From NCBI RefSeq assembly GCF_000154985.1, contig NZ_DS572682.1:1-64000 (forward strand): a stretch of 64,000 bases of DNA. Reading direction: 5' to 3'. The notes beneath the pieces were generated by a model. The model was given only the letters and a program-made list of their open reading frames with translations, did no database searches and had not been told where the DNA came from. Positions 1 through 64,000 of this stretch are shown piece by piece (position 1 is the stretch's first letter; each line of letters opens with the position of its first letter). The DNA comes from Streptococcus infantarius subsp. infantarius ATCC BAA-102 (GTDB lineage: Bacteria > Bacillota > Bacilli > Lactobacillales > Streptococcaceae). Both the position numbers and the translations under genes were made by a program.

Positions 1-28
1 CCGTATTTCTCAGATTTTAGACCATAAG

Positions 29-54
29 AAAAGACCAGAGGATTCTGGTCTTTT
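29..54 (-). terminator. Terminator after the aspartokinase gene
   Basis: An 11-bp perfect stem (AAAAGACCAGA paired with TCTGGTCTTTT) closes a 4-base loop. It has T-rich flanks on both sides, so it can end transcription of the minus-strand aspartokinase and may also stop read-through from the left. Confidence 0.8.
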
Positions 55-56
55 GC

Positions 57-1415
57 TTACTCTTCTGCCCGGAAGAAGGCTTTGTAAAGTGCTCGAACGG
101 CTTGCTTTTCGTGTTCTGTTTGTGTAACGAACATGACAGATACTTCGCTTGATCCTTGAGAAATCATTTCCAAGTTAATGTGTTTATCGGAGAGAGCTTT
201 GGTTGCTGTTGCTGTGACACCAATATGGTTTTTCATATCTTCACCTACAATCATGATGATTGAAAGATTGTGTTCAATATAGACTTCATCTACGCCAAGT
301 TCATGAGTTAAGTATGAAGTGATTTCTTGTTCTTTGATTGGTGTAAGTTCACGTTCGCGAACGATGACTGACATGTCATCGATACCTGTTGGGATGTGTT
401 CCCAACGTATATTTAGGTCTTCAAGAATTTGAAGGACTTTGCGACCAAATCCGACTTCGCGGTTCATGAGGTATTTAGACAAGTTGATACTTGCAAATTC
501 GTCATCAGCTGCGATACCAATAACAGGTACAGTTGGTCCACTGTGTTTTAGTGTGATTCGAGTTCCTGGGTGTTCAGGGTTGTTGGTGTTTTTGATAACG
601 AGAGGAATTTTGCCGCGGTAAGCAGGAATAAGTGCTTCGTCGTGGAGCACTGAAAATCCAGCATAAGCAAGTTCACGCATTTCACGGTATGTTAATTCTT
701 GGATTGTGTGAGGTTTGTGAACCACTCCTGGGTGAGCTGCAAAGATACCATCGACATCAGTAAAGTTTTCGTACAAGTCTGCTTTAACACCTGCTGCAAC
801 GATAGAACCTGAAATATCTGAACCCCCACGTGAGAATGTACAGATTTGACCATCAACTGTTACACCAAAGAAACCTGGGATAACAAGGATTTCCTCCGAA
901 TCACGTAATTCTTCGAGTTTATCGTAGCTTGATGGAAGAATACGAGCATTTCCTGGTTCACTTGAAACAATGATACCTGCTTCTTTAGGGTGAACATAGC
1001 GTGCATTGAGGCCGTTTTTACGGAAAAATTCTGCTACAAGTTTTGCGTTGTTATCTTCACCAGCTGCAAGAAATGTGTCATATAGGAATTCGTTACATTC
1101 AATAGGAAGTGTCGCAAGATTTGTAATCGCACCTGCAATTTTGCTCATAATTGATGAACTGAGTCCAAGCTCATCTGCAATGGCTTGGTAACGGTTAATA
1201 ATCCATTCTTGTGCAGCAGTGACATCATCATCTGAGGTGTAGTTCTTGTAATACTTAATAAGAGCATCGGTTACCTTAGTATCTTCTGAGTTACGTTTTC
1301 CGGGTGCTGATACAACAACAAAACGTCGTTCGTTATCAGATTTCACAATATTCAAAACTTTTTTTAGTTGTTCAGCCGAAGCCAGTGAACTACCACCAAA
1401 TTTGATTACTTTCAT
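57..1415 (-). CDS. lysC: Aspartate kinase (monofunctional)
   Basis: Phosphorylates L-aspartate, the first step toward lysine/diaminopimelate, threonine and methionine. The 452-aa protein opens with KFGGSS, the aspartokinase nucleotide-binding signature, at about residues 4-9, has FSRGGSDISG in the kinase domain, and ends in two ACT domains (from about residue 300) typical of feedback-regulated enzymes. The start is set at ATG 1415, preceded by GGAGAAGG at good spacing. An upstream in-frame ATG would add 11 unconserved residues. It is a single-gene unit, divergent from a HAD phosphatase. Which end product inhibits it cannot be read from the sequence; thrA is an alternative symbol used for this family. 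Confidence 0.95.
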   Translation of the reverse strand: MKVIKFGGSSLASAEQLKKVLNIVKSDNERRFVVVSAPGKRNSEDTKVTDALIKYYKNYTSDDDVTAAQEWIINRYQAIADELGLSSSIMSKIAGAITNLATLPIECNEFLYDTFLAAGEDNNAKLVAEFFRKNGLNARYVHPKEAGIIVSSEPGNARILPSSYDKLEELRDSEEILVIPGFFGVTVDGQICTFSRGGSDISGSIVAAGVKADLYENFTDVDGIFAAHPGVVHKPHTIQELTYREMRELAYAGFSVLHDEALIPAYRGKIPLVIKNTNNPEHPGTRITLKHSGPTVPVIGIAADDEFASINLSKYLMNREVGFGRKVLQILEDLNIRWEHIPTGIDDMSVIVRERELTPIKEQEITSYLTHELGVDEVYIEHNLSIIMIVGEDMKNHIGVTATATKALSDKHINLEMISQGSSEVSVMFVTQTEHEKQAVRALYKAFFRAEE

Positions 1416-1447
1416 GACCTTCTCCACTTTTCTAAAATTCGTATACA

Positions 1448-1476
1448 ATTATAGCAAAATTCTGAAAACTTGTCAG
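1448..1476 (-). promoter_or_regulatory. Promoter of lysC
   Basis: On the minus strand, CTGACA and TATAAT are separated by exactly 17 bases, and the -10 box is preceded by TGC (extended -10). The divergent HAD promoter lies immediately to the right. Confidence 0.75.
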
Positions 1477-1499
1477 TAGTTTTTCAAATAAAAAGATAG

Positions 1500-1511
1500 T
1501 ATAATAGAGGA
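1500..1511 (+). promoter_or_regulatory. -10 box giving a probable leaderless start of the HAD gene
   Basis: TATAAT at 1500-1505 is followed after only six bases by the ATG at 1512, so transcription should begin at or next to the start codon. The AGAGGA between them abuts the ATG and is too close to serve as a ribosome binding site. No convincing -35 is seen at 17 bases. Confidence 0.55.
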
Positions 1512-2159
1512 ATGGAAAAATTTAAAGCAATTATTTTTGATATGGATGGTGTTTTATTCGATACTGAGACGTTTTATTATCGCCGTCGCGAGAAGTTTTT
1601 GGCTGACAAAGGGATCAGTATAAAGCACTTACCACCTAGTTTCTTTATCGGCGGTAATATGAAACAAATCTGGCGAGACATTTTGCGTGATGATTTGGAC
1701 AAATGGGATACTGATCAGCTGCAAAAAGAGTATTCTATTTACAAAAAAACGCATCCGCTTCCATACAAAGACTTGATTTTTGAAGATACTTTTAAAGTGG
1801 TTAAAGGACTTTTTGAAAGAGGGTACCGTTTAGGGCTAGCTTCTAGCTCAACTAAACATGATATTTTGAAAGCTCTTGAGGAAACTCAGTTGTTAGCATA
1901 TTTTTCAGTGATTTTATCAGGTGAGGAATTTGAAAAGGGAAAACCACATCCTGCGATTTATCAAGAAGCACGAAAACAACTTGGCTTTAACAATGACGAA
2001 ACGCTAGTTATTGAAGATAGTGAAAAAGGTATTCAGGCTGGTGTCTCTGCCGATTTAGAGGTTTGGGCGATTGAAGATCAGTTATTTGATATGAACCAAA
2101 GTAAGGCAAGTCGTCTGGTGAACAATCTAACACAAGTTATTGAAGAATTAAGCAAATAA
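1512..2159 (+). CDS. HAD-superfamily phosphatase (beta-phosphoglucomutase-like)
   Basis: A 215-aa haloacid-dehalogenase hydrolase with all core motifs: DMDGVLFDTE near the N-terminus (nucleophile and acid/base Asp), SSS at about 116-118, and the GKPHP and IEDSEKGIQAG segments (Lys and metal-binding Asp). The helical cap between motifs I and II is of subclass I, as in beta-phosphoglucomutase and small sugar-phosphate phosphatases. The substrate cannot be assigned. It is a monocistronic gene ended by a strong terminator and probably translated from a leaderless mRNA. Confidence 0.85.
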   Translation: MEKFKAIIFDMDGVLFDTETFYYRRREKFLADKGISIKHLPPSFFIGGNMKQIWRDILRDDLDKWDTDQLQKEYSIYKKTHPLPYKDLIFEDTFKVVKGLFERGYRLGLASSSTKHDILKALEETQLLAYFSVILSGEEFEKGKPHPAIYQEARKQLGFNNDETLVIEDSEKGIQAGVSADLEVWAIEDQLFDMNQSKASRLVNNLTQVIEELSK

Positions 2160-2166
2160 TGATGTC

Positions 2167-2192
2167 AAAGTAGGATTACTCCTACTTTTTTA
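2167..2192 (+). terminator. Terminator after the HAD gene
   Basis: A 9-bp stem (AAAGTAGGA with TCCTACTTT) and a 4-base loop followed by a T run. It separates the HAD gene from the fatty-acid locus. Confidence 0.85.
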
Positions 2193-2199
2193 TTATAAT

Positions 2200-2216
2200 A
2201 GTTTGATATTTCAAAT
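2200..2216. promoter_or_regulatory. FabT-type palindrome, distal to fabM
   Basis: AGTTTGATATTTCAAAT is an imperfect inverted repeat matching the streptococcal FabT operator pattern (TTTGA, 3-4 bases, TCAAA). It lies about 45 bases upstream of the fabM -35 box. Role inferred. Confidence 0.45.
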
Positions 2217-2258
2217 ATTAAAAAGTCAAACTAAATTACTTAAAATGCCATTTTTCTC

Positions 2259-2288
2259 TTGATTTATCAATGAATAATGTGCTAAAAT
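2259..2288 (+). promoter_or_regulatory. Promoter of fabM
   Basis: TTGATT and TAAAAT are spaced by 18 bases, with TGC directly before the -10 box (extended -10). Transcription should start around 2295, just before a FabT-like operator. Confidence 0.65.
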
Positions 2289-2300
2289 AGCTGGTGCTAA

Positions 2301-2321
2301 ATAGTTAAATTATCAAACTAT
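2301..2321. promoter_or_regulatory. FabT-like operator in the fabM leader
   Basis: ATAGTTAAATTATCAAACTAT is a near-symmetric palindrome positioned a few bases after the predicted transcription start, where a bound MarR-type repressor would block initiation. Confidence 0.5.
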
Positions 2322-2349
2322 TTTTATCACATCTGATGGAGGTAGGTAG

Positions 2350-3138
2350 ATGTCTTTCGATAATGTGATTTATGAAAAGGGAGAAGTCGCAACTTTGACC
2401 TTGAATCGCCCAGATATTTCGAATGGTTTTAATATTCCAACTTGTCAAGAAATTCTTGAGGTTTTAGACTTAGTGAAAACAGATGATTCTGTGAAAATTT
2501 TGGTCATTCAAGCAGTTGGTAAAGTTTTTTCAATTGGTGGGGACGTGGCTGAGATGCAACGTGCGGTTGAATCTGATAACGTCGAATCGCTAGTTGAAAT
2601 TGCAAGTTTAGTTAATAAAATTTCCTTTGCCATGAAAAAATTACCAAAACCAGTGATTATGAGCGTAGATGGTGCGGTTGCTGGTGCAGCAGCAAATATG
2701 GCTGTTGCGGCGGATTTTGTGGTCGCAAGTGAAAAAGCCAAATTTATTCAAGCCTTTGTTGGTGTTGGTCTTGCTCCAGATGCTGGAGGACTTTTCTTGA
2801 TGAGTCGCGCTATCGGAACAACACGTGCGGTTCAGTTAGCTATGACAGGTGAAGGGGTAAATGCAGAAAAAGCCTTTGAATATGGCATTGTTTATCGTCT
2901 TTGTGAATCTGAAAAACTAGAAAGAACGACAAATCAGTTAACGAAACGTCTGCTTCGCGGTTCAATTAATTCATACCGTGCCATTAAGGAAATGTCTTGG
3001 AAAGCCCAATATGAAGGCTGGGAAGACTATACAAAACTTGAATTGCAACTTCAAGAAGAATTAGCTTTTAAGGAAGATTTCAAAGAAGGTGTTCGTGCTT
3101 TTGCTGAAAAACGCCGTCCGAAATTTTCAGGAAAGTAA
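2350..3138 (+). CDS. fabM: Trans-2-decenoyl-ACP isomerase FabM
   Basis: Isomerises trans-2- to cis-3-decenoyl-ACP, the branch point to unsaturated fatty acids in streptococci, which lack FabA. The 262-aa crotonase-fold protein has the oxyanion-hole regions [14 protein letters not shown] (about 56-69) and [16 protein letters not shown] (about 108-123). It is distinguished from general enoyl-CoA hydratases by its position as first gene of the fatty-acid cluster, directly before fabT. The start ATG has GGAGG eight bases upstream. FabT palindromes lie on both sides of its promoter. Confidence 0.93.
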
Positions 3139-3147
3139 TGTAAATAA

Positions 3148-3166
3148 TAGTTTGATTTTTAAATTA
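3148..3166. promoter_or_regulatory. FabT-like palindrome between fabM and fabT
   Basis: TAGTTTGATTTTTAAATTA has the left half-site AGTTTGA intact and a degenerate right half. It sits about 25 bases upstream of the fabT -35 box. It is weaker than the operator at 3220. Confidence 0.35.
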
Positions 3167-3191
3167 TTTTTCCAGTTTGACCCGAAATACC

Positions 3192-3220
3192 TTGCAAAAT
3201 ATTTTGATGTTTGATATAAT
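3192..3220 (+). promoter_or_regulatory. Promoter of fabT
   Basis: TTGCAA and TATAAT with a 17-base spacer. The predicted transcription start near 3227 lies inside the palindrome at 3220-3232. Confidence 0.8.
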
Positions 3221-3232
3221 TTGATTGTCAAA
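3220..3232. promoter_or_regulatory. FabT operator overlapping the fabT transcription start
   Basis: TTTGATTGTCAAA is a perfect TTTGA-N3-TCAAA palindrome that begins at the last base of the -10 box. This fits autorepression of fabT, known in other streptococci. Confidence 0.7.
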
Positions 3233-3253
3233 GTTTATTTAGGAGGTGAAATC

Positions 3254-3688
3254 TTGGATTATAATAGAATTAATGAATATTTGGTTGATATTTTTAATCG
3301 TGTTCAGGTTATCGAAGAGACTAGTTTGCGAACAAGTCAATTCAACGATGTTTCATTAAAGGAAATGCATACCATTGAGATTATTGGTAAGAATTCTAAT
3401 GTGACTCCAAGTGATATTGCACGTGAGTTGATGTTGACCCTCGGTACAATAACCACTAGTTTAAATAAGCTTGAGGCAAAAGGTTATATTGAAAGACGAC
3501 GTTCGAAATTGGACCGTCGTGTGGTTCATTTAACTTTGACAAAAAAAGGAAGATTATTAGATAGGCTTCATCATAAATTCCACAAAAATATGGTTTCTCA
3601 TATTGCGGAAGACATGAATGAAGAAGAACTAGAAGCTCTTTTGAGAGGGCTTAAAAATCTTCACCAGTTTCTTGAGGAGTTAATGTAA
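3254..3688 (+). CDS. fabT: Fatty-acid biosynthesis repressor FabT (MarR family)
   Basis: A winged-helix repressor that, with long-chain acyl-ACP as corepressor, controls the fab genes in streptococci. The start is assigned to TTG 3254 because AGGAGGTGAA ends three bases before it and the resulting 144 aa ([10 protein letters not shown]...) equals the usual FabT length. An earlier TTG at 3221 has no ribosome site and lies in the operator. The DNA-binding helices run roughly 42-66, followed by a basic wing rich in Arg ([10 protein letters not shown]). The gene is followed after two bases by fabH. Confidence 0.95.
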
Positions 3689-3690
3689 TA

Positions 3691-4665
3691 ATGGTATTTG
3701 CAAGAATTGCTCAGGCAGCAGCCTATGCCCCTGAACAAGTGATTACAAACGATGATTTGTCTGAAATCATGGACACCAGCGATGAATGGATTTCATCACG
3801 TACGGGAATTAGAAGACGACATATCACTCGAGATGAAACAACTAGTGATTTAGGGACGCAAGTTGCCAAGAAACTACTTTCAAAAGCTGGTTTATCAGCT
3901 GTGGATATTGATTTCATCATTGTTGCAACAATTACCCCTGATAGTCTGATGCCGGCAACAGCAGCTCGTATTCAAGGAAATATCGGTGCTGTAAATGCTT
4001 TTGCCATGGATGTGACAGCAGCATGTAGTGGCTTTGTGTTTGCTCTTTCGACTGCGGATAAATTTATTCAATCGGGTATCTATAAGCGCGGTATCGTCAT
4101 TGGTGCTGAAACATTGTCAAAAACACTGGACTGGTCTGACCGAAGCACTTCAGTTTTATTTGGTGATGGTGCTGGTGGTGTTTTGCTTGAAGCAACAGAA
4201 ACAAAACATTTCCTAGCAGAATCATTAAATACTGATGGAAGTCGTGGTCTTAGCTTGACATCAGCCAAAGTTGGCTTGTCTTCGCCATTTTCTGAAAAAG
4301 AAGAGGATGATAAGTTCTTGAAAATGGATGGTAGGGCTATCTTTGATTTTGCAATCAGAGATGTGGCTAAGAGTATCAAGACTCTTATTGATGCTTCTGA
4401 AGTTTCAGTTGAAGATCTTGACTATTTGCTTTTGCATCAGGCTAATATTCGCATTTTGGACAAAATGGCACGAAAAATGTCTATTGACCGAGATAAGTTT
4501 TTGGCAAATATGATGGAATATGGTAATACCAGTGCGGCGAGTATTCCAATTCTCTTATCAGAATCAGTGGATAAGGGACTTATAAAATTAGATGGTTCTC
4601 AGACAATTCTTCTATCAGGATTTGGTGGAGGTTTGACATGGGGAAGTCTAATTGTTAAAATCTAG
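3691..4665 (+). CDS. fabH: Beta-ketoacyl-ACP synthase III
   Basis: Condenses acetyl-CoA with malonyl-ACP to start each fatty-acid chain. The 324-aa thiolase-fold enzyme carries the full catalytic triad at canonical positions: Cys112 in AACSGF, His249 in LLHQAN and Asn279 in GNTSAAS. It begins two bases after the fabT stop, and its ribosome site GAGGAG lies inside the fabT end, so the two are translationally coupled. Confidence 0.97.
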
Positions 4666-4725
4666 TTACAAACTTGTGCATTATAGCATGAGATATTATA
4701 TATATTTATTAAGGAGAAATTAATC

Positions 4726-4950
4726 ATGGCAGTATTTGAAAAAGTACAAGAAATTATCGTTGAAGAACTTGGTAAAGAAGCAGAAGAAGTTAAATTGGAA
4801 ACTACTTTCGATGAACTTGATGCTGATTCACTTGATGTTTTCCAAGTAATCTCAGAAATCGAAGATGCATTTGATATTCAAATCGAAACTGAAGAAGGTC
4901 TTAACACTGTAGGTGACTTGGTTGCTTACGTTGAAGAAAAAACAAAATAA
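4726..4950 (+). CDS. acpP: Acyl carrier protein
   Basis: A small acidic 74-aa protein with the DADSLD motif. Ser35 is the 4'-phosphopantetheine attachment site. It carries the growing acyl chain for all Fab enzymes and, as acyl-ACP, is the FabT corepressor. AAGGAG lies nine bases before the ATG. The 60-base gap after fabH is very AT-rich, with TTGTGC followed by TATA-like boxes but poor spacing, so a separate promoter is possible but weak. Confidence 0.96.
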
Positions 4951-4959
4951 TGACATGGA

Positions 4960-4986
4960 TGGAGTTGGAATTAAAAACTAACTCCA
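4960..4986 (+). terminator. Hairpin after acpP (possible attenuator)
   Basis: TGGAGTT and AACTCCA form a 7-bp stem around a 13-base loop, without a strong T tract. It may give partial termination or 3'-end stabilisation of the abundant acpP message. Confidence 0.4.
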
Positions 4987-5065
4987 CTATATATTTAGTA
5001 GAAAGGGCTGTGGGATAGGTTGCTAGTAAGCGAAAACTTATCTTACTCCCTCTCTTCTTATTATG

Positions 5066-5086
5066 ATAGTTTGACTATCAAATTAT
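5066..5086. promoter_or_regulatory. FabT operator upstream of fabK
   Basis: ATAGTTTGACTATCAAATTAT contains the perfect core TTTGA-CTA-TCAAA (5070-5082). The promoter boxes are not clear; TATGAT at 5062-5067 may be the -10 and would overlap the site. A second FabT site before fabK is known in other streptococci. Confidence 0.7.
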
Positions 5087-5114
5087 TGTTTGGTAAAGAC
5101 TAAGAAGGTTTAAC

Positions 5115-6083
5115 ATGAAAACACGTATTACAGAATTATTAAATATCAAATATCCAATTTTTCAAGGAGGTATGGCTTGGGTTGCTGATGGTGACTTGGC
5201 TGGTGCCGTTTCAAACGCTGGTGGTTTAGGTATTATCGGTGGTGGTAATGCCCCTAAAGAAGTTGTTAAAGCAAATATTGATAAGGTTAAACAAATTACT
5301 GATAAACCTTTTGGTGTGAATATTATGCTTTTGTCACCATTTGTTGATGACATTGTTGACCTTGTGATTGAAGAAGGGGTCAAAGTTGTCACAACTGGTG
5401 CTGGTAATCCAGGTAAATACATGGAACGTTTTCACGAAGCAGGTATCACTGTCATTCCAGTTGTTCCTAGTGTTGCGCTTGCAAAACGTATGGAAAAACT
5501 TGGTGCAGATGCGGTTATCGCTGAAGGTATGGAAGCTGGTGGCCATATTGGTAAATTAACAACAATGACTCTTGTGCGTCAAGTTGTTGATGCGGTTAGT
5601 ATTCCAGTTATTGGTGCTGGTGGTGTCGGTGATGGACGTGGTGCAGCAGCTGTCTTTATGCTTGGTGCTGAAGCCGTTCAAGTGGGAACTCGCTTTGCTG
5701 TTGCCAAAGAATCTAATGCTCACCAAAACTTCAAAGACAAAATTTTAAAATCAAAAGATATTGATACGGTTATTTCTGCGTCTGTCGTTGGACATCCAGT
5801 ACGTGCCGTTAAAAATAAATTGACAACATCATATGCTCACGCAGAGAAAGACTTCTTGGCAGGTCGTAAGACAAAAGAAGACATCGAAGTATTGGGAGCA
5901 GGTGCTTTGCGTAATGCTGTTGTCGATGGTGATGTTGTGACTGGTTCAGTCATGGCAGGTCAAATCGCAGGTTTGATTCGTAAAGAAGAAACATGTGAAG
6001 AAATCTTAAAAGATCTCTACTATGGAGCTCAAAAAGTTATCTTAGAAGAAGCTAAACGTTGGGCTGACATTGAGAAAGATTAA
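5115..6083 (+). CDS. fabK: Enoyl-ACP reductase II (FMN-dependent)
   Basis: Reduces trans-2-enoyl-ACP in the last elongation step. FabK replaces FabI in streptococci and is insensitive to triclosan. The 322-aa TIM-barrel protein of the nitronate monooxygenase-like family has FQGGMAWVADG at the N-terminus and the FMN phosphate-binding VIGAGGVGDGRG segment at about 165-176. It heads the second transcriptional part of the cluster behind a FabT operator. Confidence 0.96.
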   Translation: MKTRITELLNIKYPIFQGGMAWVADGDLAGAVSNAGGLGIIGGGNAPKEVVKANIDKVKQITDKPFGVNIMLLSPFVDDIVDLVIEEGVKVVTTGAGNPGKYMERFHEAGITVIPVVPSVALAKRMEKLGADAVIAEGMEAGGHIGKLTTMTLVRQVVDAVSIPVIGAGGVGDGRGAAAVFMLGAEAVQVGTRFAVAKESNAHQNFKDKILKSKDIDTVISASVVGHPVRAVKNKLTTSYAHAEKDFLAGRKTKEDIEVLGAGALRNAVVDGDVVTGSVMAGQIAGLIRKEETCEEILKDLYYGAQKVILEEAKRWADIEKD

Positions 6084-6128
6084 AATTTCTATTTAAATAA
6101 AAAATCAAATTCCGTTTGGGAGGATTTA

Positions 6129-7049
6129 ATGACGAAAATTGCCTTTTTATTTGCTGGTCAAGGGGCTCAAAAACTTGGAATGGCAAGTGATTTATACGAA
6201 AAATATCCTATTGTAAGGGAGACTTTTGATCAAGCTAGTTCTATTCTTGGCTATAATCTTCGTGATTTAATTGATAAGGAAGAGGATAAATTAAATCAAA
6301 CACGCTATACACAGCCAGCTATTTTGACAACTTCTGTTGCGATTTATCGTTTATTGCAAGAGAAGGGCTTTAAAGCAGATATGGTTGCAGGGCTTTCACT
6401 TGGTGAATATTCAGCCTTGGTAGCTTCAGGAGCTTTAAACTTTGAAGATGCTGTTGCTTTGGTGGCAAAACGTGGAGAATTTATGGAAACTGCAGCTCCA
6501 GCTGGAACTGGGAAAATGGTTGCTGTCATGAATACAGAAGCGTCTCTTATTGAAGAGATTTGTCAAAAAGCTTCTATTAAGGGTGTAGTGACACCAGCTA
6601 ACTATAACACACCAGCACAGATTGTGATTGGTGGTGAGACTGAAGCTGTGAATTATGCTGTGGAATTACTTAAGCAAGGCGGTGTGAAACGCCTGATTCC
6701 TTTGAAAGTTTCAGGACCTTTCCACACTGCTTTGTTGGCACCAGCTAGCAAACGTTTATCAGAAGTACTTGATAAAGTGACTTTTTCTGATTTTGAAATT
6801 CCTTTGATTGGAAATACAGAAGCTAAAGTCATGCAGTACGGCGATATCAAAGCTTTACTTGCTAGACAAGTGAAAGAACCAGTTCGTTTTTATGATTCTA
6901 TCGAGACTATGCGTAAGCTTGGCATGACAGAAGTTATTGAAATTGGTCCAGGTAAAGTTTTGAGTGGCTTCCTTCGTAAAATTGATAGAAGTATTCCAAC
7001 AGCAAGTGTTGAAGACGAAGCAAGCTTAAGTGTTTTGCTAGAAAAATAG
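6129..7049 (+). CDS. fabD: Malonyl-CoA:ACP transacylase
   Basis: Transfers malonyl from CoA to ACP. The 306-aa alpha/beta hydrolase-like acyltransferase has GQGAQ at 10-14, the nucleophile Ser90 in GLSLGEY and the catalytic His199 in GPFHT. GGGAGG precedes the ATG. It is followed after nine bases by fabG. Confidence 0.97.
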   Translation: MTKIAFLFAGQGAQKLGMASDLYEKYPIVRETFDQASSILGYNLRDLIDKEEDKLNQTRYTQPAILTTSVAIYRLLQEKGFKADMVAGLSLGEYSALVASGALNFEDAVALVAKRGEFMETAAPAGTGKMVAVMNTEASLIEEICQKASIKGVVTPANYNTPAQIVIGGETEAVNYAVELLKQGGVKRLIPLKVSGPFHTALLAPASKRLSEVLDKVTFSDFEIPLIGNTEAKVMQYGDIKALLARQVKEPVRFYDSIETMRKLGMTEVIEIGPGKVLSGFLRKIDRSIPTASVEDEASLSVLLEK

Positions 7050-7058
7050 GAGATAGTC

Positions 7059-7790
7059 ATGGATATCAAAAATAAGAATGTTTTTGTAACTGGGTCAACC
7101 CGCGGAATTGGTTTAGCTATTGCCCACCGTTTTGCAAGCCTAGGGGCTAATGTGGTGCTTAACGGTCGTTCAGAAATTTCAGCAGAATTGATTAATAGTT
7201 TTAAAGATTATCAAGTGAAAGTTATTGTCATTTCTGGTGATGTGTCACAATTTGATGATGCTAAACGCATGGTTGATGAAGCTATCGCGAAACTTGGTTC
7301 TGTTGATATTTTGGTTAACAATGCTGGTATCACAAATGATAAATTGATGTTGAAAATGACTGAAGCTGATTTTGAATCAGTGCTTAAAGTGAATTTGACA
7401 GGTGCTTTCAACATGACGCAATCAGTCTTGAAACCGATGACGAGAGCGCGTCAGGGTGCTATCATTAATTTGTCTAGCGTTGTTGGTTTGACAGGAAATG
7501 TAGGTCAAGCAAACTATGCAGCTTCAAAAGCTGGTTTGATTGGTTTTACAAAATCAGTTGCGCGTGAAGTCGCAGCACGTGGAGTTCGCGTCAATGCCAT
7601 TGCTCCTGGATTTATCGAGTCAGATATGACAGATGCGATTCCTGAAAAAATGCAAGAAGCTATTCTGGCTGGTATTCCAATGAAACGTATCGGTAAAGCT
7701 GAAGAAGTGGCAACAGTAGCAAGCTTCTTAGCTGAGCAAGAATACTTGACTGGACAAGTCATTGCAATTGATGGTGGTATGGCAATGTAA
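7059..7790 (+). CDS. fabG: 3-oxoacyl-ACP reductase
   Basis: NADPH-dependent reduction of beta-ketoacyl-ACP. The 243-aa short-chain dehydrogenase has the cofactor loop TGSTRGIG (11-18), NNAG (87-90) and the catalytic Ser140, Tyr153 and Lys157 (YAASK). GGAGA lies upstream of the ATG. Confidence 0.97.
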   Translation: MDIKNKNVFVTGSTRGIGLAIAHRFASLGANVVLNGRSEISAELINSFKDYQVKVIVISGDVSQFDDAKRMVDEAIAKLGSVDILVNNAGITNDKLMLKMTEADFESVLKVNLTGAFNMTQSVLKPMTRARQGAIINLSSVVGLTGNVGQANYAASKAGLIGFTKSVAREVAARGVRVNAIAPGFIESDMTDAIPEKMQEAILAGIPMKRIGKAEEVATVASFLAEQEYLTGQVIAIDGGMAM

Positions 7791-7856
7791 ACTATTGTTT
7801 GCTTTGCTGTAATAGTTTAAAATTAGAAGTATAATTTCTCTTAAAAGGAGACAAAA

Positions 7857-9089
7857 ATGACATTAAATAGAGTTGTAGTAACAGGTTATGGTTTAACATC
7901 ACCTATCGGAAATACTCCAGAAGAATTCTGGAATAATCTTCATGACGGTAAAATTGGTATCGGACCAATTACTAAATTTGATAATTCTGAAATCCCAGTT
8001 CATAATGCTGGGGAAATCCATGATTTTCCTTTTGATAAATATTTTGTTCGTAAAGATAAAAACCGCATGGATCAATATTCACTTTATGCGATTTATGCGA
8101 CTTTAGAAGCTCTTGAAAATGCAAAACTTGATATGGATACAGTTGATCGTGACCGTACTGGTGTTATCGTATCATCTGGTATCGGTGGTTTGCAAGAAAT
8201 GCAAGAGCAAATCATTCGTATGCACGAAAAAGGTATCAAACGTATTCAACCAATGTTCATCCCTAAAGCTTTGTCAAATATGGCTGCTGGTAACATTGCT
8301 CTTCGTATTGGTGCGCGTGGTGTATGTAAATCAATCACAACTGCTTGTGCCTCATCTAACGATGCTATCGGTGAAGCATTCCGTGAAATCAAATTCGGCT
8401 ACCATGATGTGATTCTTGCTGGTGGTGCTGAATCTACAATTAATGAAATTGGTATCGGTGGTTTCAATGCTTTGACTGCCCTTTCTACAACAGAAGACCC
8501 AGCTCGCTCTGCTATTCCATTTGATAAAGATCGCAATGGTTTTGTTATGGGTGAAGGTGCTGGTGTGCTTGTTCTTGAAAGTCTTGAACACGCTCAAAAA
8601 CGTGGTGCAACAATTCTTGCTGAAGTTGTTGGTTATGGTAGTAACTGTGATGCTTACCACCAAACAACACCAACTCCTGATGGTTCAGGTGCTGCAAAAG
8701 CTATTGAATTGGCTATCAAAGAAGCTGGCATTTCACCAGAAGATGTTGACTATGTTAACGCACATGGTACATCAACTCAAGCTAATGAAAAAGGTGAAAG
8801 CAAAGCTATCGTCACTGTCCTTGGTAAAGATGTTCCAGTATCTTCAACAAAATCATTCACAGGACACCTTCTTGGTGCTGCTGGTGCTGTTGAAGCTGTC
8901 GCAACTATCGAAGCTATTCGCCATAACTACATTCCAATGACTGCTGGTACTCGTGAATTGTCAGAAGATATCGAAGCAAATGTAGTTTACGGACAAGGTC
9001 AAGAAGCAGAATTAGAATATGCCATTTCAAATACATTCGGATTTGGCGGACACAATGCTGTTCTAGCATTTAAACGTTGGGAGGCTTAA
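7857..9089 (+). CDS. fabF: Beta-ketoacyl-ACP synthase II
   Basis: Elongating condensing enzyme of 410 aa. The nucleophile Cys164 lies in TTACASS, and the two active-site histidines lie in NAHGTST (about 303) and SFTGHLLGAAG (about 339). The 66-base gap before it contains TATAAT at 7830-7835 and an AGTTTAAAATT sequence recalling a FabT half-site, so a secondary promoter is possible. AAAAGGAGA precedes the ATG. Confidence 0.97.
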   Translation: MTLNRVVVTGYGLTSPIGNTPEEFWNNLHDGKIGIGPITKFDNSEIPVHNAGEIHDFPFDKYFVRKDKNRMDQYSLYAIYATLEALENAKLDMDTVDRDRTGVIVSSGIGGLQEMQEQIIRMHEKGIKRIQPMFIPKALSNMAAGNIALRIGARGVCKSITTACASSNDAIGEAFREIKFGYHDVILAGGAESTINEIGIGGFNALTALSTTEDPARSAIPFDKDRNGFVMGEGAGVLVLESLEHAQKRGATILAEVVGYGSNCDAYHQTTPTPDGSGAAKAIELAIKEAGISPEDVDYVNAHGTSTQANEKGESKAIVTVLGKDVPVSSTKSFTGHLLGAAGAVEAVATIEAIRHNYIPMTAGTRELSEDIEANVVYGQGQEAELEYAISNTFGFGGHNAVLAFKRWEA

Positions 9090-9091
9090 GC

Positions 9092-9568
9092 GTGAATATT
9101 TCTGAAGTGAAGGACTTGATGGCTCAATTTGACCAGTCAAGTCTACGTGAATTCTCATTTAAAACAGGTGAGTCTGAATTAACATTTAGTAAAAATGAAT
9201 ACACTGCGCCTGTAGCACCAGTTGCTGAAGCAGCACCTGTTTCAGCAACTGGTGAAGTGGCTGCGGCACAAGCACCACAAGCAGCAGCACCTGCTGAGGC
9301 CGAAGTAGCAGCCAATACTGATATTTTTGCTGAAGGTGAAGAAGTACCAAGCCCACTTGTTGGGGTAGCTTACCTTGCACCAGCTCCAGATAAACCAGCC
9401 TTTGTATCAGTTGGTGATGCTGTTAAAAAAGGTCAAACTTTGTTAATCATTGAAGCTATGAAGGTCATGAATGAAATTCCAGCTCCAAAAGATGGTATTG
9501 TGACAGAAGTGATGGTAAATAACGATGACGTTGTTGAATTTGGACAAGGATTGGTACGTATTAAATGA
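9092..9568 (+). CDS. accB: Biotin carboxyl carrier protein of acetyl-CoA carboxylase
   Basis: Carries the carboxybiotin between AccC and AccAD. The start is GTG 9092 (MNISEVKDL), three bases after the fabF stop, with TTGGGAGG upstream. An in-frame TTG at 9077 lies inside fabF and is rejected. The 158-aa product has an N-terminal segment, a flexible Ala/Pro-rich linker (about 40-75) and the biotinyl domain with EAMKVMNE, where Lys124 is biotinylated. It overlaps fabZ by four bases (ATGA). Confidence 0.96.
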
Positions 9569-9987
9569 TTGATATTAAACAAATTCGTGAAGCTCTACCA
9601 CACCGTTACCCAATGCTTTTGGTTGACCGTGTGCTTGAAGTGAGTGATGATGAAATTGTTGCTGTTAAAAATGTGACAATCAATGAACCATTTTTCAATG
9701 GTCACTTTCCAGAATACCCTGTTATGCCAGGGGTTCTCATCATGGAAGCTCTTGCTCAAACAGCAGGTGTTTTAGAACTTTCAAAAGAAGAAAATAAAGG
9801 GAAATTGGTCTTTTATGCCGGAATGGATAAAGTACGTTTCAAAAAACAAGTTGTTCCAGGTGACCAATTGATTATGACAGCGAAATTTGTCAAACGCCGT
9901 GGTACGATTGCTGTGGTTGAGGCAAAAGCAGAAGTTGATGGGGAATTAGCAGCTTCTGGCACATTGACGTTTGCTATTGGTAGTTAA
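9565..9987 (+). CDS. fabZ: 3-hydroxyacyl-ACP dehydratase
   Basis: Dehydrates 3-hydroxyacyl-ACP to trans-2-enoyl-ACP, the substrate of FabK and FabM. The 140-aa hotdog-fold protein has the catalytic His47 in [12 protein letters not shown] and Glu61 in MEALAQ. Its ATG overlaps the accB stop, indicating coupled translation. Confidence 0.97.
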
Positions 9988-9995
9988 GAAATAGT

Positions 9996-10010
9996 AGTTT
10001 AACGTAAACT
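9996..10010. promoter_or_regulatory. Palindrome upstream of accC
   Basis: AGTTTAACGTAAACT is a perfect inverted repeat (AGTTTA-ACG-TAAACT) in the 87-base fabZ-accC gap. It resembles a FabT operator but lacks the TTTGA/TCAAA core. Function unknown. Confidence 0.4.
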
Positions 10011-10074
10011 GTGACAAAAAAAGAATTTTGACTGGAATGCTAATACATTCCAAATAGGAGGAAAAAGCAGACGT

Positions 10075-11445
10075 ATGTTTAAAAAAATATTAATTGCCAA
10101 TCGTGGAGAAATTGCGGTGCGTATTATTCGTGCGGCACGTGAATTGGGAATCAATACGGTAGCTGTCTATTCTGAAGCTGATAAAAATTCTTTGCATACG
10201 ATTTTGGCTGATGAAGCAATTTGTATCGGTCCAGCTCGTTCGACAGACTCTTATCTTAATATGAATGCCGTCTTGTCAGCTGCTGTTGTAACAGGTGCTG
10301 AAGCGATTCACCCTGGATTTGGTTTTTTGAGTGAAAACTCAAAATTCGCAACCATGTGTGAAGAAATGCATATCAAGTTTATAGGACCAAGTGCTGAAAT
10401 CATGGACAAAATGGGTGATAAAATTAATGCCCGTGCTGAAATGATTGCAGCTAATGTCCCGGTTATTCCTGGATCAGACGGTGAAGTATTTACAGCTGAG
10501 CAAGCTTTAGAAGTTGCTGAGAAACTTGGCTACCCAGTGATGCTTAAAGCTTCAGCTGGTGGCGGCGGTAAAGGAATTCGTAAAGTTGAATCAGCCCAAG
10601 ACCTTGTACCAGCTTTTGAATCAGCTTCTCAAGAAGCTTTGGCAGCGTTTGGTAATGGTGCTATGTACATTGAAAAAGTGGTTTACCCGGCTCGCCATAT
10701 CGAAGTTCAAATCTTAGGGGATTCTTACGGTAATGTGGTTCACCTTGGTGAACGTGATTGTTCGCTTCAACGCAATAACCAAAAAGTACTTGAAGAAAGC
10801 CCATCAATTGCTATCGGTAAAACTCTTCGCGGTAAGATTGGTGATGCTGCTGTACGCGCAGCCAAAGCTGTTGGTTATGAAAATGCAGGTACGATTGAAT
10901 TCTTGCTTGATGAAAAGACATCACAATTCTATTTCATGGAAATGAATACACGTGTTCAAGTTGAGCACCCTGTAACAGAATTCGTCACTGGTGTTGATAT
11001 TGTCAAAGAACAAATTCGTATTGCAGCAGGACAAGAATTGTCTGTGACACAAGACGACATTAAAATCACAGGTCATGCTATCGAATGTCGTATCAATGCT
11101 GAAAATCCGAAATTTAACTTTGCACCAAGTCCTGGTAAAATTACAGATTTGTATTTGCCAAGTGGTGGTGTTGGATTGCGTGTAGACTCTGCTGTTTATA
11201 ATGGCTATACGATTCCACCATATTATGATAGTATGATTGCTAAAATCATTGTACATGGTGAAAATCGTTTTGATGCTTTGATGAAAATGCAACGTGCCCT
11301 TTATGAATTGGAAATTGAAGGTGTGACAACAAACGTCGAATTCCAAATGGATTTGATTTGTGATGAGCATGTGATTGCAGGGGATTATGATACTTCATTC
11401 TTGATGGAGACATTCTTACCAAACTACAATAAGGAAAATGATTAG
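10075..11445 (+). CDS. accC: Acetyl-CoA carboxylase, biotin carboxylase subunit
   Basis: ATP-dependent carboxylation of the biotin on AccB. The 456-aa ATP-grasp enzyme starts with [18 protein letters not shown], has the glycine-rich ATP loop [10 protein letters not shown] at about 161-170, and the active-site segment [13 protein letters not shown] at about 287-299. AGGAGG lies before the ATG. Confidence 0.97.
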
Positions 11446-11453
11446 GAGATTTC

Positions 11454-12320
11454 ATGGCTTTATTTAGTAAAAAAGATAAGTACATCCGAATTACTCCCAA
11501 TAGCTCTATTAAACAATCGGAACCTCGTGAAGTTCCTGAGGTTCCTGATGAATTGTTTGCCAAGTGTCCAGCTTGTAAGCACATGATTTATCAAAAAGAC
11601 TTAGGGGTTGCAAAGATTTGTCCAGCTTGTTCTTATAACTTCCGTATTTCTGCTAAAGAACGTTTGGCGATTACAGTAGATGAAGGAAGCTTTGAAGAAC
11701 TCTTTACTGGGCTTGAAATAAGTGACCCACTTAAGTTTCCTGGCTATCAGGAAAAATTAGCTAAAATGCGTGAAAAAACTGGTCTTGAAGAGGCTGTCAT
11801 GACTGGTAAAGCTTTGATTAAGGGAGAAAAAGTAGCACTTGCTATCATGGACTCTAACTTTATCATGGCTTCCATGGGAACAGTTGTCGGCGAAAAAATC
11901 ACGCGTTTATTTGAAATGGCGACTGCTGAAAAACTACCTGTTGTTATTTTTACAGCATCAGGAGGTGCTCGTATGCAAGAAGGTATTATGAGTTTGATGC
12001 AAATGGCGAAAATTTCAGCTGCTGTTAAACGTCACTCTGAAGCTGGTTTATTCTATTTGACAATCTTGACTGACCCTACAACAGGAGGGGTGACAGCAAG
12101 CTTTGCCATGGAAGGTGACATTATCCTAGCAGAACCGCAAGCTTTGGTTGGTTTTGCCGGTCGTCGTGTTATTGAGACAACAGTGCGCGAAAATTTACCT
12201 GAAGATTTCCAAAGAGCAGAGTTTCTTTTGGAACACGGTTTTGTGGATGCCATTGTTAAACGTACAGAAATGCCAGACACAATTGCTAAATTAGTTGCGT
12301 TTCATGGAGGTGCCAAATGA
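11454..12320 (+). CDS. accD: Acetyl-CoA carboxylase, carboxyltransferase beta subunit
   Basis: Forms the carboxyltransferase with AccA, moving the carboxyl from biotin to acetyl-CoA to make malonyl-CoA. The 288-aa protein has an N-terminal zinc ribbon with Cys38, Cys41, Cys56 and Cys59 (two CPAC knuckles) followed by the crotonase-like carboxyltransferase domain ([12 protein letters not shown]). Its TGA overlaps the accA ATG. Confidence 0.97.
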
Positions 12321-13090
12321 GTAGCGACGTATCAAGAATTTTGAAAGAAGCGCGTGATCAAGGGCGTTTGACAACCTTGGAATATGCTAATTTGATTTTT
12401 GATGACTTTATGGAACTTCATGGAGATCGTCATTTTGCTGATGATGGAGCAATCGTTGGGGGAATTGCTCGACTTGCCAGTCGTCCTGTGACGGTTATTG
12501 GTATTCAAAAAGGGAAAAATTTACAGGAGAATCTAAAACGCAATTTTGGTCAACCGAATCCAGAAGGTTACCGCAAGGCGCTTCGCTTGATGAAACAAGC
12601 CGAGAAATTTGGTCGTCCTGTCGTTACTTTTATCAATACTGCTGGAGCTTATCCAGGTGTTGGTGCTGAAGAACGCGGGCAAGGTGAAGCAATCGCGCGT
12701 AACCTGCTTGAAATGAGCAATCTTAAGGTGCCGATTATTGCTATTATCATTGGAGAAGGTGGCTCTGGTGGTGCTTTAGCGCTCGCTGTAGCTGATAAGG
12801 TTTGGATGCTTGAACACAGCATGTATGCGATTTTGAGCCCAGAAGGCTTTGCCTCAATCCTTTGGAAAGATGGTTCACGTGCAACCGAAGCAGCAGAACT
12901 GATGAAAATAACAGCTGGAGAACTTTATAATATGGGAGTTATCGATAAAGTGATTCCAGAACATGGTTATTTCTCAAGCGAAATCGTTGAGATGATTAAG
13001 ACAAATCTTATTTCTGAACTAGAGGAGCTTAGCCAACTTCCTTTGGAACAATTACTTGAAAATCGTTATCAACGCTTTAGAAAATTTTAA
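12317..13090 (+). CDS. accA: Acetyl-CoA carboxylase, carboxyltransferase alpha subunit
   Basis: Partner of AccD. The 257-aa protein has the crotonase-fold segments [14 protein letters not shown] and [11 protein letters not shown] that build the active site at the alpha-beta interface. It is the last gene of the fatty-acid cluster, sharing ATGA with accD, and is followed by a bidirectional terminator. Confidence 0.96.
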
Positions 13091-13174
13091 AAATTCCGCA
13101 TTGTACTAGCCTCAAGTCATAGAAATCATTTTCTTGATTTTGAGGATGGTTCAAAGGGGATTTTTTCTTATACA

Positions 13175-13210
13175 AAAACACCTGCTAATCAAGTGATTAG
13201 TAGGTGTTTT
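13175..13210. terminator. Bidirectional terminator between accA and serS
   Basis: A 15-bp stem with one G-U pair (AAAACACCTGCTAAT with ATTAGTAGGTGTTTT) and a 6-base loop, flanked by T runs in both directions. It serves the two convergent units. Confidence 0.9.
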
Positions 13211-13217
13211 AGGTTTA

Positions 13218-14495
13218 TTATTTAGGTGAGATAACTTCAGCTCCACCCATGTACGGACGAAGTACCTCTGGAATTGTTACAGAACCATCTTCGTTTTGGT
13301 AGTTTTCAAGGATAGCAGCAACTGTACGTCCAACTGCAAGACCTGAACCGTTAAGAGTGTGAAGAAGTTTAACTTTACCATCAGCTTCGTCACGGTAACG
13401 GATTTGTGCACGACGTGCTTGGAAGTCTTCAGTATTTGAACAGCTTGAGATTTCACGGTAAGTGTTTTGAGCTGGAATCCAAACTTCTAGGTCGTAAGTT
13501 TTAGCAGCTGAGAATCCCATGTCTCCAGTACATAGTGTGATAACGCGGTATGGCAAACCAAGTTTTTGAAGAATGTTTTCAGCGTTAGCAACCATTTTTT
13601 CCAATTCATCGTATGAAGTTTCTGGTTTAGAGAATTTAACCATTTCAACTTTGTGGAATTGGTGAAGACGAATCAAACCACGTGTGTCACGACCAGCTGA
13701 ACCAGCTTCTGAACGGAATGATGGGCTCATCGCTGTGAAGTAAACTGGAAGTTCTTTACCATCAAGGATTTCACCACGGTAGTAGTTTGTAAGTGGGACT
13801 TCAGCAGTTGGGATAAGAACATAGTCAGAATTAGCCAATTCAAATGTGTCTTCTTTGAATTTTGGATATTGACCAGTACCAAACATAGAGTCATGGTTTA
13901 CCATGTATGGAGGAATAACTTCTGTGTAGCCTTCTTTAGCGTGTTCATCCAACATGAAGTTGTAGATAGCGCGTTCTAGGCGAGCTCCAAGACCTTTATA
14001 GAATAGGAAACGAGAACCAGTAACTTTTGCACCACGTTCCCAGTCAAGGATGTCAAGATCTTCACCAAGATCCCAGTGAGCTTTGATATCAAAGTCAAAT
14101 TCACGAGGTGTTCCCCAACGACGAACTTCAACGTTTTCGTCTTCGTCAGCACCGACAGGAACATCAGCAGCTGGGATGTTTGGAAGTGTTGCTGTGAATT
14201 CAGATAATTTTTCATCGATTTCAGCTAGTTCAGCGTCAGTAGCTTTGATGTCTGCTGACAATTTTTGCATTGCAGCGATTTGTTCAGAAGCGTCTTCTTT
14301 GTTGCGTTTTGCTTGAGCGATAGCTGCAGAAGCAGTGTTACGTTCAGCTTTAGCTGATTCAGATTTAACAAGCAATTCACGACGTTTGTCGTCAAGTTCT
14401 TTAAGTTCAGCAAGTTTTTCAGCAGCAACGCCACGTGTAGCCAATTTTTTAGCGACTTCGTCGAAATCGTTACGAATACGTTTGATGTCTAACAT
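13218..14495 (-). CDS. serS: Seryl-tRNA synthetase
   Basis: Charges tRNA-Ser. The 425-aa class II synthetase has an N-terminal antiparallel coiled-coil arm (about 25-100, rich in Lys/Glu/Ala) that recognises the long variable arm of tRNA-Ser, then the catalytic domain with motif 2 ([14 protein letters not shown]) and motif 3 ([17 protein letters not shown]). GGAGG precedes the ATG at 14495. It is controlled by the T-box leader upstream. Confidence 0.97.
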
Positions 14496-14504
14496 AAGTT
14501 TCCT

Positions 14505-14726
14505 CCAGTTTTTTTAGTGCTCATAGGGGTTAGCTGTGCCCAGATGAACAAAAAACACAGCATGTTAACTGCTGGAGCGCAATCGCGCGGTTCCATCCAG
14601 CTTCACATCCTGTGCACTTAATTTCTATTCTTAATTGATATAACGGTAGAATTTCAGACCTGTCGCTCTATCTGCTCACAGCAACCGCAGACTTTCTGAA
14701 AGAGCTCCACTCTTACTTATCCGTAC
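14505..14726 (-). ncRNA. T-box riboswitch leader of serS
   Basis: On the minus strand the leader carries the conserved T-box core TGGAACCGCG (plus-strand 14586-14595), followed by a terminator hairpin CAGCA/TGCTG at 14558-14574 with a T run at 14551-14557. Uncharged tRNA-Ser should pair with the T-box and favour the antiterminator. A candidate specifier triplet UCU (Ser), followed by ACC as in other T-box specifier loops, is at 14648-14650. Confidence 0.85.
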
Positions 14727-14731
14727 TATTT

Positions 14732-14760
14732 ATTATACTAGATTTATTTCTTTTTGACAA
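14732..14760 (-). promoter_or_regulatory. Promoter of the serS T-box transcript
   Basis: TTGTCA and TATAAT on the minus strand with a 17-base spacer. The -35 region overlaps the 3' end of the manO-like gene. Confidence 0.8.
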
Positions 14761-15116
14761 ATATTGTTAGTTTTTTCATAAGGACTTGAACAAGTGTAAG
14801 CATACGAACAACTTTATCATTTCCAATATGTTGGCGAGCCACTTTTAAGATTTTTCCTGAGTCTTTTGAGGCAAAAAGAAATTTTCCTTTATCTGTAAAG
14901 ACTTCAAAGTGACGGCTGACTTTGTTACGAGAAACGTTAGCGCCGTATTTTTTCGATGTTTTCCCAAGGAATTTGGATATAATCCTCGACGTTAGCGTTG
15001 CTATAAAATTCAAGACCTTTATTACCGAGAAGGAATTTCCCTACTTTTCCCCCCATGCCAAGATAAGAAACACCAGTAGTCGTTAATTCCACGGTAGAGT
15101 TAAGTGATTGTGCCAT
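14744..15116 (-). pseudogene. manO: DUF956 (ManO-type) gene with a one-base frameshift
   Basis: DUF956 proteins accompany mannose-type PTS operons in streptococci and are thought to modulate them. From ATG 15116 the product runs MAQSLNSTVELTTTGVSYLG and continues to ENIEKIRR, then stops. The following frame continues the family sequence (GANVSRNKVSRHFEVF to the end at 14744). One extra base near 14946-14953, next to a six-base A/T run, separates the halves; with it removed the protein would be about 123 aa. Either a real frameshift or a homopolymer assembly error. It has its own promoter after the manN terminator. Confidence 0.8.
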
Positions 15117-15145
15117 GTAATCTCCTCTGAATTAGCTTTTACTCT

Positions 15146-15151
15146 ATTATA
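15146..15151 (-). promoter_or_regulatory. Extended -10 promoter of the manO-like gene
   Basis: TG-T-TATAAT on the minus strand, about 30 bases before the start codon, with no clear -35 box. Confidence 0.5.
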
Positions 15152-15162
15152 ACATAATAAAA

Positions 15163-15187
15163 AAAGAAGGACCGAAATCCTTCCTTT
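15163..15187 (-). terminator. Terminator after manN
   Basis: GGAAGGAT and GTCCTTCT-type arms pair around a short loop and are followed on the minus strand by a T run. It separates manLMN from the manO-like gene. Confidence 0.75.
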
Positions 15188-15193
15188 CTTTTA

Positions 15194-16105
15194 TTACATG
15201 ATTCCGAAGAAACGAGCGGCGATACCAACGATGAACAATCCGATGATGATTGTGATTGGAGAAACTTTTTTCTTAAGCAACCACATGCAAAGGAATGTAA
15301 GGGCAAGTCCCATCAAACCAGGAATCAATGAGTTCAATTGACCTTGAAGTGTATTAGCTTTTTCTGGTGAAAGGCTAAGTCCATCAGCCACTTTACCAAG
15401 AATACCTTGAAGTTCAGTACCAGTTACGTTTCCTTTAGGAAATTCGATGTAAGCACCTTCTGACAGTTTAGTTGAAGGAAGATTAACAGTGAATCTAATT
15501 GATACCCAACGTTCAACCAAGACAGCCAAGATGAACATACCAAGGATTGAAGCACCTTTAGTGATTTTTTGGATGATACCACCTGAAAGGTCTTTAGTGA
15601 TTTCAGAACCAGCTTTGTAACCAAGTTCTTGAGTGTACCACAAGAATGCCATACGGATGATGTTCCATCCGAAGAAGAATAGAAGTGGACCAACGATGTT
15701 ACCTGCCATAGCAAGTGAAGCACCAAGAGCACCAAGGATAGGACGAACTGTAAACCAGAAGACTGGGTCACCAACACCAGCAAGAGGTCCCATCATACCA
15801 ATTTTAACCCCTTGGATAGCTGTGTCATCAATTTCAGCACCATTTGCGCGTTCTTCTTCAAGTGCAAGAGTTACACCGATGATTGGAGCAGCAACGTATG
15901 GGTGAGTGTTGAAGAATTCCAAGTGACGTTCAAGAGCAGCAGCTCGGTCTTCTTTAGATGTATAAAGTTTTTTGATAGCAGGGATCAAAGCGTATGCCCA
16001 ACCTAAGTTTTGCATACGTTCGTAGTTCCAAGAACCTTGTAGGAAAGTAGAACGCCACCAAACTTTTTGACGATCAGATTTTGATAATTGAAGTTTTTCA
16101 GCCAT
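15194..16105 (-). CDS. manN: Mannose/glucose PTS, component IID
   Basis: Membrane component of the mannose-family phosphotransferase system, which imports and phosphorylates mannose, glucose, glucosamine and related sugars. The 303-aa protein has the family start (KLSKSDRQKVWWRSTFLQGSWNYERMQ) and C-terminal membrane segments. It lies 14 bases after manM with AAAGGGG as ribosome site, last gene of manLMN. Confidence 0.95.
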   Translation of the reverse strand: MAEKLQLSKSDRQKVWWRSTFLQGSWNYERMQNLGWAYALIPAIKKLYTSKEDRAAALERHLEFFNTHPYVAAPIIGVTLALEEERANGAEIDDTAIQGVKIGMMGPLAGVGDPVFWFTVRPILGALGASLAMAGNIVGPLLFFFGWNIIRMAFLWYTQELGYKAGSEITKDLSGGIIQKITKGASILGMFILAVLVERWVSIRFTVNLPSTKLSEGAYIEFPKGNVTGTELQGILGKVADGLSLSPEKANTLQGQLNSLIPGLMGLALTFLCMWLLKKKVSPITIIIGLFIVGIAARFFGIM

Positions 16106-16119
16106 GTTTGTACCCCTTT

Positions 16120-16923
16120 CTAGTAGTCTTCCAAGATGTCGCCGATTGGGTCACCAGAACCTGAAACAGTTCCACCACCGTTTCCACCTTTCGCTGAAAG
16201 GTTAAGGTAGATGAAGGCAAGAGCAACACCAATTGTACCAAGGGCGATAAGAGTAAGGTCAGAGATAGCAGCAACGGCAAAACCGATTGCGAAGAAAGGC
16301 CATACTTCGCTTGTAGCCATCATGTTGATAACCATAGCGTAACCTACGGCAACAACCATACCACCACCGACAGCCATACCACCTGACAACCAGTCTGGCA
16401 TAGCGTTAAGGATAGATTGTACTGCTGAAGTTGGTACTGCAAGAAGAAGAGCAGCAGGAACAGCAATACGAAGACCTTGAAGGAATAGAGCTACCAAGTG
16501 AGTACGTTCAACTGCAGCGATGTTACCTTCTTTAGCAGCAGCATCAGCACTGTGAACAAGGGCAACAGAAGCAGTACGAACAAGCATAGTAAGGAAAAGA
16601 CCTGCAACAGCAAGAGGGATAGCTGTTGCTGTTGCAACGGCGATACCTTTAGAAGTGAAGTCTCCACCTTTAACCATGATGATAGCAGCGGCTATAGAAG
16701 CAAGGGCAGCATCTGGCGCAACAGCGGCACCAATGTTAGCCCAACCAAGAGCGATCATTTGTAGAGAACCGCCAAGGATGATACCTGCTTCAAGGTTACC
16801 AGTAACAAGACCGATAAGTGTGCAGGCAACTAGTGGTTGGTGGAATTGGAATTCGTCAAGGATACCTTCAAGACCAGCGAAGAAGGCAACTACAACGACT
16901 AAAATCATAGAAATAACTGACAT
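16120..16923 (-). CDS. manM: Mannose/glucose PTS, component IIC
   Basis: Polytopic sugar-translocating subunit of 267 aa, nearly all hydrophobic, with the IIC-family segment GNLEAGIILGGSLQMIALGW in the first third. Works with ManN and is phosphorylated-sugar-linked through ManL. The roughly 100-base gap to manL has no terminator. Confidence 0.95.
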   Translation of the reverse strand: MSVISMILVVVVAFFAGLEGILDEFQFHQPLVACTLIGLVTGNLEAGIILGGSLQMIALGWANIGAAVAPDAALASIAAAIIMVKGGDFTSKGIAVATATAIPLAVAGLFLTMLVRTASVALVHSADAAAKEGNIAAVERTHLVALFLQGLRIAVPAALLLAVPTSAVQSILNAMPDWLSGGMAVGGGMVVAVGYAMVINMMATSEVWPFFAIGFAVAAISDLTLIALGTIGVALAFIYLNLSAKGGNGGGTVSGSGDPIGDILEDY

Positions 16924-17026
16924 TATTCTAGTTCCTTTCGTTTATAAAAGTTTTCAATGTGCAATTGTAAGCCAGAAACCAAGGCTTACGTGTTTTGGAT
17001 AAAAACAGGAAAGTTTGATTCAAAAA

Positions 17027-18019
17027 TTATTGAACGTTTGCTTTTTTGATTAGATCAAACAAGTCTTTTTTAGAATCATTAGGGACTTTACGAACATCGA
17101 ATGTTACGCCAAGGTCACGTAATTTTTCAAATGTAGCAACGTCATCTTTGTCCATTGACAATACGTTGTTAACCATTGTTTTACCTGTTGAGTGAGCCAT
17201 TGAACCAACGTTAAGTTCTTTAATTGGCACACCGCCTTCGATAGCTTCAAGAGCATCTTGAGGTGTTTCAAACAAGATAAGTGCGTGTGTGTTACCAAAA
17301 CGAGGGTCTTTAGAAACTTCAATCAATTTCTTGATTGGAACTACGTTTGCTTTAACACCGTTTGGTGCTGCTTGTTTGATCAAGCCTTTACGCAATTCAT
17401 CTTTAGATACAGTGTCTGATGCAACGATGATACGATCAGCTTTAGAAGCTGGTGTCCAGTTTGTTGCAACTTGTCCGTGAAGAAGACGTGTGTCAATACG
17501 AGCGAGGTTGATTTTAAGTTTACCATCACCGATGACAGTTCCTTCAGGGATAGCACCTTGAGGATCAGCTTGTGCGGCAGGCGCTGCAGCAGCTGTTTCA
17601 GCTGGGTTGAGTTCTTCAGGAAGTGCTTTAATACCGTCTTTAGACTCTTTAATGATATTTGCGGCAACTTGTTCAACACCTGCATTTGCGTCCATCATAC
17701 GCTCAGTGTAGGCTTGGATAAGCATTGGCAAATTAAGACCTGTAATGATAGCCATCTTGCGGTCTGGATTTTCACCCATTACGCGACTAGCTTGGTTAAA
17801 TGGAGAACCACTCCAAAGGTCAGCTAGTACGAGGATTTCATCATCAGCATCAAATTGTGCGATAGCATCGTTGAAGTGTGCATATAAATCATCAGGTCCT
17901 TCGCTTGGCATGAAAGTTACAACTTGAACTTTCTCTTGGTCACCAAAGATCATAGAACCTGATTGATGAATACCTTCAGCAAATTTACCATGGCTGGCAA
18001 TAATAATACCGATACCCAT
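17027..18019 (-). CDS. manL: Mannose/glucose PTS, component IIAB
   Basis: Cytoplasmic fusion of the IIA and IIB domains, 330 aa. IIA (about 1-130) has the phospho-acceptor His10 in [11 protein letters not shown]. An Ala/Pro linker (about 145-160) leads to IIB (about 168-330) with the phospho-His in [16 protein letters not shown]. In streptococci ManL also has a signalling role in sugar-dependent gene control. It heads manLMN behind a promoter containing a cre site. Confidence 0.96.
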
Positions 18020-18076
18020 TCTTGTTCTTCCTCCTTATTATTATTTTTCGTTGAAACAAAAAAGAATAATCTCCTT

Positions 18077-18090
18077 CCGGACAAGTCCGG
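18077..18090 (-). other. Hairpin in the manL leader
   Basis: CCGGAC-AA-GTCCGG forms a GC-rich 6-bp stem in the 5' untranslated region, about 60 bases before the manL start. It is too far from a T run to be a terminator and may stabilise the mRNA. Confidence 0.4.
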
Positions 18091-18130
18091 CAATTCTTTT
18101 CCGTTCCAAGGAAATTTTAAGAACGATATT

Positions 18131-18159
18131 ATTGTAAAACGTTTTCACAAAAAATGCAA
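18131..18159 (-). promoter_or_regulatory. Promoter of manLMN with an internal cre (CcpA) site
   Basis: On the minus strand, TTGCAT (18154-18159) and TACAAT (18131-18136) are spaced by 17 bases. Between and overlapping them lies TGTGAAAACGTTTTACA (18133-18149), an excellent catabolite-responsive element palindrome. CcpA bound there would occupy the spacer and -10 box, implying direct repression by preferred sugars. Confidence 0.8.
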
Positions 18160-18347
18160 TAGCTTTTTGAGAAAAAATAACAGAAATCATGAAAAATTTT
18201 CAGAAACTCACAAAATAAAGCGATTAAATTGTATAAAACACAAAATAACGTTCGGATAATGCGCTATGATTATTGTAAAATTCATGAAAATGTTTTGAAA
18301 ACGATGAAAAAAAGAAAAAACTTCCTAAAAAGAAGTTTTTCAGAAAT
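18160..18347. other. AT-rich spacer between manL and the Cof phosphatase
   Basis: No gene. It contains a weaker cre-like sequence TGAAAATGTTTTGA at 18285-18298 and a run of A/T-rich DNA with an AAGTTTTTTC-type inverted repeat near 18318-18345 that could end the minus-strand phosphatase transcript. Confidence 0.4.
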
Positions 18348-19163
18348 TTATAGAAAAATTTTCGCCAATTCTTTCGCAACACCGTCTTCTTCGTTGGTGA
18401 AGTCTGTTTGTTTGTCAGCAAATGGTAGGAGTACGTTGCTAGCATTTTTCATGGCGTAGCCTGTACCGGCGAAGGTCAACATTTCGGTATCGTTGTGTTC
18501 ATCACCAAAGGCAATCAAGTCTTCTCGGCCCATATTTAGAGTTTTTAGTAAGTAATTGAGAGCATAAGCTTTGTTGATGCCCTTAGGTGAGAATTCTAAG
18601 ATATTAAGCGGTCCTCCCCATGAATCAATTTCGATTTCGTGGTTGAAGTATTTGCGCATTTCATCGGCAAGAGCATATTTGTCTTCGTGATGAGTTTGCA
18701 TCAAAAGACCATTTGGATTTTCGGTAATTTTTGTTACATCCAGTGTCATTTTATTGGTGATTTTATCGACACCAAAAAGTTGTGGATTGATGATGTCGTG
18801 ATTATCGGCACTGATGAAGAATTTTTTACGGTATTCACTAGCGATAAAGTCTGCTTGGATACTTTTTTTGATGTCTAGGACATCAAGCAGGTATTGTTTA
18901 TCGATAGTGACGCTGTGTTCAAAGTCCCATTTTTTTTCGGGAAGGTGTGTCAAGGAACCGTTAAAGGTAATCATGGGTGTCTCAAGTTGTAAGCGACGGT
19001 AGTGCTCAAGAGCCATACGGTATGGGCGACCTGTCGCAATAACGACCTTGTGACCTTTTTCTTGTATTTTTTTAATCGTATCAACAGTATAATCTGAGAT
19101 GGTATTGTCACTGCGCAGCAGTGTACCATCCAAATCAAGAGCAATCATTTTTTTCTTTGTCAT
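18348..19163 (-). CDS. Cof-type HAD-IIB sugar-phosphate phosphatase
   Basis: A 271-aa cytoplasmic phosphatase of the Cof/YidA group. It has motif I LDLDGTLL (about 7-14), motif II ATGRP and the C-terminal GDEHNDTEML with the metal-binding Asp pair. A large class IIB cap lies between. The start is set at ATG 19163 (MTKKKMIALDLDGTLL); a longer frame would run into the promoter. TATAAT ends seven bases before this ATG, so the mRNA is probably leaderless. Substrate unknown. Confidence 0.88.
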   Translation of the reverse strand: MTKKKMIALDLDGTLLRSDNTISDYTVDTIKKIQEKGHKVVIATGRPYRMALEHYRRLQLETPMITFNGSLTHLPEKKWDFEHSVTIDKQYLLDVLDIKKSIQADFIASEYRKKFFISADNHDIINPQLFGVDKITNKMTLDVTKITENPNGLLMQTHHEDKYALADEMRKYFNHEIEIDSWGGPLNILEFSPKGINKAYALNYLLKTLNMGREDLIAFGDEHNDTEMLTFAGTGYAMKNASNVLLPFADKQTDFTNEEDGVAKELAKIFL

Positions 19164-19179
19164 AGATGTTATTATAACA
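19164..19179 (-). promoter_or_regulatory. Extended -10 giving a leaderless start of the Cof phosphatase
   Basis: TG-T-TATAAT on the minus strand (TATAAT at 19171-19176) followed by seven bases and the ATG. No ribosome binding site fits in between. Confidence 0.6.
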
Positions 19180-19249
19180 AAAAAGAGTGGCAAAGAAAAA
19201 GCAAAGTAGGTATGATATAATGGTTTTAATAAAAAATGAGGTTACGCTA

Positions 19250-19834
19250 ATGTATAAAATTTTTTGGAGTCATGTGTTTGCTTTAGGGATTATTTTAAGC
19301 ATTACTTTCTTTCATGCAGATAGCAATGGGTTGATGAATGATGTGCTATTTTCATTGTTAACAGTGGAAATGGGATTTTTCTTTTTTTATTTTAAACACA
19401 CTGTTCTACGAGTGGCAGCATTTGTCTTATGGTGTTTTTTCTACCCGAATAATTTAAATGTCTTGTTCAGTGTGGCAGATAGGTCATGGGCAACATCTGT
19501 TTTATGGTCAGCTGACGGGATGACATCATTTATGATTTATTTGGCAGTGCTAGTATTTTCATTGGTTGCAGGGACACTAAGTTTGCGAATGATTTTAAAA
19601 CCTTTGAAATTAAATCAGTATATTCAAGTATTCTTTGTGATGGGAGTTGCTTTCTTTGCAAGTTTACTTTTTCAGGTACTCCGAACATTAGGCATTACAT
19701 GGAAGGTGATTATTAATCAACACTTAAATATCTTTGAAGAAGCGGCGAAAGCTTTATCGACGATTAACATGCCTTTTATTCTTGGGTTGATGGTCGTTCA
19801 GGTCATGATGTTTGTTGTTCTTGATAATGATTAG
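19250..19834 (+). CDS. DUF1361 membrane protein, first copy
   Basis: A 194-aa hydrophobic protein with about six membrane segments. The CFFYPNNLNVLF stretch corresponds to the LLFYPN signature of DUF1361. The start ATG 19250 has GAGG eight bases upstream and overlaps by one base the stop of a four-codon frame (ATG 19236 to TAA 19250). TATAAT is at 19216-19221. It is about 30% similar by eye to the next gene. Function unknown. Confidence 0.75.
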   Translation: MYKIFWSHVFALGIILSITFFHADSNGLMNDVLFSLLTVEMGFFFFYFKHTVLRVAAFVLWCFFYPNNLNVLFSVADRSWATSVLWSADGMTSFMIYLAVLVFSLVAGTLSLRMILKPLKLNQYIQVFFVMGVAFFASLLFQVLRTLGITWKVIINQHLNIFEEAAKALSTINMPFILGLMVVQVMMFVVLDND

Positions 19835-19840
19835 TAGAAA

Positions 19841-19868
19841 AATGGAGGCGAGTTATTCTCGTCTCCAT
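19841..19868 (+). terminator. Terminator between the two DUF1361 genes
   Basis: AATGGAGGCGAG pairs with CTCGTCTCCATT around a 5-base loop. The T-rich sequence after it is short. Confidence 0.7.
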
Positions 19869-19889
19869 TACTTGTTTTAAGGGGTAATT

Positions 19890-19919
19890 TTAAGGCTTTT
19901 TTGCTATAATAAGCCTTAA
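19890..19919 (+). promoter_or_regulatory. Promoter of the second DUF1361 gene inside an inverted repeat
   Basis: TTAAGGCTT (19890-19898) and AAGCCTTAA (19911-19919) form a perfect 9-bp inverted repeat that encloses an extended -10 box TGC-TATAAT (19905-19910). A dimeric repressor binding here would block initiation. The regulator is unknown. Confidence 0.5.
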
Positions 19920-19934
19920 GAAAGGGGAGAAAAT

Positions 19935-20534
19935 ATGGCTAAAAAGAATGTATTGATTCATGTCTTTTTTGGAATCATTTCGTTTGGCATTTATTACTAC
20001 CATTTGCGAGGTCCAGATTTGGTATGGAACATGTTTTTGGCGCTGCTAGCTCTTGATTTTTCACTTCTTTCCTACTGTACAAAGCAAAAAGTGGTGAGAT
20101 GGTCAAGTGGTCTCTTATGGTTGCTTTTTTATCCGAACACCTTTTATATGCTAACCGATATTGTTCATATGAATTTTACTGATTCGGTTTTATGGAATAA
20201 AACTAGCTTGATTCTGTACATGTTGTACGTGTCTAGTATTTTATTTGGGGTTCTATGTGGCATTGAAAGTGTGAAAAACATTGTGGTGACTTTTAAGTTG
20301 AAAAATTATTATATCCGAATGTTTTTTATCCTAATTCTATCTTTTGTTTCGAGTTTTGCGATTCATATTGGACGTTATGCAAGGTTAAATTCTTGGGATA
20401 TTTTCACTAGACCTGGTCTTGTTGTTGATGAAATTTTGAATGTAATTAGCTGGAATGCTATTCATTTCGTGCTTGGTTTCACTTTTTTGCAGGTTTTATG
20501 TCTTATTTTTTTAGATCGTGAAAATTTTAAATAA
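19935..20534 (+). CDS. DUF1361 membrane protein, second copy
   Basis: A 199-aa multi-spanning membrane protein with the DUF1361 hallmark LLFYPNTFYMLTDIVHMN at about residues 63-80, followed by further hydrophobic helices. AAGGGGAG lies upstream of the ATG. A diverged tandem paralogue of the preceding gene with its own promoter. Role unknown. Confidence 0.85.
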   Translation: MAKKNVLIHVFFGIISFGIYYYHLRGPDLVWNMFLALLALDFSLLSYCTKQKVVRWSSGLLWLLFYPNTFYMLTDIVHMNFTDSVLWNKTSLILYMLYVSSILFGVLCGIESVKNIVVTFKLKNYYIRMFFILILSFVSSFAIHIGRYARLNSWDIFTRPGLVVDEILNVISWNAIHFVLGFTFLQVLCLIFLDRENFK

Positions 20535-20638
20535 AGTCATTGAAAACTGAACAATATTTTGGTAGACTATATAAGTCGTTCGGAAATAGAAGAAAAAGCG
20601 ACTATTATTAACCTTATTAAAGGAGAAACCATTTAAAA

Positions 20639-22060
20639 ATGGAAAAGTTTTTTAAACTTAAAGAACATGGTACAGATGTTCGTACAGAAGTAACTGCTGG
20701 TTTAACAACATTCTTTGCAATGTCATACATATTGTTTGTTAACCCATCAATCCTTTCACAAGCTGGAATGCCTGCCCAAGGTGTGTTCCTTGCCACAATT
20801 ATTGGTGCTGTCGTTGGTACATTGATGATGGCTTTCTACGCTAATCTTCCATATGCACAAGCACCAGGTATGGGGCTTAACGCCTTCTTCACATATACAG
20901 TTGTCTTTTCACTAGGTTACTCTTGGCAAGAAGCTCTTGCGATGGTCTTCATCTGCGGACTTATCTCACTTGTTATTACAGTAACTAAAGTTCGTAAATT
21001 GATTATTGAATCAATCCCAGCAGCATTGAAATCAGCTATTTCAGCTGGTATCGGTATTTTCCTTGCTTATGTCGGAATTAAAAATGCAGGTTTCTTGAAA
21101 TTCTCTATTGATGCTGGTACTTATACGGTAGCTGGTACTGGAGCTGATAAAGGTCTTGCTTCAATTACAGCTAACGCATCAGCTACACCAGGATTGGTCG
21201 CTTTTAACAACCCAGGTGTTATTCTTGCATTGATTGGTCTTGCTATCTCAATCTTCTTTATCGTTAAAGGAATTCGTGGTGGTGTTATCCTTTCAATTGC
21301 TGCAACTACAGTTGTTGGTATTTTGATTGGTGTTGTTGATCTTGGTTCAGTTAACTGGGCTGCAACTAACTTGTCTGCTTCAATCAATGATTTGAAAGAA
21401 ATCTTTGGTGTAGCTCTTGGTAGTCAAGGCCTTGGTTCATTATTCTCAGATGCTTCACGTATTCCAGGTGTCTTGATGGCAATTCTTGCTTTCTCATTGA
21501 CAGATATCTTTGATACAATCGGTACACTTGTTGGTACTGGTGAAAAAGTTGGTATTATTGCTTCAACTGGTGAAAGCAAAGAATCTAAAGCACTTGATCG
21601 TGCACTTTATTCTGACTTACTTGGTACTACATTGGGTGCTATCGCAGGTACTTCAAACGTTACAACTTATGTTGAATCTGCTGCAGGTATTGGTGCTGGT
21701 GGTCGTACTGGTTTGACTGCTCTTACAGTTGCCGTACTATTTGCTATCTCAAGCTTCTTTAGCCCACTTGTTTCAATCGTTCCTACACAAGCAACAGCTC
21801 CAATTCTTATTATCGTTGGTGTTATGATGCTTTCAAATCTTAAAAACGTTAAATGGGACGATCTTGGCGAAGCAGTTCCAGCATTCTTCACATCAATCTT
21901 TATGGGATTCAGCTACAGCATTACTTACGGTATCGCTGCTGGATTCATCACTTACACATTAGTTAAAATTGTAAAAGGTCAAGCAAAAGAAGTTCACGCT
22001 GTTATGTGGGTTCTTGACTTCTTATTCATTCTTAATTTCGTTAGCTTGGCTATTTTATAA
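20639..22060 (+). CDS. NCS2/AzgA-family purine permease
   Basis: A 473-aa transporter with about 12-14 membrane helices that resembles bacterial guanine/hypoxanthine permeases (PbuG/PbuO type). It has the family's N-terminal TAGLTTFFAMSYILFVNP, the AQAPGMGLNAFFTYTVV motif and the TDIFDTIGTLVGTG segment. The purine specificity is inferred from family. AAAGGAG lies about 12 bases before the ATG. I looked for a purine riboswitch in the 100-base leader and did not find its core. Confidence 0.88.
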   Translation: MEKFFKLKEHGTDVRTEVTAGLTTFFAMSYILFVNPSILSQAGMPAQGVFLATIIGAVVGTLMMAFYANLPYAQAPGMGLNAFFTYTVVFSLGYSWQEALAMVFICGLISLVITVTKVRKLIIESIPAALKSAISAGIGIFLAYVGIKNAGFLKFSIDAGTYTVAGTGADKGLASITANASATPGLVAFNNPGVILALIGLAISIFFIVKGIRGGVILSIAATTVVGILIGVVDLGSVNWAATNLSASINDLKEIFGVALGSQGLGSLFSDASRIPGVLMAILAFSLTDIFDTIGTLVGTGEKVGIIASTGESKESKALDRALYSDLLGTTLGAIAGTSNVTTYVESAAGIGAGGRTGLTALTVAVLFAISSFFSPLVSIVPTQATAPILIIVGVMMLSNLKNVKWDDLGEAVPAFFTSIFMGFSYSITYGIAAGFITYTLVKIVKGQAKEVHAVMWVLDFLFILNFVSLAIL

Positions 22061-22077
22061 AATATAATTTTTGACAA

Positions 22078-22115
22078 AAAGCTGAAGGTATGTTCTCTCA
22101 CCTTCGGCTTTTTTT
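22078..22115 (+). terminator. Terminator after the purine permease
   Basis: A 12-bp stem (AAAGCTGAAGGT with ACCTTCGGCTTT, one G-U pair) and 10-base loop followed by a T run. Confidence 0.9.
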
Positions 22116-22200
22116 GTATGGTGAAAGAGGTAGAAAACTTGTCATTAGTGAATTTAATAGCCTATTGGATAAAATCTACCGATGAAAAAACTGGCGAGAC

Positions 22201-22235
22201 TTGGAAGGTAAGCAGAATTTTGATATAATGGACTC
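22201..22235 (+). promoter_or_regulatory. Promoter giving a leaderless tsaE mRNA
   Basis: TTGGAA (22201-22206) and TATAAT (22224-22229) are spaced by 17 bases, and the tsaE ATG follows six bases after the -10 box. Transcription should start at the ATG. Confidence 0.65.
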
Positions 22236-22679
22236 ATGTTTTATAGTCATAATGAAGATGAGTTGATGGCTTATGGTTATCGACTCGGTCGAAAATTACA
22301 AGTAGGAGATGTTCTGGTTTTAACTGGAAATCTTGGTGCCGGTAAGACGACATTAACCAAAGGAATCGCAAAGGGACTTGATATCGATCAGATGATTAAG
22401 AGCCCAACCTATACAATTGTTCGGGAATACGAGGGGCGTTTACCACTCTATCATTTAGATGTTTACCGTATTGGAAATGACCCAGACTCTATTGATTTGG
22501 ATGATTTCTTGTATGGTGATGGTGTTGCTGTTATCGAATGGGGTGAACTTTTAGAAGAAGATTTGCTTGGCGATTACTTAGAAATCATTATCACTCCTTC
22601 AGGAGATGGTCGTGACATTGAGTTACAATCTAATGGCCCACGAAGTAAGGAGCTTTCGGAGGCTATAGAACGTGGCTGA
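22236..22679 (+). CDS. tsaE: tRNA t6A-synthesis ATPase TsaE
   Basis: Helper ATPase of the complex that installs N6-threonylcarbamoyl on A37 of ANN-decoding tRNAs. The 147-aa protein has the Walker A GNLGAGKTT at 31-39, the switch segment SPTYTIVREYEG and HLDVYR, and IEWGE. The stop overlaps the start of the GNAT gene. The order tsaE-GNAT-LCP is typical for streptococci. Confidence 0.94.
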   Translation: MFYSHNEDELMAYGYRLGRKLQVGDVLVLTGNLGAGKTTLTKGIAKGLDIDQMIKSPTYTIVREYEGRLPLYHLDVYRIGNDPDSIDLDDFLYGDGVAVIEWGELLEEDLLGDYLEIIITPSGDGRDIELQSNGPRSKELSEAIERG

Positions 22680-23184
22680 ACAAGAGGTAATCGTTGAAGA
22701 AGCCCAACTCTCTGATGCCAAAGCCTTGGTTGACTTGCTTAGTCAGGTTAGTCAAGAGACAGATTTTGTGGTTGCAGAAACGATTTTGTCACAAGAAGAT
22801 ATGGAGATTTTCTTGGAGCGACATCTTGAGTCTGTTAATGAAATTTGCTTGGTCGTAAGAGTTGGTAAAGAGTTGGCTGGTGTTTTAAATGTATCCAGCA
22901 CTAGCTCACCACAAACTAATCATATCGGCGATATTTTCATTGCTGTGCAAGAAAAATACTGGGGATATGGTCTCGGTTCGCTTCTTATGGAAGTTGCTCT
23001 TGATTGGGCTTGCCACACGCCAGTGATTCGTCGTTTGGAGTTGACGGTTCAGGATAGAAATAGCAGAGCTGTTCACCTTTATGAAAAGTTCGGTTTTAAG
23101 ATTGAAGCTACTAAAGAACGTGGCGCAAAAACTAAAGATGGAGAATTTCTTGACGTCTACTTGATGAGTAGGTTGATAGACTAA
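22672..23184 (+). CDS. GNAT-family N-acetyltransferase
   Basis: A 170-aa acetyltransferase starting at GTG 22672 inside the tsaE end, with GGAGG seven bases upstream. The acetyl-CoA-binding motif A is IFIAVQEKYWGYGLGSLLM at about 88-106, and motif B includes VQDRNSRAVHLYEKFGF, as in ribosomal-protein and aminoglycoside-like acetyltransferases. Substrate unknown. Part of the tsaE operon, followed after ten bases by the LCP gene. Confidence 0.85.
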   Translation: MAEQEVIVEEAQLSDAKALVDLLSQVSQETDFVVAETILSQEDMEIFLERHLESVNEICLVVRVGKELAGVLNVSSTSSPQTNHIGDIFIAVQEKYWGYGLGSLLMEVALDWACHTPVIRRLELTVQDRNSRAVHLYEKFGFKIEATKERGAKTKDGEFLDVYLMSRLID

Positions 23185-23194
23185 AAGTAAACAA

Positions 23195-24367
23195 ATGAAA
23201 CTCGGAAAAAAAATTCTGCTTATGATAGCAGCAATCGTTGTGACAACAGTTGTTGCATTAGGTGTTTATATTACAAGTGCTTACAATTTCTCGACAAGTG
23301 AGCTCTCAAAAACGTTTAAGGATTACAAGACGTCTGGTTCAAGTAGCAACGCTATTAAACAGACAAAACCTTTCTCAATTCTCTTGATGGGGGTTGATAC
23401 AGGGGATTCTGAACGTCATTCAACTTGGGAAGGTAACAGTGACTCAATGATTTTGGTAACTGTTAACCCTAAGACGAAGACAACAACAATGACAAGTCTT
23501 GAACGTGATATTCTTATTGAATTAACAGGACCTGAAGACAATAATATGAATGGTGCTCAAGCTAAATTGAATGCTGCTTATGCTTCAGGCGGAGCTCAAA
23601 TGGCTATTATGACCATTCAAGATTTGCTAGATATTAAAATTGATTACTACATGCAAATCAACATGCAAGGTTTGGTCGACTTAGTTGATGCCGTAGGTGG
23701 TATCACAGTCACAAATAATTTTGATTTCCCAATCTCAATTGAAGAAACAGAGCCTGAGTATACGTCATCAATCGAACCTGGAACTCACAAAATTAATGGT
23801 GACCAAGCTTTGGTATACGCACGTATGCGTCACCAAGATCCAAAAGGTGACTACGGTCGTCAACAACGTCAACGTGAAGTTATTCAAAAAGTGCTTAAGA
23901 AAATTTTAGCTCTTGATAGCGTGTCATCTTACAAGAAAATTCTATCTGCTGTAAGTAAGAACATGCAAACAAATGTTGAAATTTCATCACGTACCATTCC
24001 AAGTCTTCTTGGTTATGCGGATTCTCTAAAAAATATTGAAACGTATCAGTTAGAGGGTGAAGGACAAACGATTAATGAAATTTCTTACGAAATCGTAAGT
24101 TCTGATCATTTGCTTGAGGTGCAAAACCGTATTAAGAAACAACTTGGTTTAGAAGAAAGCACAGAATTAAAAACGACAGCAGTTCTTTCTGAGAATCTTT
24201 ACGGTACTTCATCTTATTATAGTAGTGATTACAGTAGCGATTATAGCAGTTATGATAGTGGCTATAGCACAGGTTATGACACTGGTTATAGTGATTATAG
24301 CAACAGTGGCTACAGTGATTACTCAACCGATACTTATTCACAAGATGCAAGTGCTTATGCATATTAA
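23195..24367 (+). CDS. LytR-CpsA-Psr cell-wall glycopolymer ligase (BrpA-like)
   Basis: LCP enzymes attach teichoic acids or capsule-like polymers to peptidoglycan. The 390-aa protein has an N-terminal membrane anchor (about 5-27) and an extracellular LCP domain (about 62-235) with the conserved MGVDTGD, TSLERDI and the Arg-rich VYARMRHQDPKGDYGRQQRQ segment that binds the polyprenyl phosphate. The last 50 residues are an unusual Ser/Tyr/Asp/Gly tail. The setting next to tsaE matches brpA/lytR of other streptococci. The ribosome site before the ATG is weak, so translation may be coupled to the GNAT gene. Confidence 0.92.
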   Translation: MKLGKKILLMIAAIVVTTVVALGVYITSAYNFSTSELSKTFKDYKTSGSSSNAIKQTKPFSILLMGVDTGDSERHSTWEGNSDSMILVTVNPKTKTTTMTSLERDILIELTGPEDNNMNGAQAKLNAAYASGGAQMAIMTIQDLLDIKIDYYMQINMQGLVDLVDAVGGITVTNNFDFPISIEETEPEYTSSIEPGTHKINGDQALVYARMRHQDPKGDYGRQQRQREVIQKVLKKILALDSVSSYKKILSAVSKNMQTNVEISSRTIPSLLGYADSLKNIETYQLEGEGQTINEISYEIVSSDHLLEVQNRIKKQLGLEESTELKTTAVLSENLYGTSSYYSSDYSSDYSSYDSGYSTGYDTGYSDYSNSGYSDYSTDTYSQDASAYAY

Positions 24368-24421
24368 CATAAAAAAGTCGACTATTTGGTCGGCTTTACA
24401 TTTTAGATTTGAGAGGCGTAC

Positions 24422-24452
24422 AAAAAGTACTGGAATTTTCCAGTACTTTTTG
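24422..24452. terminator. Bidirectional terminator
   Basis: A 12-13-bp stem (AAAAAGTACTGGA with TCCAGTACTTTTT) with A and T runs on both sides, shared by the convergent LCP and coiled-coil genes. Confidence 0.9.
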
Positions 24453-24758
24453 TTATTGTTCTAATTCTTGGTATTTTGAAAGTGTCATTTTGATTTGTTC
24501 AAGTCGGCTTTTGCTTTCTTGTTCAAATAAGCGACGTTTGTAGTCCAATTCTTGGCTAATGCTTTCAAGTTTTGGTAATTGTTGGTTGATATTATCAATC
24601 GCTTGGTTGATTTTGGTAATATCTGCAGCAATTTTGTCACTGATATCGTTAGCATCATCGATATCGTCTTTAATCTCTTCGCGTTTTTGGTAAGTTTGGT
24701 AAGCTGTAAATCCAGCGCATCCAGCTAGGCCTAAGGCGATAAAAGAGCTTAATTTCAT
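24453..24758 (-). CDS. Small membrane-anchored coiled-coil protein
   Basis: A 101-aa protein of unknown function. The N-terminus (MKLSSFIALGLAGCAGFTAY) is a short hydrophobic segment, followed from about residue 26 by a long heptad-rich helix predicted to form a coiled coil (ADITKINQAIDNINQQLPKL). Cys14 lies in GLAGCAG, but the sequence is not a clean lipobox. Its ATG overlaps the hit stop by four bases, so the two are co-translated. Similar small proteins sit next to hit in streptococci. Confidence 0.75.
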   Translation of the reverse strand: MKLSSFIALGLAGCAGFTAYQTYQKREEIKDDIDDANDISDKIAADITKINQAIDNINQQLPKLESISQELDYKRRLFEQESKSRLEQIKMTLSKYQELEQ

Positions 24759-25174
24759 GCTTCTACCTCTTTAGCAATTTGCTCTGCTAATTTTCCAAGA
24801 GCTTCAAAATCTGGTTCATGTTCTGTGAAGTTAAGTGAGAATTCGTCGTCGTTAGCATAACGTGGAATGAGATGAACATGAGCGTGGAAAACGGTTTGTC
24901 CAGCGACTTCTTCGTTATTGTTGATAATGTTCATGCCAACAGCTCCAGTCGCTTTTTGAACAGCACGCGCAACTTTTGGTAAGTGCGCAAAGAGTTCTTG
25001 TGATGTTTCTTCAGACATAGCAAGGACGTTACGAACGTGTTCTTTTGGAATGAGAAGAGTGTGTCCTTTAGTGGTTTGTGAAATGTCTAAGAAAGCTAAG
25101 ACTTTATCGTCTTCATAAACTTTTGATGACGGAATGTCACCTGCGATAATTTTACAAAAGATGCAATTTTCCAT
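24755..25174 (-). CDS. hit: HIT-family nucleotide hydrolase
   Basis: A 139-aa histidine-triad protein (Hint/HinT-like) with the zinc-ribbon-like N-terminal CIFCKI and the catalytic VFHAHVHLIPR (His-x-His-x-His). It hydrolyses nucleoside phosphoramidates or adenylates; the physiological substrate is unsettled. Start at ATG 25174 (MENCIFCKI), with AGGTGA upstream. Divergent from ecsA. Confidence 0.93.
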   Translation of the reverse strand: MENCIFCKIIAGDIPSSKVYEDDKVLAFLDISQTTKGHTLLIPKEHVRNVLAMSEETSQELFAHLPKVARAVQKATGAVGMNIINNNEEVAGQTVFHAHVHLIPRYANDDEFSLNFTEHEPDFEALGKLAEQIAKEVEA

Positions 25175-25237
25175 TTGAATCACCTATAATCCTTTGATTT
25201 TGTTATAATTATTATATCAAAAAAATGTGGGTAGATT

Positions 25238-25963
25238 ATGTTAAAAATTGAAAATGTCACAGGTGGATACATTAATATCCCTGTTTTAAAAAATATTTCT
25301 TTTGAAGTTGGTGACGGTGAGTTGGTCGGCTTGATTGGGCTAAATGGTGCTGGGAAATCAACGACGATTAATGAGGTTATCGGACTTTTGACACCTTATC
25401 AAGGAAAGATTACGCTTGACGGCTTGACTTTGGCTGATAACCAAGCAGAGTATCGCAAAAAGATTGGCTTTATTCCTGAAATGCCAAGCTTGTATGAAGA
25501 GCTAACTTTACGTGAGCATTTAGAAACGGTTGCTATGGCTTATGATCTTGATTTTGATCAAGCAATGGCGCGTGCGAAAGAATTATTAAAACTTTTTCGT
25601 TTGTCTGATAAGCTTGAGTGGTTCCCGATTAATTTTTCAAAAGGGATGAAACAAAAGGTTATGATTGTCTGCGCCTTTATGATTGATCCTCATTTGTTTA
25701 TCGTTGATGAGCCATTTTTGGGACTAGATCCTTTGGCGATTTCTGATTTGACGGATTTGCTAGCGCAGGAAAAATCAAAAGGCAAAGCTATTTTGATGTC
25801 AACACACGTGCTAGATGCTGCTGAAAAAATGTGTGATCGATTTGTGATTTTGCATCATGGTCAAGTGCGTGCAATGGGAAATCTAGCTGAATTGCGTCAA
25901 GCTTTTGGAAAAGAAGATGCTAGTTTGAACGATATTTACATGGCTTTAACTAAAGAGGGATAG
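25238..25963 (+). CDS. ecsA: ABC transporter ATP-binding protein EcsA
   Basis: A 241-aa ATPase with Walker A GLNGAGKST at about 37-45, signature NFSKGMKQK, Walker B LFIVDEPFLGLDP and the H-loop STHVLDA. Partner of the membrane protein that follows after two bases. In Bacillus, Ecs affects secretion, proteolysis and competence. The adjacent divergent hit gene is the usual neighbour of ecsAB, which supports the name. An extended -10 (TGT-TATAAT, 25204-25209) lies upstream. Confidence 0.92.
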   Translation: MLKIENVTGGYINIPVLKNISFEVGDGELVGLIGLNGAGKSTTINEVIGLLTPYQGKITLDGLTLADNQAEYRKKIGFIPEMPSLYEELTLREHLETVAMAYDLDFDQAMARAKELLKLFRLSDKLEWFPINFSKGMKQKVMIVCAFMIDPHLFIVDEPFLGLDPLAISDLTDLLAQEKSKGKAILMSTHVLDAAEKMCDRFVILHHGQVRAMGNLAELRQAFGKEDASLNDIYMALTKEG

Positions 25964-25965
25964 AA

Positions 25966-27000
25966 ATGAAAGAAGTTTTTCGAAAACGACGCAGCCTCTT
26001 TTTAGGGCAATGTCTGAAATACTTGCGTTATGTCTTAAATGATCATTTTGTCTTGGTCTTGCTTTTCTTATCAGGTTTTTTGATGGTCCAATACGGTGAG
26101 TTATTAAAGCATTTTCCAAAGCAACATTGGTGGATTGATGTCATTTTGGTCATTGTGACGCTTGCTCTTCTTAGTCTTGGTAAAATTGCAACTTATATTG
26201 AGGCACCAGATAAGCTATTTTATTTGCCAAAGGAAGAAGAAGTGGTGGCTTGGATTCACCAAGCAAGAGTCCGTTCTTTTGGTGTTTGGGCAGTGCTACA
26301 AACAGCTGTTTTCTTGTTGCTAGCACCTATTTTCTTTAAATTAGGTTTCTCAGTTCCTGTTTTTGTGGTCTGTTTACTTGCTTTACTTGCTATTAAGTGG
26401 GTGATTATGGCGAGAAAGGAACAAGTCTTTTTTAGAGCTGGGCATTTTTCTTGGGAAGCTGCCATTACTTATGAAACCAAGCGCCGTCAATCTATTTTGA
26501 AATTCTTTGCCCTCTTTACAACGGTTAAAGGAATTTCGGCAAGTGTCAAACGTCGTGTTTACTTAGATAAGATACTCGGTTTGGTTAAGAAACGTCACGA
26601 TAAAACGTGGTCGAACCTTTATCTCAGGGCCTTTCTTCGTAGTTCTGATTATCTGGCTTTGACTTTGCGTCTGGTTTTGTTAGGTGTTCTTGTTTTATTA
26701 TTTATTCCAAATCATCTGGTAGCAGCTGGCCTTGCTTTGACTTTTAATTATCTTTTACTGTTTCAGTTGTTAGGACTTGCTCAACATTTTGAGTATCAAT
26801 ATTTAACACGCTTATACCCCATTTCAGAAACGCAGAAAATGGCGAATTTAAAGGTTTTTCTACGAACTTTGTCCTATATGATTTGCTTGCTTGATGTGTT
26901 ATTATGCTTTTCTTTGAAGGCTGCAGGGCTTCTGATTTTAATTACTGTAATTGTTACAGAATGGTATCTTCCTTACAAAATTGCGAAGATGATTGACTAG
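25966..27000 (+). CDS. ecsB: ABC transporter permease EcsB
   Basis: A 344-aa integral membrane protein with about six to eight hydrophobic helices and a long Arg/Lys-rich cytoplasmic loop (about 150-215), as in the EcsB family. Starts two bases after ecsA, clearly one operon. Confidence 0.9.
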   Translation: MKEVFRKRRSLFLGQCLKYLRYVLNDHFVLVLLFLSGFLMVQYGELLKHFPKQHWWIDVILVIVTLALLSLGKIATYIEAPDKLFYLPKEEEVVAWIHQARVRSFGVWAVLQTAVFLLLAPIFFKLGFSVPVFVVCLLALLAIKWVIMARKEQVFFRAGHFSWEAAITYETKRRQSILKFFALFTTVKGISASVKRRVYLDKILGLVKKRHDKTWSNLYLRAFLRSSDYLALTLRLVLLGVLVLLFIPNHLVAAGLALTFNYLLLFQLLGLAQHFEYQYLTRLYPISETQKMANLKVFLRTLSYMICLLDVLLCFSLKAAGLLILITVIVTEWYLPYKIAKMID

Positions 27001-27069
27001 GAACTGTAAAACAAGTAAAATAAAAAGTGACGAATCGTATTATATAAGAAAGAAAAGGAGGGCAGACAG

Positions 27070-27867
27070 GTGACAATAGTATCAGATCAGGAATTGACAA
27101 TGACACCACTTCGAGGAAAAAGTGGGAAAGCCTTTATTGGTCAATATCCGAATGGTGAAAAAATCTTTATCAAGTTTAACACGACACCAATTTTACCAGC
27201 TCTTGCTAAAGAGCAGATTGCGCCACAATTGTTGTGGGTGCGTCGCACTGGTAATGGCGATACAATGAGTGCACAGGAATGGCTTGATGGAAGAATTTTG
27301 ACTAAAGAGGATATGGGTAGTAAACAGATTGTCCATATTCTTTTGCGTTTACACAAGTCACGACCATTGGTTAACCAATTGTTGCAGTTAAACTATAAGA
27401 TTGAAAATCCATATGATTTGTTGGTTGACTGGGAAAAAAATGCACCGTTGCAAATTCGTGAAAATACATATTTGCAAGGTATTGTAAAAGAACTAAAACG
27501 TAGCTTACCAGAATTTCGTTCTGAAGTTGCGACCATTGTACATGGAGATATCAAGCACAGTAACTGGGTCATTACAACAAGTGGTATGATTTATCTTGTT
27601 GACTGGGATTCTGTTCGTTTGACAGATCGAATGTACGACGTAGCCTTTCTTTTGAGTCACTACATTCCTTACACACGTTGGGGTGAGTGGTTGAATTATT
27701 ATGGCTATAAAGACAATGAAAAAGTTCGCAGTAAAGTTGCTTGGTACGGACAATTTTCATATCTATCACAGATTTTGAAATGTTTTGACAAACGTGATAT
27801 GGAACACGTCAATCAAGAAATATACGGCTTACGAAAATTTAGGGAGTTAGTTAGTAAAAAGAAATAA
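27070..27867 (+). CDS. ccrZ: Cell-cycle regulator CcrZ (phosphotransferase fold)
   Basis: A 265-aa protein of the aminoglycoside-phosphotransferase/choline-kinase fold with catalytic [11 protein letters not shown] (about 157-167) and the metal-binding [18 protein letters not shown]. In pneumococcus, CcrZ is recruited by FtsZ and links division with DnaA-dependent replication initiation. The close match, the length and the setting (ecsB before, trmB directly after) support the assignment. Start GTG 27070 with AGGAGGGCAGACAG upstream. It shares TAATG with trmB. Confidence 0.9.
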
Positions 27868-28505
27868 TGCGAGTTAGAAAACGTAAGGGTGCTGAGGAGC
27901 ACTTAGAAAATAACCCACACTATGTTATCTTAAATCCAGAAGAAGCAAAAGGACATTGGCGTGAAGTCTTTGGTAATGATAAACCAATCCACATCGAAGT
28001 TGGTTCAGGAAAAGGAGCATTCATTACAGGAATGGCTTTGCAAAATCCAGATATTAACTATATCGGAATTGACATTCAAGTATCTGTGCTTAGCTACGCT
28101 TTGGATAAAGTTTTAGATAGTCAAGCACCAAATGTTCGGTTGTTGCTAGTTGATGGTTCTGATTTGACAAATTATTTTGCGGATGGCGAAATTGATTTGA
28201 TGTATTTGAATTTCTCAGATCCATGGCCTAAGAAGCGTCACGAAAAACGTCGTTTGACTTATAAAACATTCTTAGATACTTACCGTCAAATCTTACCTGA
28301 AGACGGTGAAATCCACTTTAAAACTGATAACCGTGGCTTGTTCGAATACAGTTTGGCAAGTTTCTCACAATATGGCATGATTTTAAAACAAGTTTGGTTA
28401 GACTTACATGCTAGTGATTTTGAAGGAAATGTCATGACTGAATATGAAGAGAAATTTTCTAAAAAAGGTCAAGTCATTTATCGTGTGGAAGCACAGTTTC
28501 AGTAA
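27867..28505 (+). CDS. trmB: tRNA (guanine-N7)-methyltransferase
   Basis: Methylates G46 in the tRNA variable loop. The 212-aa Rossmann-fold enzyme has the SAM-binding [15 protein letters not shown] (about 41-55) and the TrmB signature [16 protein letters not shown] (about 117-132). The ATG overlaps the ccrZ stop. Confidence 0.96.
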
Positions 28506-28514
28506 ACAGCTAAT

Positions 28515-28542
28515 GTTAGCAAAAAGAAGTTAGTCTGCTAAT
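28515..28542 (+). other. Hairpin after trmB
   Basis: GTTAGCA pairs with TGCTAAT (one G-U) around a 14-base loop. There is no T run, so it is not a standard terminator. Confidence 0.3.
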
Positions 28543-28550
28543 CTTCTGTT

Positions 28551-28617
28551 GGAGAGGTACTTAGTGGAGAAGCGTAAATGAATTTTAGGTTTCGAGGGTT
28601 CAAGTCCCTTCCTCTCC
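28551..28617 (+). tRNA. Degenerate tRNA-like element (tRNA pseudogene?)
   Basis: The 67 bases fold into a cloverleaf. Acceptor stem GGAGAGG/CCTCTCC is perfect. D-arm CTT-AGTGGAG-AAG is short, with GG in the loop. Anticodon arm CGTAA-ATGAATT-TTAGG has one G-G mismatch and would present GAA. The variable part has four bases. T-arm GAGGG-TTCAAGT-CCCTT is complete. It is shorter than a normal tRNA, has U rather than purine after the anticodon, and no encoded CCA. The acceptor end resembles tRNA-Ser. It could be a decayed tRNA left at an integration site. Confidence 0.55.
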
Positions 28618-28645
28618 TTACACAATTGAATAGAAAAAGAGACGT

Positions 28646-28689
28646 CCTTTGATTTTTTAAACAAATCTGAATATTTGGGGCGTTTTTTT
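28646..28689 (+). terminator. Weak terminator after the tRNA-like element
   Basis: ACGTCC can pair with GGGCGT (one G-U) across a long AT-rich loop, followed by a run of seven T. Confidence 0.45.
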
Positions 28690-28737
28690 GCTTCTTTAAT
28701 GGTTTTAGTGATTAAATAAGAAAAAGGGGATAAGATT

Positions 28738-28842
28738 ATGAAAAGGAAAACTTACTAGAGTTAATGGCGGTATGTTGTTAGAAAACGTTATTTAGGTGAT
28801 ATTAGCAAGTGATTTAGAGCTTGCTTAGAATAGTGAGGCTGT
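28738..28842 (+). pseudogene. Remnant of the first gene of the decayed c-di-GMP operon
   Basis: AAGGGGATAAGATT precedes ATG 28738, a good ribosome site and start, but the frame ends after six codons (MKRKTY). The next 100 bases hold stops in all frames; one frame reads like a C-terminus with two stops (GKLTRVNGGMLLENVI, then VILASDLELA). The original product cannot be identified. Most of the gene seems to be deleted. Confidence 0.4.
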
Positions 28843-29868
28843 ATGCTTTTAGGTAGAATCAAAGAATTATTATATAAGTATTAAGGCTGGTTGACCTATC
28901 TTGGGGCTTTGGTAGCATTTAATTTGATGTTGAAGCTGGCTTATGATGAGATTGTTATTAATCATAAGAATCCTGTGGAACTACTCATTTCAATTATTAT
29001 ATTAGGTGTGAGTTTATTGGCATCTTATCTCAATCGAAGACGTCACATGTTATCCTACTTTATCCTTAAGAGTTCTGAGTATATCAATATGTATGCTCTT
29101 GATTTGAATTATCGTTTTATGGCTATCAATCGAAATGATATTCGTCTCATGCAAGAAATCTTTAAATTCACTCCAAAGATTGGTGATTGTCCGCTACGGC
29201 ATTTAGATGCTGAAAGATCAGCAGAGCTAAAAGCTAATGACGATAGAGCACTGAAAGGTGAGAATTTTACGTCCTTAGATACTATCGAATATGATGGTAA
29301 GACACTTTATTGGCAAAATATGTTTTCGCCGATTTATAATCGTCGCAAGAAAATTATTGGAGCTTTTTCAATCGTTGTTGATGTGACGGAGCAACGAAAA
29401 CAAGAACTCGAAATGCAGAGATTGGCATATGAGGATGTCTTAACTCAAGTTCATAATCGTCGCTACATTGAGCTTGCTTTTGACGAATGTGTTCTTAACA
29501 AGACTGAAGAAATTACGGTTATCATGTCTGATTTGAATAAATTTAAAGAGGCTAATGACATTTATGGTCATACTCGTGGGGACCAGATTTTAATTGAATA
29601 TGGTGAGTTATTAACTAAGGTTATGCCAGAAGATGCTGTGGTGGCACGGCTAGGTGGCGATGAATTTGCTGTTTTACTTCCGGGGGTTACGAAACAACAG
29701 GCAGATTTTTTGATCAATCTTGTTAAGATTGAGATGATGGTAAAAGATATGCCGGTAACGGCTTCGCTCGATTCTTATACAGATTCTTATCAGGCCCATA
29801 AGACATTTGTTGATTTTTGTGCTTGTGCTAATGAGAGAATGTATCGTGATAAAAATCAGAAGGGATAA
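28843..29868 (+). pseudogene. PAS-GGDEF diguanylate cyclase with a premature stop
   Basis: ATG 28843 has GTGAGG five bases upstream and reads MLLGRIKELLYKY, then TAA at 28882, then continues in the same frame for 328 codons to 29868. The open part has two membrane helices (about 1-50 from TTG 28891), a PAS-like domain (about 66-165) and a GGDEF domain with LTQVHNRR, the metal-binding Asp in SDLNKFKEAND, and an intact LGGDEF at about 254-259. The inhibitory RxxD site is replaced by MPED. It would make c-di-GMP if translated, for instance by restart at TTG 28891 or ATG 28927. The stop is consistent with one CAA-to-TAA change. Confidence 0.8.
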
Positions 29869-29873
29869 AGCTT

Positions 29874-30880
29874 ATGATCTATCAAGATGTTGTTATTGTT
29901 ATTCCTGCCTTTGAACCTGATCAACGCATGCTAGAATTGTTAAGAGATATTCGCTTACGAGAAGATAAACCTAAGGAAACGACTCTTCATGGACCTTATA
30001 TCTATATGCTATCCCTTATGCGGTTCTTTGGCTGATAGCTATGTATGGTTTGGTAACCTTTAACTATGGTAAATTTGGTTCGGAACTTTTCTATGGTAGT
30101 ATCATTAGTTTCTGACTCTTTTATCACATTGTTAATTTGACATTTGCTATTTTCTGTGCGATTGGTCGTCCTCATTATAGAGGCAGTGAACGTTTCCCTG
30201 TTGATGAACCGATGACTATCGAGGTTGATAATGATTCTTACCAAGTGAGGGTCTGTGATATTTCAGAAACAGGTATTTCCTTTAGTTCTAACTTGCCACT
30301 TTATTTGCCAAAAACGAAGGAAATAACGCTTCACTTGCAATCACGCGATTATCGTGCGAGATCTAAAGGACATGTGGTTCGTGTTGTGGTTGGTGAAAAA
30401 TGCTGGCGCTACGGTGTGCAATTTACGGAAGTTAATCCAGCTGATATCCGTGAATTTTATCAATACATTTACGACCGTATCAATCACAATTTACCAACAC
30501 ATAAGGATTCTTGGATGACAACTTGGGATGATTTGCTTAAAAACTTTAACCGACGTTTCCAAAGTAATGAACGTCCAGTTTCAGCATACGACCAAATTGC
30601 CTTACCAAAAGTGCGTCTAAATGAGGATGTTGAATACAACGGCACAAGACGTCAACTTAGAAAGACGAATTATTATTATATGACTTTTTCTGGGCAACTA
30701 GAAAACCCACGAAGAAAGCCAATTGTCGACTTTATCTATCATGACATGTTCTTTAAGCTTGCCTTTGTCTCTTACGATATTGATAGAGATTAGTCACTGT
30801 ACCAAGTGGTGAATCTTCCAACTCTGGAAAAATTACCTGCTTTTAAAGCTTTAGCAAATGAATGGAGGGAAAAAGTATGA
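29874..30880 (+). pseudogene. Glycosyltransferase / BcsA-like synthase-PilZ fusion scar
   Basis: ATG 29874 opens a family-2 glycosyltransferase N-terminus (VVIVIPAFEPDQRMLELLRD), which runs out by about 29960. In another frame, from about 29980, membrane helices of a BcsA-like synthase follow (LYAIPYAVLWLIAMYGLVTF), interrupted by TGA near 30116. Then comes an open stretch to 30790 carrying a PilZ domain with both c-di-GMP motifs, RGSER and DISETG. TAG at 30791 removes the last 28 residues; the natural stop at 30878 overlaps the next ATG. The whole catalytic region is deleted, so no synthase can be made, though the PilZ part (TTG 30137) could still be expressed. Confidence 0.75.
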
Positions 30881-31469
30881 TAACGATTTTGGGATTACTT
30901 TTATTCTTTGCTATCACCATGGGGTATGACGCCTTTTTCCGCAATGGGTTGAAGATGAATCGCCGTTTGACTTGGGTCTTTACTTTTTCATTTATTACCT
31001 TGGTCTTGCATCTTAGTAGTTTAGTTGGTGAGATGCTTGAGACGGTTTATGTCTTATCTGCTATAGGCTGTCTATTAAGTCTTTACTATTTGTGGTCGGT
31101 TTGGAAGAAAAAGGTTAAGATTCGTAGGTTGGATTACATCTCTATTGGCATGATTTTTTACCTGCTTTTATTTGGGATGTTAACGTTGATGCCAGGGAAA
31201 ACTTTGTCCAAGCAGATAAGGAATTTCTTGAATTGATGAAGTCTTACAGTAACAACGCAACAAGTTATTACCTTTGGAATGAAAATATTGAAGCAAGGGA
31301 TGATTTCACCTTTACGGATAAAGATTTTATTGCCATGCTAAAAACTTATGATGAAGTTGTTATTTTGGATGACCACTACACCTTCAATGCTTTGACGAAG
31401 AAACTTTTTGGATGTACCTATGCTCCAGGAGTTTACAAGATATCTGATATTCTTGCGGGAAAAGGATGA
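30877..31469 (+). pseudogene. Membrane protein of the decayed operon, frameshifted
   Basis: ATG 30877 overlaps the preceding stop (ATGA), showing operon structure. The first 119 codons encode about four membrane helices (MITILGLLLFFAITMGYDAF...) and end at 31236. A second frame, open before ATG 31233 and running to 31469, encodes a soluble-looking C-terminus (DDFTFTDKDFIAMLKTYDEV). The coding potential switches frame near 31190-31235, so a single protein of about 195 aa broken by a frameshift is most likely. Two separate small genes are the alternative. Family not recognised. Confidence 0.5.
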
Positions 31470-31491
31470 TATTTCCTATTATATCAAGCTT

Positions 31492-31528
31492 TTGACTTGT
31501 CAAAGACCTTGAATTATGTTACTATAAT
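31492..31528 (+). promoter_or_regulatory. Promoter region of the rimP-nusA-infB operon
   Basis: TTGTCA (31497-31502) with TACTAT 17 bases later, overlapping TATAAT at 31523-31528. One of these -10 boxes should start the leader that runs to rimP. Confidence 0.5.
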
Positions 31529-31539
31529 ATAAAATAAGT

Positions 31540-31712
31540 AGAAGGAGGCGGAGTTTGTGACTTCGCCTCTTGTGGTGCTTAAATCTCATTTTAGCCCAAA
31601 AGGCTAGTGATTACACGAGGTTAAGAGAAAAGTTCTACGATGAGACGCTACAAATCCACTTTTTAGAAGTGAATGAGCGTAGTGAACTTTCTATTTTTGA
31701 TTTTGAAAGATA
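31540..31712 (+). other. Structured leader of the rimP operon
   Basis: About 190 bases without a gene and with several hairpins. GAGGCGGAG/CTTCGCCTC (31544-31568) has nine pairs and hides a ribosome-site-like AAGGAGG. AGCC/GGCT flanks CAAAA near 31602. CTACG...CGTAG encloses CACTT/AAGTG at about 31633-31685. The arrangement suggests a regulated leader, but I recognise no known RNA family. Confidence 0.45.
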
Positions 31713-31727
31713 AAGGAGGCGATTCTT

Positions 31728-32207
31728 ATCGCAAACGCAAATACAATCATTGATGTCGTTACAGAAGTGGTTGCACCAGCTATTAAAGAGCCGTTTGAAT
31801 TGGTTGATGTTGAGTATGGAAAAATGGGCAGCGACTATGTCCTTAGTATCTTGATTGACAAACCAGGAGGGATCACCGTAAATGATACAGCTGATTTGAC
31901 TGAAATCATTAGTCCTCTACTTGATGCCATCAAACCAGACCCATTCCCAGAACAATACATGTTGGAAGTGTCTAGCCCTGGTTTGGAGCGTCCATTGAAG
32001 ACTAAAGAAGCTCTTGAAAAAGCTTTAGGTTCTTATGTCAATGTTAGTCTTTACAAAGCTATTGATAAAGTTAAGGTATTCCAAGGAGACCTTGTAGCTT
32101 TTGATGGTGAAACATTGACTATTGATTATTTGGACAAAACACGCAAGAAAACCGTTGAAATTCCATATTCAACAGTTGCAAAAGCGCGTTTAGCAGTGAA
32201 ATTGTAG
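31728..32207 (+). CDS. rimP: Ribosome maturation factor RimP, apparent ATC start
   Basis: Assists 30S subunit assembly. The core matches RimP ([48 protein letters not shown], ending RLAVKL). In frame upstream of residue 14 there is no ATG, GTG or TTG before the TGA at 31704. AAGGAGG (31713-31719) is eight bases before ATC 31728, which gives 159 aa with a normal N-terminus ([19 protein letters not shown]). GTG 31767 would cut off conserved residues. Non-AUG initiation, as in infC, is the best reading. Confidence 0.85.
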
Positions 32208-32259
32208 TCAAACTACTATAACAAACTACAATCTGATTTTACTTAGATATAAACGAAAG

Positions 32260-32285
32260 GATTACGTCCTGCTTAGCCATGCAGG
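32260..32285 (+). promoter_or_regulatory. Hairpin at the nusA ribosome-binding region
   Basis: CCTGC-TTAGCCAT-GCAGG places the only purine-rich element near the nusA start inside a stem; the closer GAAAGGA at about 32254 is too distant. This could modulate nusA translation. Confidence 0.35.
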
Positions 32286-32297
32286 GCAATGAAAAAA

Positions 32298-33482
32298 ATG
32301 AGCAAAGAAATGCTAGAAGCCTTCCGTATTTTGGAAGAAGAAAAACACATTAACAAAGACGATATCATCGACGCTGTCAAAGAATCTTTGAAATCAGCTT
32401 ATAAACGTCGTTATGGTCAATCTGAATCATGTGTTATTGAATTCGACGACAAAAAAGGTGACTTTAAAGTCTACACAGTTCGTGAAGTTGTTGAAGAAGT
32501 TTTTGATAGCCGTCTAGAAATCAGCTTGTCAGATGCATTGAAAATTAGCTCAGCTTACGAACTAGGTGACAAAATTCGCTTTGAAGAATCTGTTGCTGAA
32601 TTTGGTCGTGTGGCTGCTCAATCAGCTAAACAAACAATCATGGAAAAAATGCGTCGTCAAATTCGTGAAGTGACTTACAACGAGTACAAACAACACGAAG
32701 GCGAAATCATGACTGGTACTGTTGAACGTTTCGACCAACGTTTCATCTATGTTAACCTTGGTTCTCTTGAAGCACAATTGTCACACCAAGACCAAATTCC
32801 TGGTGAAACATGGAAATCACACGACCGTATCGAAGTTTACGTTTACAAAGTTGAAAATAATCCAAAAGGTGTTAACGTCTTTGTAAGTCGTAGCCACCCT
32901 CAATTTATCAAACGTATCATGGAACAAGAAATTCCTGAAGTATTTGACGGAACTGTTGAAATCATGAGCGTTTCACGTGAGGCTGGAGATCGTACAAAAG
33001 TTGCTGTTCGTAGCCACAATCCAAATGTTGATGCTATCGGTACAATCGTTGGTCGTGGTGGAAGCAACATTAAGAAAGTTATCAGCAAATTCCATCCAAA
33101 ACGTTATGATGCTAAAGCTGGCGTAGAAGTTCCTGTTGAAGAAAACATTGACGTTATCCAATGGGTTGAAGATCCAGCTGAATTCATCTACAACGCTATT
33201 GCACCAGCTGAAGTTGATATGGTTCTTTTTGACGAAGAAGATAGCAAACGTGCAACTGTTGTTGTTCCTGACAACAAATTATCACTTGCTATCGGTCGTC
33301 GTGGACAAAACGTCCGTTTGGCCGCACACTTGACTGGCTACCGTATCGACATTAAATCTGCTTCAGAATACGAAGCTCTTGAAGCTGAACGTGAAGCTAA
33401 AGCAGCTGAAGCACAAGAAGCACCAGCTGAGGAAGTTGTTGAATCTGCTGATACAGAAGTTTTAGCAAACGACGCAGAATAA
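32298..33482 (+). CDS. nusA: Transcription termination/antitermination factor NusA
   Basis: RNA polymerase elongation factor of 394 aa with the N-terminal NusA domain (about 1-125), an S1 domain (about 130-200) and two KH domains ([12 protein letters not shown] and [23 protein letters not shown]), plus an acidic Ala/Glu tail. ATG 32298 (MSKEMLEAF) agrees with the usual streptococcal start; ATG 32289 would add MKK and cannot be excluded. A hairpin CCTGC/GCAGG lies just before either start. Confidence 0.94.
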
Positions 33483-33500
33483 GAAAGATGGAGGTGTTTC

Positions 33501-33797
33501 ATGGCTAAAACACGTAAAATACCTTTAAGAAAATCAGTTGTTTCAGGTGAAGTGATTGATAAACGTGATTTACTTCGCATTGTTAAAAATAAGGAAGGTG
33601 AGATTTTTATCGATCCAACTGGTAAGCAAAACGGACGTGGCGCTTACATCAAACTTGATAATGCAGAAGCTCTTCAAGCCAAAGAAAAACGCGTCTTTAA
33701 CCGTAGCTTTTCAATGGAAGTTCCTGAATCATTTTATGATGAATTGATTGCTTACGTAGATCACAAAGTCAAAAGAAGAGAGTTAGGTCTTGAATAA
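33501..33797 (+). CDS. rnpM: RNase P modulator RnpM (YlxR)
   Basis: A 98-aa basic RNA-binding protein of the DUF448/YlxR family, recently linked to RNase P modulation in Bacillus. The signature RKIPLRKSVVSGEVIDKRDLLRIV-like N-terminus and GRGAYIKLD segment are clear. Lies between nusA and ylxQ as in most Firmicutes. GGAGG precedes ATG 33501. Confidence 0.93.
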   Translation: MAKTRKIPLRKSVVSGEVIDKRDLLRIVKNKEGEIFIDPTGKQNGRGAYIKLDNAEALQAKEKRVFNRSFSMEVPESFYDELIAYVDHKVKRRELGLE

Positions 33798-34092
33798 CCA
33801 CCAAAGATTGTCAAATTTAATTGGACTAGCACAGCGTGCAGGAAAAGTCATTTCTGGAGAAGAATTGGTCATTAAGGCCATCCAATCTGGCAAAGCAAAA
33901 CTTGTTTTTCTGGCAAATGATGCTGGTGATAATTTGACAAAGAAAACAACTGATAAAAGTCATTATTACAAAGTAGAAGTCTCCACAGTGTTTAACACAC
34001 TGGAATTAAGTGCTGCGCTTGGTAAACCACGTAAAGTGGTTGCCATAGCAGACGCTGGATTTTCAAAGAAAATGAGGACTCTTATGAACTAA
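33790..34092 (+). CDS. YlxQ-related L7Ae-family RNA-binding protein
   Basis: A 100-aa protein of the ribosomal L7Ae/L30e/YlxQ family ([32 protein letters not shown]), probably a K-turn RNA binder. It starts at TTG 33790 inside the rnpM end, so the two are coupled. Member of the nusA-infB operon. Confidence 0.9.
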
Positions 34093-34111
34093 CAGAATAG
34101 GAGGACATCAA

Positions 34112-36766
34112 TTGTCAAAGAAAAGATTATATGAAATCGCTAAAGAACTGGGCAAGTCAAGCAAAGAGGTTGTTGAGTATGCTCAAGAATTAGGACTTGA
34201 TGTGAAGAGCCATTCTTCTAGCGTTGACGAATCTGATGCCAAACGAATTGCGGCGAAATTCTCAGGAAATGCCAAACCAGCTGCGGCAAAAGTCAAAGTT
34301 GAAAAAGCAGCCGAGAAACCAGTTGCAGAAGCTCCTAAAGCAGCTCCTGCTAAACCTCAGAGCCGTAATTTTAAGGCAGAACGTGAAGCGCGTGCTAAAG
34401 CCGAAGCTGAAAAACGAGCTAAAGGCGGCGATAAAAAGCGCAATAACAATCAAGGACGCGACAATCGTTCTAATCGTGACAGACAAGAGAATGCTCAAAA
34501 TAATCGCAAACAACGCGATCGCAATTCTCAAAATCATAATCGAAGAGATCAACAGCGTGATAATCGCCAAAGAGATCAACGAAACGATCGCAATCAAGCA
34601 GCAAAACCACGTATCGATTTCAAGGCACGTGCAGCTGCATTGAAAGCAGAACAAAATGCTGAGTATTCTCGCCAAAGCGAAAATCGCATTCACGAAAAAG
34701 AAGCCACTAAGCGTAAAGCAAAAGCAGCAAAAACTGCAGCGCCTGCTCCTAAACATGTGGTAGCAGAACAAGCAGCACCTGCTGTAGATAAACATCGTAA
34801 GAAACAAGCTCATCCTGAAAAATCACGTGATTATGAACGTGATAATGAAGATGGACCACGCAAGAATAGAAAAAACTGGAATAATCATAACCAAGTGAGA
34901 AATCAAAAAAATAGTAACTGGAATAATAACAAGAAAAACAAAAAAGGTAAACATAACAATCGTAACAACGCTCCAAAACCTGTAACAGAGCGTAAGTTCC
35001 ACGAATTACCTAAAGAATTTGAATACACTGAAGGCATGACTGTTGCTGAAATCGCAAAACGTATCAAACGCGAACCAGCGGAGATCGTTAAGAAACTCTT
35101 CTTGATGGGTGTTATGGCCACTCAAAACCAATCCCTCGACAGCGATACAATTGAATTGTTGATGGTTGATTATGGTATTGAAGCACACAAAAAAGTCGAA
35201 GTTGACGAAGCTGATATCGAACGCTTCTTTGCTGACGAAGGCTACCTCAACCCAGACGAAATGGTTGAACGTGCTCCTGTCGTAACTATCATGGGACACG
35301 TTGACCATGGTAAAACAACCCTTCTTGATACCCTTCGTAATTCACGTGTCGCTACAGGCGAAGCTGGTGGTATCACTCAACACATCGGTGCTTACCAAAT
35401 CGTTGAAAATGGTAAGAAAATCACCTTCCTTGATACACCAGGTCACGCGGCCTTTACATCAATGCGTGCGCGTGGTGCCTCAATCACAGATATCACTATC
35501 TTGATTGTTGCCGCTGATGACGGTGTTATGCCTCAAACAGTCGAAGCCATTAACCACTCTAAAGCTGCTGGTGTTCCAATCATCGTTGCCATCAACAAGA
35601 TTGATAAACCAGGTGCTAACCCAGAACGTGTTATCGGTGAATTGGCAGAACACGGAATCATCTCAACTGCTTGGGGTGGTGACTGTGAATTCGTTGAAAT
35701 TTCAGCCAAATTTGGTAAAAACATTGATGAATTGCTAGAAACAGTTCTTCTTGTTGCTGAAATGGAAGAATTGAAAGCTGACCCAACAGTTCGCGCTATC
35801 GGTACTGTTATCGAAGCTCGTCTTGATAAAGGTAAAGGACCTGTGGCAACCCTTCTTGTCCAACAAGGTACTCTTCATGTTCAAGACCCAATCGTTGTTG
35901 GTAACACATTCGGTCGTGTTCGTGCCATGGTTAATGACCTTGGACGCCGTGTTAAAGTGGCAGAACCATCAACACCAGTATCAATCACTGGTTTGAATGA
36001 TGTGCCTATGGCAGGTGACCACTTCGCGGTTTACGAAGATGAAAAAGCTGCGCGTGCAGCCGGTGAAGAACGTGCTAAACGTGCTTTGATGAAACAACGT
36101 CAAGTCACTCAACGTGTTAGCCTTGAAAACCTCTTTGATACCCTTAAAGCAGGTGAAGTTAAGACTGTTAACGTCATCATCAAAGCCGACGTACAAGGTT
36201 CTGTTGAAGCCCTAGCAGCCTCACTTCTTAAAATTGATGTTGAAGGCGTGAAAGTTTCAGTTGTCCACTCAGCTGTTGGTGCTATTAACGAATCAGACGT
36301 TACCCTTGCTGAAGCCTCAAAAGCCTTCATTATTGGATTTAACGTACGTCCTACACCACAAGCACGTCAACAAGCAGAAACTGATGAAGTGGAAATTCGT
36401 CTTCATTCAATTATCTACAAAGTTATCGAAGAAGTTGAAGATGCCATGAAAGGTATGCTTGACCCTGAATACAAAGAAAAAATCATCGGTGAAGCTATCA
36501 TCCGCGAAACCTTCAAAGTTTCTAAAGTTGGTACAATCGGTGGATTCATGGTTACAAGTGGTAAAATCACTCGTGATGCTAACGCACGTGTTATCCGTGA
36601 CGGTGTCGTTATCTTCGACGGTAGACTTGCCAGCCTTAAACACTTCAAAGATGACGTTAAAGAAATCGGAAATGGCCAAGAAGGTGGTTTGAGGATTGAA
36701 AACTACAACGATATTAAAGTTGATGACGTTATCGAAGCTTATGTTATGGAAGAAATTAAACGTTAA
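34112..36766 (+). CDS. infB: Translation initiation factor IF-2
   Basis: GTPase that delivers fMet-tRNA to the 30S subunit. The start is TTG 34112 with AGGAGGACATCAA upstream. The 884-aa protein has a short helical N-terminal domain, a long Asn/Arg/Lys/Gln-rich linker (about 85-290, low complexity), the IF2 N2 subdomain, then the G domain with [10 protein letters not shown] (about 394), DTPGHAAF and NKIDKP, and the C-terminal domains binding fMet-tRNA. Last gene of the operon before a long spacer. Confidence 0.96.
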
Positions 36767-36832
36767 TTCCCATTGAGACTGAAGTTTCTAATGGGAATAC
36801 GGCAAGCACTATTGTGCTTCGCCTAAACGTTA
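36767..36832 (+). repeat. Structured repeat after infB, copy A
   Basis: Starts right after the infB stop. It contains the inverted repeat TTCCCATT/AATGGGAA (36767-36774 and 36790-36797) and a second hairpin GGCAAGCAC/GTGCTTCGCC, then CTAAACGTTACA. Copy B at 36893 repeats this layout in degenerate form. Confidence 0.5.
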
Positions 36833-36837
36833 CACTA

Positions 36838-36876
36838 GTCTAAAACTTTCAGTATAATCGACTGAAAGTTTTAGAC
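36838..36876. other. Perfect 16-bp hairpin between the repeat copies
   Basis: GTCTAAAACTTTCAGT pairs perfectly with ACTGAAAGTTTTAGAC around a 7-base loop containing TATAAT-like sequence. No T run follows, so it is not a simple terminator. Confidence 0.6.
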
Positions 36877-36892
36877 GTCGAAACGCTCCATT

Positions 36893-36958
36893 TTCTAAGA
36901 AACTAAAATCTCTAATGAGAATATGGCAATCCCTATGTAGCTGTTCTTAAACGTTACA
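36893..36958 (+). repeat. Structured repeat before rbfA, copy B
   Basis: TCTAATGAGAATATGGCAA and TTAAACGTTACA align with copy A (TCTAATGGGAATACGGCAA and CTAAACGTTACA) at similar spacing; the hairpins are partly lost. Confidence 0.45.
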
Positions 36959-36973
36959 GTTATAAATGAATAG

Positions 36974-37001
36974 AAGCTAGGCTTGCTTAGCCTAGCTTTT
37001 T
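36974..37001 (+). terminator. Terminator upstream of rbfA
   Basis: AGCTAGGC and GCCTAGCT form a stem with a 7-base loop followed by a run of five T, so infB and rbfA are probably not fully co-transcribed. Confidence 0.8.
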
Positions 37002-37026
37002 CAAAAAGATTAGAAAGGAAATGATT

Positions 37027-37377
37027 ATGGCTAATCATCGTGTTGATCGTGTTGGCATGGAAATCAAACGCGAAGTCAATGAAATTTTACACAAAAAAGT
37101 TCGTGACCCACGTGTTCAAGATGTGACAATTACTGATGTTCAAATGCTTGGAGACCTTTCAATGGCTAAAGTGTATTACACAATACACTCTGAACTTGCA
37201 TCAGATAACCAAAAAGCCCAAATTGGTCTTGAAAAAGCTAAAGGTACAATCAAACGCGAACTCGGTCGCAACTTGACAATGTACAAAATTCCAGATTTGA
37301 CATTCATCAAAGATGAATCAATCGAATACGGAAATAAAATCGATCAAATGCTTCGTGATTTGGAAGCTAAAAAATAA
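37027..37377 (+). CDS. rbfA: 30S ribosome-binding factor RbfA
   Basis: Late 30S maturation factor that binds near helix 1 of 16S rRNA. The 116-aa KH-like protein has [17 protein letters not shown] at the start and VRDPRV. ATG 37027 (MANHRVDR) is preferred over ATG 37021, which abuts the ribosome site GAAAGGAA. Confidence 0.94.
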
Positions 37378-37404
37378 ATTTTAGTTAACTAGAATTTTAT
37401 ATGA

Positions 37405-37433
37405 GAAAGGTCTGCCACTTGGCAGGCCTTTTT
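37405..37433 (+). terminator. Terminator after rbfA
   Basis: AAAGGTCTGCC pairs with GGCAGGCCTTT (one G-U) around ACTT, followed by T residues. Confidence 0.85.
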
Positions 37434-37477
37434 TAGTGTGATATAATGAAAGTGTTTTAGCGAGGAATATCGAGAAG

Positions 37478-38056
37478 ATGAAAATTACGGTTTATTTGGG
37501 GTCAAGTTTTGGGAATGACCCGATTTATAAGGAAAATATCATTGAATTAGGTCATTGGTTAGCCAAACAGAAGCATCAATTAATCTATGGTGGCAGTAAA
37601 GATGGTCTAATGGGCGTTTTGGCAGATACGGTTTTAGCTGATGGCGGAGAGGTTTATGGCATTATTCCGCTTGATTTTAAAAAGCGTGAAAAAGCTCATT
37701 TGCATTTAACAGATCTAACTTTGGTGGCTGATATGGATGAGCGTAAGCGACTCTTAATGGATAATGGGGAGCTTTTTTTGGCTTTTCCAGGTGGTCCCGG
37801 AACCCTTGAGGAAATTGTCCAAGCTTTTTCTTGGGCACGCATTGGGCTGCATCATAAGCCTTGCCTTTTTCTTAATTTGAATGGTTATTATAATCCTCTT
37901 AAAGAACTTTTTGACCAAATGGTAACCACAGGATTTTTGAGACAAGAAGACCGTGATAAGGCTATTTTTGTAGATGATTTAAAGGCTCTGCAAAAATTTG
38001 TAAAAGCTTATCAAAGTGAGGAAAATGATAGATCTCAAAGCTTTATTTGCAAGTGA
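37478..38056 (+). CDS. LOG-family (TIGR00730) nucleotide hydrolase
   Basis: A 192-aa Rossmann-fold protein with the lysine decarboxylase-like GGSKDGLMG (about 39-47) and FPGGPGTLEEI (about 104-114), the PGGxGTxxE signature of LOG phosphoribohydrolases that cleave nucleoside 5'-monophosphates. The bacterial role is uncertain. TATAAT is about 33 bases upstream. The 3' end overlaps the next gene. Confidence 0.87.
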   Translation: MKITVYLGSSFGNDPIYKENIIELGHWLAKQKHQLIYGGSKDGLMGVLADTVLADGGEVYGIIPLDFKKREKAHLHLTDLTLVADMDERKRLLMDNGELFLAFPGGPGTLEEIVQAFSWARIGLHHKPCLFLNLNGYYNPLKELFDQMVTTGFLRQEDRDKAIFVDDLKALQKFVKAYQSEENDRSQSFICK

Positions 38057-38573
38057 TAAAGAGTTAATGGCGATTTTAACCATAATAGCTGAGCTTGAGC
38101 TGCCAGATGCTTGGTTAGCTGCGGGGACACTTCGTAATTACCTTTGGAATGCCTTATCAGGAAAGCCGGGTTTGTCGGATGCAAGTGACATTGATGTTGT
38201 TTTTTTTGACCCTGAGACAACTTATAAGAAGACTCAAGTTATTCAAGAACAGCTTCAAGCGGCTTACCCTAGTTATCAATGGGAAGTCAAAAATCAGCTC
38301 TTTATGCATGGTCACAGTCCGCACACAGCCCCTTATCAAAATGCTAGAGATGCTATCAGTAAATATCCAGAACGCTGTACAGCTATAGCAGCACGTTTAA
38401 AAGATGGGGATTTAGAATTATTTTTGCCTTACGGTGATGATGATATTGTTAATTTTGTCGTCCAACCCACTCCACATTTTTTAGCTGATAAAGATCGTAT
38501 GGTAGTTTATCATGATCGCTTGAAAAAGAAAGATTGGCAAAAGAAATGGCCGCGCTTGCAAATTCTAGCGTAA
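38025..38573 (+). CDS. Nucleotidyltransferase-family protein (DUF925-like)
   Basis: A 182-aa protein with the nucleotidyltransferase-like AAGTLRNYLWN and DIDVVFFDPE (the Asp-x-Asp metal site). ATG 38025, with GTGAGG a few bases upstream, overlaps the LOG gene by 32 bases; GTG 38016 is a possible longer start. Function unknown. Confidence 0.82.
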   Translation: MIDLKALFASDKELMAILTIIAELELPDAWLAAGTLRNYLWNALSGKPGLSDASDIDVVFFDPETTYKKTQVIQEQLQAAYPSYQWEVKNQLFMHGHSPHTAPYQNARDAISKYPERCTAIAARLKDGDLELFLPYGDDDIVNFVVQPTPHFLADKDRMVVYHDRLKKKDWQKKWPRLQILA

Positions 38574-38637
38574 AGAACTAGAATGAAGGTGTAAAGTCTC
38601 TTCTAAATTACTCAGAACACGAGCTTATTTGTGTTTA

Positions 38638-38672
38638 AAGTCCGAAATGTTAGGTTTCGGGCTATTTTTTGC
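38638..38672 (+). terminator. Terminator before copY
   Basis: AGTCCGAAA pairs with TTTCGGGCT (one G-U) around a short loop, followed by a run of six T. Confidence 0.85.
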
Positions 38673-38680
38673 AGTTATAG

Positions 38681-38709
38681 TTGACAAATTTAGACGATAG
38701 AAATATAAT
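38681..38709 (+). promoter_or_regulatory. Promoter of copYAZ
   Basis: TTGACA and TATAAT with a 17-base spacer, a near-consensus promoter. Confidence 0.85.
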
Positions 38710-38712
38710 AAA

Positions 38713-38726
38713 TTTACAAATGTAAA
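38713..38726. promoter_or_regulatory. cop operator (CopY-binding site)
   Basis: TTTACAAATGTAAA contains TACAnnTGTA, the known CopY box, placed at the predicted transcription start. Copper displaces zinc from CopY and releases it. Confidence 0.85.
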
Positions 38727-38754
38727 CCAAAAAAGATATTTAGAAAGGAATGCT

Positions 38755-39186
38755 ATGTCAATTTCAAAATCAGAATGGGAGATCATGCGCGTGATTTGGA
38801 CCAAAGATGCGGCAACGAGTGGTCAGATTCTTGAGATTCTAGGTGAAAAAAATAGCTGGACAGCCTCAACGGTTAAGACTTTTTTGAAACGTCTAGTTGA
38901 TAAAGGTTATTTGACAAGAAAGAGGTCTGGTAAAGCTTTTATCTACTCAAGTCTCTTGTCTGAGCAAGAAGCCATGAACCAGCAAGCTGATGATTTATTT
39001 AATAAATTTTGTCAGCGCAAGCACAAGACTATTCTTGAACATTTGCTAAAAGAAACGCCAATGAGACTTTCTGACATTGCTGATTTACAAGCTCTGCTAT
39101 CATCCAAAGAAAAAGAAGCTTTGGATGAAGTACCGTGTAATTGTATTCCTGGACAATGTCGTTGTAAAGAACATCTTGGTCTTTAA
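38755..39186 (+). CDS. copY: Copper-responsive repressor CopY
   Basis: A 143-aa winged-helix repressor of the BlaI/MecI/CopY family. The N-terminal DNA-binding domain has SISKSEWEIMRVIW and WTASTVKTFLKRLVDKGYL. The C-terminal metal site CNCIPGQCRC matches CxCx4CxC, which binds zinc or two Cu(I). AGAAAGGAA precedes the ATG. Controls its own operon through the cop box. Confidence 0.95.
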   Translation: MSISKSEWEIMRVIWTKDAATSGQILEILGEKNSWTASTVKTFLKRLVDKGYLTRKRSGKAFIYSSLLSEQEAMNQQADDLFNKFCQRKHKTILEHLLKETPMRLSDIADLQALLSSKEKEALDEVPCNCIPGQCRCKEHLGL

Positions 39187-39223
39187 CGGTTGATTTGTGA
39201 GATTTCTGATAGGAAGGTATCTT

Positions 39224-41462
39224 ATGAAAAAAGAAGAAGTCTTTGTCATTGATGGCATGACATGCGCGGCCTGTGCATTAAATGTCGAAAATGCTGTCAA
39301 TAAAATAGATCATGTCGATTCAGCGGTTGTTAATCTGACAACAGAGAAGATGACTGTACGCTACAATCCTGACTTAGTCAGTGAAGCTGAGATTGAAAAA
39401 GCTGTTGTGGATGCTGGGTATGGCGCTTGTGTCTTTGACCCAACAACAGCTAAAAGCCAATCAGAACGCCAGAGCGAAGCCACTCATAATATGTGGCATA
39501 AGTTTTTGTGGTCAGCGGCTTTTTCGATTCCCTTGCTTTATCTATCGATGGGTAGCATGATGGGATTGTGGGTGCCGAAGGCTATTGGCATGAGTGAGCA
39601 TCCTTTGATTTTTGCGCTGGTTCAGCTTGCATTGACTTTACCAGTCATGTACTTTGGACGCCGTTTTTATGTTAATGGTTTTCGTGCTTTGTTAAAAGCG
39701 CATCCTAATATGGATTCTTTAGTCGCTCTGGCAACGAGCGCAGCATTTCTTTATAGTCTTTATAGCACTTACCACATTGCCTTAGGCCATGTGCATCACG
39801 CGCATATGCTTTATTTTGAGTCTCTTGCTGTGATTTTGACCTTGATTACCTTGGGAAAATATTTTGAAACCTTGTCGAAAGGTCGAACATCCGATGCCAT
39901 CCAAAAATTATTAACTTTATCTGCTAAAGAGGCGACTCTTATCCGTGATGGAGCTGAGCAGACAATCTCAATTGATCAGGTTCAAGTAGGTGACCTTATC
40001 TTGGTCAAGCCAGGTAGAAAAAATTCCTGTTGATGGTTATGTGGTGTCAGGACATTCGGCTATCGATGAATCAATGTTGACGGGTGAAAGTATTCCAGTA
40101 GAGAAAGTGGCAGATGATAAGGTATTTGGTGCTTCTATTAATGGACAAGGTTCGCTAACTATTCGAGCTGAAAAAGTCGGTGACGAAACGCTTTTAGCAC
40201 AGATTGTTAAATTGGTAGAAGATGCTCAACAAACTAAAGCGCCTATCGCCAAGATTGCTGATAGGGTTGCTGGGGTTTTTGTGCCAGCAGTTATGACTAT
40301 TGCTTTGGTCACTTTCTTATTCTGGTATTTTGCCAAGGGCGAAAGTTTCGTCTTTGCACTCCAAGTCGCTATCGCCATTTTGGTGATTGCTTGTCCTTGT
40401 GCGCTTGGTCTTGCCACACCAACAGCCATCATGGTCGGAACTGGACGCGGTGCTGAAAATGGGATTCTTTACAAACGTGGTGATGTCCTTGAAAATACTC
40501 ATCATATTGATACCATGGTCTTTGATAAGACAGGAACCATCACGCAAGGAAAACCACAAGTTGTTGATATTATTGCCTATCACGGTGACGAAAGTAAGCT
40601 ACTTGGTCAGGTTGCATCTATTGAAAAATATTCAGAACACCCACTTAGTCAGGCGATTGTGGAAAAAGCTAGCGCTGAAAAACTTGTTTTAGCAGAAGTT
40701 GAAAATTTCACTTCTCTAACAGGACGAGGTTTACAAGCTGACCTTGCTGGGCAGACCATTTACGTTGGTAACCGCAGGTTGATGGAAGAGTTACAAGTTG
40801 ACTTGACCGCAAGTGAAACAGCGGTGCTGGCTGCGACCCAAAAAGGTCAAACTCCGATTTATATCTCGGCTAATGAGCAACTGCTAGGAGTAATTACTGT
40901 AGCGGATTTGTTAAAAGCAGACAGTAAAGAGACCGTCGCCAAATTGCAAAGTCAAGGTATTGATGTTGTTTTATTAACGGGAGACAACAGCAATACCGCG
41001 CAAGCTATTGCCAAACAAGCTGGAATCAAGACTGTGATTAGCGAAGTCTTGCCTGACCAAAAATCACAAGCTATTAAGGACTTGCAGAGCCAAGGAAAAA
41101 TGGTCGCTATGGTCGGTGACGGGATTAATGATGCGCCAGCGTTAGCAGTAGCGGATATTGGGATTGCGGTAGGTTCAGGAACTGACATTGCTATTGAGTC
41201 AGCGGATATTATTCTGATGAAACCAGAAATTTCTGATGTTCTAAGAGCCTTAAGCATCAGTCGTTTGACGATTAAAGTGGTTAAGGAAAATCTCTTCTGG
41301 GCATTCATCTACAATATTCTAGCGATTCCAGTTGCGATGGGAGTTTTGTATCTCTTTGGTGGACCTTTGCTTAATCCAATGATTGCAGGACTTGCTATGG
41401 GCTTTAGTTCAGTGTCAGTGGTTCTAAATGCCCTTCGCTTAAAATACATGACATTAAAATAA
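39224..41462 (+). pseudogene. copA: Copper-exporting P1B-type ATPase CopA with a one-base frameshift
   Basis: Cu(I) exporter. The first frame (ATG 39224) has the heavy-metal domain DGMTCAACALNVENAV and four membrane helices and reaches LILVKPG, where it shifts and stops at 40033. The second frame continues [23 protein letters not shown], with the ion site [13 protein letters not shown], the phosphorylation site FDKTGT and GDGINDAP, ending at 41462. One extra A in or beside the six-A run at 40016-40023 accounts for the break; corrected length is about 745 aa. Either a real inactivating frameshift or a homopolymer sequencing error. ORF boundaries otherwise look fully conserved, which favours a recent change or an error. 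Confidence 0.9.
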
Positions 41463-41473
41463 AGGAGTTTCTC

Positions 41474-41680
41474 ATGGAAAAAACATATGAAGTAACAGGC
41501 ATGAAATGCCAAGGTTGTGTCACAAAAGTGACTGAAAAATTATTAGCTGTTCCTGGTGTGAAAGCAGTTAATGTTGATTTAGAGAAAAAACAAGCGACTA
41601 TCACAGGACGTCCGTTTAAGTTCTTTTTAAAACGTGCGCTTAAAGGAACAAAATTTAGCCTCGGACAAGAAATTAAGTAA
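41474..41680 (+). CDS. copZ: Copper chaperone CopZ
   Basis: A 68-aa heavy-metal-associated domain with the copper-binding GMKCQGC at about 9-15. It hands Cu(I) to CopY or CopA. The C-terminal part (RPFKFFLKRALKGTKFSLG) differs from a plain HMA fold end. AAAGGAG precedes the ATG; last gene of copYAZ. Confidence 0.92.
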   Translation: MEKTYEVTGMKCQGCVTKVTEKLLAVPGVKAVNVDLEKKQATITGRPFKFFLKRALKGTKFSLGQEIK

Positions 41681-41686
41681 AATTTA

Positions 41687-41713
41687 GAAAAACAGAGCTT
41701 GCTCTGTTTTTTT
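41687..41713 (+). terminator. Terminator after copZ
   Basis: AAAACAGAGC pairs with GCTCTGTTTT around a TT loop, followed by more T. Confidence 0.88.
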
Positions 41714-41769
41714 ACTTCTTTAAAAATGATAAACTAGTCTAGTAAGAAAAAATATAGTTTGGAATCAAA

Positions 41770-42396
41770 ATGAGGATGAATGTTTGGGATTTATTAAGTA
41801 TCATTGGTTCTATCGCCTTTGCTTTATCTGGGGCAATCGTCGCGATGGAAGAAGATTTTGATATACTTGGGATTTTTATCCTTGGTTTTGTGACTGCCTT
41901 TGGTGGCGGAGCTATTCGTAATCTTTTGATTGGTTTGCCGATTAGCGCCCTCTGGTCTCAGAGTCAGTGTTTTTATTTTGCCTTGGCAACCATGTTATTT
42001 ATCATGGTATTTCCAAATATCATTACTCACAAAGGTTGGCGAAAAGCAGAAGTCTTGACGGATGCTATTGGTCTTGCGGCTTTTAGTGTTCAAGGGGCCA
42101 TGTATGCTGTTAAACTTCATCAACCTTTAAGCGCTGTGATTGTCGCAGCTGTTTTGACTGGTGCAGGTGGCGGGATTGTCCGAGATATCTTAGCTGGTCG
42201 AAAACCAAGTGTGCTTAGAAGTGAAGTATACGCTGGTTGGGCAATTTTAGCGGCGCTTGCGATTTATTTTAAAATCGTTCATAATGATCCAGGCTATTAT
42301 GTATTAGTTTTAATTCTGACAATCTTACGTATGATAGGCTACTGGCGTCAGTGGCATTTGCCAAAAATTAAACGGAAGGTCACTAAAAATGATTAA
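41770..42396 (+). CDS. TRIC-type (YicG/UPF0126) membrane protein
   Basis: A 208-aa protein with about seven membrane helices and the duplicated glycine-rich motifs of the bacterial TRIC cation-channel family: FGGGAIRNLLIG (about 57-68) and GAGGGIVRDILAGRKPS (about 136-152). Possible monovalent cation channel. ATG 41770 is used; ATG 41776 is an alternative. The 3' end overlaps the Cof gene. Confidence 0.85.
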   Translation: MRMNVWDLLSIIGSIAFALSGAIVAMEEDFDILGIFILGFVTAFGGGAIRNLLIGLPISALWSQSQCFYFALATMLFIMVFPNIITHKGWRKAEVLTDAIGLAAFSVQGAMYAVKLHQPLSAVIVAAVLTGAGGGIVRDILAGRKPSVLRSEVYAGWAILAALAIYFKIVHNDPGYYVLVLILTILRMIGYWRQWHLPKIKRKVTKND

Positions 42397-43201
42397 ATTA
42401 ATTGCAATCGATTTAGATGGAACATTACTTAATTCAGATAAAAAAATTCCTGAAGAAAATGTCAAAGCAATCCAAAAAGCTGCACAAGCAGGGGTAAAAA
42501 TTGTTCTTTGTACAGGACGTCCAAAGTCAGGAATTCTTCCATTTTTTGAAAAATTGGGCTTGGGTGATGAAGAATATATCATCATGAATAATGGTTGCAC
42601 CATTTACAATACCAAAAATTGGGAACTTGTTTTTCATGCTCAAGTCACAAATGAAGAGCTAGATAAATTGAATGAAGCTGTTGCTAATTACCCAGATGTT
42701 TGCTTAACCTTGACAGGTGAAAAACATTATTACGCTGTAGGTGAAGAAGTTCCAGAACTTGTCCAATACGATGCTGGTCTTGTCTTCGATAACGCTCATG
42801 CAGTCACACTTGATGAGATGAAGGCGACAGACGAAATCATCTTCCAAGCTATGTACATGGCAAAAGCGCCACAATTAAATTCATTTCAAGAAGCAAAAGA
42901 AATAGCTTTGGCTAAAGATTTTAGTGTGGTTCGTAGCCAAGAATATATCTTTGAAGCTATGCCAAAAGGCTACACTAAAGCAACAGCTCTTAAAGCTTTG
43001 TCAGAAAAACTTGGCTTCTCACCAGAGCAAGTCATGGCACTTGGTGATGCTGCCAACGACCTTGAAATGCTTGAATTTGCTTATCATAGCGTTGCTATGG
43101 GAAATGCGACAGACGAAGTCAAATCTATTTGCCGCTACGAAACAACAACTAATGACAATGCCGGAGTAGCTCAGGCTATTTACGATTATGTCTTGAAATA
43201 A
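42389..43201 (+). CDS. Cof-type HAD-IIB phosphatase
   Basis: A 270-aa phosphatase with AIDLDGTLLNSD at about 6-17, CTGRPKSG and the C-terminal GDAANDLEMLEFA. Close to the YidA branch of sugar-phosphate phosphatases. GGAAGG precedes the ATG, which lies inside the preceding gene, so the two are coupled. A second Cof paralogue is at 18348-19163. Confidence 0.9.
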   Translation: MIKLIAIDLDGTLLNSDKKIPEENVKAIQKAAQAGVKIVLCTGRPKSGILPFFEKLGLGDEEYIIMNNGCTIYNTKNWELVFHAQVTNEELDKLNEAVANYPDVCLTLTGEKHYYAVGEEVPELVQYDAGLVFDNAHAVTLDEMKATDEIIFQAMYMAKAPQLNSFQEAKEIALAKDFSVVRSQEYIFEAMPKGYTKATALKALSEKLGFSPEQVMALGDAANDLEMLEFAYHSVAMGNATDEVKSICRYETTTNDNAGVAQAIYDYVLK

Positions 43202-43203
43202 TA

Positions 43204-43236
43204 AAAATACCGACCTAATTATGGTCGGTATTTTCT
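43204..43236. terminator. Bidirectional terminator
   Basis: AAAATACCGACC pairs with GGTCGGTATTTT around a 7-base loop, serving the Cof gene and the convergent TetR gene. Confidence 0.9.
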
Positions 43237-43238
43237 TC

Positions 43239-43796
43239 TTATAAGAAAAGTGGCAAACCGATTGCAGCTACTTCCTCAGCAGGGATACGCATGTCATCAG
43301 CTACCCAGTTTGAAAGAACTGAGATGATGGCGTTACTCCAGAAAGAATTTGTGTAGCGTGAATCATGTTTTTTCTTGAACCTTTGGTAAGCTTTTAATCG
43401 TTTAGAGACGATGCCCGTCAAGAGTTTTTCAAGGCGTTGTTCAAAAATTAAGCCAAGAACTTGTGCCTCTTTTTTGGCTTCATTCAGAATGAAAAGCCAA
43501 GCTTGGGAGAGCTGACTTCTCAAATCAAATGCTTTGAGACCACGAAAAATGCGACGAACGATTTGGGTTAGAATAGACTCTAAAATAGCTTCTTTAGACT
43601 TATAATTACGGTAGAAAGCGTTGCGTGAGACACCTGCTTTGGCAACGAGTTCTGAAATCGTAATTTGGTTCAAGGTTTTCTTTTCAAGAAGGAGCAAAAG
43701 TGCAGTTTCTAGCGCTTCACGTGTCAATTTTCGTGATTCTTTATTAGAAACTTTCAAATTTTGCAAGGACTTTTTTGAAATTGTCTTTTCCGTCAT
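43239..43796 (-). CDS. TetR/AcrR-family transcriptional regulator
   Basis: A 185-aa regulator. The N-terminal helix-turn-helix (ALETALLLLLEKKTLNQITI to VSRNAFYRNYKSKEAIL, about 28-72) is typical of TetR. The C-terminal ligand domain is not recognisable. Target unknown. Transcribed away from degV, a possible target by position only. Confidence 0.85.
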   Translation of the reverse strand: MTEKTISKKSLQNLKVSNKESRKLTREALETALLLLLEKKTLNQITISELVAKAGVSRNAFYRNYKSKEAILESILTQIVRRIFRGLKAFDLRSQLSQAWLFILNEAKKEAQVLGLIFEQRLEKLLTGIVSKRLKAYQRFKKKHDSRYTNSFWSNAIISVLSNWVADDMRIPAEEVAAIGLPLFL

Positions 43797-43928
43797 GACA
43801 AAACCCTCTTACTTGTGACATCTGATTGTTTTTAATACTAAGATAAAGGCATTAATGATATAATTTTAGGTGAAAATAGTTTGTTTGTCAAATGAATTTA
43901 AATCTCGAATGGATTGGAGGAAATAGAT

Positions 43929-44774
43929 ATGACTTGGAAAATTGTGACTGATTCAGGTTGTGACCTTCGACGTATTGAAGAGCTTGCAGAACACACAGAA
44001 TTTCAAAATGTCCCACTAACAATTCAAATTGGTTCAGAAATTTTTGTGGATGATGAAGGATTAGATGTTGCTAATATGATGACAACCATGTACGCAAGTC
44101 CTGTTTCATCAAAATCAAGTTGCCCTAGCCCAGATGCTTTCTTACAAGCTTACCAAGGTGCTGAAAATGTTATTGCCATCACGATTACAGGTAATCTTTC
44201 AGGAAGTCAAAATAGTGCTCAGGTTGCAAAATATATGCTTTTGGAGGAGCATCCAAATGTCAATGTTCATGTTATCGACTCTTTGTCTGCAGGTGGTGAG
44301 ATTGATTTAATCGTTGAAGAATTAAATCGTTTGATTGCTAAGGGCCTAAGCTTTGATGAAGTGGTCGAAGCTATCACGGATTATCAAGAGAAGACAAAAT
44401 TGTTGTTTGTTTTGGCACGTGTGGATAACCTTGTCAAAAATGGACGTTTGAGTAAGCTAGTCGGGAAAGTTGTTGGACTTTTGAACATTCGCATGGTTGG
44501 TAAGGCAAGTGACGAAGGAAAATTGGAACTCCTACACAAAGCGCGTGGTCAAAAGAAAGCTGTTCAAGCAACCGTTGAGGAAATGTTTAAAGAAGGTTAC
44601 CAAGGTGGCAAGGTTATGATTGCTCACGCAAATAACGAAAAAGCTTGTCAACAATTGAGTGACAAAATCAAAGAAAAATACCCACAAGCTGATGTTCGCT
44701 TTATCCCAGCATCAGGTCTTTGCAGCTTTTACGGTGAAGATGGCGGTATTTTATTAGGATACGAAACAGCGTAA
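43929..44774 (+). CDS. DegV-family fatty-acid-binding protein
   Basis: A 281-aa DegV/FakB-like protein, a family that binds fatty acids for phosphorylation by FakA. It has KIVTDSGCDL at the start, the SSCPSPDAFLQAY region, ITGNLSGSQNSA and VIDSLSAGGE near the lipid site. ATG 43929 follows GGAGGAAATA. TATAAT is about 70 bases upstream. Confidence 0.9.
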   Translation: MTWKIVTDSGCDLRRIEELAEHTEFQNVPLTIQIGSEIFVDDEGLDVANMMTTMYASPVSSKSSCPSPDAFLQAYQGAENVIAITITGNLSGSQNSAQVAKYMLLEEHPNVNVHVIDSLSAGGEIDLIVEELNRLIAKGLSFDEVVEAITDYQEKTKLLFVLARVDNLVKNGRLSKLVGKVVGLLNIRMVGKASDEGKLELLHKARGQKKAVQATVEEMFKEGYQGGKVMIAHANNEKACQQLSDKIKEKYPQADVRFIPASGLCSFYGEDGGILLGYETA

Positions 44775-44782
44775 GTCAATAT

Positions 44783-44815
44783 AAAACTGCATGAGTATGA
44801 CTCATGCAGTTTTTG
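44783..44815 (+). terminator. Terminator after the DegV gene
   Basis: AAAACTGCATGAG pairs with CTCATGCAGTTTT around a 5-base loop, followed by T. Confidence 0.9.
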
Positions 44816-44849
44816 TATACTAATGAAAAAAGTCTTAAATAAAATCAAT

Positions 44850-44887
44850 TTCAAGCCATTATTGCCGCTTCAAGCCATTATTGCCGC
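44850..44887. repeat. Tandem 19-bp duplication
   Basis: TTCAAGCCATTATTGCCGC occurs twice head to tail. It is flanked by AAAATCAA (about 44841) and TTGATTTT (about 44890), so the duplication sits in the loop of a potential hairpin. Confidence 0.8.
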
Positions 44888-44932
44888 AATTTGATTTTAG
44901 GACTGTTTGCGAGTGAAATGAGCAACAAAAAA

Positions 44933-44960
44933 GATACTTTCACACGGCAGAAAGTATCAG
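44933..44960 (-). terminator. Hairpin downstream of the YgjV-like gene
   Basis: GATACTTTC pairs with GAAAGTATC around an 8-base loop. On the minus strand a T-rich stretch follows (complement of ACAAAAAA). A second stem, GTCTTGAT/ATCAAGAC at about 44979-45000, overlaps the gene end. Confidence 0.6.
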
Positions 44961-44992
44961 AAAATGAGTTTATTTCTAGTCTTGATGAAAAA

Positions 44993-45505
44993 TCAAGACT
45001 TATTTTTCTTATGATTAAGTGAACTGTATTTTGAAATAGCAATTAAGGTTGTTAGTGTGATGACAATATCCATAAGTAAAGCAGGATAAGCTTTAATAGT
45101 GAAGTCATAAAATGCCCAGAGTACCATATTTTCAACAGTAACCCAGCGTAACCATTGCACTTTATCAGTTGCAAAAGAGACGATAGTATACGATACTGAA
45201 GAAATTAACGGAAGTAAGCCAATCAAACCAAGGTTGTTAAAATAAGTCCCCGCAGAAACTTGGATAATCACTAAAATAATGGTTGTGTAGATGGAATCCC
45301 AGTGTTTAATCATTAACGTGTTACGAATAATAGACACGCTGATAGAGATGGCGCCAGTGTAACCACCGAGTAAAAAATTAGCAATCATCGTAAAGAAATA
45401 ATCCGATAATTGCCAAGTTAACATAGTTTTTTTCGTTTTAGCAAATGATGAAATGGCTAAGCAAGTTGCACCAATTGCTGAGAAGATAAATCCAATTGAA
45501 ATCAT
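44993..45505 (-). CDS. YgjV-family membrane protein
   Basis: A 170-aa protein with five or six hydrophobic helices, matching the YgjV inner-membrane family (N-terminal GFIFSAIGATCLAISSFAKT, NFLLGGYTGAISISVS). Function unknown. Its ATG shares a base with the stop of the preceding repeat protein (TAATG), so they form an operon. Confidence 0.78.
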   Translation of the reverse strand: MISIGFIFSAIGATCLAISSFAKTKKTMLTWQLSDYFFTMIANFLLGGYTGAISISVSIIRNTLMIKHWDSIYTTIILVIIQVSAGTYFNNLGLIGLLPLISSVSYTIVSFATDKVQWLRWVTVENMVLWAFYDFTIKAYPALLMDIVITLTTLIAISKYSSLNHKKNKS

Positions 45506-46116
45506 TAATAGCTATAATAAGTGTAAGTACCATCAGTTGTAACTGATGTAGGAGTGCGAGAGGCATTGTTTGGGTCAATAGTAGACTCAGTTGTGCTGTC
45601 AGAAGATGCGGCAGTATCTGTATCTGTAGTTGCTGTATTGGCAGCAGCAATAGCGTTAGAAACAGCATCAAGACGTGCTTGAAGTTGATCTTTAGTAGCT
45701 TGGTTAGTTAGCACATCAATCGCAGCTTGAGCAGCAGCAACATTGTCGCTTGTTTGATTGTCTTCAGCAGTTTTTACAGCATTTTCAGCATTTGTTTGAT
45801 TTGTCACTTCAGCAGAAACAGCATCTAATTGAGATTGAAAATCTGTTTTCTTAGCTTCATCAGAGATTTTGTTGATAGCCGCTTGTGCATTTGTCACAGC
45901 TTCATCAGATGGATTAGCTTGAGCAGCTGATAACAATTCTTGGGCTTTAGCTTCTAAGTCAGTTTGACTAGAAGAGGAAGAACTGATTGAGCTTTTTGGT
46001 TGTGAACTTGACGTATTAGTCTTTGTATTACCAAAGAAAAGGTAAATACCACCAGCAAAGGCAATTAAAATGATACTTAAAATAAAATAAGTAACTTCAC
46101 TTTTTGAGGCTTTCAT
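45505..46116 (-). CDS. Membrane-anchored extracellular repeat protein
   Basis: A 203-aa protein. Start ATG 46116 (MKASKSEVTYF) has GAAGGAG upstream; an earlier ATG at 46200 is rejected. One membrane helix (about 9-29) is followed by a Ser-rich spacer and two copies of a roughly 40-residue helical module (NAQAAINKIS to LDAVSAEV, then AAQAAIDVLT to LDAVSNAI). A Thr/Ser/Asp-rich tail ends in TYTYYSY. No LPXTG. Probably surface exposed, held by the N-terminal helix. Function unknown. Confidence 0.75.
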   Translation of the reverse strand: MKASKSEVTYFILSIILIAFAGGIYLFFGNTKTNTSSSQPKSSISSSSSSQTDLEAKAQELLSAAQANPSDEAVTNAQAAINKISDEAKKTDFQSQLDAVSAEVTNQTNAENAVKTAEDNQTSDNVAAAQAAIDVLTNQATKDQLQARLDAVSNAIAAANTATTDTDTAASSDSTTESTIDPNNASRTPTSVTTDGTYTYYSY

Positions 46117-46479
46117 GAAAACTCCTTCTATAATAAAATAAATGTGATGTGATAAAGAAGTTGTTATCACATTTTTGATAATAAACGTATTTAGTAGCAT
46201 TCTGTGGCAAGCACAGCGTCCTTAACTATTATAACATATAAATGACAGCGCATTAATTTTTTTCTAAAAAGCTCCCTCAAATTTTAGTATTTTTATCATT
46301 TATGTTTAGAAATGGCTGCTAAAAAGGGGAAAATGACCGCTTATCTTAAAAGAGTAGTATTTTTCAGTTAGTTATCAATTTAGAAAAAGCTTAAAAAACG
46401 CTTGTTTGTTTTCTTTGAATACATTAAAATGGAAGTATCGGGTTTTTCCGGTAAAATTATAATATTTGAGGATAAGACT
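46117..46479. other. Divergent spacer between the repeat protein and the Na/Pi pseudogene
   Basis: AT-rich, no gene. On the minus strand TGT-TATAAT (46228-46233) is an extended -10 for the repeat-protein operon. On the plus strand TATAAT (46458-46463) followed by GAGGATAAG is the former promoter and ribosome site of the Na/Pi gene. Confidence 0.5.
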
Positions 46480-47944
46480 GTGTCAGTAAATTGGTAAGAA
46501 ATTGCTTTTGGTTTTTTTGGAGGTCTAGGACTCTTTCTCTTCAGTATTAAATATATGGGAGACGGTCTACAACAGGCTGCAGGAGACAGACTTCGTTTTT
46601 ATATCGACAAATATACGAGTAATCCTTTCTTAGGAATTCTTGTTGGTTTAGCCATGTCAGCTCTAATCCAATCAAGTTCAGGGGTAACAGTTATCACTGT
46701 TGGTCTTGTGTCAGCAGGACTTTTAACCTTGCTACAAGCGATTGGTATTGTCATGGGAGCCAATATCGGGACGACTGTGACGTCCTTTCTGATTGGTTTT
46801 AATTTGGGTGACTATGCACTCCCAATGATTTTTATTGGTGCCGCTTTGTTATTCTTCACGTCAAACTGACGTTTGAATAATATCGGGCGTATCATGTTTG
46901 GTGTTGGAGGAATTTTCTTCTCACTTAATATCATGGGGTGACGCCATGGGACTATTAAAAACTGTTCCAGCCTTTCAGGATTATTTAGCAACCTTAGGTG
47001 ACAAACCGATTATGGGTGTTTTGATTGGGACTGGATTGACCATGCTTATCCAATCATCAGCTGCCATTATTGGTATTTTACAAGGGTTATATGCAGGTCA
47101 TTTGCCTGACCTTCAAGGCTCAACTCCTATTCTTTTAGGAAGTAATATCGATACTTGTATCACAGCCGTGATAGCAGCGATTGGTTCAAATATCGCAGCC
47201 AAACGTGTGGCTGGTGCTCAAGTTCTCTTCAACGTTGTCGTAACAGTGCTCTTTATGATTCTTTTGGTGCCATTTACTAGCTTGATGCAATGGATGGAAG
47301 TTCATTTTAAATTGACACCAGCCATGACGGTTGCCTTTGCCACACAAGCCTTTGAAGCAGCATTCTTGTTTGTTGAAACATGTAATGAAAAATATGCTGA
47401 TAAGACATAAAAATTTGAAGATACTATCAATAATGTCGATGAAGAATTGACTAAATATTTGATTGACCTTTCAAGTGAACAATTGAATCAACACGAAAGT
47501 GAAATTTTATCAAGTATCTTAGATTCATCACGTGATTTGGAACGTATCGGTGACCACAGTATCAGCTTGGTGCATTTGATGGAGCATAATATTTCAAAAG
47601 ATATTACTTTCTCTCCAGTTGCTGTTCAAGAAATCGATCAACTTTACCATGAAACACATCGTATGATTTTGGATTCATTGAAAGTTGTTATTGATAACGA
47701 TCTGCCTTTAGCAAATGAGTTGGTAGATCGTCACAAAGATATCGCTCATTTGGAACGTCGCATCCGTAAGAATTACATCAAACGCATGAACAACGGTGAA
47801 TGTACACCACTTGCAGGGGTTAACTTCATCGATTTGATTACACCATGTACACGTATCACAGATCACGCACTTAACTTGGTTGAAAAGTACTTGAAAATCA
47901 AATTTAATCATACATTTAATACCTTTGAACCTTTTTGTTTTTGA
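46480..47944 (+). pseudogene. Na/Pi cotransporter (NptA/PhoU fusion type), multiply disrupted
   Basis: Originally a sodium-phosphate symporter with a C-terminal PhoU-like domain. Lesions from GTG 46480: TAA at codon 6 (MSVNW, then EIAFGFFGGLGLFLFS); TGA near 46867 after LLFFTSN; one extra G in GGGG at about 46937, breaking NIMGDAMGLLKTVPAF; an internal deletion joining MTVAFA to TQAFEAAFLFVET, which removes the last membrane helix and linker; and TAA at 47408 before KFEDTINNVDEELT. The duplicated QSSSG/QSSAA motifs and the PhoU part (RDLERIGDHS) remain readable. Certainly non-functional. Confidence 0.88.
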
Positions 47945-47957
47945 AGGTATTTTTTTG
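47917..47957 (+). terminator. Terminator at the end of the Na/Pi pseudogene
   Basis: AATACCTTT pairs with GAAGGTATT (one G-T) around a T-rich loop, followed by a T run; the pseudogene frame now runs into it. Confidence 0.75.
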
Positions 47958-47960
47958 AAT

Positions 47961-48025
47961 ACCAATTTAGAATTGGTCTAATTTTGGTATATACCATTTA
48001 CAAAAAAGCGCTTTTATTTTATAAT
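47961..48025 (+). promoter_or_regulatory. Promoter and NagR-like operators of nagA
   Basis: TTTACA (47997-48002) and TATAAT (48020-48025) are spaced by 17 bases. Upstream are two palindromes, ACCAATT-TAG-AATTGGT (47961-47977) and TTTGGTATATACCATT (about 47983-47998). The second resembles GntR-family NagR sites controlling nag genes and touches the -35 box. Confidence 0.6.
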
Positions 48026-48046
48026 ATAAGCATGGAGGCGATTCAA

Positions 48047-49195
48047 ATGACAAAATATATCAAAGCAGATGAATTTTACTATCCTTACCATGTTAAAGGT
48101 GCAGGTTACCTTGCTATCGAAGGCGATTCTTTTGGTGATTGGCAAGCAGAAGCACCGCATGGCGCAGACATTATAGATTATACAGGTTTTAGTGTGGCAC
48201 CTGGTTTAGTAGACACACATATCCATGGCTTTGCTGGTGTTGATGTCATGGACAATCATCAAGAAGTTTTTGAAACAATGAGTCAGGCTCTTTTGGGAGC
48301 TGGTGTTACAAGCTTTTTACCAACAGCTTTGACAGCATCATTTGAGACATTAGATGATATTTGTCGTACGGCAGCTGATTTTGCTGGTAAAGAAAGCGGT
48401 GCGCGTATCCAAGGACTTTTCTTTGAAGGACCTTATTTTACAGAAAAATACAAAGGGGCTCAAAACCCGTCTTATATGAAAAATCCTTCAACAGCAGAAC
48501 TTGATCAATGGCTTGACAGTTCAAAAGGCTTGTTGAAAAAAATTGCCTTGGCACCTGAGCGAGGCGAAGTCGAAGACTTTATCGATTATGCGACTCGTAA
48601 AAATGTGATTGTGGCTCTAGGACATTCAGATGCTACTTACCAGCAAGCAGCGCAAGCAGTCGAAGCAGGGGCATCTGTTTGGGTTCATGCTTATAATGGT
48701 ATGCGTGGTCTTAATCATCGTGAGCCAGGTATGGTCGGTGCAGTTTATGAACTACCAAATACCTATGCTGAGTTGATTTGTGATGGGCATCATGTGCATC
48801 CATCAGCATGTGATATTTTGATGCATCAAAAAGACCACGAACATGTTGTCCTGATTACGGATTGCATGAGTGCTGGTGGTCTTGAAGATGGCGATTATAT
48901 GCTTGGAGAATTTCCTGTTATCGTTGAAAAAGGAACAGCACGTTTGAAATCAAACGGTGCCCTTGCAGGCTCTATTCTTCAGTTGAAGGATGCTGTTAAA
49001 AATGTGGTTAATTGGGGAATCGCCTCAAAAGCGCAAGCCATTAGTATGGCAAGTCTCACAGCAGCAATCTCAGTTGGCATTGACGATAAATGTGGTCAAA
49101 TCAAAAAAGGACACAAAGCTGATTTTATCGTTCTAGACAAGGACCTTGACTTACGAGCAACATATCTAGGCGGACAAGAAGCCTGGAAAGCGTAA
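48047..49195 (+). CDS. nagA: N-acetylglucosamine-6-phosphate deacetylase
   Basis: Converts GlcNAc-6-P to glucosamine-6-P for catabolism or cell-wall precursor recycling. The 382-aa amidohydrolase has the metal-site VDTHIHGFAGVDVMD (about 57-71), FFEGPYF, ALGHSDA, HAYNGM and ITDCMSAGG. The start is ATG 48047 (MTKYIKADEF) after ATGGAGGCG; a longer frame begins inside the promoter and is rejected. Confidence 0.95.
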   Translation: MTKYIKADEFYYPYHVKGAGYLAIEGDSFGDWQAEAPHGADIIDYTGFSVAPGLVDTHIHGFAGVDVMDNHQEVFETMSQALLGAGVTSFLPTALTASFETLDDICRTAADFAGKESGARIQGLFFEGPYFTEKYKGAQNPSYMKNPSTAELDQWLDSSKGLLKKIALAPERGEVEDFIDYATRKNVIVALGHSDATYQQAAQAVEAGASVWVHAYNGMRGLNHREPGMVGAVYELPNTYAELICDGHHVHPSACDILMHQKDHEHVVLITDCMSAGGLEDGDYMLGEFPVIVEKGTARLKSNGALAGSILQLKDAVKNVVNWGIASKAQAISMASLTAAISVGIDDKCGQIKKGHKADFIVLDKDLDLRATYLGGQEAWKA

Positions 49196-49202
49196 TAGAC
49201 TA

Positions 49203-49238
49203 AAAGTTGAATTTACAGTAGTAGATTCAGCTTTTTTG
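49203..49238 (+). terminator. Terminator after nagA
   Basis: AAGTTGAAT pairs with ATTCAGCTT around a 15-base loop, followed by a run of six T. Confidence 0.75.
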
Positions 49239-49246
49239 ATACTTAC

Positions 49247-49275
49247 TAGACACTCAATTACATTTGTGCTAAAAT
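49247..49275 (+). promoter_or_regulatory. Promoter of the glyQS T-box transcript
   Basis: TAGACA and TAAAAT with a 17-base spacer and TGC before the -10 box. Confidence 0.65.
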
Positions 49276-49281
49276 AGCTGG

Positions 49282-49475
49282 TAAAGAGAGAAAGCCTCAT
49301 GGTGTTTCTTAGCGAGTCCGAGGTGGTGGAAGTCGGATGGAACTGAAATGAGTCGCTGGCGCTTTCGCTTAGCTAGGCTAAGTTAAAATCAGATAAATGA
49401 AGTAATAAAATAGGGTGGAACCGCGTTTTAACGCCCCTTATGAGGTATCATATGGGTGTGTTGGCGGTTTTTTAT
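49282..49475 (+). ncRNA. T-box riboswitch leader of glyQS
   Basis: Contains the canonical T-box AGGGTGGAACCGCG at 49412-49425, followed by a terminator whose far arm GGCGGTT at about 49463-49469 precedes a T run. Uncharged tRNA-Gly should stabilise antitermination. A candidate specifier GGA (Gly) is at 49339-49341 in GGATGGAACTG. Confidence 0.88.
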
Positions 49476-49542
49476 ATTGTAAAAAAGCTGATTTCCTTAG
49501 ATACTTCGCAAAAACTAAGTTAACAAAATAAGGAGTAGATGT

Positions 49543-50460
49543 ATGTCTAAAAAATTGACTTTCCAAGAAATTATTTTGACTTTGCAACAATTTTGGAACG
49601 ACCAAGGTTGTATGTTAATGCAAGCTTACGATAATGAAAAAGGTGCTGGTACAATGAGCCCTTACACATTCCTTCGTGCCATCGGTCCAGAACCATGGAA
49701 TGCAGCTTATGTAGAACCATCACGTCGTCCTGCAGATGGTCGTTACGGTGAAAACCCTAACCGTCTTTACCAACACCACCAATTCCAAGTTGTTATGAAA
49801 CCATCTCCATCTAACATTCAAGAACTTTACCTTGAATCATTGGAACGTTTGGGAATCAACACTTTGGAACACGATATCCGTTTCGTTGAAGATAACTGGG
49901 AAAACCCATCAACTGGTTCAGCTGGTCTTGGATGGGAAGTTTGGCTTGACGGTATGGAAATCACTCAATTTACTTACTTCCAACAAGTTGGTGGTTTGCA
50001 AACTGGTCCTGTAACTTCAGAAGTTACTTACGGTCTTGAACGCTTGGCATCATACATCCAAGAAGTGGATTCAGTTTATGATATCGAATGGGCTCCAGGT
50101 GTAAAATACGGTGAAATCTTCCTTCAACCAGAATTTGAACACTCAAAATACTCATTTGAAATTTCTAACCAAGACATGCTTCTTGAAAACTTTGAAAAAT
50201 TTGAAACAGAAGCAAAACGTTGCTTGGAAGAAAACTTGGTTCACCCAGCTTACGATTACGTTTTGAAATGTTCACACACGTTCAACTTGCTTGATGCGCG
50301 TGGAGCTGTTTCTGTAACAGAACGTGCTGGTTACATCGCTCGTATCCGTAACTTAGCTCGTGTCGTTGCTAAAACATTTGTTGCTGAACGTAAACGCCTT
50401 GGTTACCCATTACTTGATGAAGCAACACGTGAAAAACTTTTGAAGGAGGATGCTGAATAA
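49543..50460 (+). CDS. glyQ: Glycyl-tRNA synthetase alpha subunit
   Basis: Catalytic class II subunit of the bacterial alpha2-beta2 enzyme. The 305-aa protein has the motifs [35 protein letters not shown] and [26 protein letters not shown] precedes the ATG. Its stop shares a base with the glyS ATG (TAATG). Confidence 0.97.
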
Positions 50461-52499
50461 TGGCTAAAAATTTACTTGTAGAACTTGGTTTAGAAGAATT
50501 ACCAGCTTATGTTGTTACTCCAAGTGAAAAACAACTTGGCGACCGCATGGCAGCATTTTTGAAAGAAAAACGTTTGGCTTTTGAAGGCATTCAAACCTTC
50601 TCAACACCACGTCGTTTGGCTGTTCGTGTTCTTGGACTTGCAGATGCTCAAACTGATTTGACAGAAGACTTCAAAGGTCCTTCTAAAAAAATTGCTTTGG
50701 ATGCTGAAGGTAATTTTACAAAAGCTGCTCAAGGTTTTGTTCGTGGTAAAGGTTTGACAACTGATGACATCGAATTCCGCGAAGTCAAAGGTGAAGAATA
50801 TGTCTACGTTACAAAACACGAAGCAGGAAAAGCTGCTAAAGAAGTCCTTGTTGACATTCCAGAAATTTTGTCAGTTATGACTTTCCCAGTAAACATGCAC
50901 TGGGCAAACAATACATTTGAATACATTCGCCCAGTCCACACATTGACTGTACTTCTTGATGACGAAGCTCTTGACCTTGACTTCTTGGATATCCACTCAG
51001 GTCGCGTGAGCCGTGGTCACCGTTTCCTTGGTCACGAAACAGAAATCACAACTGCTGATTCATACGAAGAAGATTTGCGTAAAGTCTTTGTTATCGCTGA
51101 CGCAAAAGAACGTCAAGACATGATTGTTAACCAAATCAAAGCTATCGAAAAAGCTCAAAACGTTCGCGTTGAAATCGATGACGAATTGCTTAATGAAGTG
51201 CTTAACTTGGTTGAATACCCAACTGCCTTCATGGGAAGCTTCGATACTAAATACCTTGAAGTTCCAGAAGAAGTGCTTGTGACATCAATGAAAAACCACC
51301 AACGTTACTTCGTTGTTCGTGACCTTGATGGTAACTTGATGCCAAACTTCATCTCAGTTCGTAATGGTAATGAAAACCACATCGAAAACGTTATTAAAGG
51401 TAACGAAAAAGTGCTTGTCGCTCGTTTGGAAGATGGTGAATTCTTCTGGCGTGAAGACCAAAAACTTAAAATCGCTGACCTTGTCGCGAAACTTGATAAC
51501 GTAACATTCCACGAAAAAATTGGTTCACTTTCAGAACACATGAAACGTAGCAAAGTGATTGCTGCTTACCTTGCTGAAAAAGCTGGCGCTTCTGCTGAAG
51601 AAAACAAAGCACTTGCACGAGCTGCCGAAATCTACAAATTTGACCTATTGACTGGTATGGTTGGTGAATTTGACGAATTGCAAGGTATTATGGGTGAAAA
51701 ATATGCCCTTCTTGCTGGTGAAGATGCCGCAGTAGCAACAGCTATTCGCGAACACTATCTTCCTAACTCAGCTGATGGTGACCTTCCAGAAACTAAAGTT
51801 GGTGCACTTTTGGCACTTGCTGATAAATTGGATACAATCCTATCATTCTTTTCAGTTGGCTTGATTCCATCAGGTTCAAACGACCCATACGCTCTTCGTC
51901 GTGCGACAGCTGGTGTGGTTCGTATCATGGATGCCTTTGGTTTGAAAATTCCAATGGATGAATTGGTTGACAACCTTTACGCTTTATCATTTGATAGCTT
52001 GACATACGAACACAAAGCAGAAGTGATGGACTTCATTCGTGCACGTGTTGAAAAAATGATGAACAAATCAGTTTCTAAAGACATTAAAGAAGCTGTTCTT
52101 GCTGGTTCAAACTTTGTTGTTGCTGAAATGCTTGAAGCTGCTGACGCTCTTGTTGAAGCAAGCAAAGCAGAAGGCTACAAAGCCGCTGTTGAAAGTCTTT
52201 CACGTGTCTTCAACCTTGCTGAAAAAGCACAAGCAGGTGTAGCAGTTGATGCTAACTTGTTTGAAAATGATGAAGAAAAAGCTTTGGCACAAGCCGCAGC
52301 TGACCTAAACTTGACTGGTTCTGCTAGCGATAAATTGGCACAATTATTTGCTCTAAGCTCAGTTATCGACAAATTCTTTGACAATACAATGGTTATGGTG
52401 GATAATGAAGCTGTTAAAAATAACCGTTTAGCTATTCTTGCTGAATTGACAGCAAAAGCAAGCAGCGTTGCCGCATTTAACAAATTGAATACCAAATAA
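50460..52499 (+). CDS. glyS: Glycyl-tRNA synthetase beta subunit
   Basis: tRNA-recognition subunit, 679 aa, of normal length, with [16 protein letters not shown] at the start, the HD-like segment around [32 protein letters not shown], and a C-terminal anticodon-binding domain (DALV-type). Translationally coupled to glyQ. Confidence 0.97.
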
Positions 52500-52504
52500 A
52501 CTTA

Positions 52505-52531
52505 AGAAATCTACTCTTTGAGTAGATTTCT
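52505..52531 (+). terminator. Terminator after glyS
   Basis: AGAAATCTACT pairs perfectly with AGTAGATTTCT around a 5-base loop; the T run after it is poor. Confidence 0.7.
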
Positions 52532-52629
52532 GGCGTATATCAGACTTCTTAGTTTAGAGGTTTTGGTAAATTATAGAAAGGAAATAACGTTTAAACATAA
52601 TTTAGACGTTAGGTGAGTCTTACTCATGA

Positions 52630-52884
52630 ATGAAAAAAAAATTACAACGTATTAATGAACTTGCACGCAAGAAAAAAACAGTTGGTTTGACTGGTCCAGA
52701 AAAAGTTGAACAGGCTAAATTGCGTAAAGAGTATATTGAAGGTTACCGTCATTCACTTCTTCACCACATCTCTGGTATTAAAATCGTCGATGAAGATGGA
52801 AATGATGTGACACCAGAAAAACTTCGTCAATTGCAACGTGAACGTGGTTTGCACGGTCGTAGCCTTGACGATCCAAATTCATAA
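52630..52884 (+). CDS. DUF896 family protein
   Basis: An 84-aa protein of the small UPF0291/DUF896 family ([44 protein letters not shown]). Function is not established, though family members have been linked to stress responses in Bacillus. The frame opens at ATG 52630, but the ribosome site AGGTGAG (52611-52617) is ideally spaced for ATG 52626, which is out of frame because of the nine-A run at 52633-52641. With eight A the protein would start [12 protein letters not shown]. Confidence 0.85.
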
Positions 52885-53035
52885 GAAAATCGCTCAGCTA
52901 TGTTTAGCTGGGCTTTTTTAGAAACTGCTTACAAGAAAGCAAATGACAATTTAATTTAAAAAGTCAAGTTTTTTATGATATAATAGAATCCGAACAATAA
53001 TACTTTAAGTCCTTAAAAACAGAAAGGTTTCACTC

Positions 53036-55021
53036 ATGACATTTGATGCTATTGATCAGTTGGCAGTAAACACTGTCCGTACGCTCTCAATTGATGCCAT
53101 TCAGGCAGCCAATTCAGGTCACCCAGGCCTTCCAATGGGAGCTGCACCTATGGCTTACGTTCTTTGGAATCATGTAATGAATGTTAATCCAAAGACAAGT
53201 CGTTCTTGGTCTAACCGCGACCGTTTCGTATTGTCTGCTGGTCACGGTTCTGCTCTTTTGTATAGCCTACTTCACTTATCAGGCTACGATGTAACAATCG
53301 ATGACTTGAAGAACTTCCGTCAATGGGGTTCAAAAACACCAGGTCACCCAGAAGTTAACCACACTGATGGTGTAGAAGCAACTACAGGACCACTTGGTCA
53401 AGGTATCGCTAACGCTGTTGGTATGGCAATGGCAGAAGCTCACTTAGCTGCTAAATTTAACAAACCAGGCTTTGATATTGTAGACCACTACACTTATGCT
53501 TTGCATGGTGATGGTTGTTTGATGGAAGGTGTCAGCCAAGAAGCTGCTAGTCTTGCAGGTCACTTAAAACTTGGTAAATTAGTCCTTCTCTACGATTCAA
53601 ACGACATCTCACTTGATGGTCCAACATCAAAAGCCTTTACAGAAGATATTAAAGGTAAATTCGAAGCTTACGGTTGGCAACATATCTTGGTTAAAGATGG
53701 TAACGACCTTGAAGCTATTGCTAAAGCTATCGAAGAAGCTAAAGCTGAAACAGAAAAACCATCTATCATCGAAGTGAAAACAATCATTGGTTTCGGTGCT
53801 GAAAAACAAGGTACATCAGCTGTTCACGGTGCCCCTCTTGGTGTTGATGGAATTGCTTATGCTAAAAAATCTTACGGTTGGGAATATCCAGAATTCACAG
53901 TACCAGAAGAAGTTGCTAAACGCTTTGAAGTTGGTATTAAATTCCGTGGTGAAGCTGCTGAAAACGCATGGGAAACTAAATTCCGTGAATACGAAGCTGC
54001 TTACCCAGAATTAGCTGCTGAATACAAAGCTGCATTTGCTAACAAACCGGTTGACGTGAAACTTGACGACTTCGAACTTGGAACTAGCCTTGCTAGCCGT
54101 TCATCAAGTCAACAAGCTATCCAACAAATCTCAGCTCAAGTCCCATCATTCTGGGGTGGTTCAGCTGACCTTTCTGCATCAAATAATACAATGGTCAAGG
54201 TAGAATCTGATTTCCAACCAGATAACTACCTTGGTCGTAACATCTGGTTTGGTGTTCGTGAATTTGCCATGGCAGCTGCCATGAACGGTATTGCCCTTCA
54301 TGGTGGTACTCGTGTTTACGGTGGTACATTCTTCGTATTCTCAAACTACCTTCTTCCAGCTGTTCGTATGGCTGCTCTTCAACAATTACCAACGGTTTAT
54401 GTCATGACGCATGATTCAATCGCTGTCGGTGAAGACGGACCAACTCACGAACCAGTTGAACAATTGGCTAGCGTTCGTTCTATGCCTAACCTTAACGTTA
54501 TCCGCCCTGCTGACGGTAACGAAACAAATGCTGCATGGAAACGTGCTCTTGCTGAAACTGATCGTCCAACAATGCTCATCTTGACACGTCAAAATCTTCC
54601 TGTCCTTGAAGGAACAAAAGAATTGGCAGCAGAAGGTGTTAATAAAGGTGCTTATATCCTTTCAGAAGCAAAAGGTGACCTTGACGGTATCCTTATTGCA
54701 ACAGGTTCTGAAGTGAAATTGGCGCTTGATACGCAAGCTGCTTTGGAAGCAAAAGGTGTTCATGTTCGTGTGGTTTCAATGCCAGCACAAAACATCTTTG
54801 ACGAACAAGACGCTGCTTATAAAGAAAGCATTCTTCCAGCTAACGTCACAAAACGTTTGGCTATCGAAGCTGGTTCAAGCTTTGGTTGGGGCAAATACGT
54901 TGGTCTCCAAGGTAAAACTCTTACAATCGATACTTGGGGAGCTTCTGCACCAGGTGCTAAAATCTTTGAAGGATATGGATTCACAGTTGATAACGCTGTT
55001 AGCCTTTACGAATCATTGTAA
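53036..55021 (+). CDS. tkt: Transketolase
   Basis: Thiamine-diphosphate enzyme of the pentose phosphate pathway, 661 aa. The cofactor motif begins [18 protein letters not shown] (about 157-174) and ends near NDISL; substrate-binding His residues lie in SGHPGLPMG and SAGHGS; the pyrimidine domain has [13 protein letters not shown] and [22 protein letters not shown] lies before the ATG. Monocistronic. Confidence 0.96.
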
Positions 55022-55038
55022 TCCTTAATAAATGATTA

Positions 55039-55072
55039 TAAAAAGTCCTTGCTTTTGGCAAGGGCTTTTTAT
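55039..55072 (+). terminator. Terminator after tkt
   Basis: AAAAGTCCTTGC pairs with GCAAGGGCTTTTT around a short loop, followed by T. Confidence 0.88.
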
Positions 55073-55175
55073 AATCATTTGACAAATAGTGTAAGAAAGG
55101 GTAAGATATTGTAAAAGTTATTTTGTCTTATTTTAATAGTACAAATGTATTTAATTTGGGAGAGGGGGAGATTTA

Positions 55176-55469
55176 ATGGATGAAAGATGTAGCAAGCTAT
55201 ATTCAGCTATTAAAGTCGCTTATGAAGATATGGTCGTTAGACAGGACGTGAAATTATCTAAAATTTTGCTGTCAGCGTCTAATGAAGTGATTAAGAGTAG
55301 AGATGCTGGTTTATGCGCTTTGCATTTAGACTGTGACTTGAATCTTTACAGTGCTCATACTGATTTAACACTCCCACGAGGTGTTGAGGAATTAAAAAAA
55401 TTAACTCAAAAGTGGGCAGCAGAATATTATGAGAAAAAGGAAGTTTCAAAGTGGATAAAGCCACTTTGA
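55176..55469 (+). CDS. Enterocin A-immunity-like protein (orphan)
   Basis: A 97-aa all-helical protein whose size and pattern resemble class IIa bacteriocin immunity proteins (EntA_Immun): an N-terminal helix (SKLYSAIKVAYEDM), a middle helix pair, and the C-terminal TDLTLPRGVEELKKLTQKWA segment. GAGAGGGGGAG lies upstream of ATG 55176. No bacteriocin precursor or processing gene is nearby, so it may give resistance to competitors. The assignment rests on weak similarity and fold pattern. It is followed after 21 bases by an ABC exporter. Confidence 0.6.
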   Translation: MDERCSKLYSAIKVAYEDMVVRQDVKLSKILLSASNEVIKSRDAGLCALHLDCDLNLYSAHTDLTLPRGVEELKKLTQKWAAEYYEKKEVSKWIKPL

Positions 55470-55490
55470 GGAGATTAGGAGGAAAGAAAA

Positions 55491-56222
55491 ATGATTCGTT
55501 TTGAACATGTTTCAAAATTATACGGAGACAAGGAGGCACTTAGTGATTTAAATGTAACCATTGAAAATGGGGAAATTTTTGGTTTGATTGGTCATAATGG
55601 TGCTGGTAAAACAACGACTATCAGCATTTTAACGTCAATCATTGATGCGACTTATGGTGAAATTTATGTGGATGATTTGGCTTTATCAGAACATCGTGAT
55701 GACATTAAAAAACGTATTGGTTATGTTCCAGATTCACCAGATTTATTCTTGAATTTGACAGCTAGTGAGTATTGGCATTTCTTGGCAAAGATTTACGGCG
55801 TTGCTGAAAAAGAGGTTGATGAACGTATTGACCGCTTATCACATTTATTTGATATTGCTGAGCATGTTAATGATTTGATTGAAAGTTTCTCACATGGGAT
55901 GCGTCAAAAAGTCATTGTGATTGGAGCTTTGATTTCAAATCCTGATATTTGGATTTTGGATGAGCCTTTAACTGGTCTTGACCCGCAAGCTTCTTTTGAT
56001 TTGAAAGAGATGATGAAAGAGCATGCGCGTGGTGGCAATACCGTTCTTTTTTCAACACATGTCTTGGCTGTTGCAGAGCAATTGTGTGACCGTATTGGGA
56101 TTTTAAAAGAAGGCAAATTGATTTTTGTTGGTTCTTTGGATGAGCTAAAAGCAAATTATCCTGACAAAGATTTGGAAAGCATTTACCTAGAACTTGCTGG
56201 ACGCAAGGTGAAAGAGGGGTGA
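55491..56222 (+). CDS. ABC transporter ATP-binding protein
   Basis: A 243-aa ATPase with Walker A GHNGAGKTT at about 37-45, signature ESFSHGMRQK, Walker B IWILDEPLTGLDP and H-loop STHVLAVA. Similar to the NatA/EcsA type of drug or lantibiotic exporters. AGGAGGAAAGAAAA precedes the ATG. The partner permease follows after four bases. Substrate unknown. Confidence 0.9.
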   Translation: MIRFEHVSKLYGDKEALSDLNVTIENGEIFGLIGHNGAGKTTTISILTSIIDATYGEIYVDDLALSEHRDDIKKRIGYVPDSPDLFLNLTASEYWHFLAKIYGVAEKEVDERIDRLSHLFDIAEHVNDLIESFSHGMRQKVIVIGALISNPDIWILDEPLTGLDPQASFDLKEMMKEHARGGNTVLFSTHVLAVAEQLCDRIGILKEGKLIFVGSLDELKANYPDKDLESIYLELAGRKVKEG

Positions 56223-56226
56223 GTGT

Positions 56227-57849
56227 ATGAACTGGTCAACTGTTAGGGAACTCGTTAAGATTAATATTCTTTACTCAAATCCCCAAGCTGTAACGGCGGT
56301 TAAACGTAAGCAAGAAAAGAATCCGAGAAAAAATTTTTCAACTTATAAAAGTGTGATTCGTCAGCAAATATTTTTAAGTTTGTTCTTTGCGGTGATTTAC
56401 ATTTTTATGTATGCTAATCTTAATTTTAAGCATTATCCTGGTTATTTTTCTTTTTACACAGCGATTTTCTTTATCATGGCAACCTTGAATGCTTTCTCAG
56501 CCATGTATAGCATTTTTTACGAAAGCGATGATGTGAAGCTTTATGCTCACTTACCGATTAAATCCAGTGAGCTATATCTAGCAAAAGTGATTTCAAGTTT
56601 TGGGATGGGCGTGACGTTTTTGATGCCTTTGTTATCATTATTTTTCATCGCTTATTGGCAAATGGCAGGGCTATTTGTGGCAATTATTGCTACCGTGATT
56701 GTTTTTGGGATTCTCTTTACAGCTTCGACAGTATTAGCACTTTATGTGAATAGCTTGGTTGGTGGGGTGATTGTTCGCAGCAATCATCGTAAATTGATTT
56801 CAACAGTCTTGATGTCTCTTTCGACGATTGGTGCTGTCGGAACGATTCTTTATATGAATGTTGTCAACAGTAAAAATATAGGAAGTGACAGCTTGACGAT
56901 TCCTGATCGTCCAATCATTCCTTATTTTAGAGGTTTTTATGACGTGGTTAATGCGCCATTTAGTTTGGCTGCACTGTTAAACTTCTATTTACCTTTAGTC
57001 GTTCTTTTAGGCTTAATGATTGGTTTGGTTAAATGGGCAATGCCAAATTATTACCAAAATACTTTGTATGCTAGTCCTAAAAAAGCTAAAACTAAGAAGC
57101 AGACGAAAAAAACGTCAAAGAGCTCAGCTTCTTTAACAAAGATGATGCTTCATCATCACCTTTCAACGCTTCAAAATGCAACCTTATTGACGCAAACTTA
57201 TGTGATGCCTTTGATTTATGTGGTTTTTTTCCTAACACCAATGCTGACTAATGAGTTTACTTTAACCAAGGTATCTACGGATTATTTTGGTATAGCTTTG
57301 TTAGTTGGAGTCATTTTGGGAACAACTTGTGCTATGCCAACAACTTTACTAGGTGTCGGCATTTCACTTGAAAAAGAGAACTATAACTTTTTGAGAAGTT
57401 TACCACTTAACTTTAAAGCTTTCCTTGTTCAGAAGTTTGTGGTTTTAGCAGGACTTCAAGCTCTTGTTCCTGCTTGTGTTTACCTAGTCGTTGGCTTGGT
57501 TTTCTTACAGTTAAATGTACTTTTGATGCTAGCCTTTTTGGTAGGTTTGTGTGCAATGATTGTTGTCCAAGGTCAATTAATGTACTGGCGTGACTATAGA
57601 AATCTGAATCTGCTTTGGCAAGATGTGACCCAACTTTTTAATCGACATTCAGGTCAGTGGCTTGCTTTTGCGATTATGATGGCAGCTTATCTTCTTGGTG
57701 GTGGCTTAGCAGTAGGTTTAGTTATTCTTGGCAATATCACACAGCAAATTCTGCTGATTAACATGACGCTATCAATTGTTCTTTTGGTCTTAGCGCTTAT
57801 TTCTCAAATCTTGATTAGTCATAAATTTTGGAAGAAAATCTCACATTAA
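56227..57849 (+). CDS. ABC transporter permease
   Basis: A 540-aa polytopic membrane protein with about ten to twelve helices in two halves, separated by a basic loop (KKAKTKKQTKKTSKSS, about 279-297). It resembles the YthQ-like permeases paired with NatA-type ATPases. Together with the previous gene it forms a complete exporter; cargo unknown. Confidence 0.85.
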   Translation: MNWSTVRELVKINILYSNPQAVTAVKRKQEKNPRKNFSTYKSVIRQQIFLSLFFAVIYIFMYANLNFKHYPGYFSFYTAIFFIMATLNAFSAMYSIFYESDDVKLYAHLPIKSSELYLAKVISSFGMGVTFLMPLLSLFFIAYWQMAGLFVAIIATVIVFGILFTASTVLALYVNSLVGGVIVRSNHRKLISTVLMSLSTIGAVGTILYMNVVNSKNIGSDSLTIPDRPIIPYFRGFYDVVNAPFSLAALLNFYLPLVVLLGLMIGLVKWAMPNYYQNTLYASPKKAKTKKQTKKTSKSSASLTKMMLHHHLSTLQNATLLTQTYVMPLIYVVFFLTPMLTNEFTLTKVSTDYFGIALLVGVILGTTCAMPTTLLGVGISLEKENYNFLRSLPLNFKAFLVQKFVVLAGLQALVPACVYLVVGLVFLQLNVLLMLAFLVGLCAMIVVQGQLMYWRDYRNLNLLWQDVTQLFNRHSGQWLAFAIMMAAYLLGGGLAVGLVILGNITQQILLINMTLSIVLLVLALISQILISHKFWKKISH

Positions 57850-57915
57850 TTTCTAAAATCTCCTGAAATTAAGATGTGAATTAAAGTTGACTAAATACTT
57901 AGATAAAACCTTAGA

Positions 57916-57943
57916 AAAACAGTTCCTAGGACTGTTTTTTTAG
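57916..57943 (+). terminator. Terminator before proB
   Basis: AAAACAGT pairs with ACTGTTTT around a TCCTAGG loop, with T following. Its end overlaps the proB promoter. Confidence 0.75.
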
Positions 57944-57945
57944 TG

Positions 57946-57957
57946 TATAATAAGCGT
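57946..57957 (+). promoter_or_regulatory. -10 box giving a probable leaderless proB start
   Basis: TATAAT at 57946-57951, then six bases and ATG 57958. No ribosome binding site. The -35 region at 17 bases (TTCCTA) is poor. Confidence 0.55.
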
Positions 57958-58761
57958 ATGAAACGTAATTTTGAATCAGTAAAACGCATTGTTATAAAAA
58001 TCGGGACAAGTTCCCTTGTTATGCCAAATGGCAAAATAAATTTAGAAAAAGTTGATCAGCTAGCCTTTGTTATCTCTAGTTTGATGAATAAAGGGATGGA
58101 AGTTGTCTTGGTATCATCTGGTGCCATGGGGTTTGGACTTAATGTTCTTAATATGGATAAACGTCCAACAGAAATTGCACGACAACAGGCCGTATCAAGT
58201 GTCGGTCAGGTGGCCATGATGAGCCTTTATTCGCAAATCTTTTCACACTATCAGACAGAAGTTAGTCAGCTTTTAATTACACGTGATGTTATTGAGTATC
58301 CAGAAAGTTTGGCAAACTTCACCAACGCTTTTGAAACTCTTCTTTCAATGGGAATTGTTCCAATCGTTAATGAAAATGATGCTATCAGTGTTGATGAAAT
58401 GGATCATGCCACAAAATTTGGAGACAATGACCGTTTGTCAGCCATTGTAGCTAAAGTGACTAAAGCTGATTTGCTAATCATGTTGTCAGATATTGATGGC
58501 CTTTATGATAAAAATCCAAATGTTTATGAAGATGCTAAACTTCGTGAACATGTTAGTGAAATCACTGATGAAATCATTAAGTCAGCTGGCGGTGCTGGTA
58601 GCAAATTTGGTACAGGTGGCATGCTTAGCAAGATTAAGAGTGCCCAAATGATTTTTGACAATAATAGTCAAATGATTTTGATGAATGGAGCTAATCCACG
58701 CGATATTTTACGTGCCCTTGATGGTGCTAATATTGGAACATGGTTTTCACAATCTAAGTAA
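57958..58761 (+). CDS. proB: Glutamate 5-kinase
   Basis: First step of proline synthesis. The 267-aa protein has [12 protein letters not shown] at the start, VSSGAMGFG (about 52-60), NENDAIS and [12 protein letters not shown]. It lacks the C-terminal PUA domain found in many ProB enzymes, as in other streptococci. ATG 57958 ([10 protein letters not shown]) is chosen over an ATG that lies within the -10 box. Confidence 0.95.
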
Positions 58762-58777
58762 TTAAGGAGGTCTTGAG

Positions 58778-60028
58778 ATGGGCTATATTGATGAACTAGG
58801 GAAAAATGTAAAAATCGCTTCTCTAAGTCTAGTAAAACTTGGAACAGCAGAGAAAAATAAAATCTTGGCTCAAGTAGCGGATGCTTTGCTTGCTGAAACA
58901 GATTTTATCTTGCAAGAAAATGCACGTGATGTGGCAAAAGCGCAAGAAAATGGCATTTCACCAGTTATGGTGGATCGCTTGCGCCTAGATGCTGGCCGCA
59001 TTGAAGGTATTGTCGAAGGTGTTCGTCAAGTAGCTGATCTTCAAGATCCGATTGGTCAAGTTGTTCGAGGCTATACAAATCTTGATGGCTTAAAAATTGT
59101 GCAAAAACGTGTTGCGCTTGGTGTCATTGCCATGATTTTTGAAAGCCGTCCAAATGTCTCTGTCGATGCTTTTAGCCTTGCTTTCAAAACAAGTAATGCC
59201 ATTATTTTACGTGGTGGTCGTGATGCTATTCATTCAAATACAGCACTTGTAACAGTTATCAGAAAAGCTCTAGCTGAGGAAGGGATCGACCAAAATGTGG
59301 TTCAATTAGTCGAAGATACTAGCCACGCTGTTGCTGAAGAATTAATGCAAGCTGTCGACTATGTTGATGTGTTAATTCCACGTGGTGGCGCACGCTTGAT
59401 TCAAACGGTTAAAGAAAAATCTAAAGTTCCAGTCATTGAAACTGGAGTTGGGAATTGTCACATTTTTGTTGATGAAACAGCTGATTTGGACATGGCGACT
59501 AAGATTGTCATCAATGCCAAAACACAACGCCCAAGCGTTTGTAATGCAGCTGAGTGTCTTGTGGTTCATGAAAAAATTGCAGAGCAGTTCTTGCCTCAAT
59601 TGGAAGAGGCTATTAACAAGGTTCATGCGGTTGAGTTTCGAGCTGATGAGAGAGCGTTAGCCATTTTTAAAAATGCAGTAGCTGCAACGGCTGATGATTA
59701 TGCAACTGAGTTTTTAGATTACATTATGTCTGTTAAGGTTGTTGATTCACTAGATAAGGCTATTGATTGGGTAAATCGTTACACAACGCATCATTCTGAA
59801 GCGATTGTGACAAAAGACCTTGAGCACGCCGAACGTTTCCAAGATGAAGTGGATGCAGCGGCAGTTTACGTTAATGCGTCAACACGCTTTACAGATGGTT
59901 TTGTCTTTGGTTTGGGTGCTGAAATTGGAATTTCTACCCAAAAAATGCATGCGCGTGGTCCAATGGGCTTAGAAGCATTAACAAGCACAAAATTTTATAT
60001 TAACGGTAAAGGACAAATCAGAGAATAA
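58778..60028 (+). CDS. proA: Glutamate-5-semialdehyde dehydrogenase (gamma-glutamyl phosphate reductase)
   Basis: Second step of proline synthesis, NADPH-dependent. The 416-aa aldehyde-dehydrogenase-fold enzyme has [13 protein letters not shown] (about 119-131), [16 protein letters not shown] and the catalytic Cys in [14 protein letters not shown] (about 254). AAGGAGG precedes the ATG. Forms a two-gene operon with proB; proC is not in the window. Confidence 0.96.
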
Positions 60029-60122
60029 TATTTTTCAGATGAGTAAGTACCAAGTGTCTTAAACACGAGATGCTTGGTTTTTATTTTTATCTCTATCTTT
60101 TAAGGAAGAAATTTTCTATTTG

Positions 60123-60138
60123 TGTTATAATGAAAGGT
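60123..60138 (+). promoter_or_regulatory. Extended -10 giving a probable leaderless rsmH start
   Basis: TG-T-TATAAT (TATAAT at 60126-60131), then seven bases and ATG 60139. GAAAGG in that gap is too close to the ATG to be a normal ribosome site. Confidence 0.6.
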
Positions 60139-61089
60139 ATGACAAAAGACTTTCATCATATTACAGTACTTCTACATGAAACCGTTGATATGCTTGATAT
60201 CGAGCCAGATGGAATCTATGTAGATGCAACGCTAGGAGGAGCAGGACACAGTGAATATCTCCTCTCTAAGCTTGGCCCGAATGGTCATCTTTATGCTTTT
60301 GACCAAGACCAGACGGCTATTGATAATGCACAAATTCGATTAAAAGATTATATTGAAAAAGGACAAGTCACTTTTATCAAGGACAACTTCCGCAATCTTG
60401 CTTCAAATTTAGCAATGCATGGAGTAACTGAGATTGATGGTATTTTATATGACCTTGGGGTGTCAAGTCCGCAACTAGATGAGCGTGAGCGTGGTTTTTC
60501 TTATAAAAAAGATGCTCCGCTTGATATGCGTATGAACCGTGAGCAAGACTTAACGGCTTATGATGTGGTGAATACTTACGATTACTATGATTTGGTTCGT
60601 ATTTTCTACAAATACGGTGAAGATAAGTTTTCAAAACAAATTGCGCGCAAAATTGAACAAGCTAGACAAGAAAAGCCGATTGAAACAACGACTGAGTTGG
60701 CAGAAATCATCAAATCAGCTAAGCCGGCTAAAGAACTTAAGAAAAAAGGGCACCCTGCTAAGCAAATTTTCCAAGCCATTCGTATCGAAGTTAACGATGA
60801 ATTGGGAGCGGCAGATGAGTCTATCCAACAAGCGATTGACTTATTAGCAGTTGATGGTCGTATTTCCGTAATTACTTTCCACTCGCTTGAAGACCGTTTG
60901 ACAAAACAATTGTTTAAAGAAGCGTCTACAGTGGAAGTTCCAAAAGGTTTACCTTTTATTCCAGATGATATGCAGCCAAAACTAACTCTTGTAAATCGTA
61001 AACCAATTTTACCGCGTCAAGAAGAGTTAGAAGCCAACAATCGTTCACACTCAGCAAAATTGCGCGTGGCTAGAAAGGTTCGTAAGTAA
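60139..61089 (+). CDS. rsmH: 16S rRNA (cytosine-1402-N4)-methyltransferase
   Basis: Methylates C1402 in the decoding centre. The 316-aa enzyme has [13 protein letters not shown], the SAM site [14 protein letters not shown] (about 29-42), [18 protein letters not shown] and [15 protein letters not shown] 60139 ([10 protein letters not shown]) is used; the longer frame begins upstream of the promoter. First gene of the dcw-type cluster, sharing a base with ftsL (TAATG). Confidence 0.95.
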
Positions 61090-61412
61090 TGACTGATAAA
61101 CATCGTAACGAAGCCATTGCTAAGGCTCTTAAACGTCGTATTCGAAAGTTTTCACGCATTGAAAAAGCTTTTTATGGTTCAATTATTTTAACGGCTATTA
61201 CCATGGCGATTAGTATTATTTACCTTCAAAGTCGTAATCTTCAAGTACAACAGCAAATCACTGATTTAAATAGTCAGATTACTGAAGTACAGACAAATTA
61301 CGACAATGCTAAACAAGAGGTTAACGAACTGTCAAGTCGTGACCGTGTTGAGCAAATTGCCCAAAATGCTGGTTTAACAAGCCAACAGGATAATATTAAA
61401 CAGGTGGAGTAG
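61089..61412 (+). CDS. ftsL: Cell division protein FtsL
   Basis: A 107-aa bitopic protein: basic cytoplasmic start, one membrane helix (about 28-47), then an extracellular coiled coil (QQITDLNSQITEVQTNYDNA) and the C-terminal RVEQIAQNAGL typical of FtsL. Works in the divisome with DivIB and DivIC. Recognised mainly by structure and position between rsmH and pbp2X. Confidence 0.92.
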   Translation: MTDKHRNEAIAKALKRRIRKFSRIEKAFYGSIILTAITMAISIIYLQSRNLQVQQQITDLNSQITEVQTNYDNAKQEVNELSSRDRVEQIAQNAGLTSQQDNIKQVE

Positions 61413-61415
61413 TCT

Positions 61416-63680
61416 ATGAAAAAATTAATGAATCGTTTTTTAGACTATGTGGTAAAGGACAGACGCACACCCGATAAGAATCGCGAGCGTGTTGGTCAAA
61501 ATCTGATGATTTTGGCAGTCTTCCTTTTCTTTGTGTTTATTATCAATTTCGCGATTATTGTGGGAACAGATACCAAGTTTGGTCATAATCTATCTAAAGA
61601 AGCCTCAGATGTTTACCAACAAACAGTGACGGTTCAAGCTAAACGTGGTACGATTTATGACCGTAATGGTGTTGCACTGGCTGAGGATTCGACAACTTAT
61701 AGTGTTTATGCTATTATTTCGAAATCTTATGTGTCAACAACTGGTGAAAAACTCTACGTTAAAAAATCTCAATACGATAAAGTTGCTAAGATTTTGAATG
61801 CCCAAATCGGTATTGATAAAGACGAAGTCTTAAAACAATTGAATCAAAGTGGGCTTTTCCAAGTGTCATTCGGAAGTTCAGGGTCTGGTTTATCATACAG
61901 TAAGAAATCAGAAATTGAAACAGCTATGAAGGACGCTGGAATTAAGGGAATTGGATTTGAATCAACACCTGGACGTATGTATCCAAATGGTGTCTTTGCT
62001 TCGCAATTCTTAGGACTTGCCCAATTAAAAGAAAACAAAGATGGTAAAACATCGAGCCTTGTCGGAACATCAGGTTTAGAAGCCTCATTAAACGATGTGC
62101 TATCAGGGTCAGACGGAAAAGTAACCTATCAAAAAGATAAAAATGGTAACTTGTTACTTGGTACGGAAACGACTGTTAAACGTGCTGTTGATGGAAAAGA
62201 TGTCTATACAACACTTTCTGAACCATTGCAATCTTATCTTGAGTCACAAATGGATATTTTCCAAAATGATGCTCAAGGTAAATATGCCAGTGCGACAGTG
62301 GTTAATGCTAAGACAGGAGAAATCTTAGCAACGACACAACGTCCAACTTATAATGCACAGACAATGGAAGGTTATAATGAAGATAACCTAAAAACATGGA
62401 ATACCCTTCTATATCAAAGCTATTATGAACCAGGGTCAACCATGAAAGTAATGACACTTGCCTCAGCTATCGATGATGGTATTTTTACGCCAAATGAAGT
62501 GATTTCAACAATCAACGGTATTACAGTTGCTGATACAAAAATCAATGACTGGAACGTCAATGAAGGTAATACTTCTGTTCAATATATGACGTATGCTCAA
62601 GGGTTTGCTTGGTCAAGTAACGTTGCTATGACAAGTCTTGAACAAAAAATGGGTAATGACAAATGGCTAAACTACTTGTCTAAGTTTAAGTTTGGTTACC
62701 CAACACGTTTTGGTATGGTCAATGAAGGTAGTGGCTTGTTACCATCAGACAATGAAGTAACCATTGCCATGAGTGCTTTCGGTCAAGGTATTGGTGTGAC
62801 ACAAGTTCAAATGCTTCGTGCCTTTTCTGCGATTTCTAATAAAGGAGTTATGCTTGAACCACAATTTATTAGTCAAATCTACGACCCAAATAATAATACA
62901 GCCCGTAAAGCATCAGCTGAAGTCTCTGGTAAACCGGTCTCAGAAAATGCTGCCAACCAAACACTTGATTACATGGTAACGGTTGGTACAGATTCACAGT
63001 ATGGTACCTTGTATGATAGCACAGAAGGGGCACCGGTTATTCAGGTCGGTGATTATTCAGTTGCTGTCAAATCTGGTACAGCCCAAATTGCCGCATCTGC
63101 GGATGAGGGCGGAGGATATTTGACTGGTGATAATGACTATATCAACTCAGTTGTTGCCATGGTGCCATCAGATGATCCTGACTTTATCATGTATGTTACC
63201 CTTCAACAACCAACAACGACTTTCAAACGTTCTTTCTGGAAAGACGTGGTTAATCCTGTTCTTGAACGTGCTATGATGATTAAGGATACTTTGACAAGTA
63301 CAGCCGTGACTGGTACAGATACAGAAACTAAATACCAATTGAAAGATTACATCGGAAAAACACCTGGTGATACTGCTCAGGAACTTCGTAATAATCTTGT
63401 TCAACCAGTTGTTGTTGGGTCAGGTAGCAAAATCAAGAAAATGTCTAAAAAAGTCGGTAGTAACCTTTCACAAAATGAACAAGTGCTACTTTGGACAGGA
63501 AAATTAAAAACAATGCCAGACATGTATGGCTGGACGAAAGAAAATGTTGAAAAATTTGCGAAGTGGACTGGAATCAAAGTAACCATTAAAGGCTCTGGTT
63601 CAAAAGTCATTAAGCAAAGTGTCGATACCGGAAAAGATATTGACAAAGTCAAAAAAATTAAAATTACTCTAGGAGACTAA
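61416..63680 (+). CDS. pbp2X: Penicillin-binding protein 2X
   Basis: Septal peptidoglycan transpeptidase, 754 aa. An N-terminal membrane anchor (about 29-50) is followed by the dimerisation domain (RGTIYDRNGVALAEDS), the transpeptidase domain with Ser in PGSTMK (about 341-346), SSN (in AWSSNVAMTSL) and KSGT (in VAVKSGTAQIA), and two C-terminal PASTA domains (about 640-754). All active-site motifs match the penicillin-sensitive form. ATG 61416 follows ftsL by three bases, with GTGGAGTAG before it. Confidence 0.96.
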   Translation: MKKLMNRFLDYVVKDRRTPDKNRERVGQNLMILAVFLFFVFIINFAIIVGTDTKFGHNLSKEASDVYQQTVTVQAKRGTIYDRNGVALAEDSTTYSVYAIISKSYVSTTGEKLYVKKSQYDKVAKILNAQIGIDKDEVLKQLNQSGLFQVSFGSSGSGLSYSKKSEIETAMKDAGIKGIGFESTPGRMYPNGVFASQFLGLAQLKENKDGKTSSLVGTSGLEASLNDVLSGSDGKVTYQKDKNGNLLLGTETTVKRAVDGKDVYTTLSEPLQSYLESQMDIFQNDAQGKYASATVVNAKTGEILATTQRPTYNAQTMEGYNEDNLKTWNTLLYQSYYEPGSTMKVMTLASAIDDGIFTPNEVISTINGITVADTKINDWNVNEGNTSVQYMTYAQGFAWSSNVAMTSLEQKMGNDKWLNYLSKFKFGYPTRFGMVNEGSGLLPSDNEVTIAMSAFGQGIGVTQVQMLRAFSAISNKGVMLEPQFISQIYDPNNNTARKASAEVSGKPVSENAANQTLDYMVTVGTDSQYGTLYDSTEGAPVIQVGDYSVAVKSGTAQIAASADEGGGYLTGDNDYINSVVAMVPSDDPDFIMYVTLQQPTTTFKRSFWKDVVNPVLERAMMIKDTLTSTAVTGTDTETKYQLKDYIGKTPGDTAQELRNNLVQPVVVGSGSKIKKMSKKVGSNLSQNEQVLLWTGKLKTMPDMYGWTKENVEKFAKWTGIKVTIKGSGSKVIKQSVDTGKDIDKVKKIKITLGD

Positions 63681-63686
63681 ACTAAA

Positions 63687-64000
63687 ATGTTTTTAAGTTT
63701 AATTGCAGGTATTGTCGCCTTTGCCTTGACAGTATTTGCTATGCCGCATTTTATTCGTATTTATCAATTGAAAAAAATCGGTGGGCAACAAATGCACGAG
63801 GATGTCAAACAACATTTGACTAAAGCTGGAACACCAACAATGGGTGGGACAGTCTTTCTAACAGTTGCCATTCTTGTTAGTCTTGTCTTTAGTTTCTTTA
63901 TCGAAAGACAAGCTGGTGCTTCAATGGGAGCAACTGTAGGAATTTTAATGGTTCTTTTGATTTATGGAATTGTTGGATTCCTTGATGATTTCTTGAAAAT
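63687..64000 (+). CDS. mraY: Phospho-MurNAc-pentapeptide transferase, partial
   Basis: The first 104 codons of MraY, cut by the window edge. The product makes lipid I from UDP-MurNAc-pentapeptide and undecaprenyl phosphate. Visible are the first membrane helix, [21 protein letters not shown] with the conserved HxxK and PTMGG motifs, and GFLDDFLK with the catalytic Asp pair. AGGAG lies upstream of the ATG. Follows pbp2X as usual in streptococci. Confidence 0.95.

What the first reader, a model, noticed from the sequence alone, without database searches (positions are those of the whole stretch)
28738..31469. Decayed c-di-GMP-controlled exopolysaccharide operon between trmB and rimP
Seen: consecutive remnants of a PAS-GGDEF cyclase, a family-2 glycosyltransferase start, BcsA-like membrane helices joined to a PilZ domain, and membrane proteins, with ATGA-type gene overlaps showing a former operon. 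Known: BcsA-PilZ synthases make polysaccharide on binding c-di-GMP, and c-di-GMP systems are rare in streptococci. Inference: an ancestor made a c-di-GMP-activated polymer, and this lineage is losing the system in place. Intact versions may exist in relatives.
Basis: partly seen in the sequence, partly recalled or inferred. Interest (0 to 1): 0.85.

Follow-up and report, generated by a model that had tools for sequence, protein, structure and literature searches.

The report
Decayed streptococcal c-di-GMP polysaccharide operon
The stretch is the broken remains of a known four-gene streptococcal operon that makes a surface sugar polymer probably switched on by the signal c-di-GMP; close relatives keep it whole, and its unnamed fourth protein looks like an enzyme that adds sugars to the polymer outside the cell.

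Summary
Window 28843-31469, between trmB and rimP, carries remnants of a PAS-GGDEF cyclase, a GT2 enzyme, a BcsA-like PilZ synthase and a membrane protein. The same four genes are intact at this site in S. equinus Sb05 and S. vicugnae, without the window's stops. The window copy has three stop codons, a deletion of about 2.3 kb removing nearly all of gene 2 and the synthase's catalytic half, and one of about 1.3 kb in gene 4. Its branch shows relaxed constraint.

The locus is not new: it is the putative hemicellulose locus gallo_0364-0367 of S. gallolyticus, reported as pseudogenes in S. macedonicus and partly absent in S. infantarius CJ18. The CJ18 entry fits this window.

Added here: gene 4 is predicted to be a GT-C-fold glycosyltransferase resembling ArnT and follows the synthase in 75 of 79 loci. 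Gene 2 resembles undecaprenyl-phosphate sugar transferases. The five intact carriers show one GGDEF, one PilZ, and no EAL or HD_5 match.

The parts
27867..28505 (+). trmB, intact left flank
   Evidence: Pfam Methyltransf_4, 156.7 bits
28551..28618 (+). remnant of a tRNA-Ser(GGA) gene, called tRNA-Phe by ARAGORN
   Evidence: an 85-87 nt tRNA-Ser(GGA) stands here in other species; the aligned copies in the equinus-like group are shortened
28843..29868 (+). gene 1, PAS-GGDEF diguanylate cyclase; one stop at codon 14 (28882-28884), otherwise collinear with the intact 341-aa protein; open from a TTG at 28891
29425..29859 (+). GGDEF domain with the GGDEF signature kept
29874..29953 (+). gene 2 remnant: first 26 or so codons of the 355-aa GT2/GtrA-type glycosyltransferase
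29954..29972 (+). deletion junction; about 2.3 kb missing relative to S. equinus Sb05
   Evidence: the collinear alignment breaks here
29973..30880 (+). gene 3 remnant: codons about 444-745 of the BcsA-like synthase (C-terminal membrane part plus PilZ); stops at 30113-30115 and 30791-30793
30179..30472 (+). PilZ domain with RxxxR (just before it) and DxSxxG motifs kept
30862..31179 (+). gene 4 remnant, codons 1-106
   Evidence: 94.3% identity
31171..31179 (+). deletion junction inside gene 4; about 1.3 kb missing, at a short near-repeat; the two pieces are in different frames
31167..31469 (+). gene 4 remnant, codons 553-652
   Evidence: 96.0% identity
31767..32207 (+). rimP, intact right flank

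Best explanation
Window 28843-31469 is a decayed copy of the streptococcal 'hemicellulose' operon. Shown: the gene order, the intact copies at the same site in relatives, and the lesions. Inferred for the intact operon: gene 1, a membrane PAS-GGDEF cyclase, makes c-di-GMP. c-di-GMP binds the PilZ domain of gene 3, a BcsA-like GT2 synthase, and releases its gating loop, so that the synthase builds and extrudes a beta-glucan-like backbone. Gene 2 (GT2 fused to a GtrA/DPMS membrane domain) loads a sugar onto undecaprenyl phosphate. Gene 4, a GT-C-fold transferase, puts that sugar on the emerging chain outside the cell. In this lineage the catalytic half of the synthase, nearly all of gene 2 and the middle of gene 4 are deleted, so this locus can make no polymer. 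Only the cyclase is close to whole.
Confidence: 0.85

Rival explanations
1. The operon is dead for polymer, but the cyclase survives as a working orphan, translated from the TTG at 28891, and c-di-GMP serves another target.
For: The 325-aa frame 28891-29868 keeps PAS and GGDEF. In G052 a full-length cyclase stands between trmB and rimP with no synthase match.
Against: A stop at codon 14, no clear ribosome site before the TTG (by eye), and in the five intact carriers no second PilZ or GGDEF protein. The nearest genome held, G001, has no GGDEF match at all.
Confidence: 0.13
2. Gene 4 of the intact operon is a BcsB-like passive partner for chain export rather than a glycosyltransferase.
For: It sits directly after the synthase in 75 of 79 loci, the place BcsB or CcsB takes elsewhere (CcsB: PMC7710045, passages). 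The fold match to GT-C enzymes is moderate in score.
Against: The predicted fold is polytopic, and lipid-linked sugar transferases fill the first ten Foldseek rows and nearly all of the 50 VIA-align rows. H115, D117, H121 and K127 are invariant in 54 of 54 homologues. A lipid-sugar synthase-type gene lies directly upstream of the synthase in 60 of 79 loci.
Confidence: 0.2
3. The stops and deletions are sequencing or assembly errors.
For: The window's own assembly is not held, so nothing could be checked against it.
Against: Five separate lesions in 2.6 kb between intact genes, shifted codon-change ratios, and a matching gene pattern tabulated for S. infantarius CJ18.
Confidence: 0.02

Closest known systems
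Putative hemicellulose locus gallo_0364-0367 of S. gallolyticus UCN34 (PMC12445087, section 21 read; PMC4051162, passages incl. Table 5)
   Same: Four genes: diguanylate cyclase, two glycosyltransferases, one hypothetical membrane protein. Reported as pseudogenes in S. macedonicus. In S. infantarius CJ18 the cyclase is listed, the synthase is split, and the other two are not found.
   Different: In the passages seen there is no lesion map and no function for the membrane protein. I had no UCN34 sequence; identity rests on gene content and on G083, whose contig length equals that printed for S. macedonicus ACA-DC 198.
BcsA cellulose synthase (PDB 4hg6, 7lby)
   Same: GT2 domain, membrane channel, gating-loop motif and C-terminal PilZ.
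   Different: Intact relative scores 350.1 bits against an NCBIfam CelA cut-off of 699.1. A GT-C-like gene stands where BcsB would be.
RiGT2 of Romboutsia ilealis, a mixed-linkage beta-glucan synthase (PMC10374906, passages)
   Same: Gram-positive GT2-PilZ synthase without a clustered bcsB gene.
   Different: Reported independent of c-di-GMP in vitro; gene 2 and gene 4 partners are not mentioned in the passages seen.
Clostridial ccsZABHI (PMC7710045, passages)
   Same: Gram-positive BcsA-like synthase operon with a membrane partner gene.
   Different: CcsB has two predicted membrane helices around a CBM11-like domain, and there are O-acetylation genes; gene 4 here is polytopic and GT-C-like.
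gts operon of Lactobacillus acidophilus (PMC6123363, passages)
   Same: BcsA-like synthase linked to c-di-GMP in a lactic acid bacterium.
   Different: Its proposed receptor is a degenerate EAL protein, not PilZ.

Membership tests
Streptococcal hemicellulose locus | Four-gene content and order: cyclase, GT2, BcsA-like synthase, membrane protein | tested here: met
   Remnants of all four in order
Streptococcal hemicellulose locus | Direct sequence identity to gallo_0364-0367 | not tested
   I had no sequence labelled UCN34; the original 2010 paper is not held
Streptococcal hemicellulose locus | Intact reading frames | tested here: not met
   Three stops and two deletions; it is a decayed member
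Diguanylate cyclase | GGDEF domain with active-site signature | tested here: met
   98.3 bits, signature kept
BcsA-type synthase | GT2 catalytic motifs and gating loop | tested here: not met
   Lie in the part deleted from the window; present in 10 of 10 streptococcal relatives
BcsA-type synthase | PilZ domain with RxxxR and DxSxxG | tested here: met
   56.2 bits; DxSxxG, RxxxR in the sequence
BcsA-type synthase | Curated cellulose synthase cut-off (TIGR03030), intact relative | tested here: not met
   350.1 bits against 699.1
BcsA-type synthase | Activation by c-di-GMP | not testable with these tools
   Needs biochemistry
GT-C glycosyltransferase (gene 4 of intact relatives) | GT-C fold | tested here: met
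GT-C glycosyltransferase (gene 4 of intact relatives) | Use of a polyprenyl-phosphate sugar donor | not testable with these tools
   Needs an assay

The most novel reading that the evidence does not exclude
The intact operon is a previously unassigned kind of Gram-positive c-di-GMP-switched polymer machine: a BcsA-PilZ synthase makes the backbone, and a dedicated undecaprenyl-phosphate sugar synthase plus an ArnT-like GT-C enzyme decorates it outside the cell, replacing BcsB. In streptococci it runs on a complete circuit of one cyclase and one PilZ receptor with no dedicated phosphodiesterase. Different lineages, this one included, are losing it independently.
Probability: 0.5. Interest if true: 0.6.

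Novelty: already known. Interest (0 to 1): 0.33.

Why it matters
The decayed copy is one more case of a published pattern of gene loss in the S. bovis/equinus complex. The useful gain is on the intact locus. It would give some streptococci, usually described through c-di-AMP (recalled), a one-cyclase one-receptor c-di-GMP circuit. The GT-C prediction offers a testable function for a conserved protein without a Pfam or NCBIfam match, and a reason why the product could be a branched, hemicellulose-like glucan.

Tried and rejected
Rejected: chance similarity (E-values); same stops in relatives (none in Sb05 or S. vicugnae); Pel as the system (the Pel paper PMC7112168, passages, describes another S. 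gallolyticus cluster); tRNA-Phe as a real gene. The c-di-GMP-I riboswitch search found 0 of 17, but its control genomes were silent too, so it says nothing. Gene 4 had no Pfam, NCBIfam or PDB sequence match; only its predicted fold spoke. The first synthase codon comparison was out of register at the junction, and its gene 4 tail for S. vicugnae was off by one codon; one search replaced both. One search left out GT2 rows weaker than E 1e-8, so faint gene 2 remnants in other genomes could be missed. A motif pattern (R...ER) was wrongly written and found 0 of 10; I used the invariant columns instead. DxSxxG was 9 of 10.

Paper searches on the decorated-glucan idea: searches listed 3 and 1 papers (listings only), none on this operon by title or start of abstract. 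Other searches. The library holds open-licence papers only.

Full report
What is there. Window 28843-31469, between trmB and rimP, holds pieces of four genes. Pfam finds GGDEF (98.3 bits) and PAS_4 (31.4 bits) in 28891-29868 and PilZ (56.2 bits) in 30116-30793, all above curated cut-offs; the gene 2 and gene 4 pieces have no match over cut-off. With proteins of the intact S. equinus Sb05 locus as queries, the window shows cyclase residues 1-341 at 94.7% identity, GT2 residues 1-38, synthase residues 437-745 at 92.0%, and gene 4 residues 1-106 and 553-652.

How it is broken. Gene 1 has one stop at codon 14 (28882-28884) and is otherwise collinear. A deletion of about 2.3 kb joins gene 2, after about 26 codons, to synthase codon 444 or so; the DNA alignment to Sb05 jumps from position 10089 to 12382 there. 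The synthase remnant has stops at 30113 and 30791. Gene 4 lost about 1.3 kb between codons 106 and 553, at a short near-repeat, and its two halves lie in different frames. The catalytic GT2 motifs and gating loop of the synthase are gone; the PilZ domain and the GGDEF domain survive.

Is it decaying? With S. vicugnae as outgroup, changes assigned to the window branch over the operon are 17 synonymous, 11 non-synonymous and 3 stops, against 75, 17 and 0 for Sb05 (Fisher p 0.007; 0.039 without stops). For the cyclase alone the difference is not significant (p 0.099). Recombination could distort these counts.

Relatives. I read the whole trmB-rimP interval in 12 other genomes, chosen for carrying the locus or matching the window well. 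In 6 of 12 the locus is broken, reduced or absent: G083 (contig length equal to that printed for S. macedonicus ACA-DC 198), G001, G042, G046, G052 and G232. G004 is cut by its contig end. The surviving pieces differ: G083 keeps synthase 1-349, which the window lost; G001 keeps gene 4 from residue 335, which the window lost; the window keeps the PilZ part, which G001 and G083 lost. So the window's loss is independent of those two. Of 30 trmB loci, the best-matching 30 of an even sample of 59 genomes of the genus, 3 (G001, G040, G232) show parts of the operon; the other 27 show none of its four proteins in the 1.5 kb or less held downstream of trmB, and 20 of these 27 show rimP there.

Already in print. 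The four-gene locus is described as a putative hemicellulose locus, gallo_0364-0367, in S. gallolyticus UCN34; a similar locus is said to be present in S. infantarius, S. lutetiensis, S. equinus, S. salivarius and S. ruminicola, a few S. gallolyticus strains carry stops in it, and in one S. macedonicus strain two genes are broken and the fourth is missing (PMC12445087, section 21). PMC4051162 (passages) lists the cluster as pseudogenes in S. macedonicus, and for S. infantarius CJ18 lists the cyclase, a split synthase and no other genes. That is close to the window's pattern, so the window is plausibly S. infantarius or close kin; this is inference, as the window's own assembly is not held.

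A conserved cassette. The synthase has relatives through the Firmicutes; the best 80 of 185 matches were fetched. Of 79 with a synthase frame of 600 residues or more, 75 have a gene 4 homologue directly downstream, 60 a gene 2-like frame directly upstream, and 24 a cyclase-like frame within 5 kb. This fits a unit in which a synthase makes the backbone and a lipid-linked sugar is added outside. The chemistry is inference.

A small signalling circuit. Of 284 Streptococcus genomes, 14 have a GGDEF protein over cut-off (16 at E <= 0.001), 11 a PilZ protein and 3 an EAL protein over cut-off (5 at E <= 0.001). The five genomes with the intact operon at trmB-rimP each show one GGDEF match, one PilZ match, no EAL match and no HD_5 match. 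In 10 of 10 cyclases printed I see no RxxD inhibition site before the GGDEF motif; that definition is recalled. How the signal would be turned off is open. A caution: the PilZ of RiGT2 keeps the binding motifs but bound no c-di-GMP in vitro (PMC10374906, passages).

Verdict. The thing itself is a decayed copy of a known locus in a group known to be losing it, so the finding is ordinary. The GT-C assignment of gene 4 and the one-cyclase one-receptor circuit are the parts worth following.

Noticed in passing
window 28551-28618: A tRNA-Ser(GGA) gene next to trmB, intact in G045, G083, G052, G232, G046 and others, is reduced to a remnant in the window; ARAGORN finds no tRNA there in S. equinus Sb05 and ATCC 9812, S. 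vicugnae, G081, G001, G042 or G004.
   Followed up: partly
L033, L034, L036 against L035: The operon in S. vestibularis, S. rubneri and G182, not beside trmB in the stretches read, is 95-99% identical in DNA to that of G045, while trmB of G177 and G182 is only 76% identical to the window's: recent horizontal spread.
   Followed up: partly
L032 and L037: Mosaic copies: G081 has flanks about 94-97% identical to the window but operon pieces 71-74% identical to it and an operon 91-98% identical to G045; ATCC 9812 has a divergent cyclase (65% to Sb05) before a GT2 gene at 84%.
   Followed up: partly
L031 9356-10450: G052 keeps a full-length PAS-GGDEF cyclase between trmB and rimP without a synthase match there, plus a GGDEF-EAL protein and another EAL protein elsewhere.
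   Followed up: no
L040, L042: G152 and G153 carry a divergent synthase and gene 4 pair with a GGDEF and small EAL-type genes nearby; in G152 two opposite-strand frames seem to interrupt the synthase.
   Followed up: no
window 39197-41462: A heavy-metal P-type ATPase appears split into two overlapping frames.
   Followed up: no
window 46555-47944: A Na/Pi-cotransporter with PhoU domain appears split into three frames.
   Followed up: no
L088 about 3750-4405: G001 has a partial tandem duplication in the tail of its gene 4 remnant.
   Followed up: no
L092: A contig labelled uncultured Lachnospiraceae (isolate RUG11835) carries a streptococcus-like operon (synthase 89% identical to Sb05), probably misbinned.
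   Followed up: no
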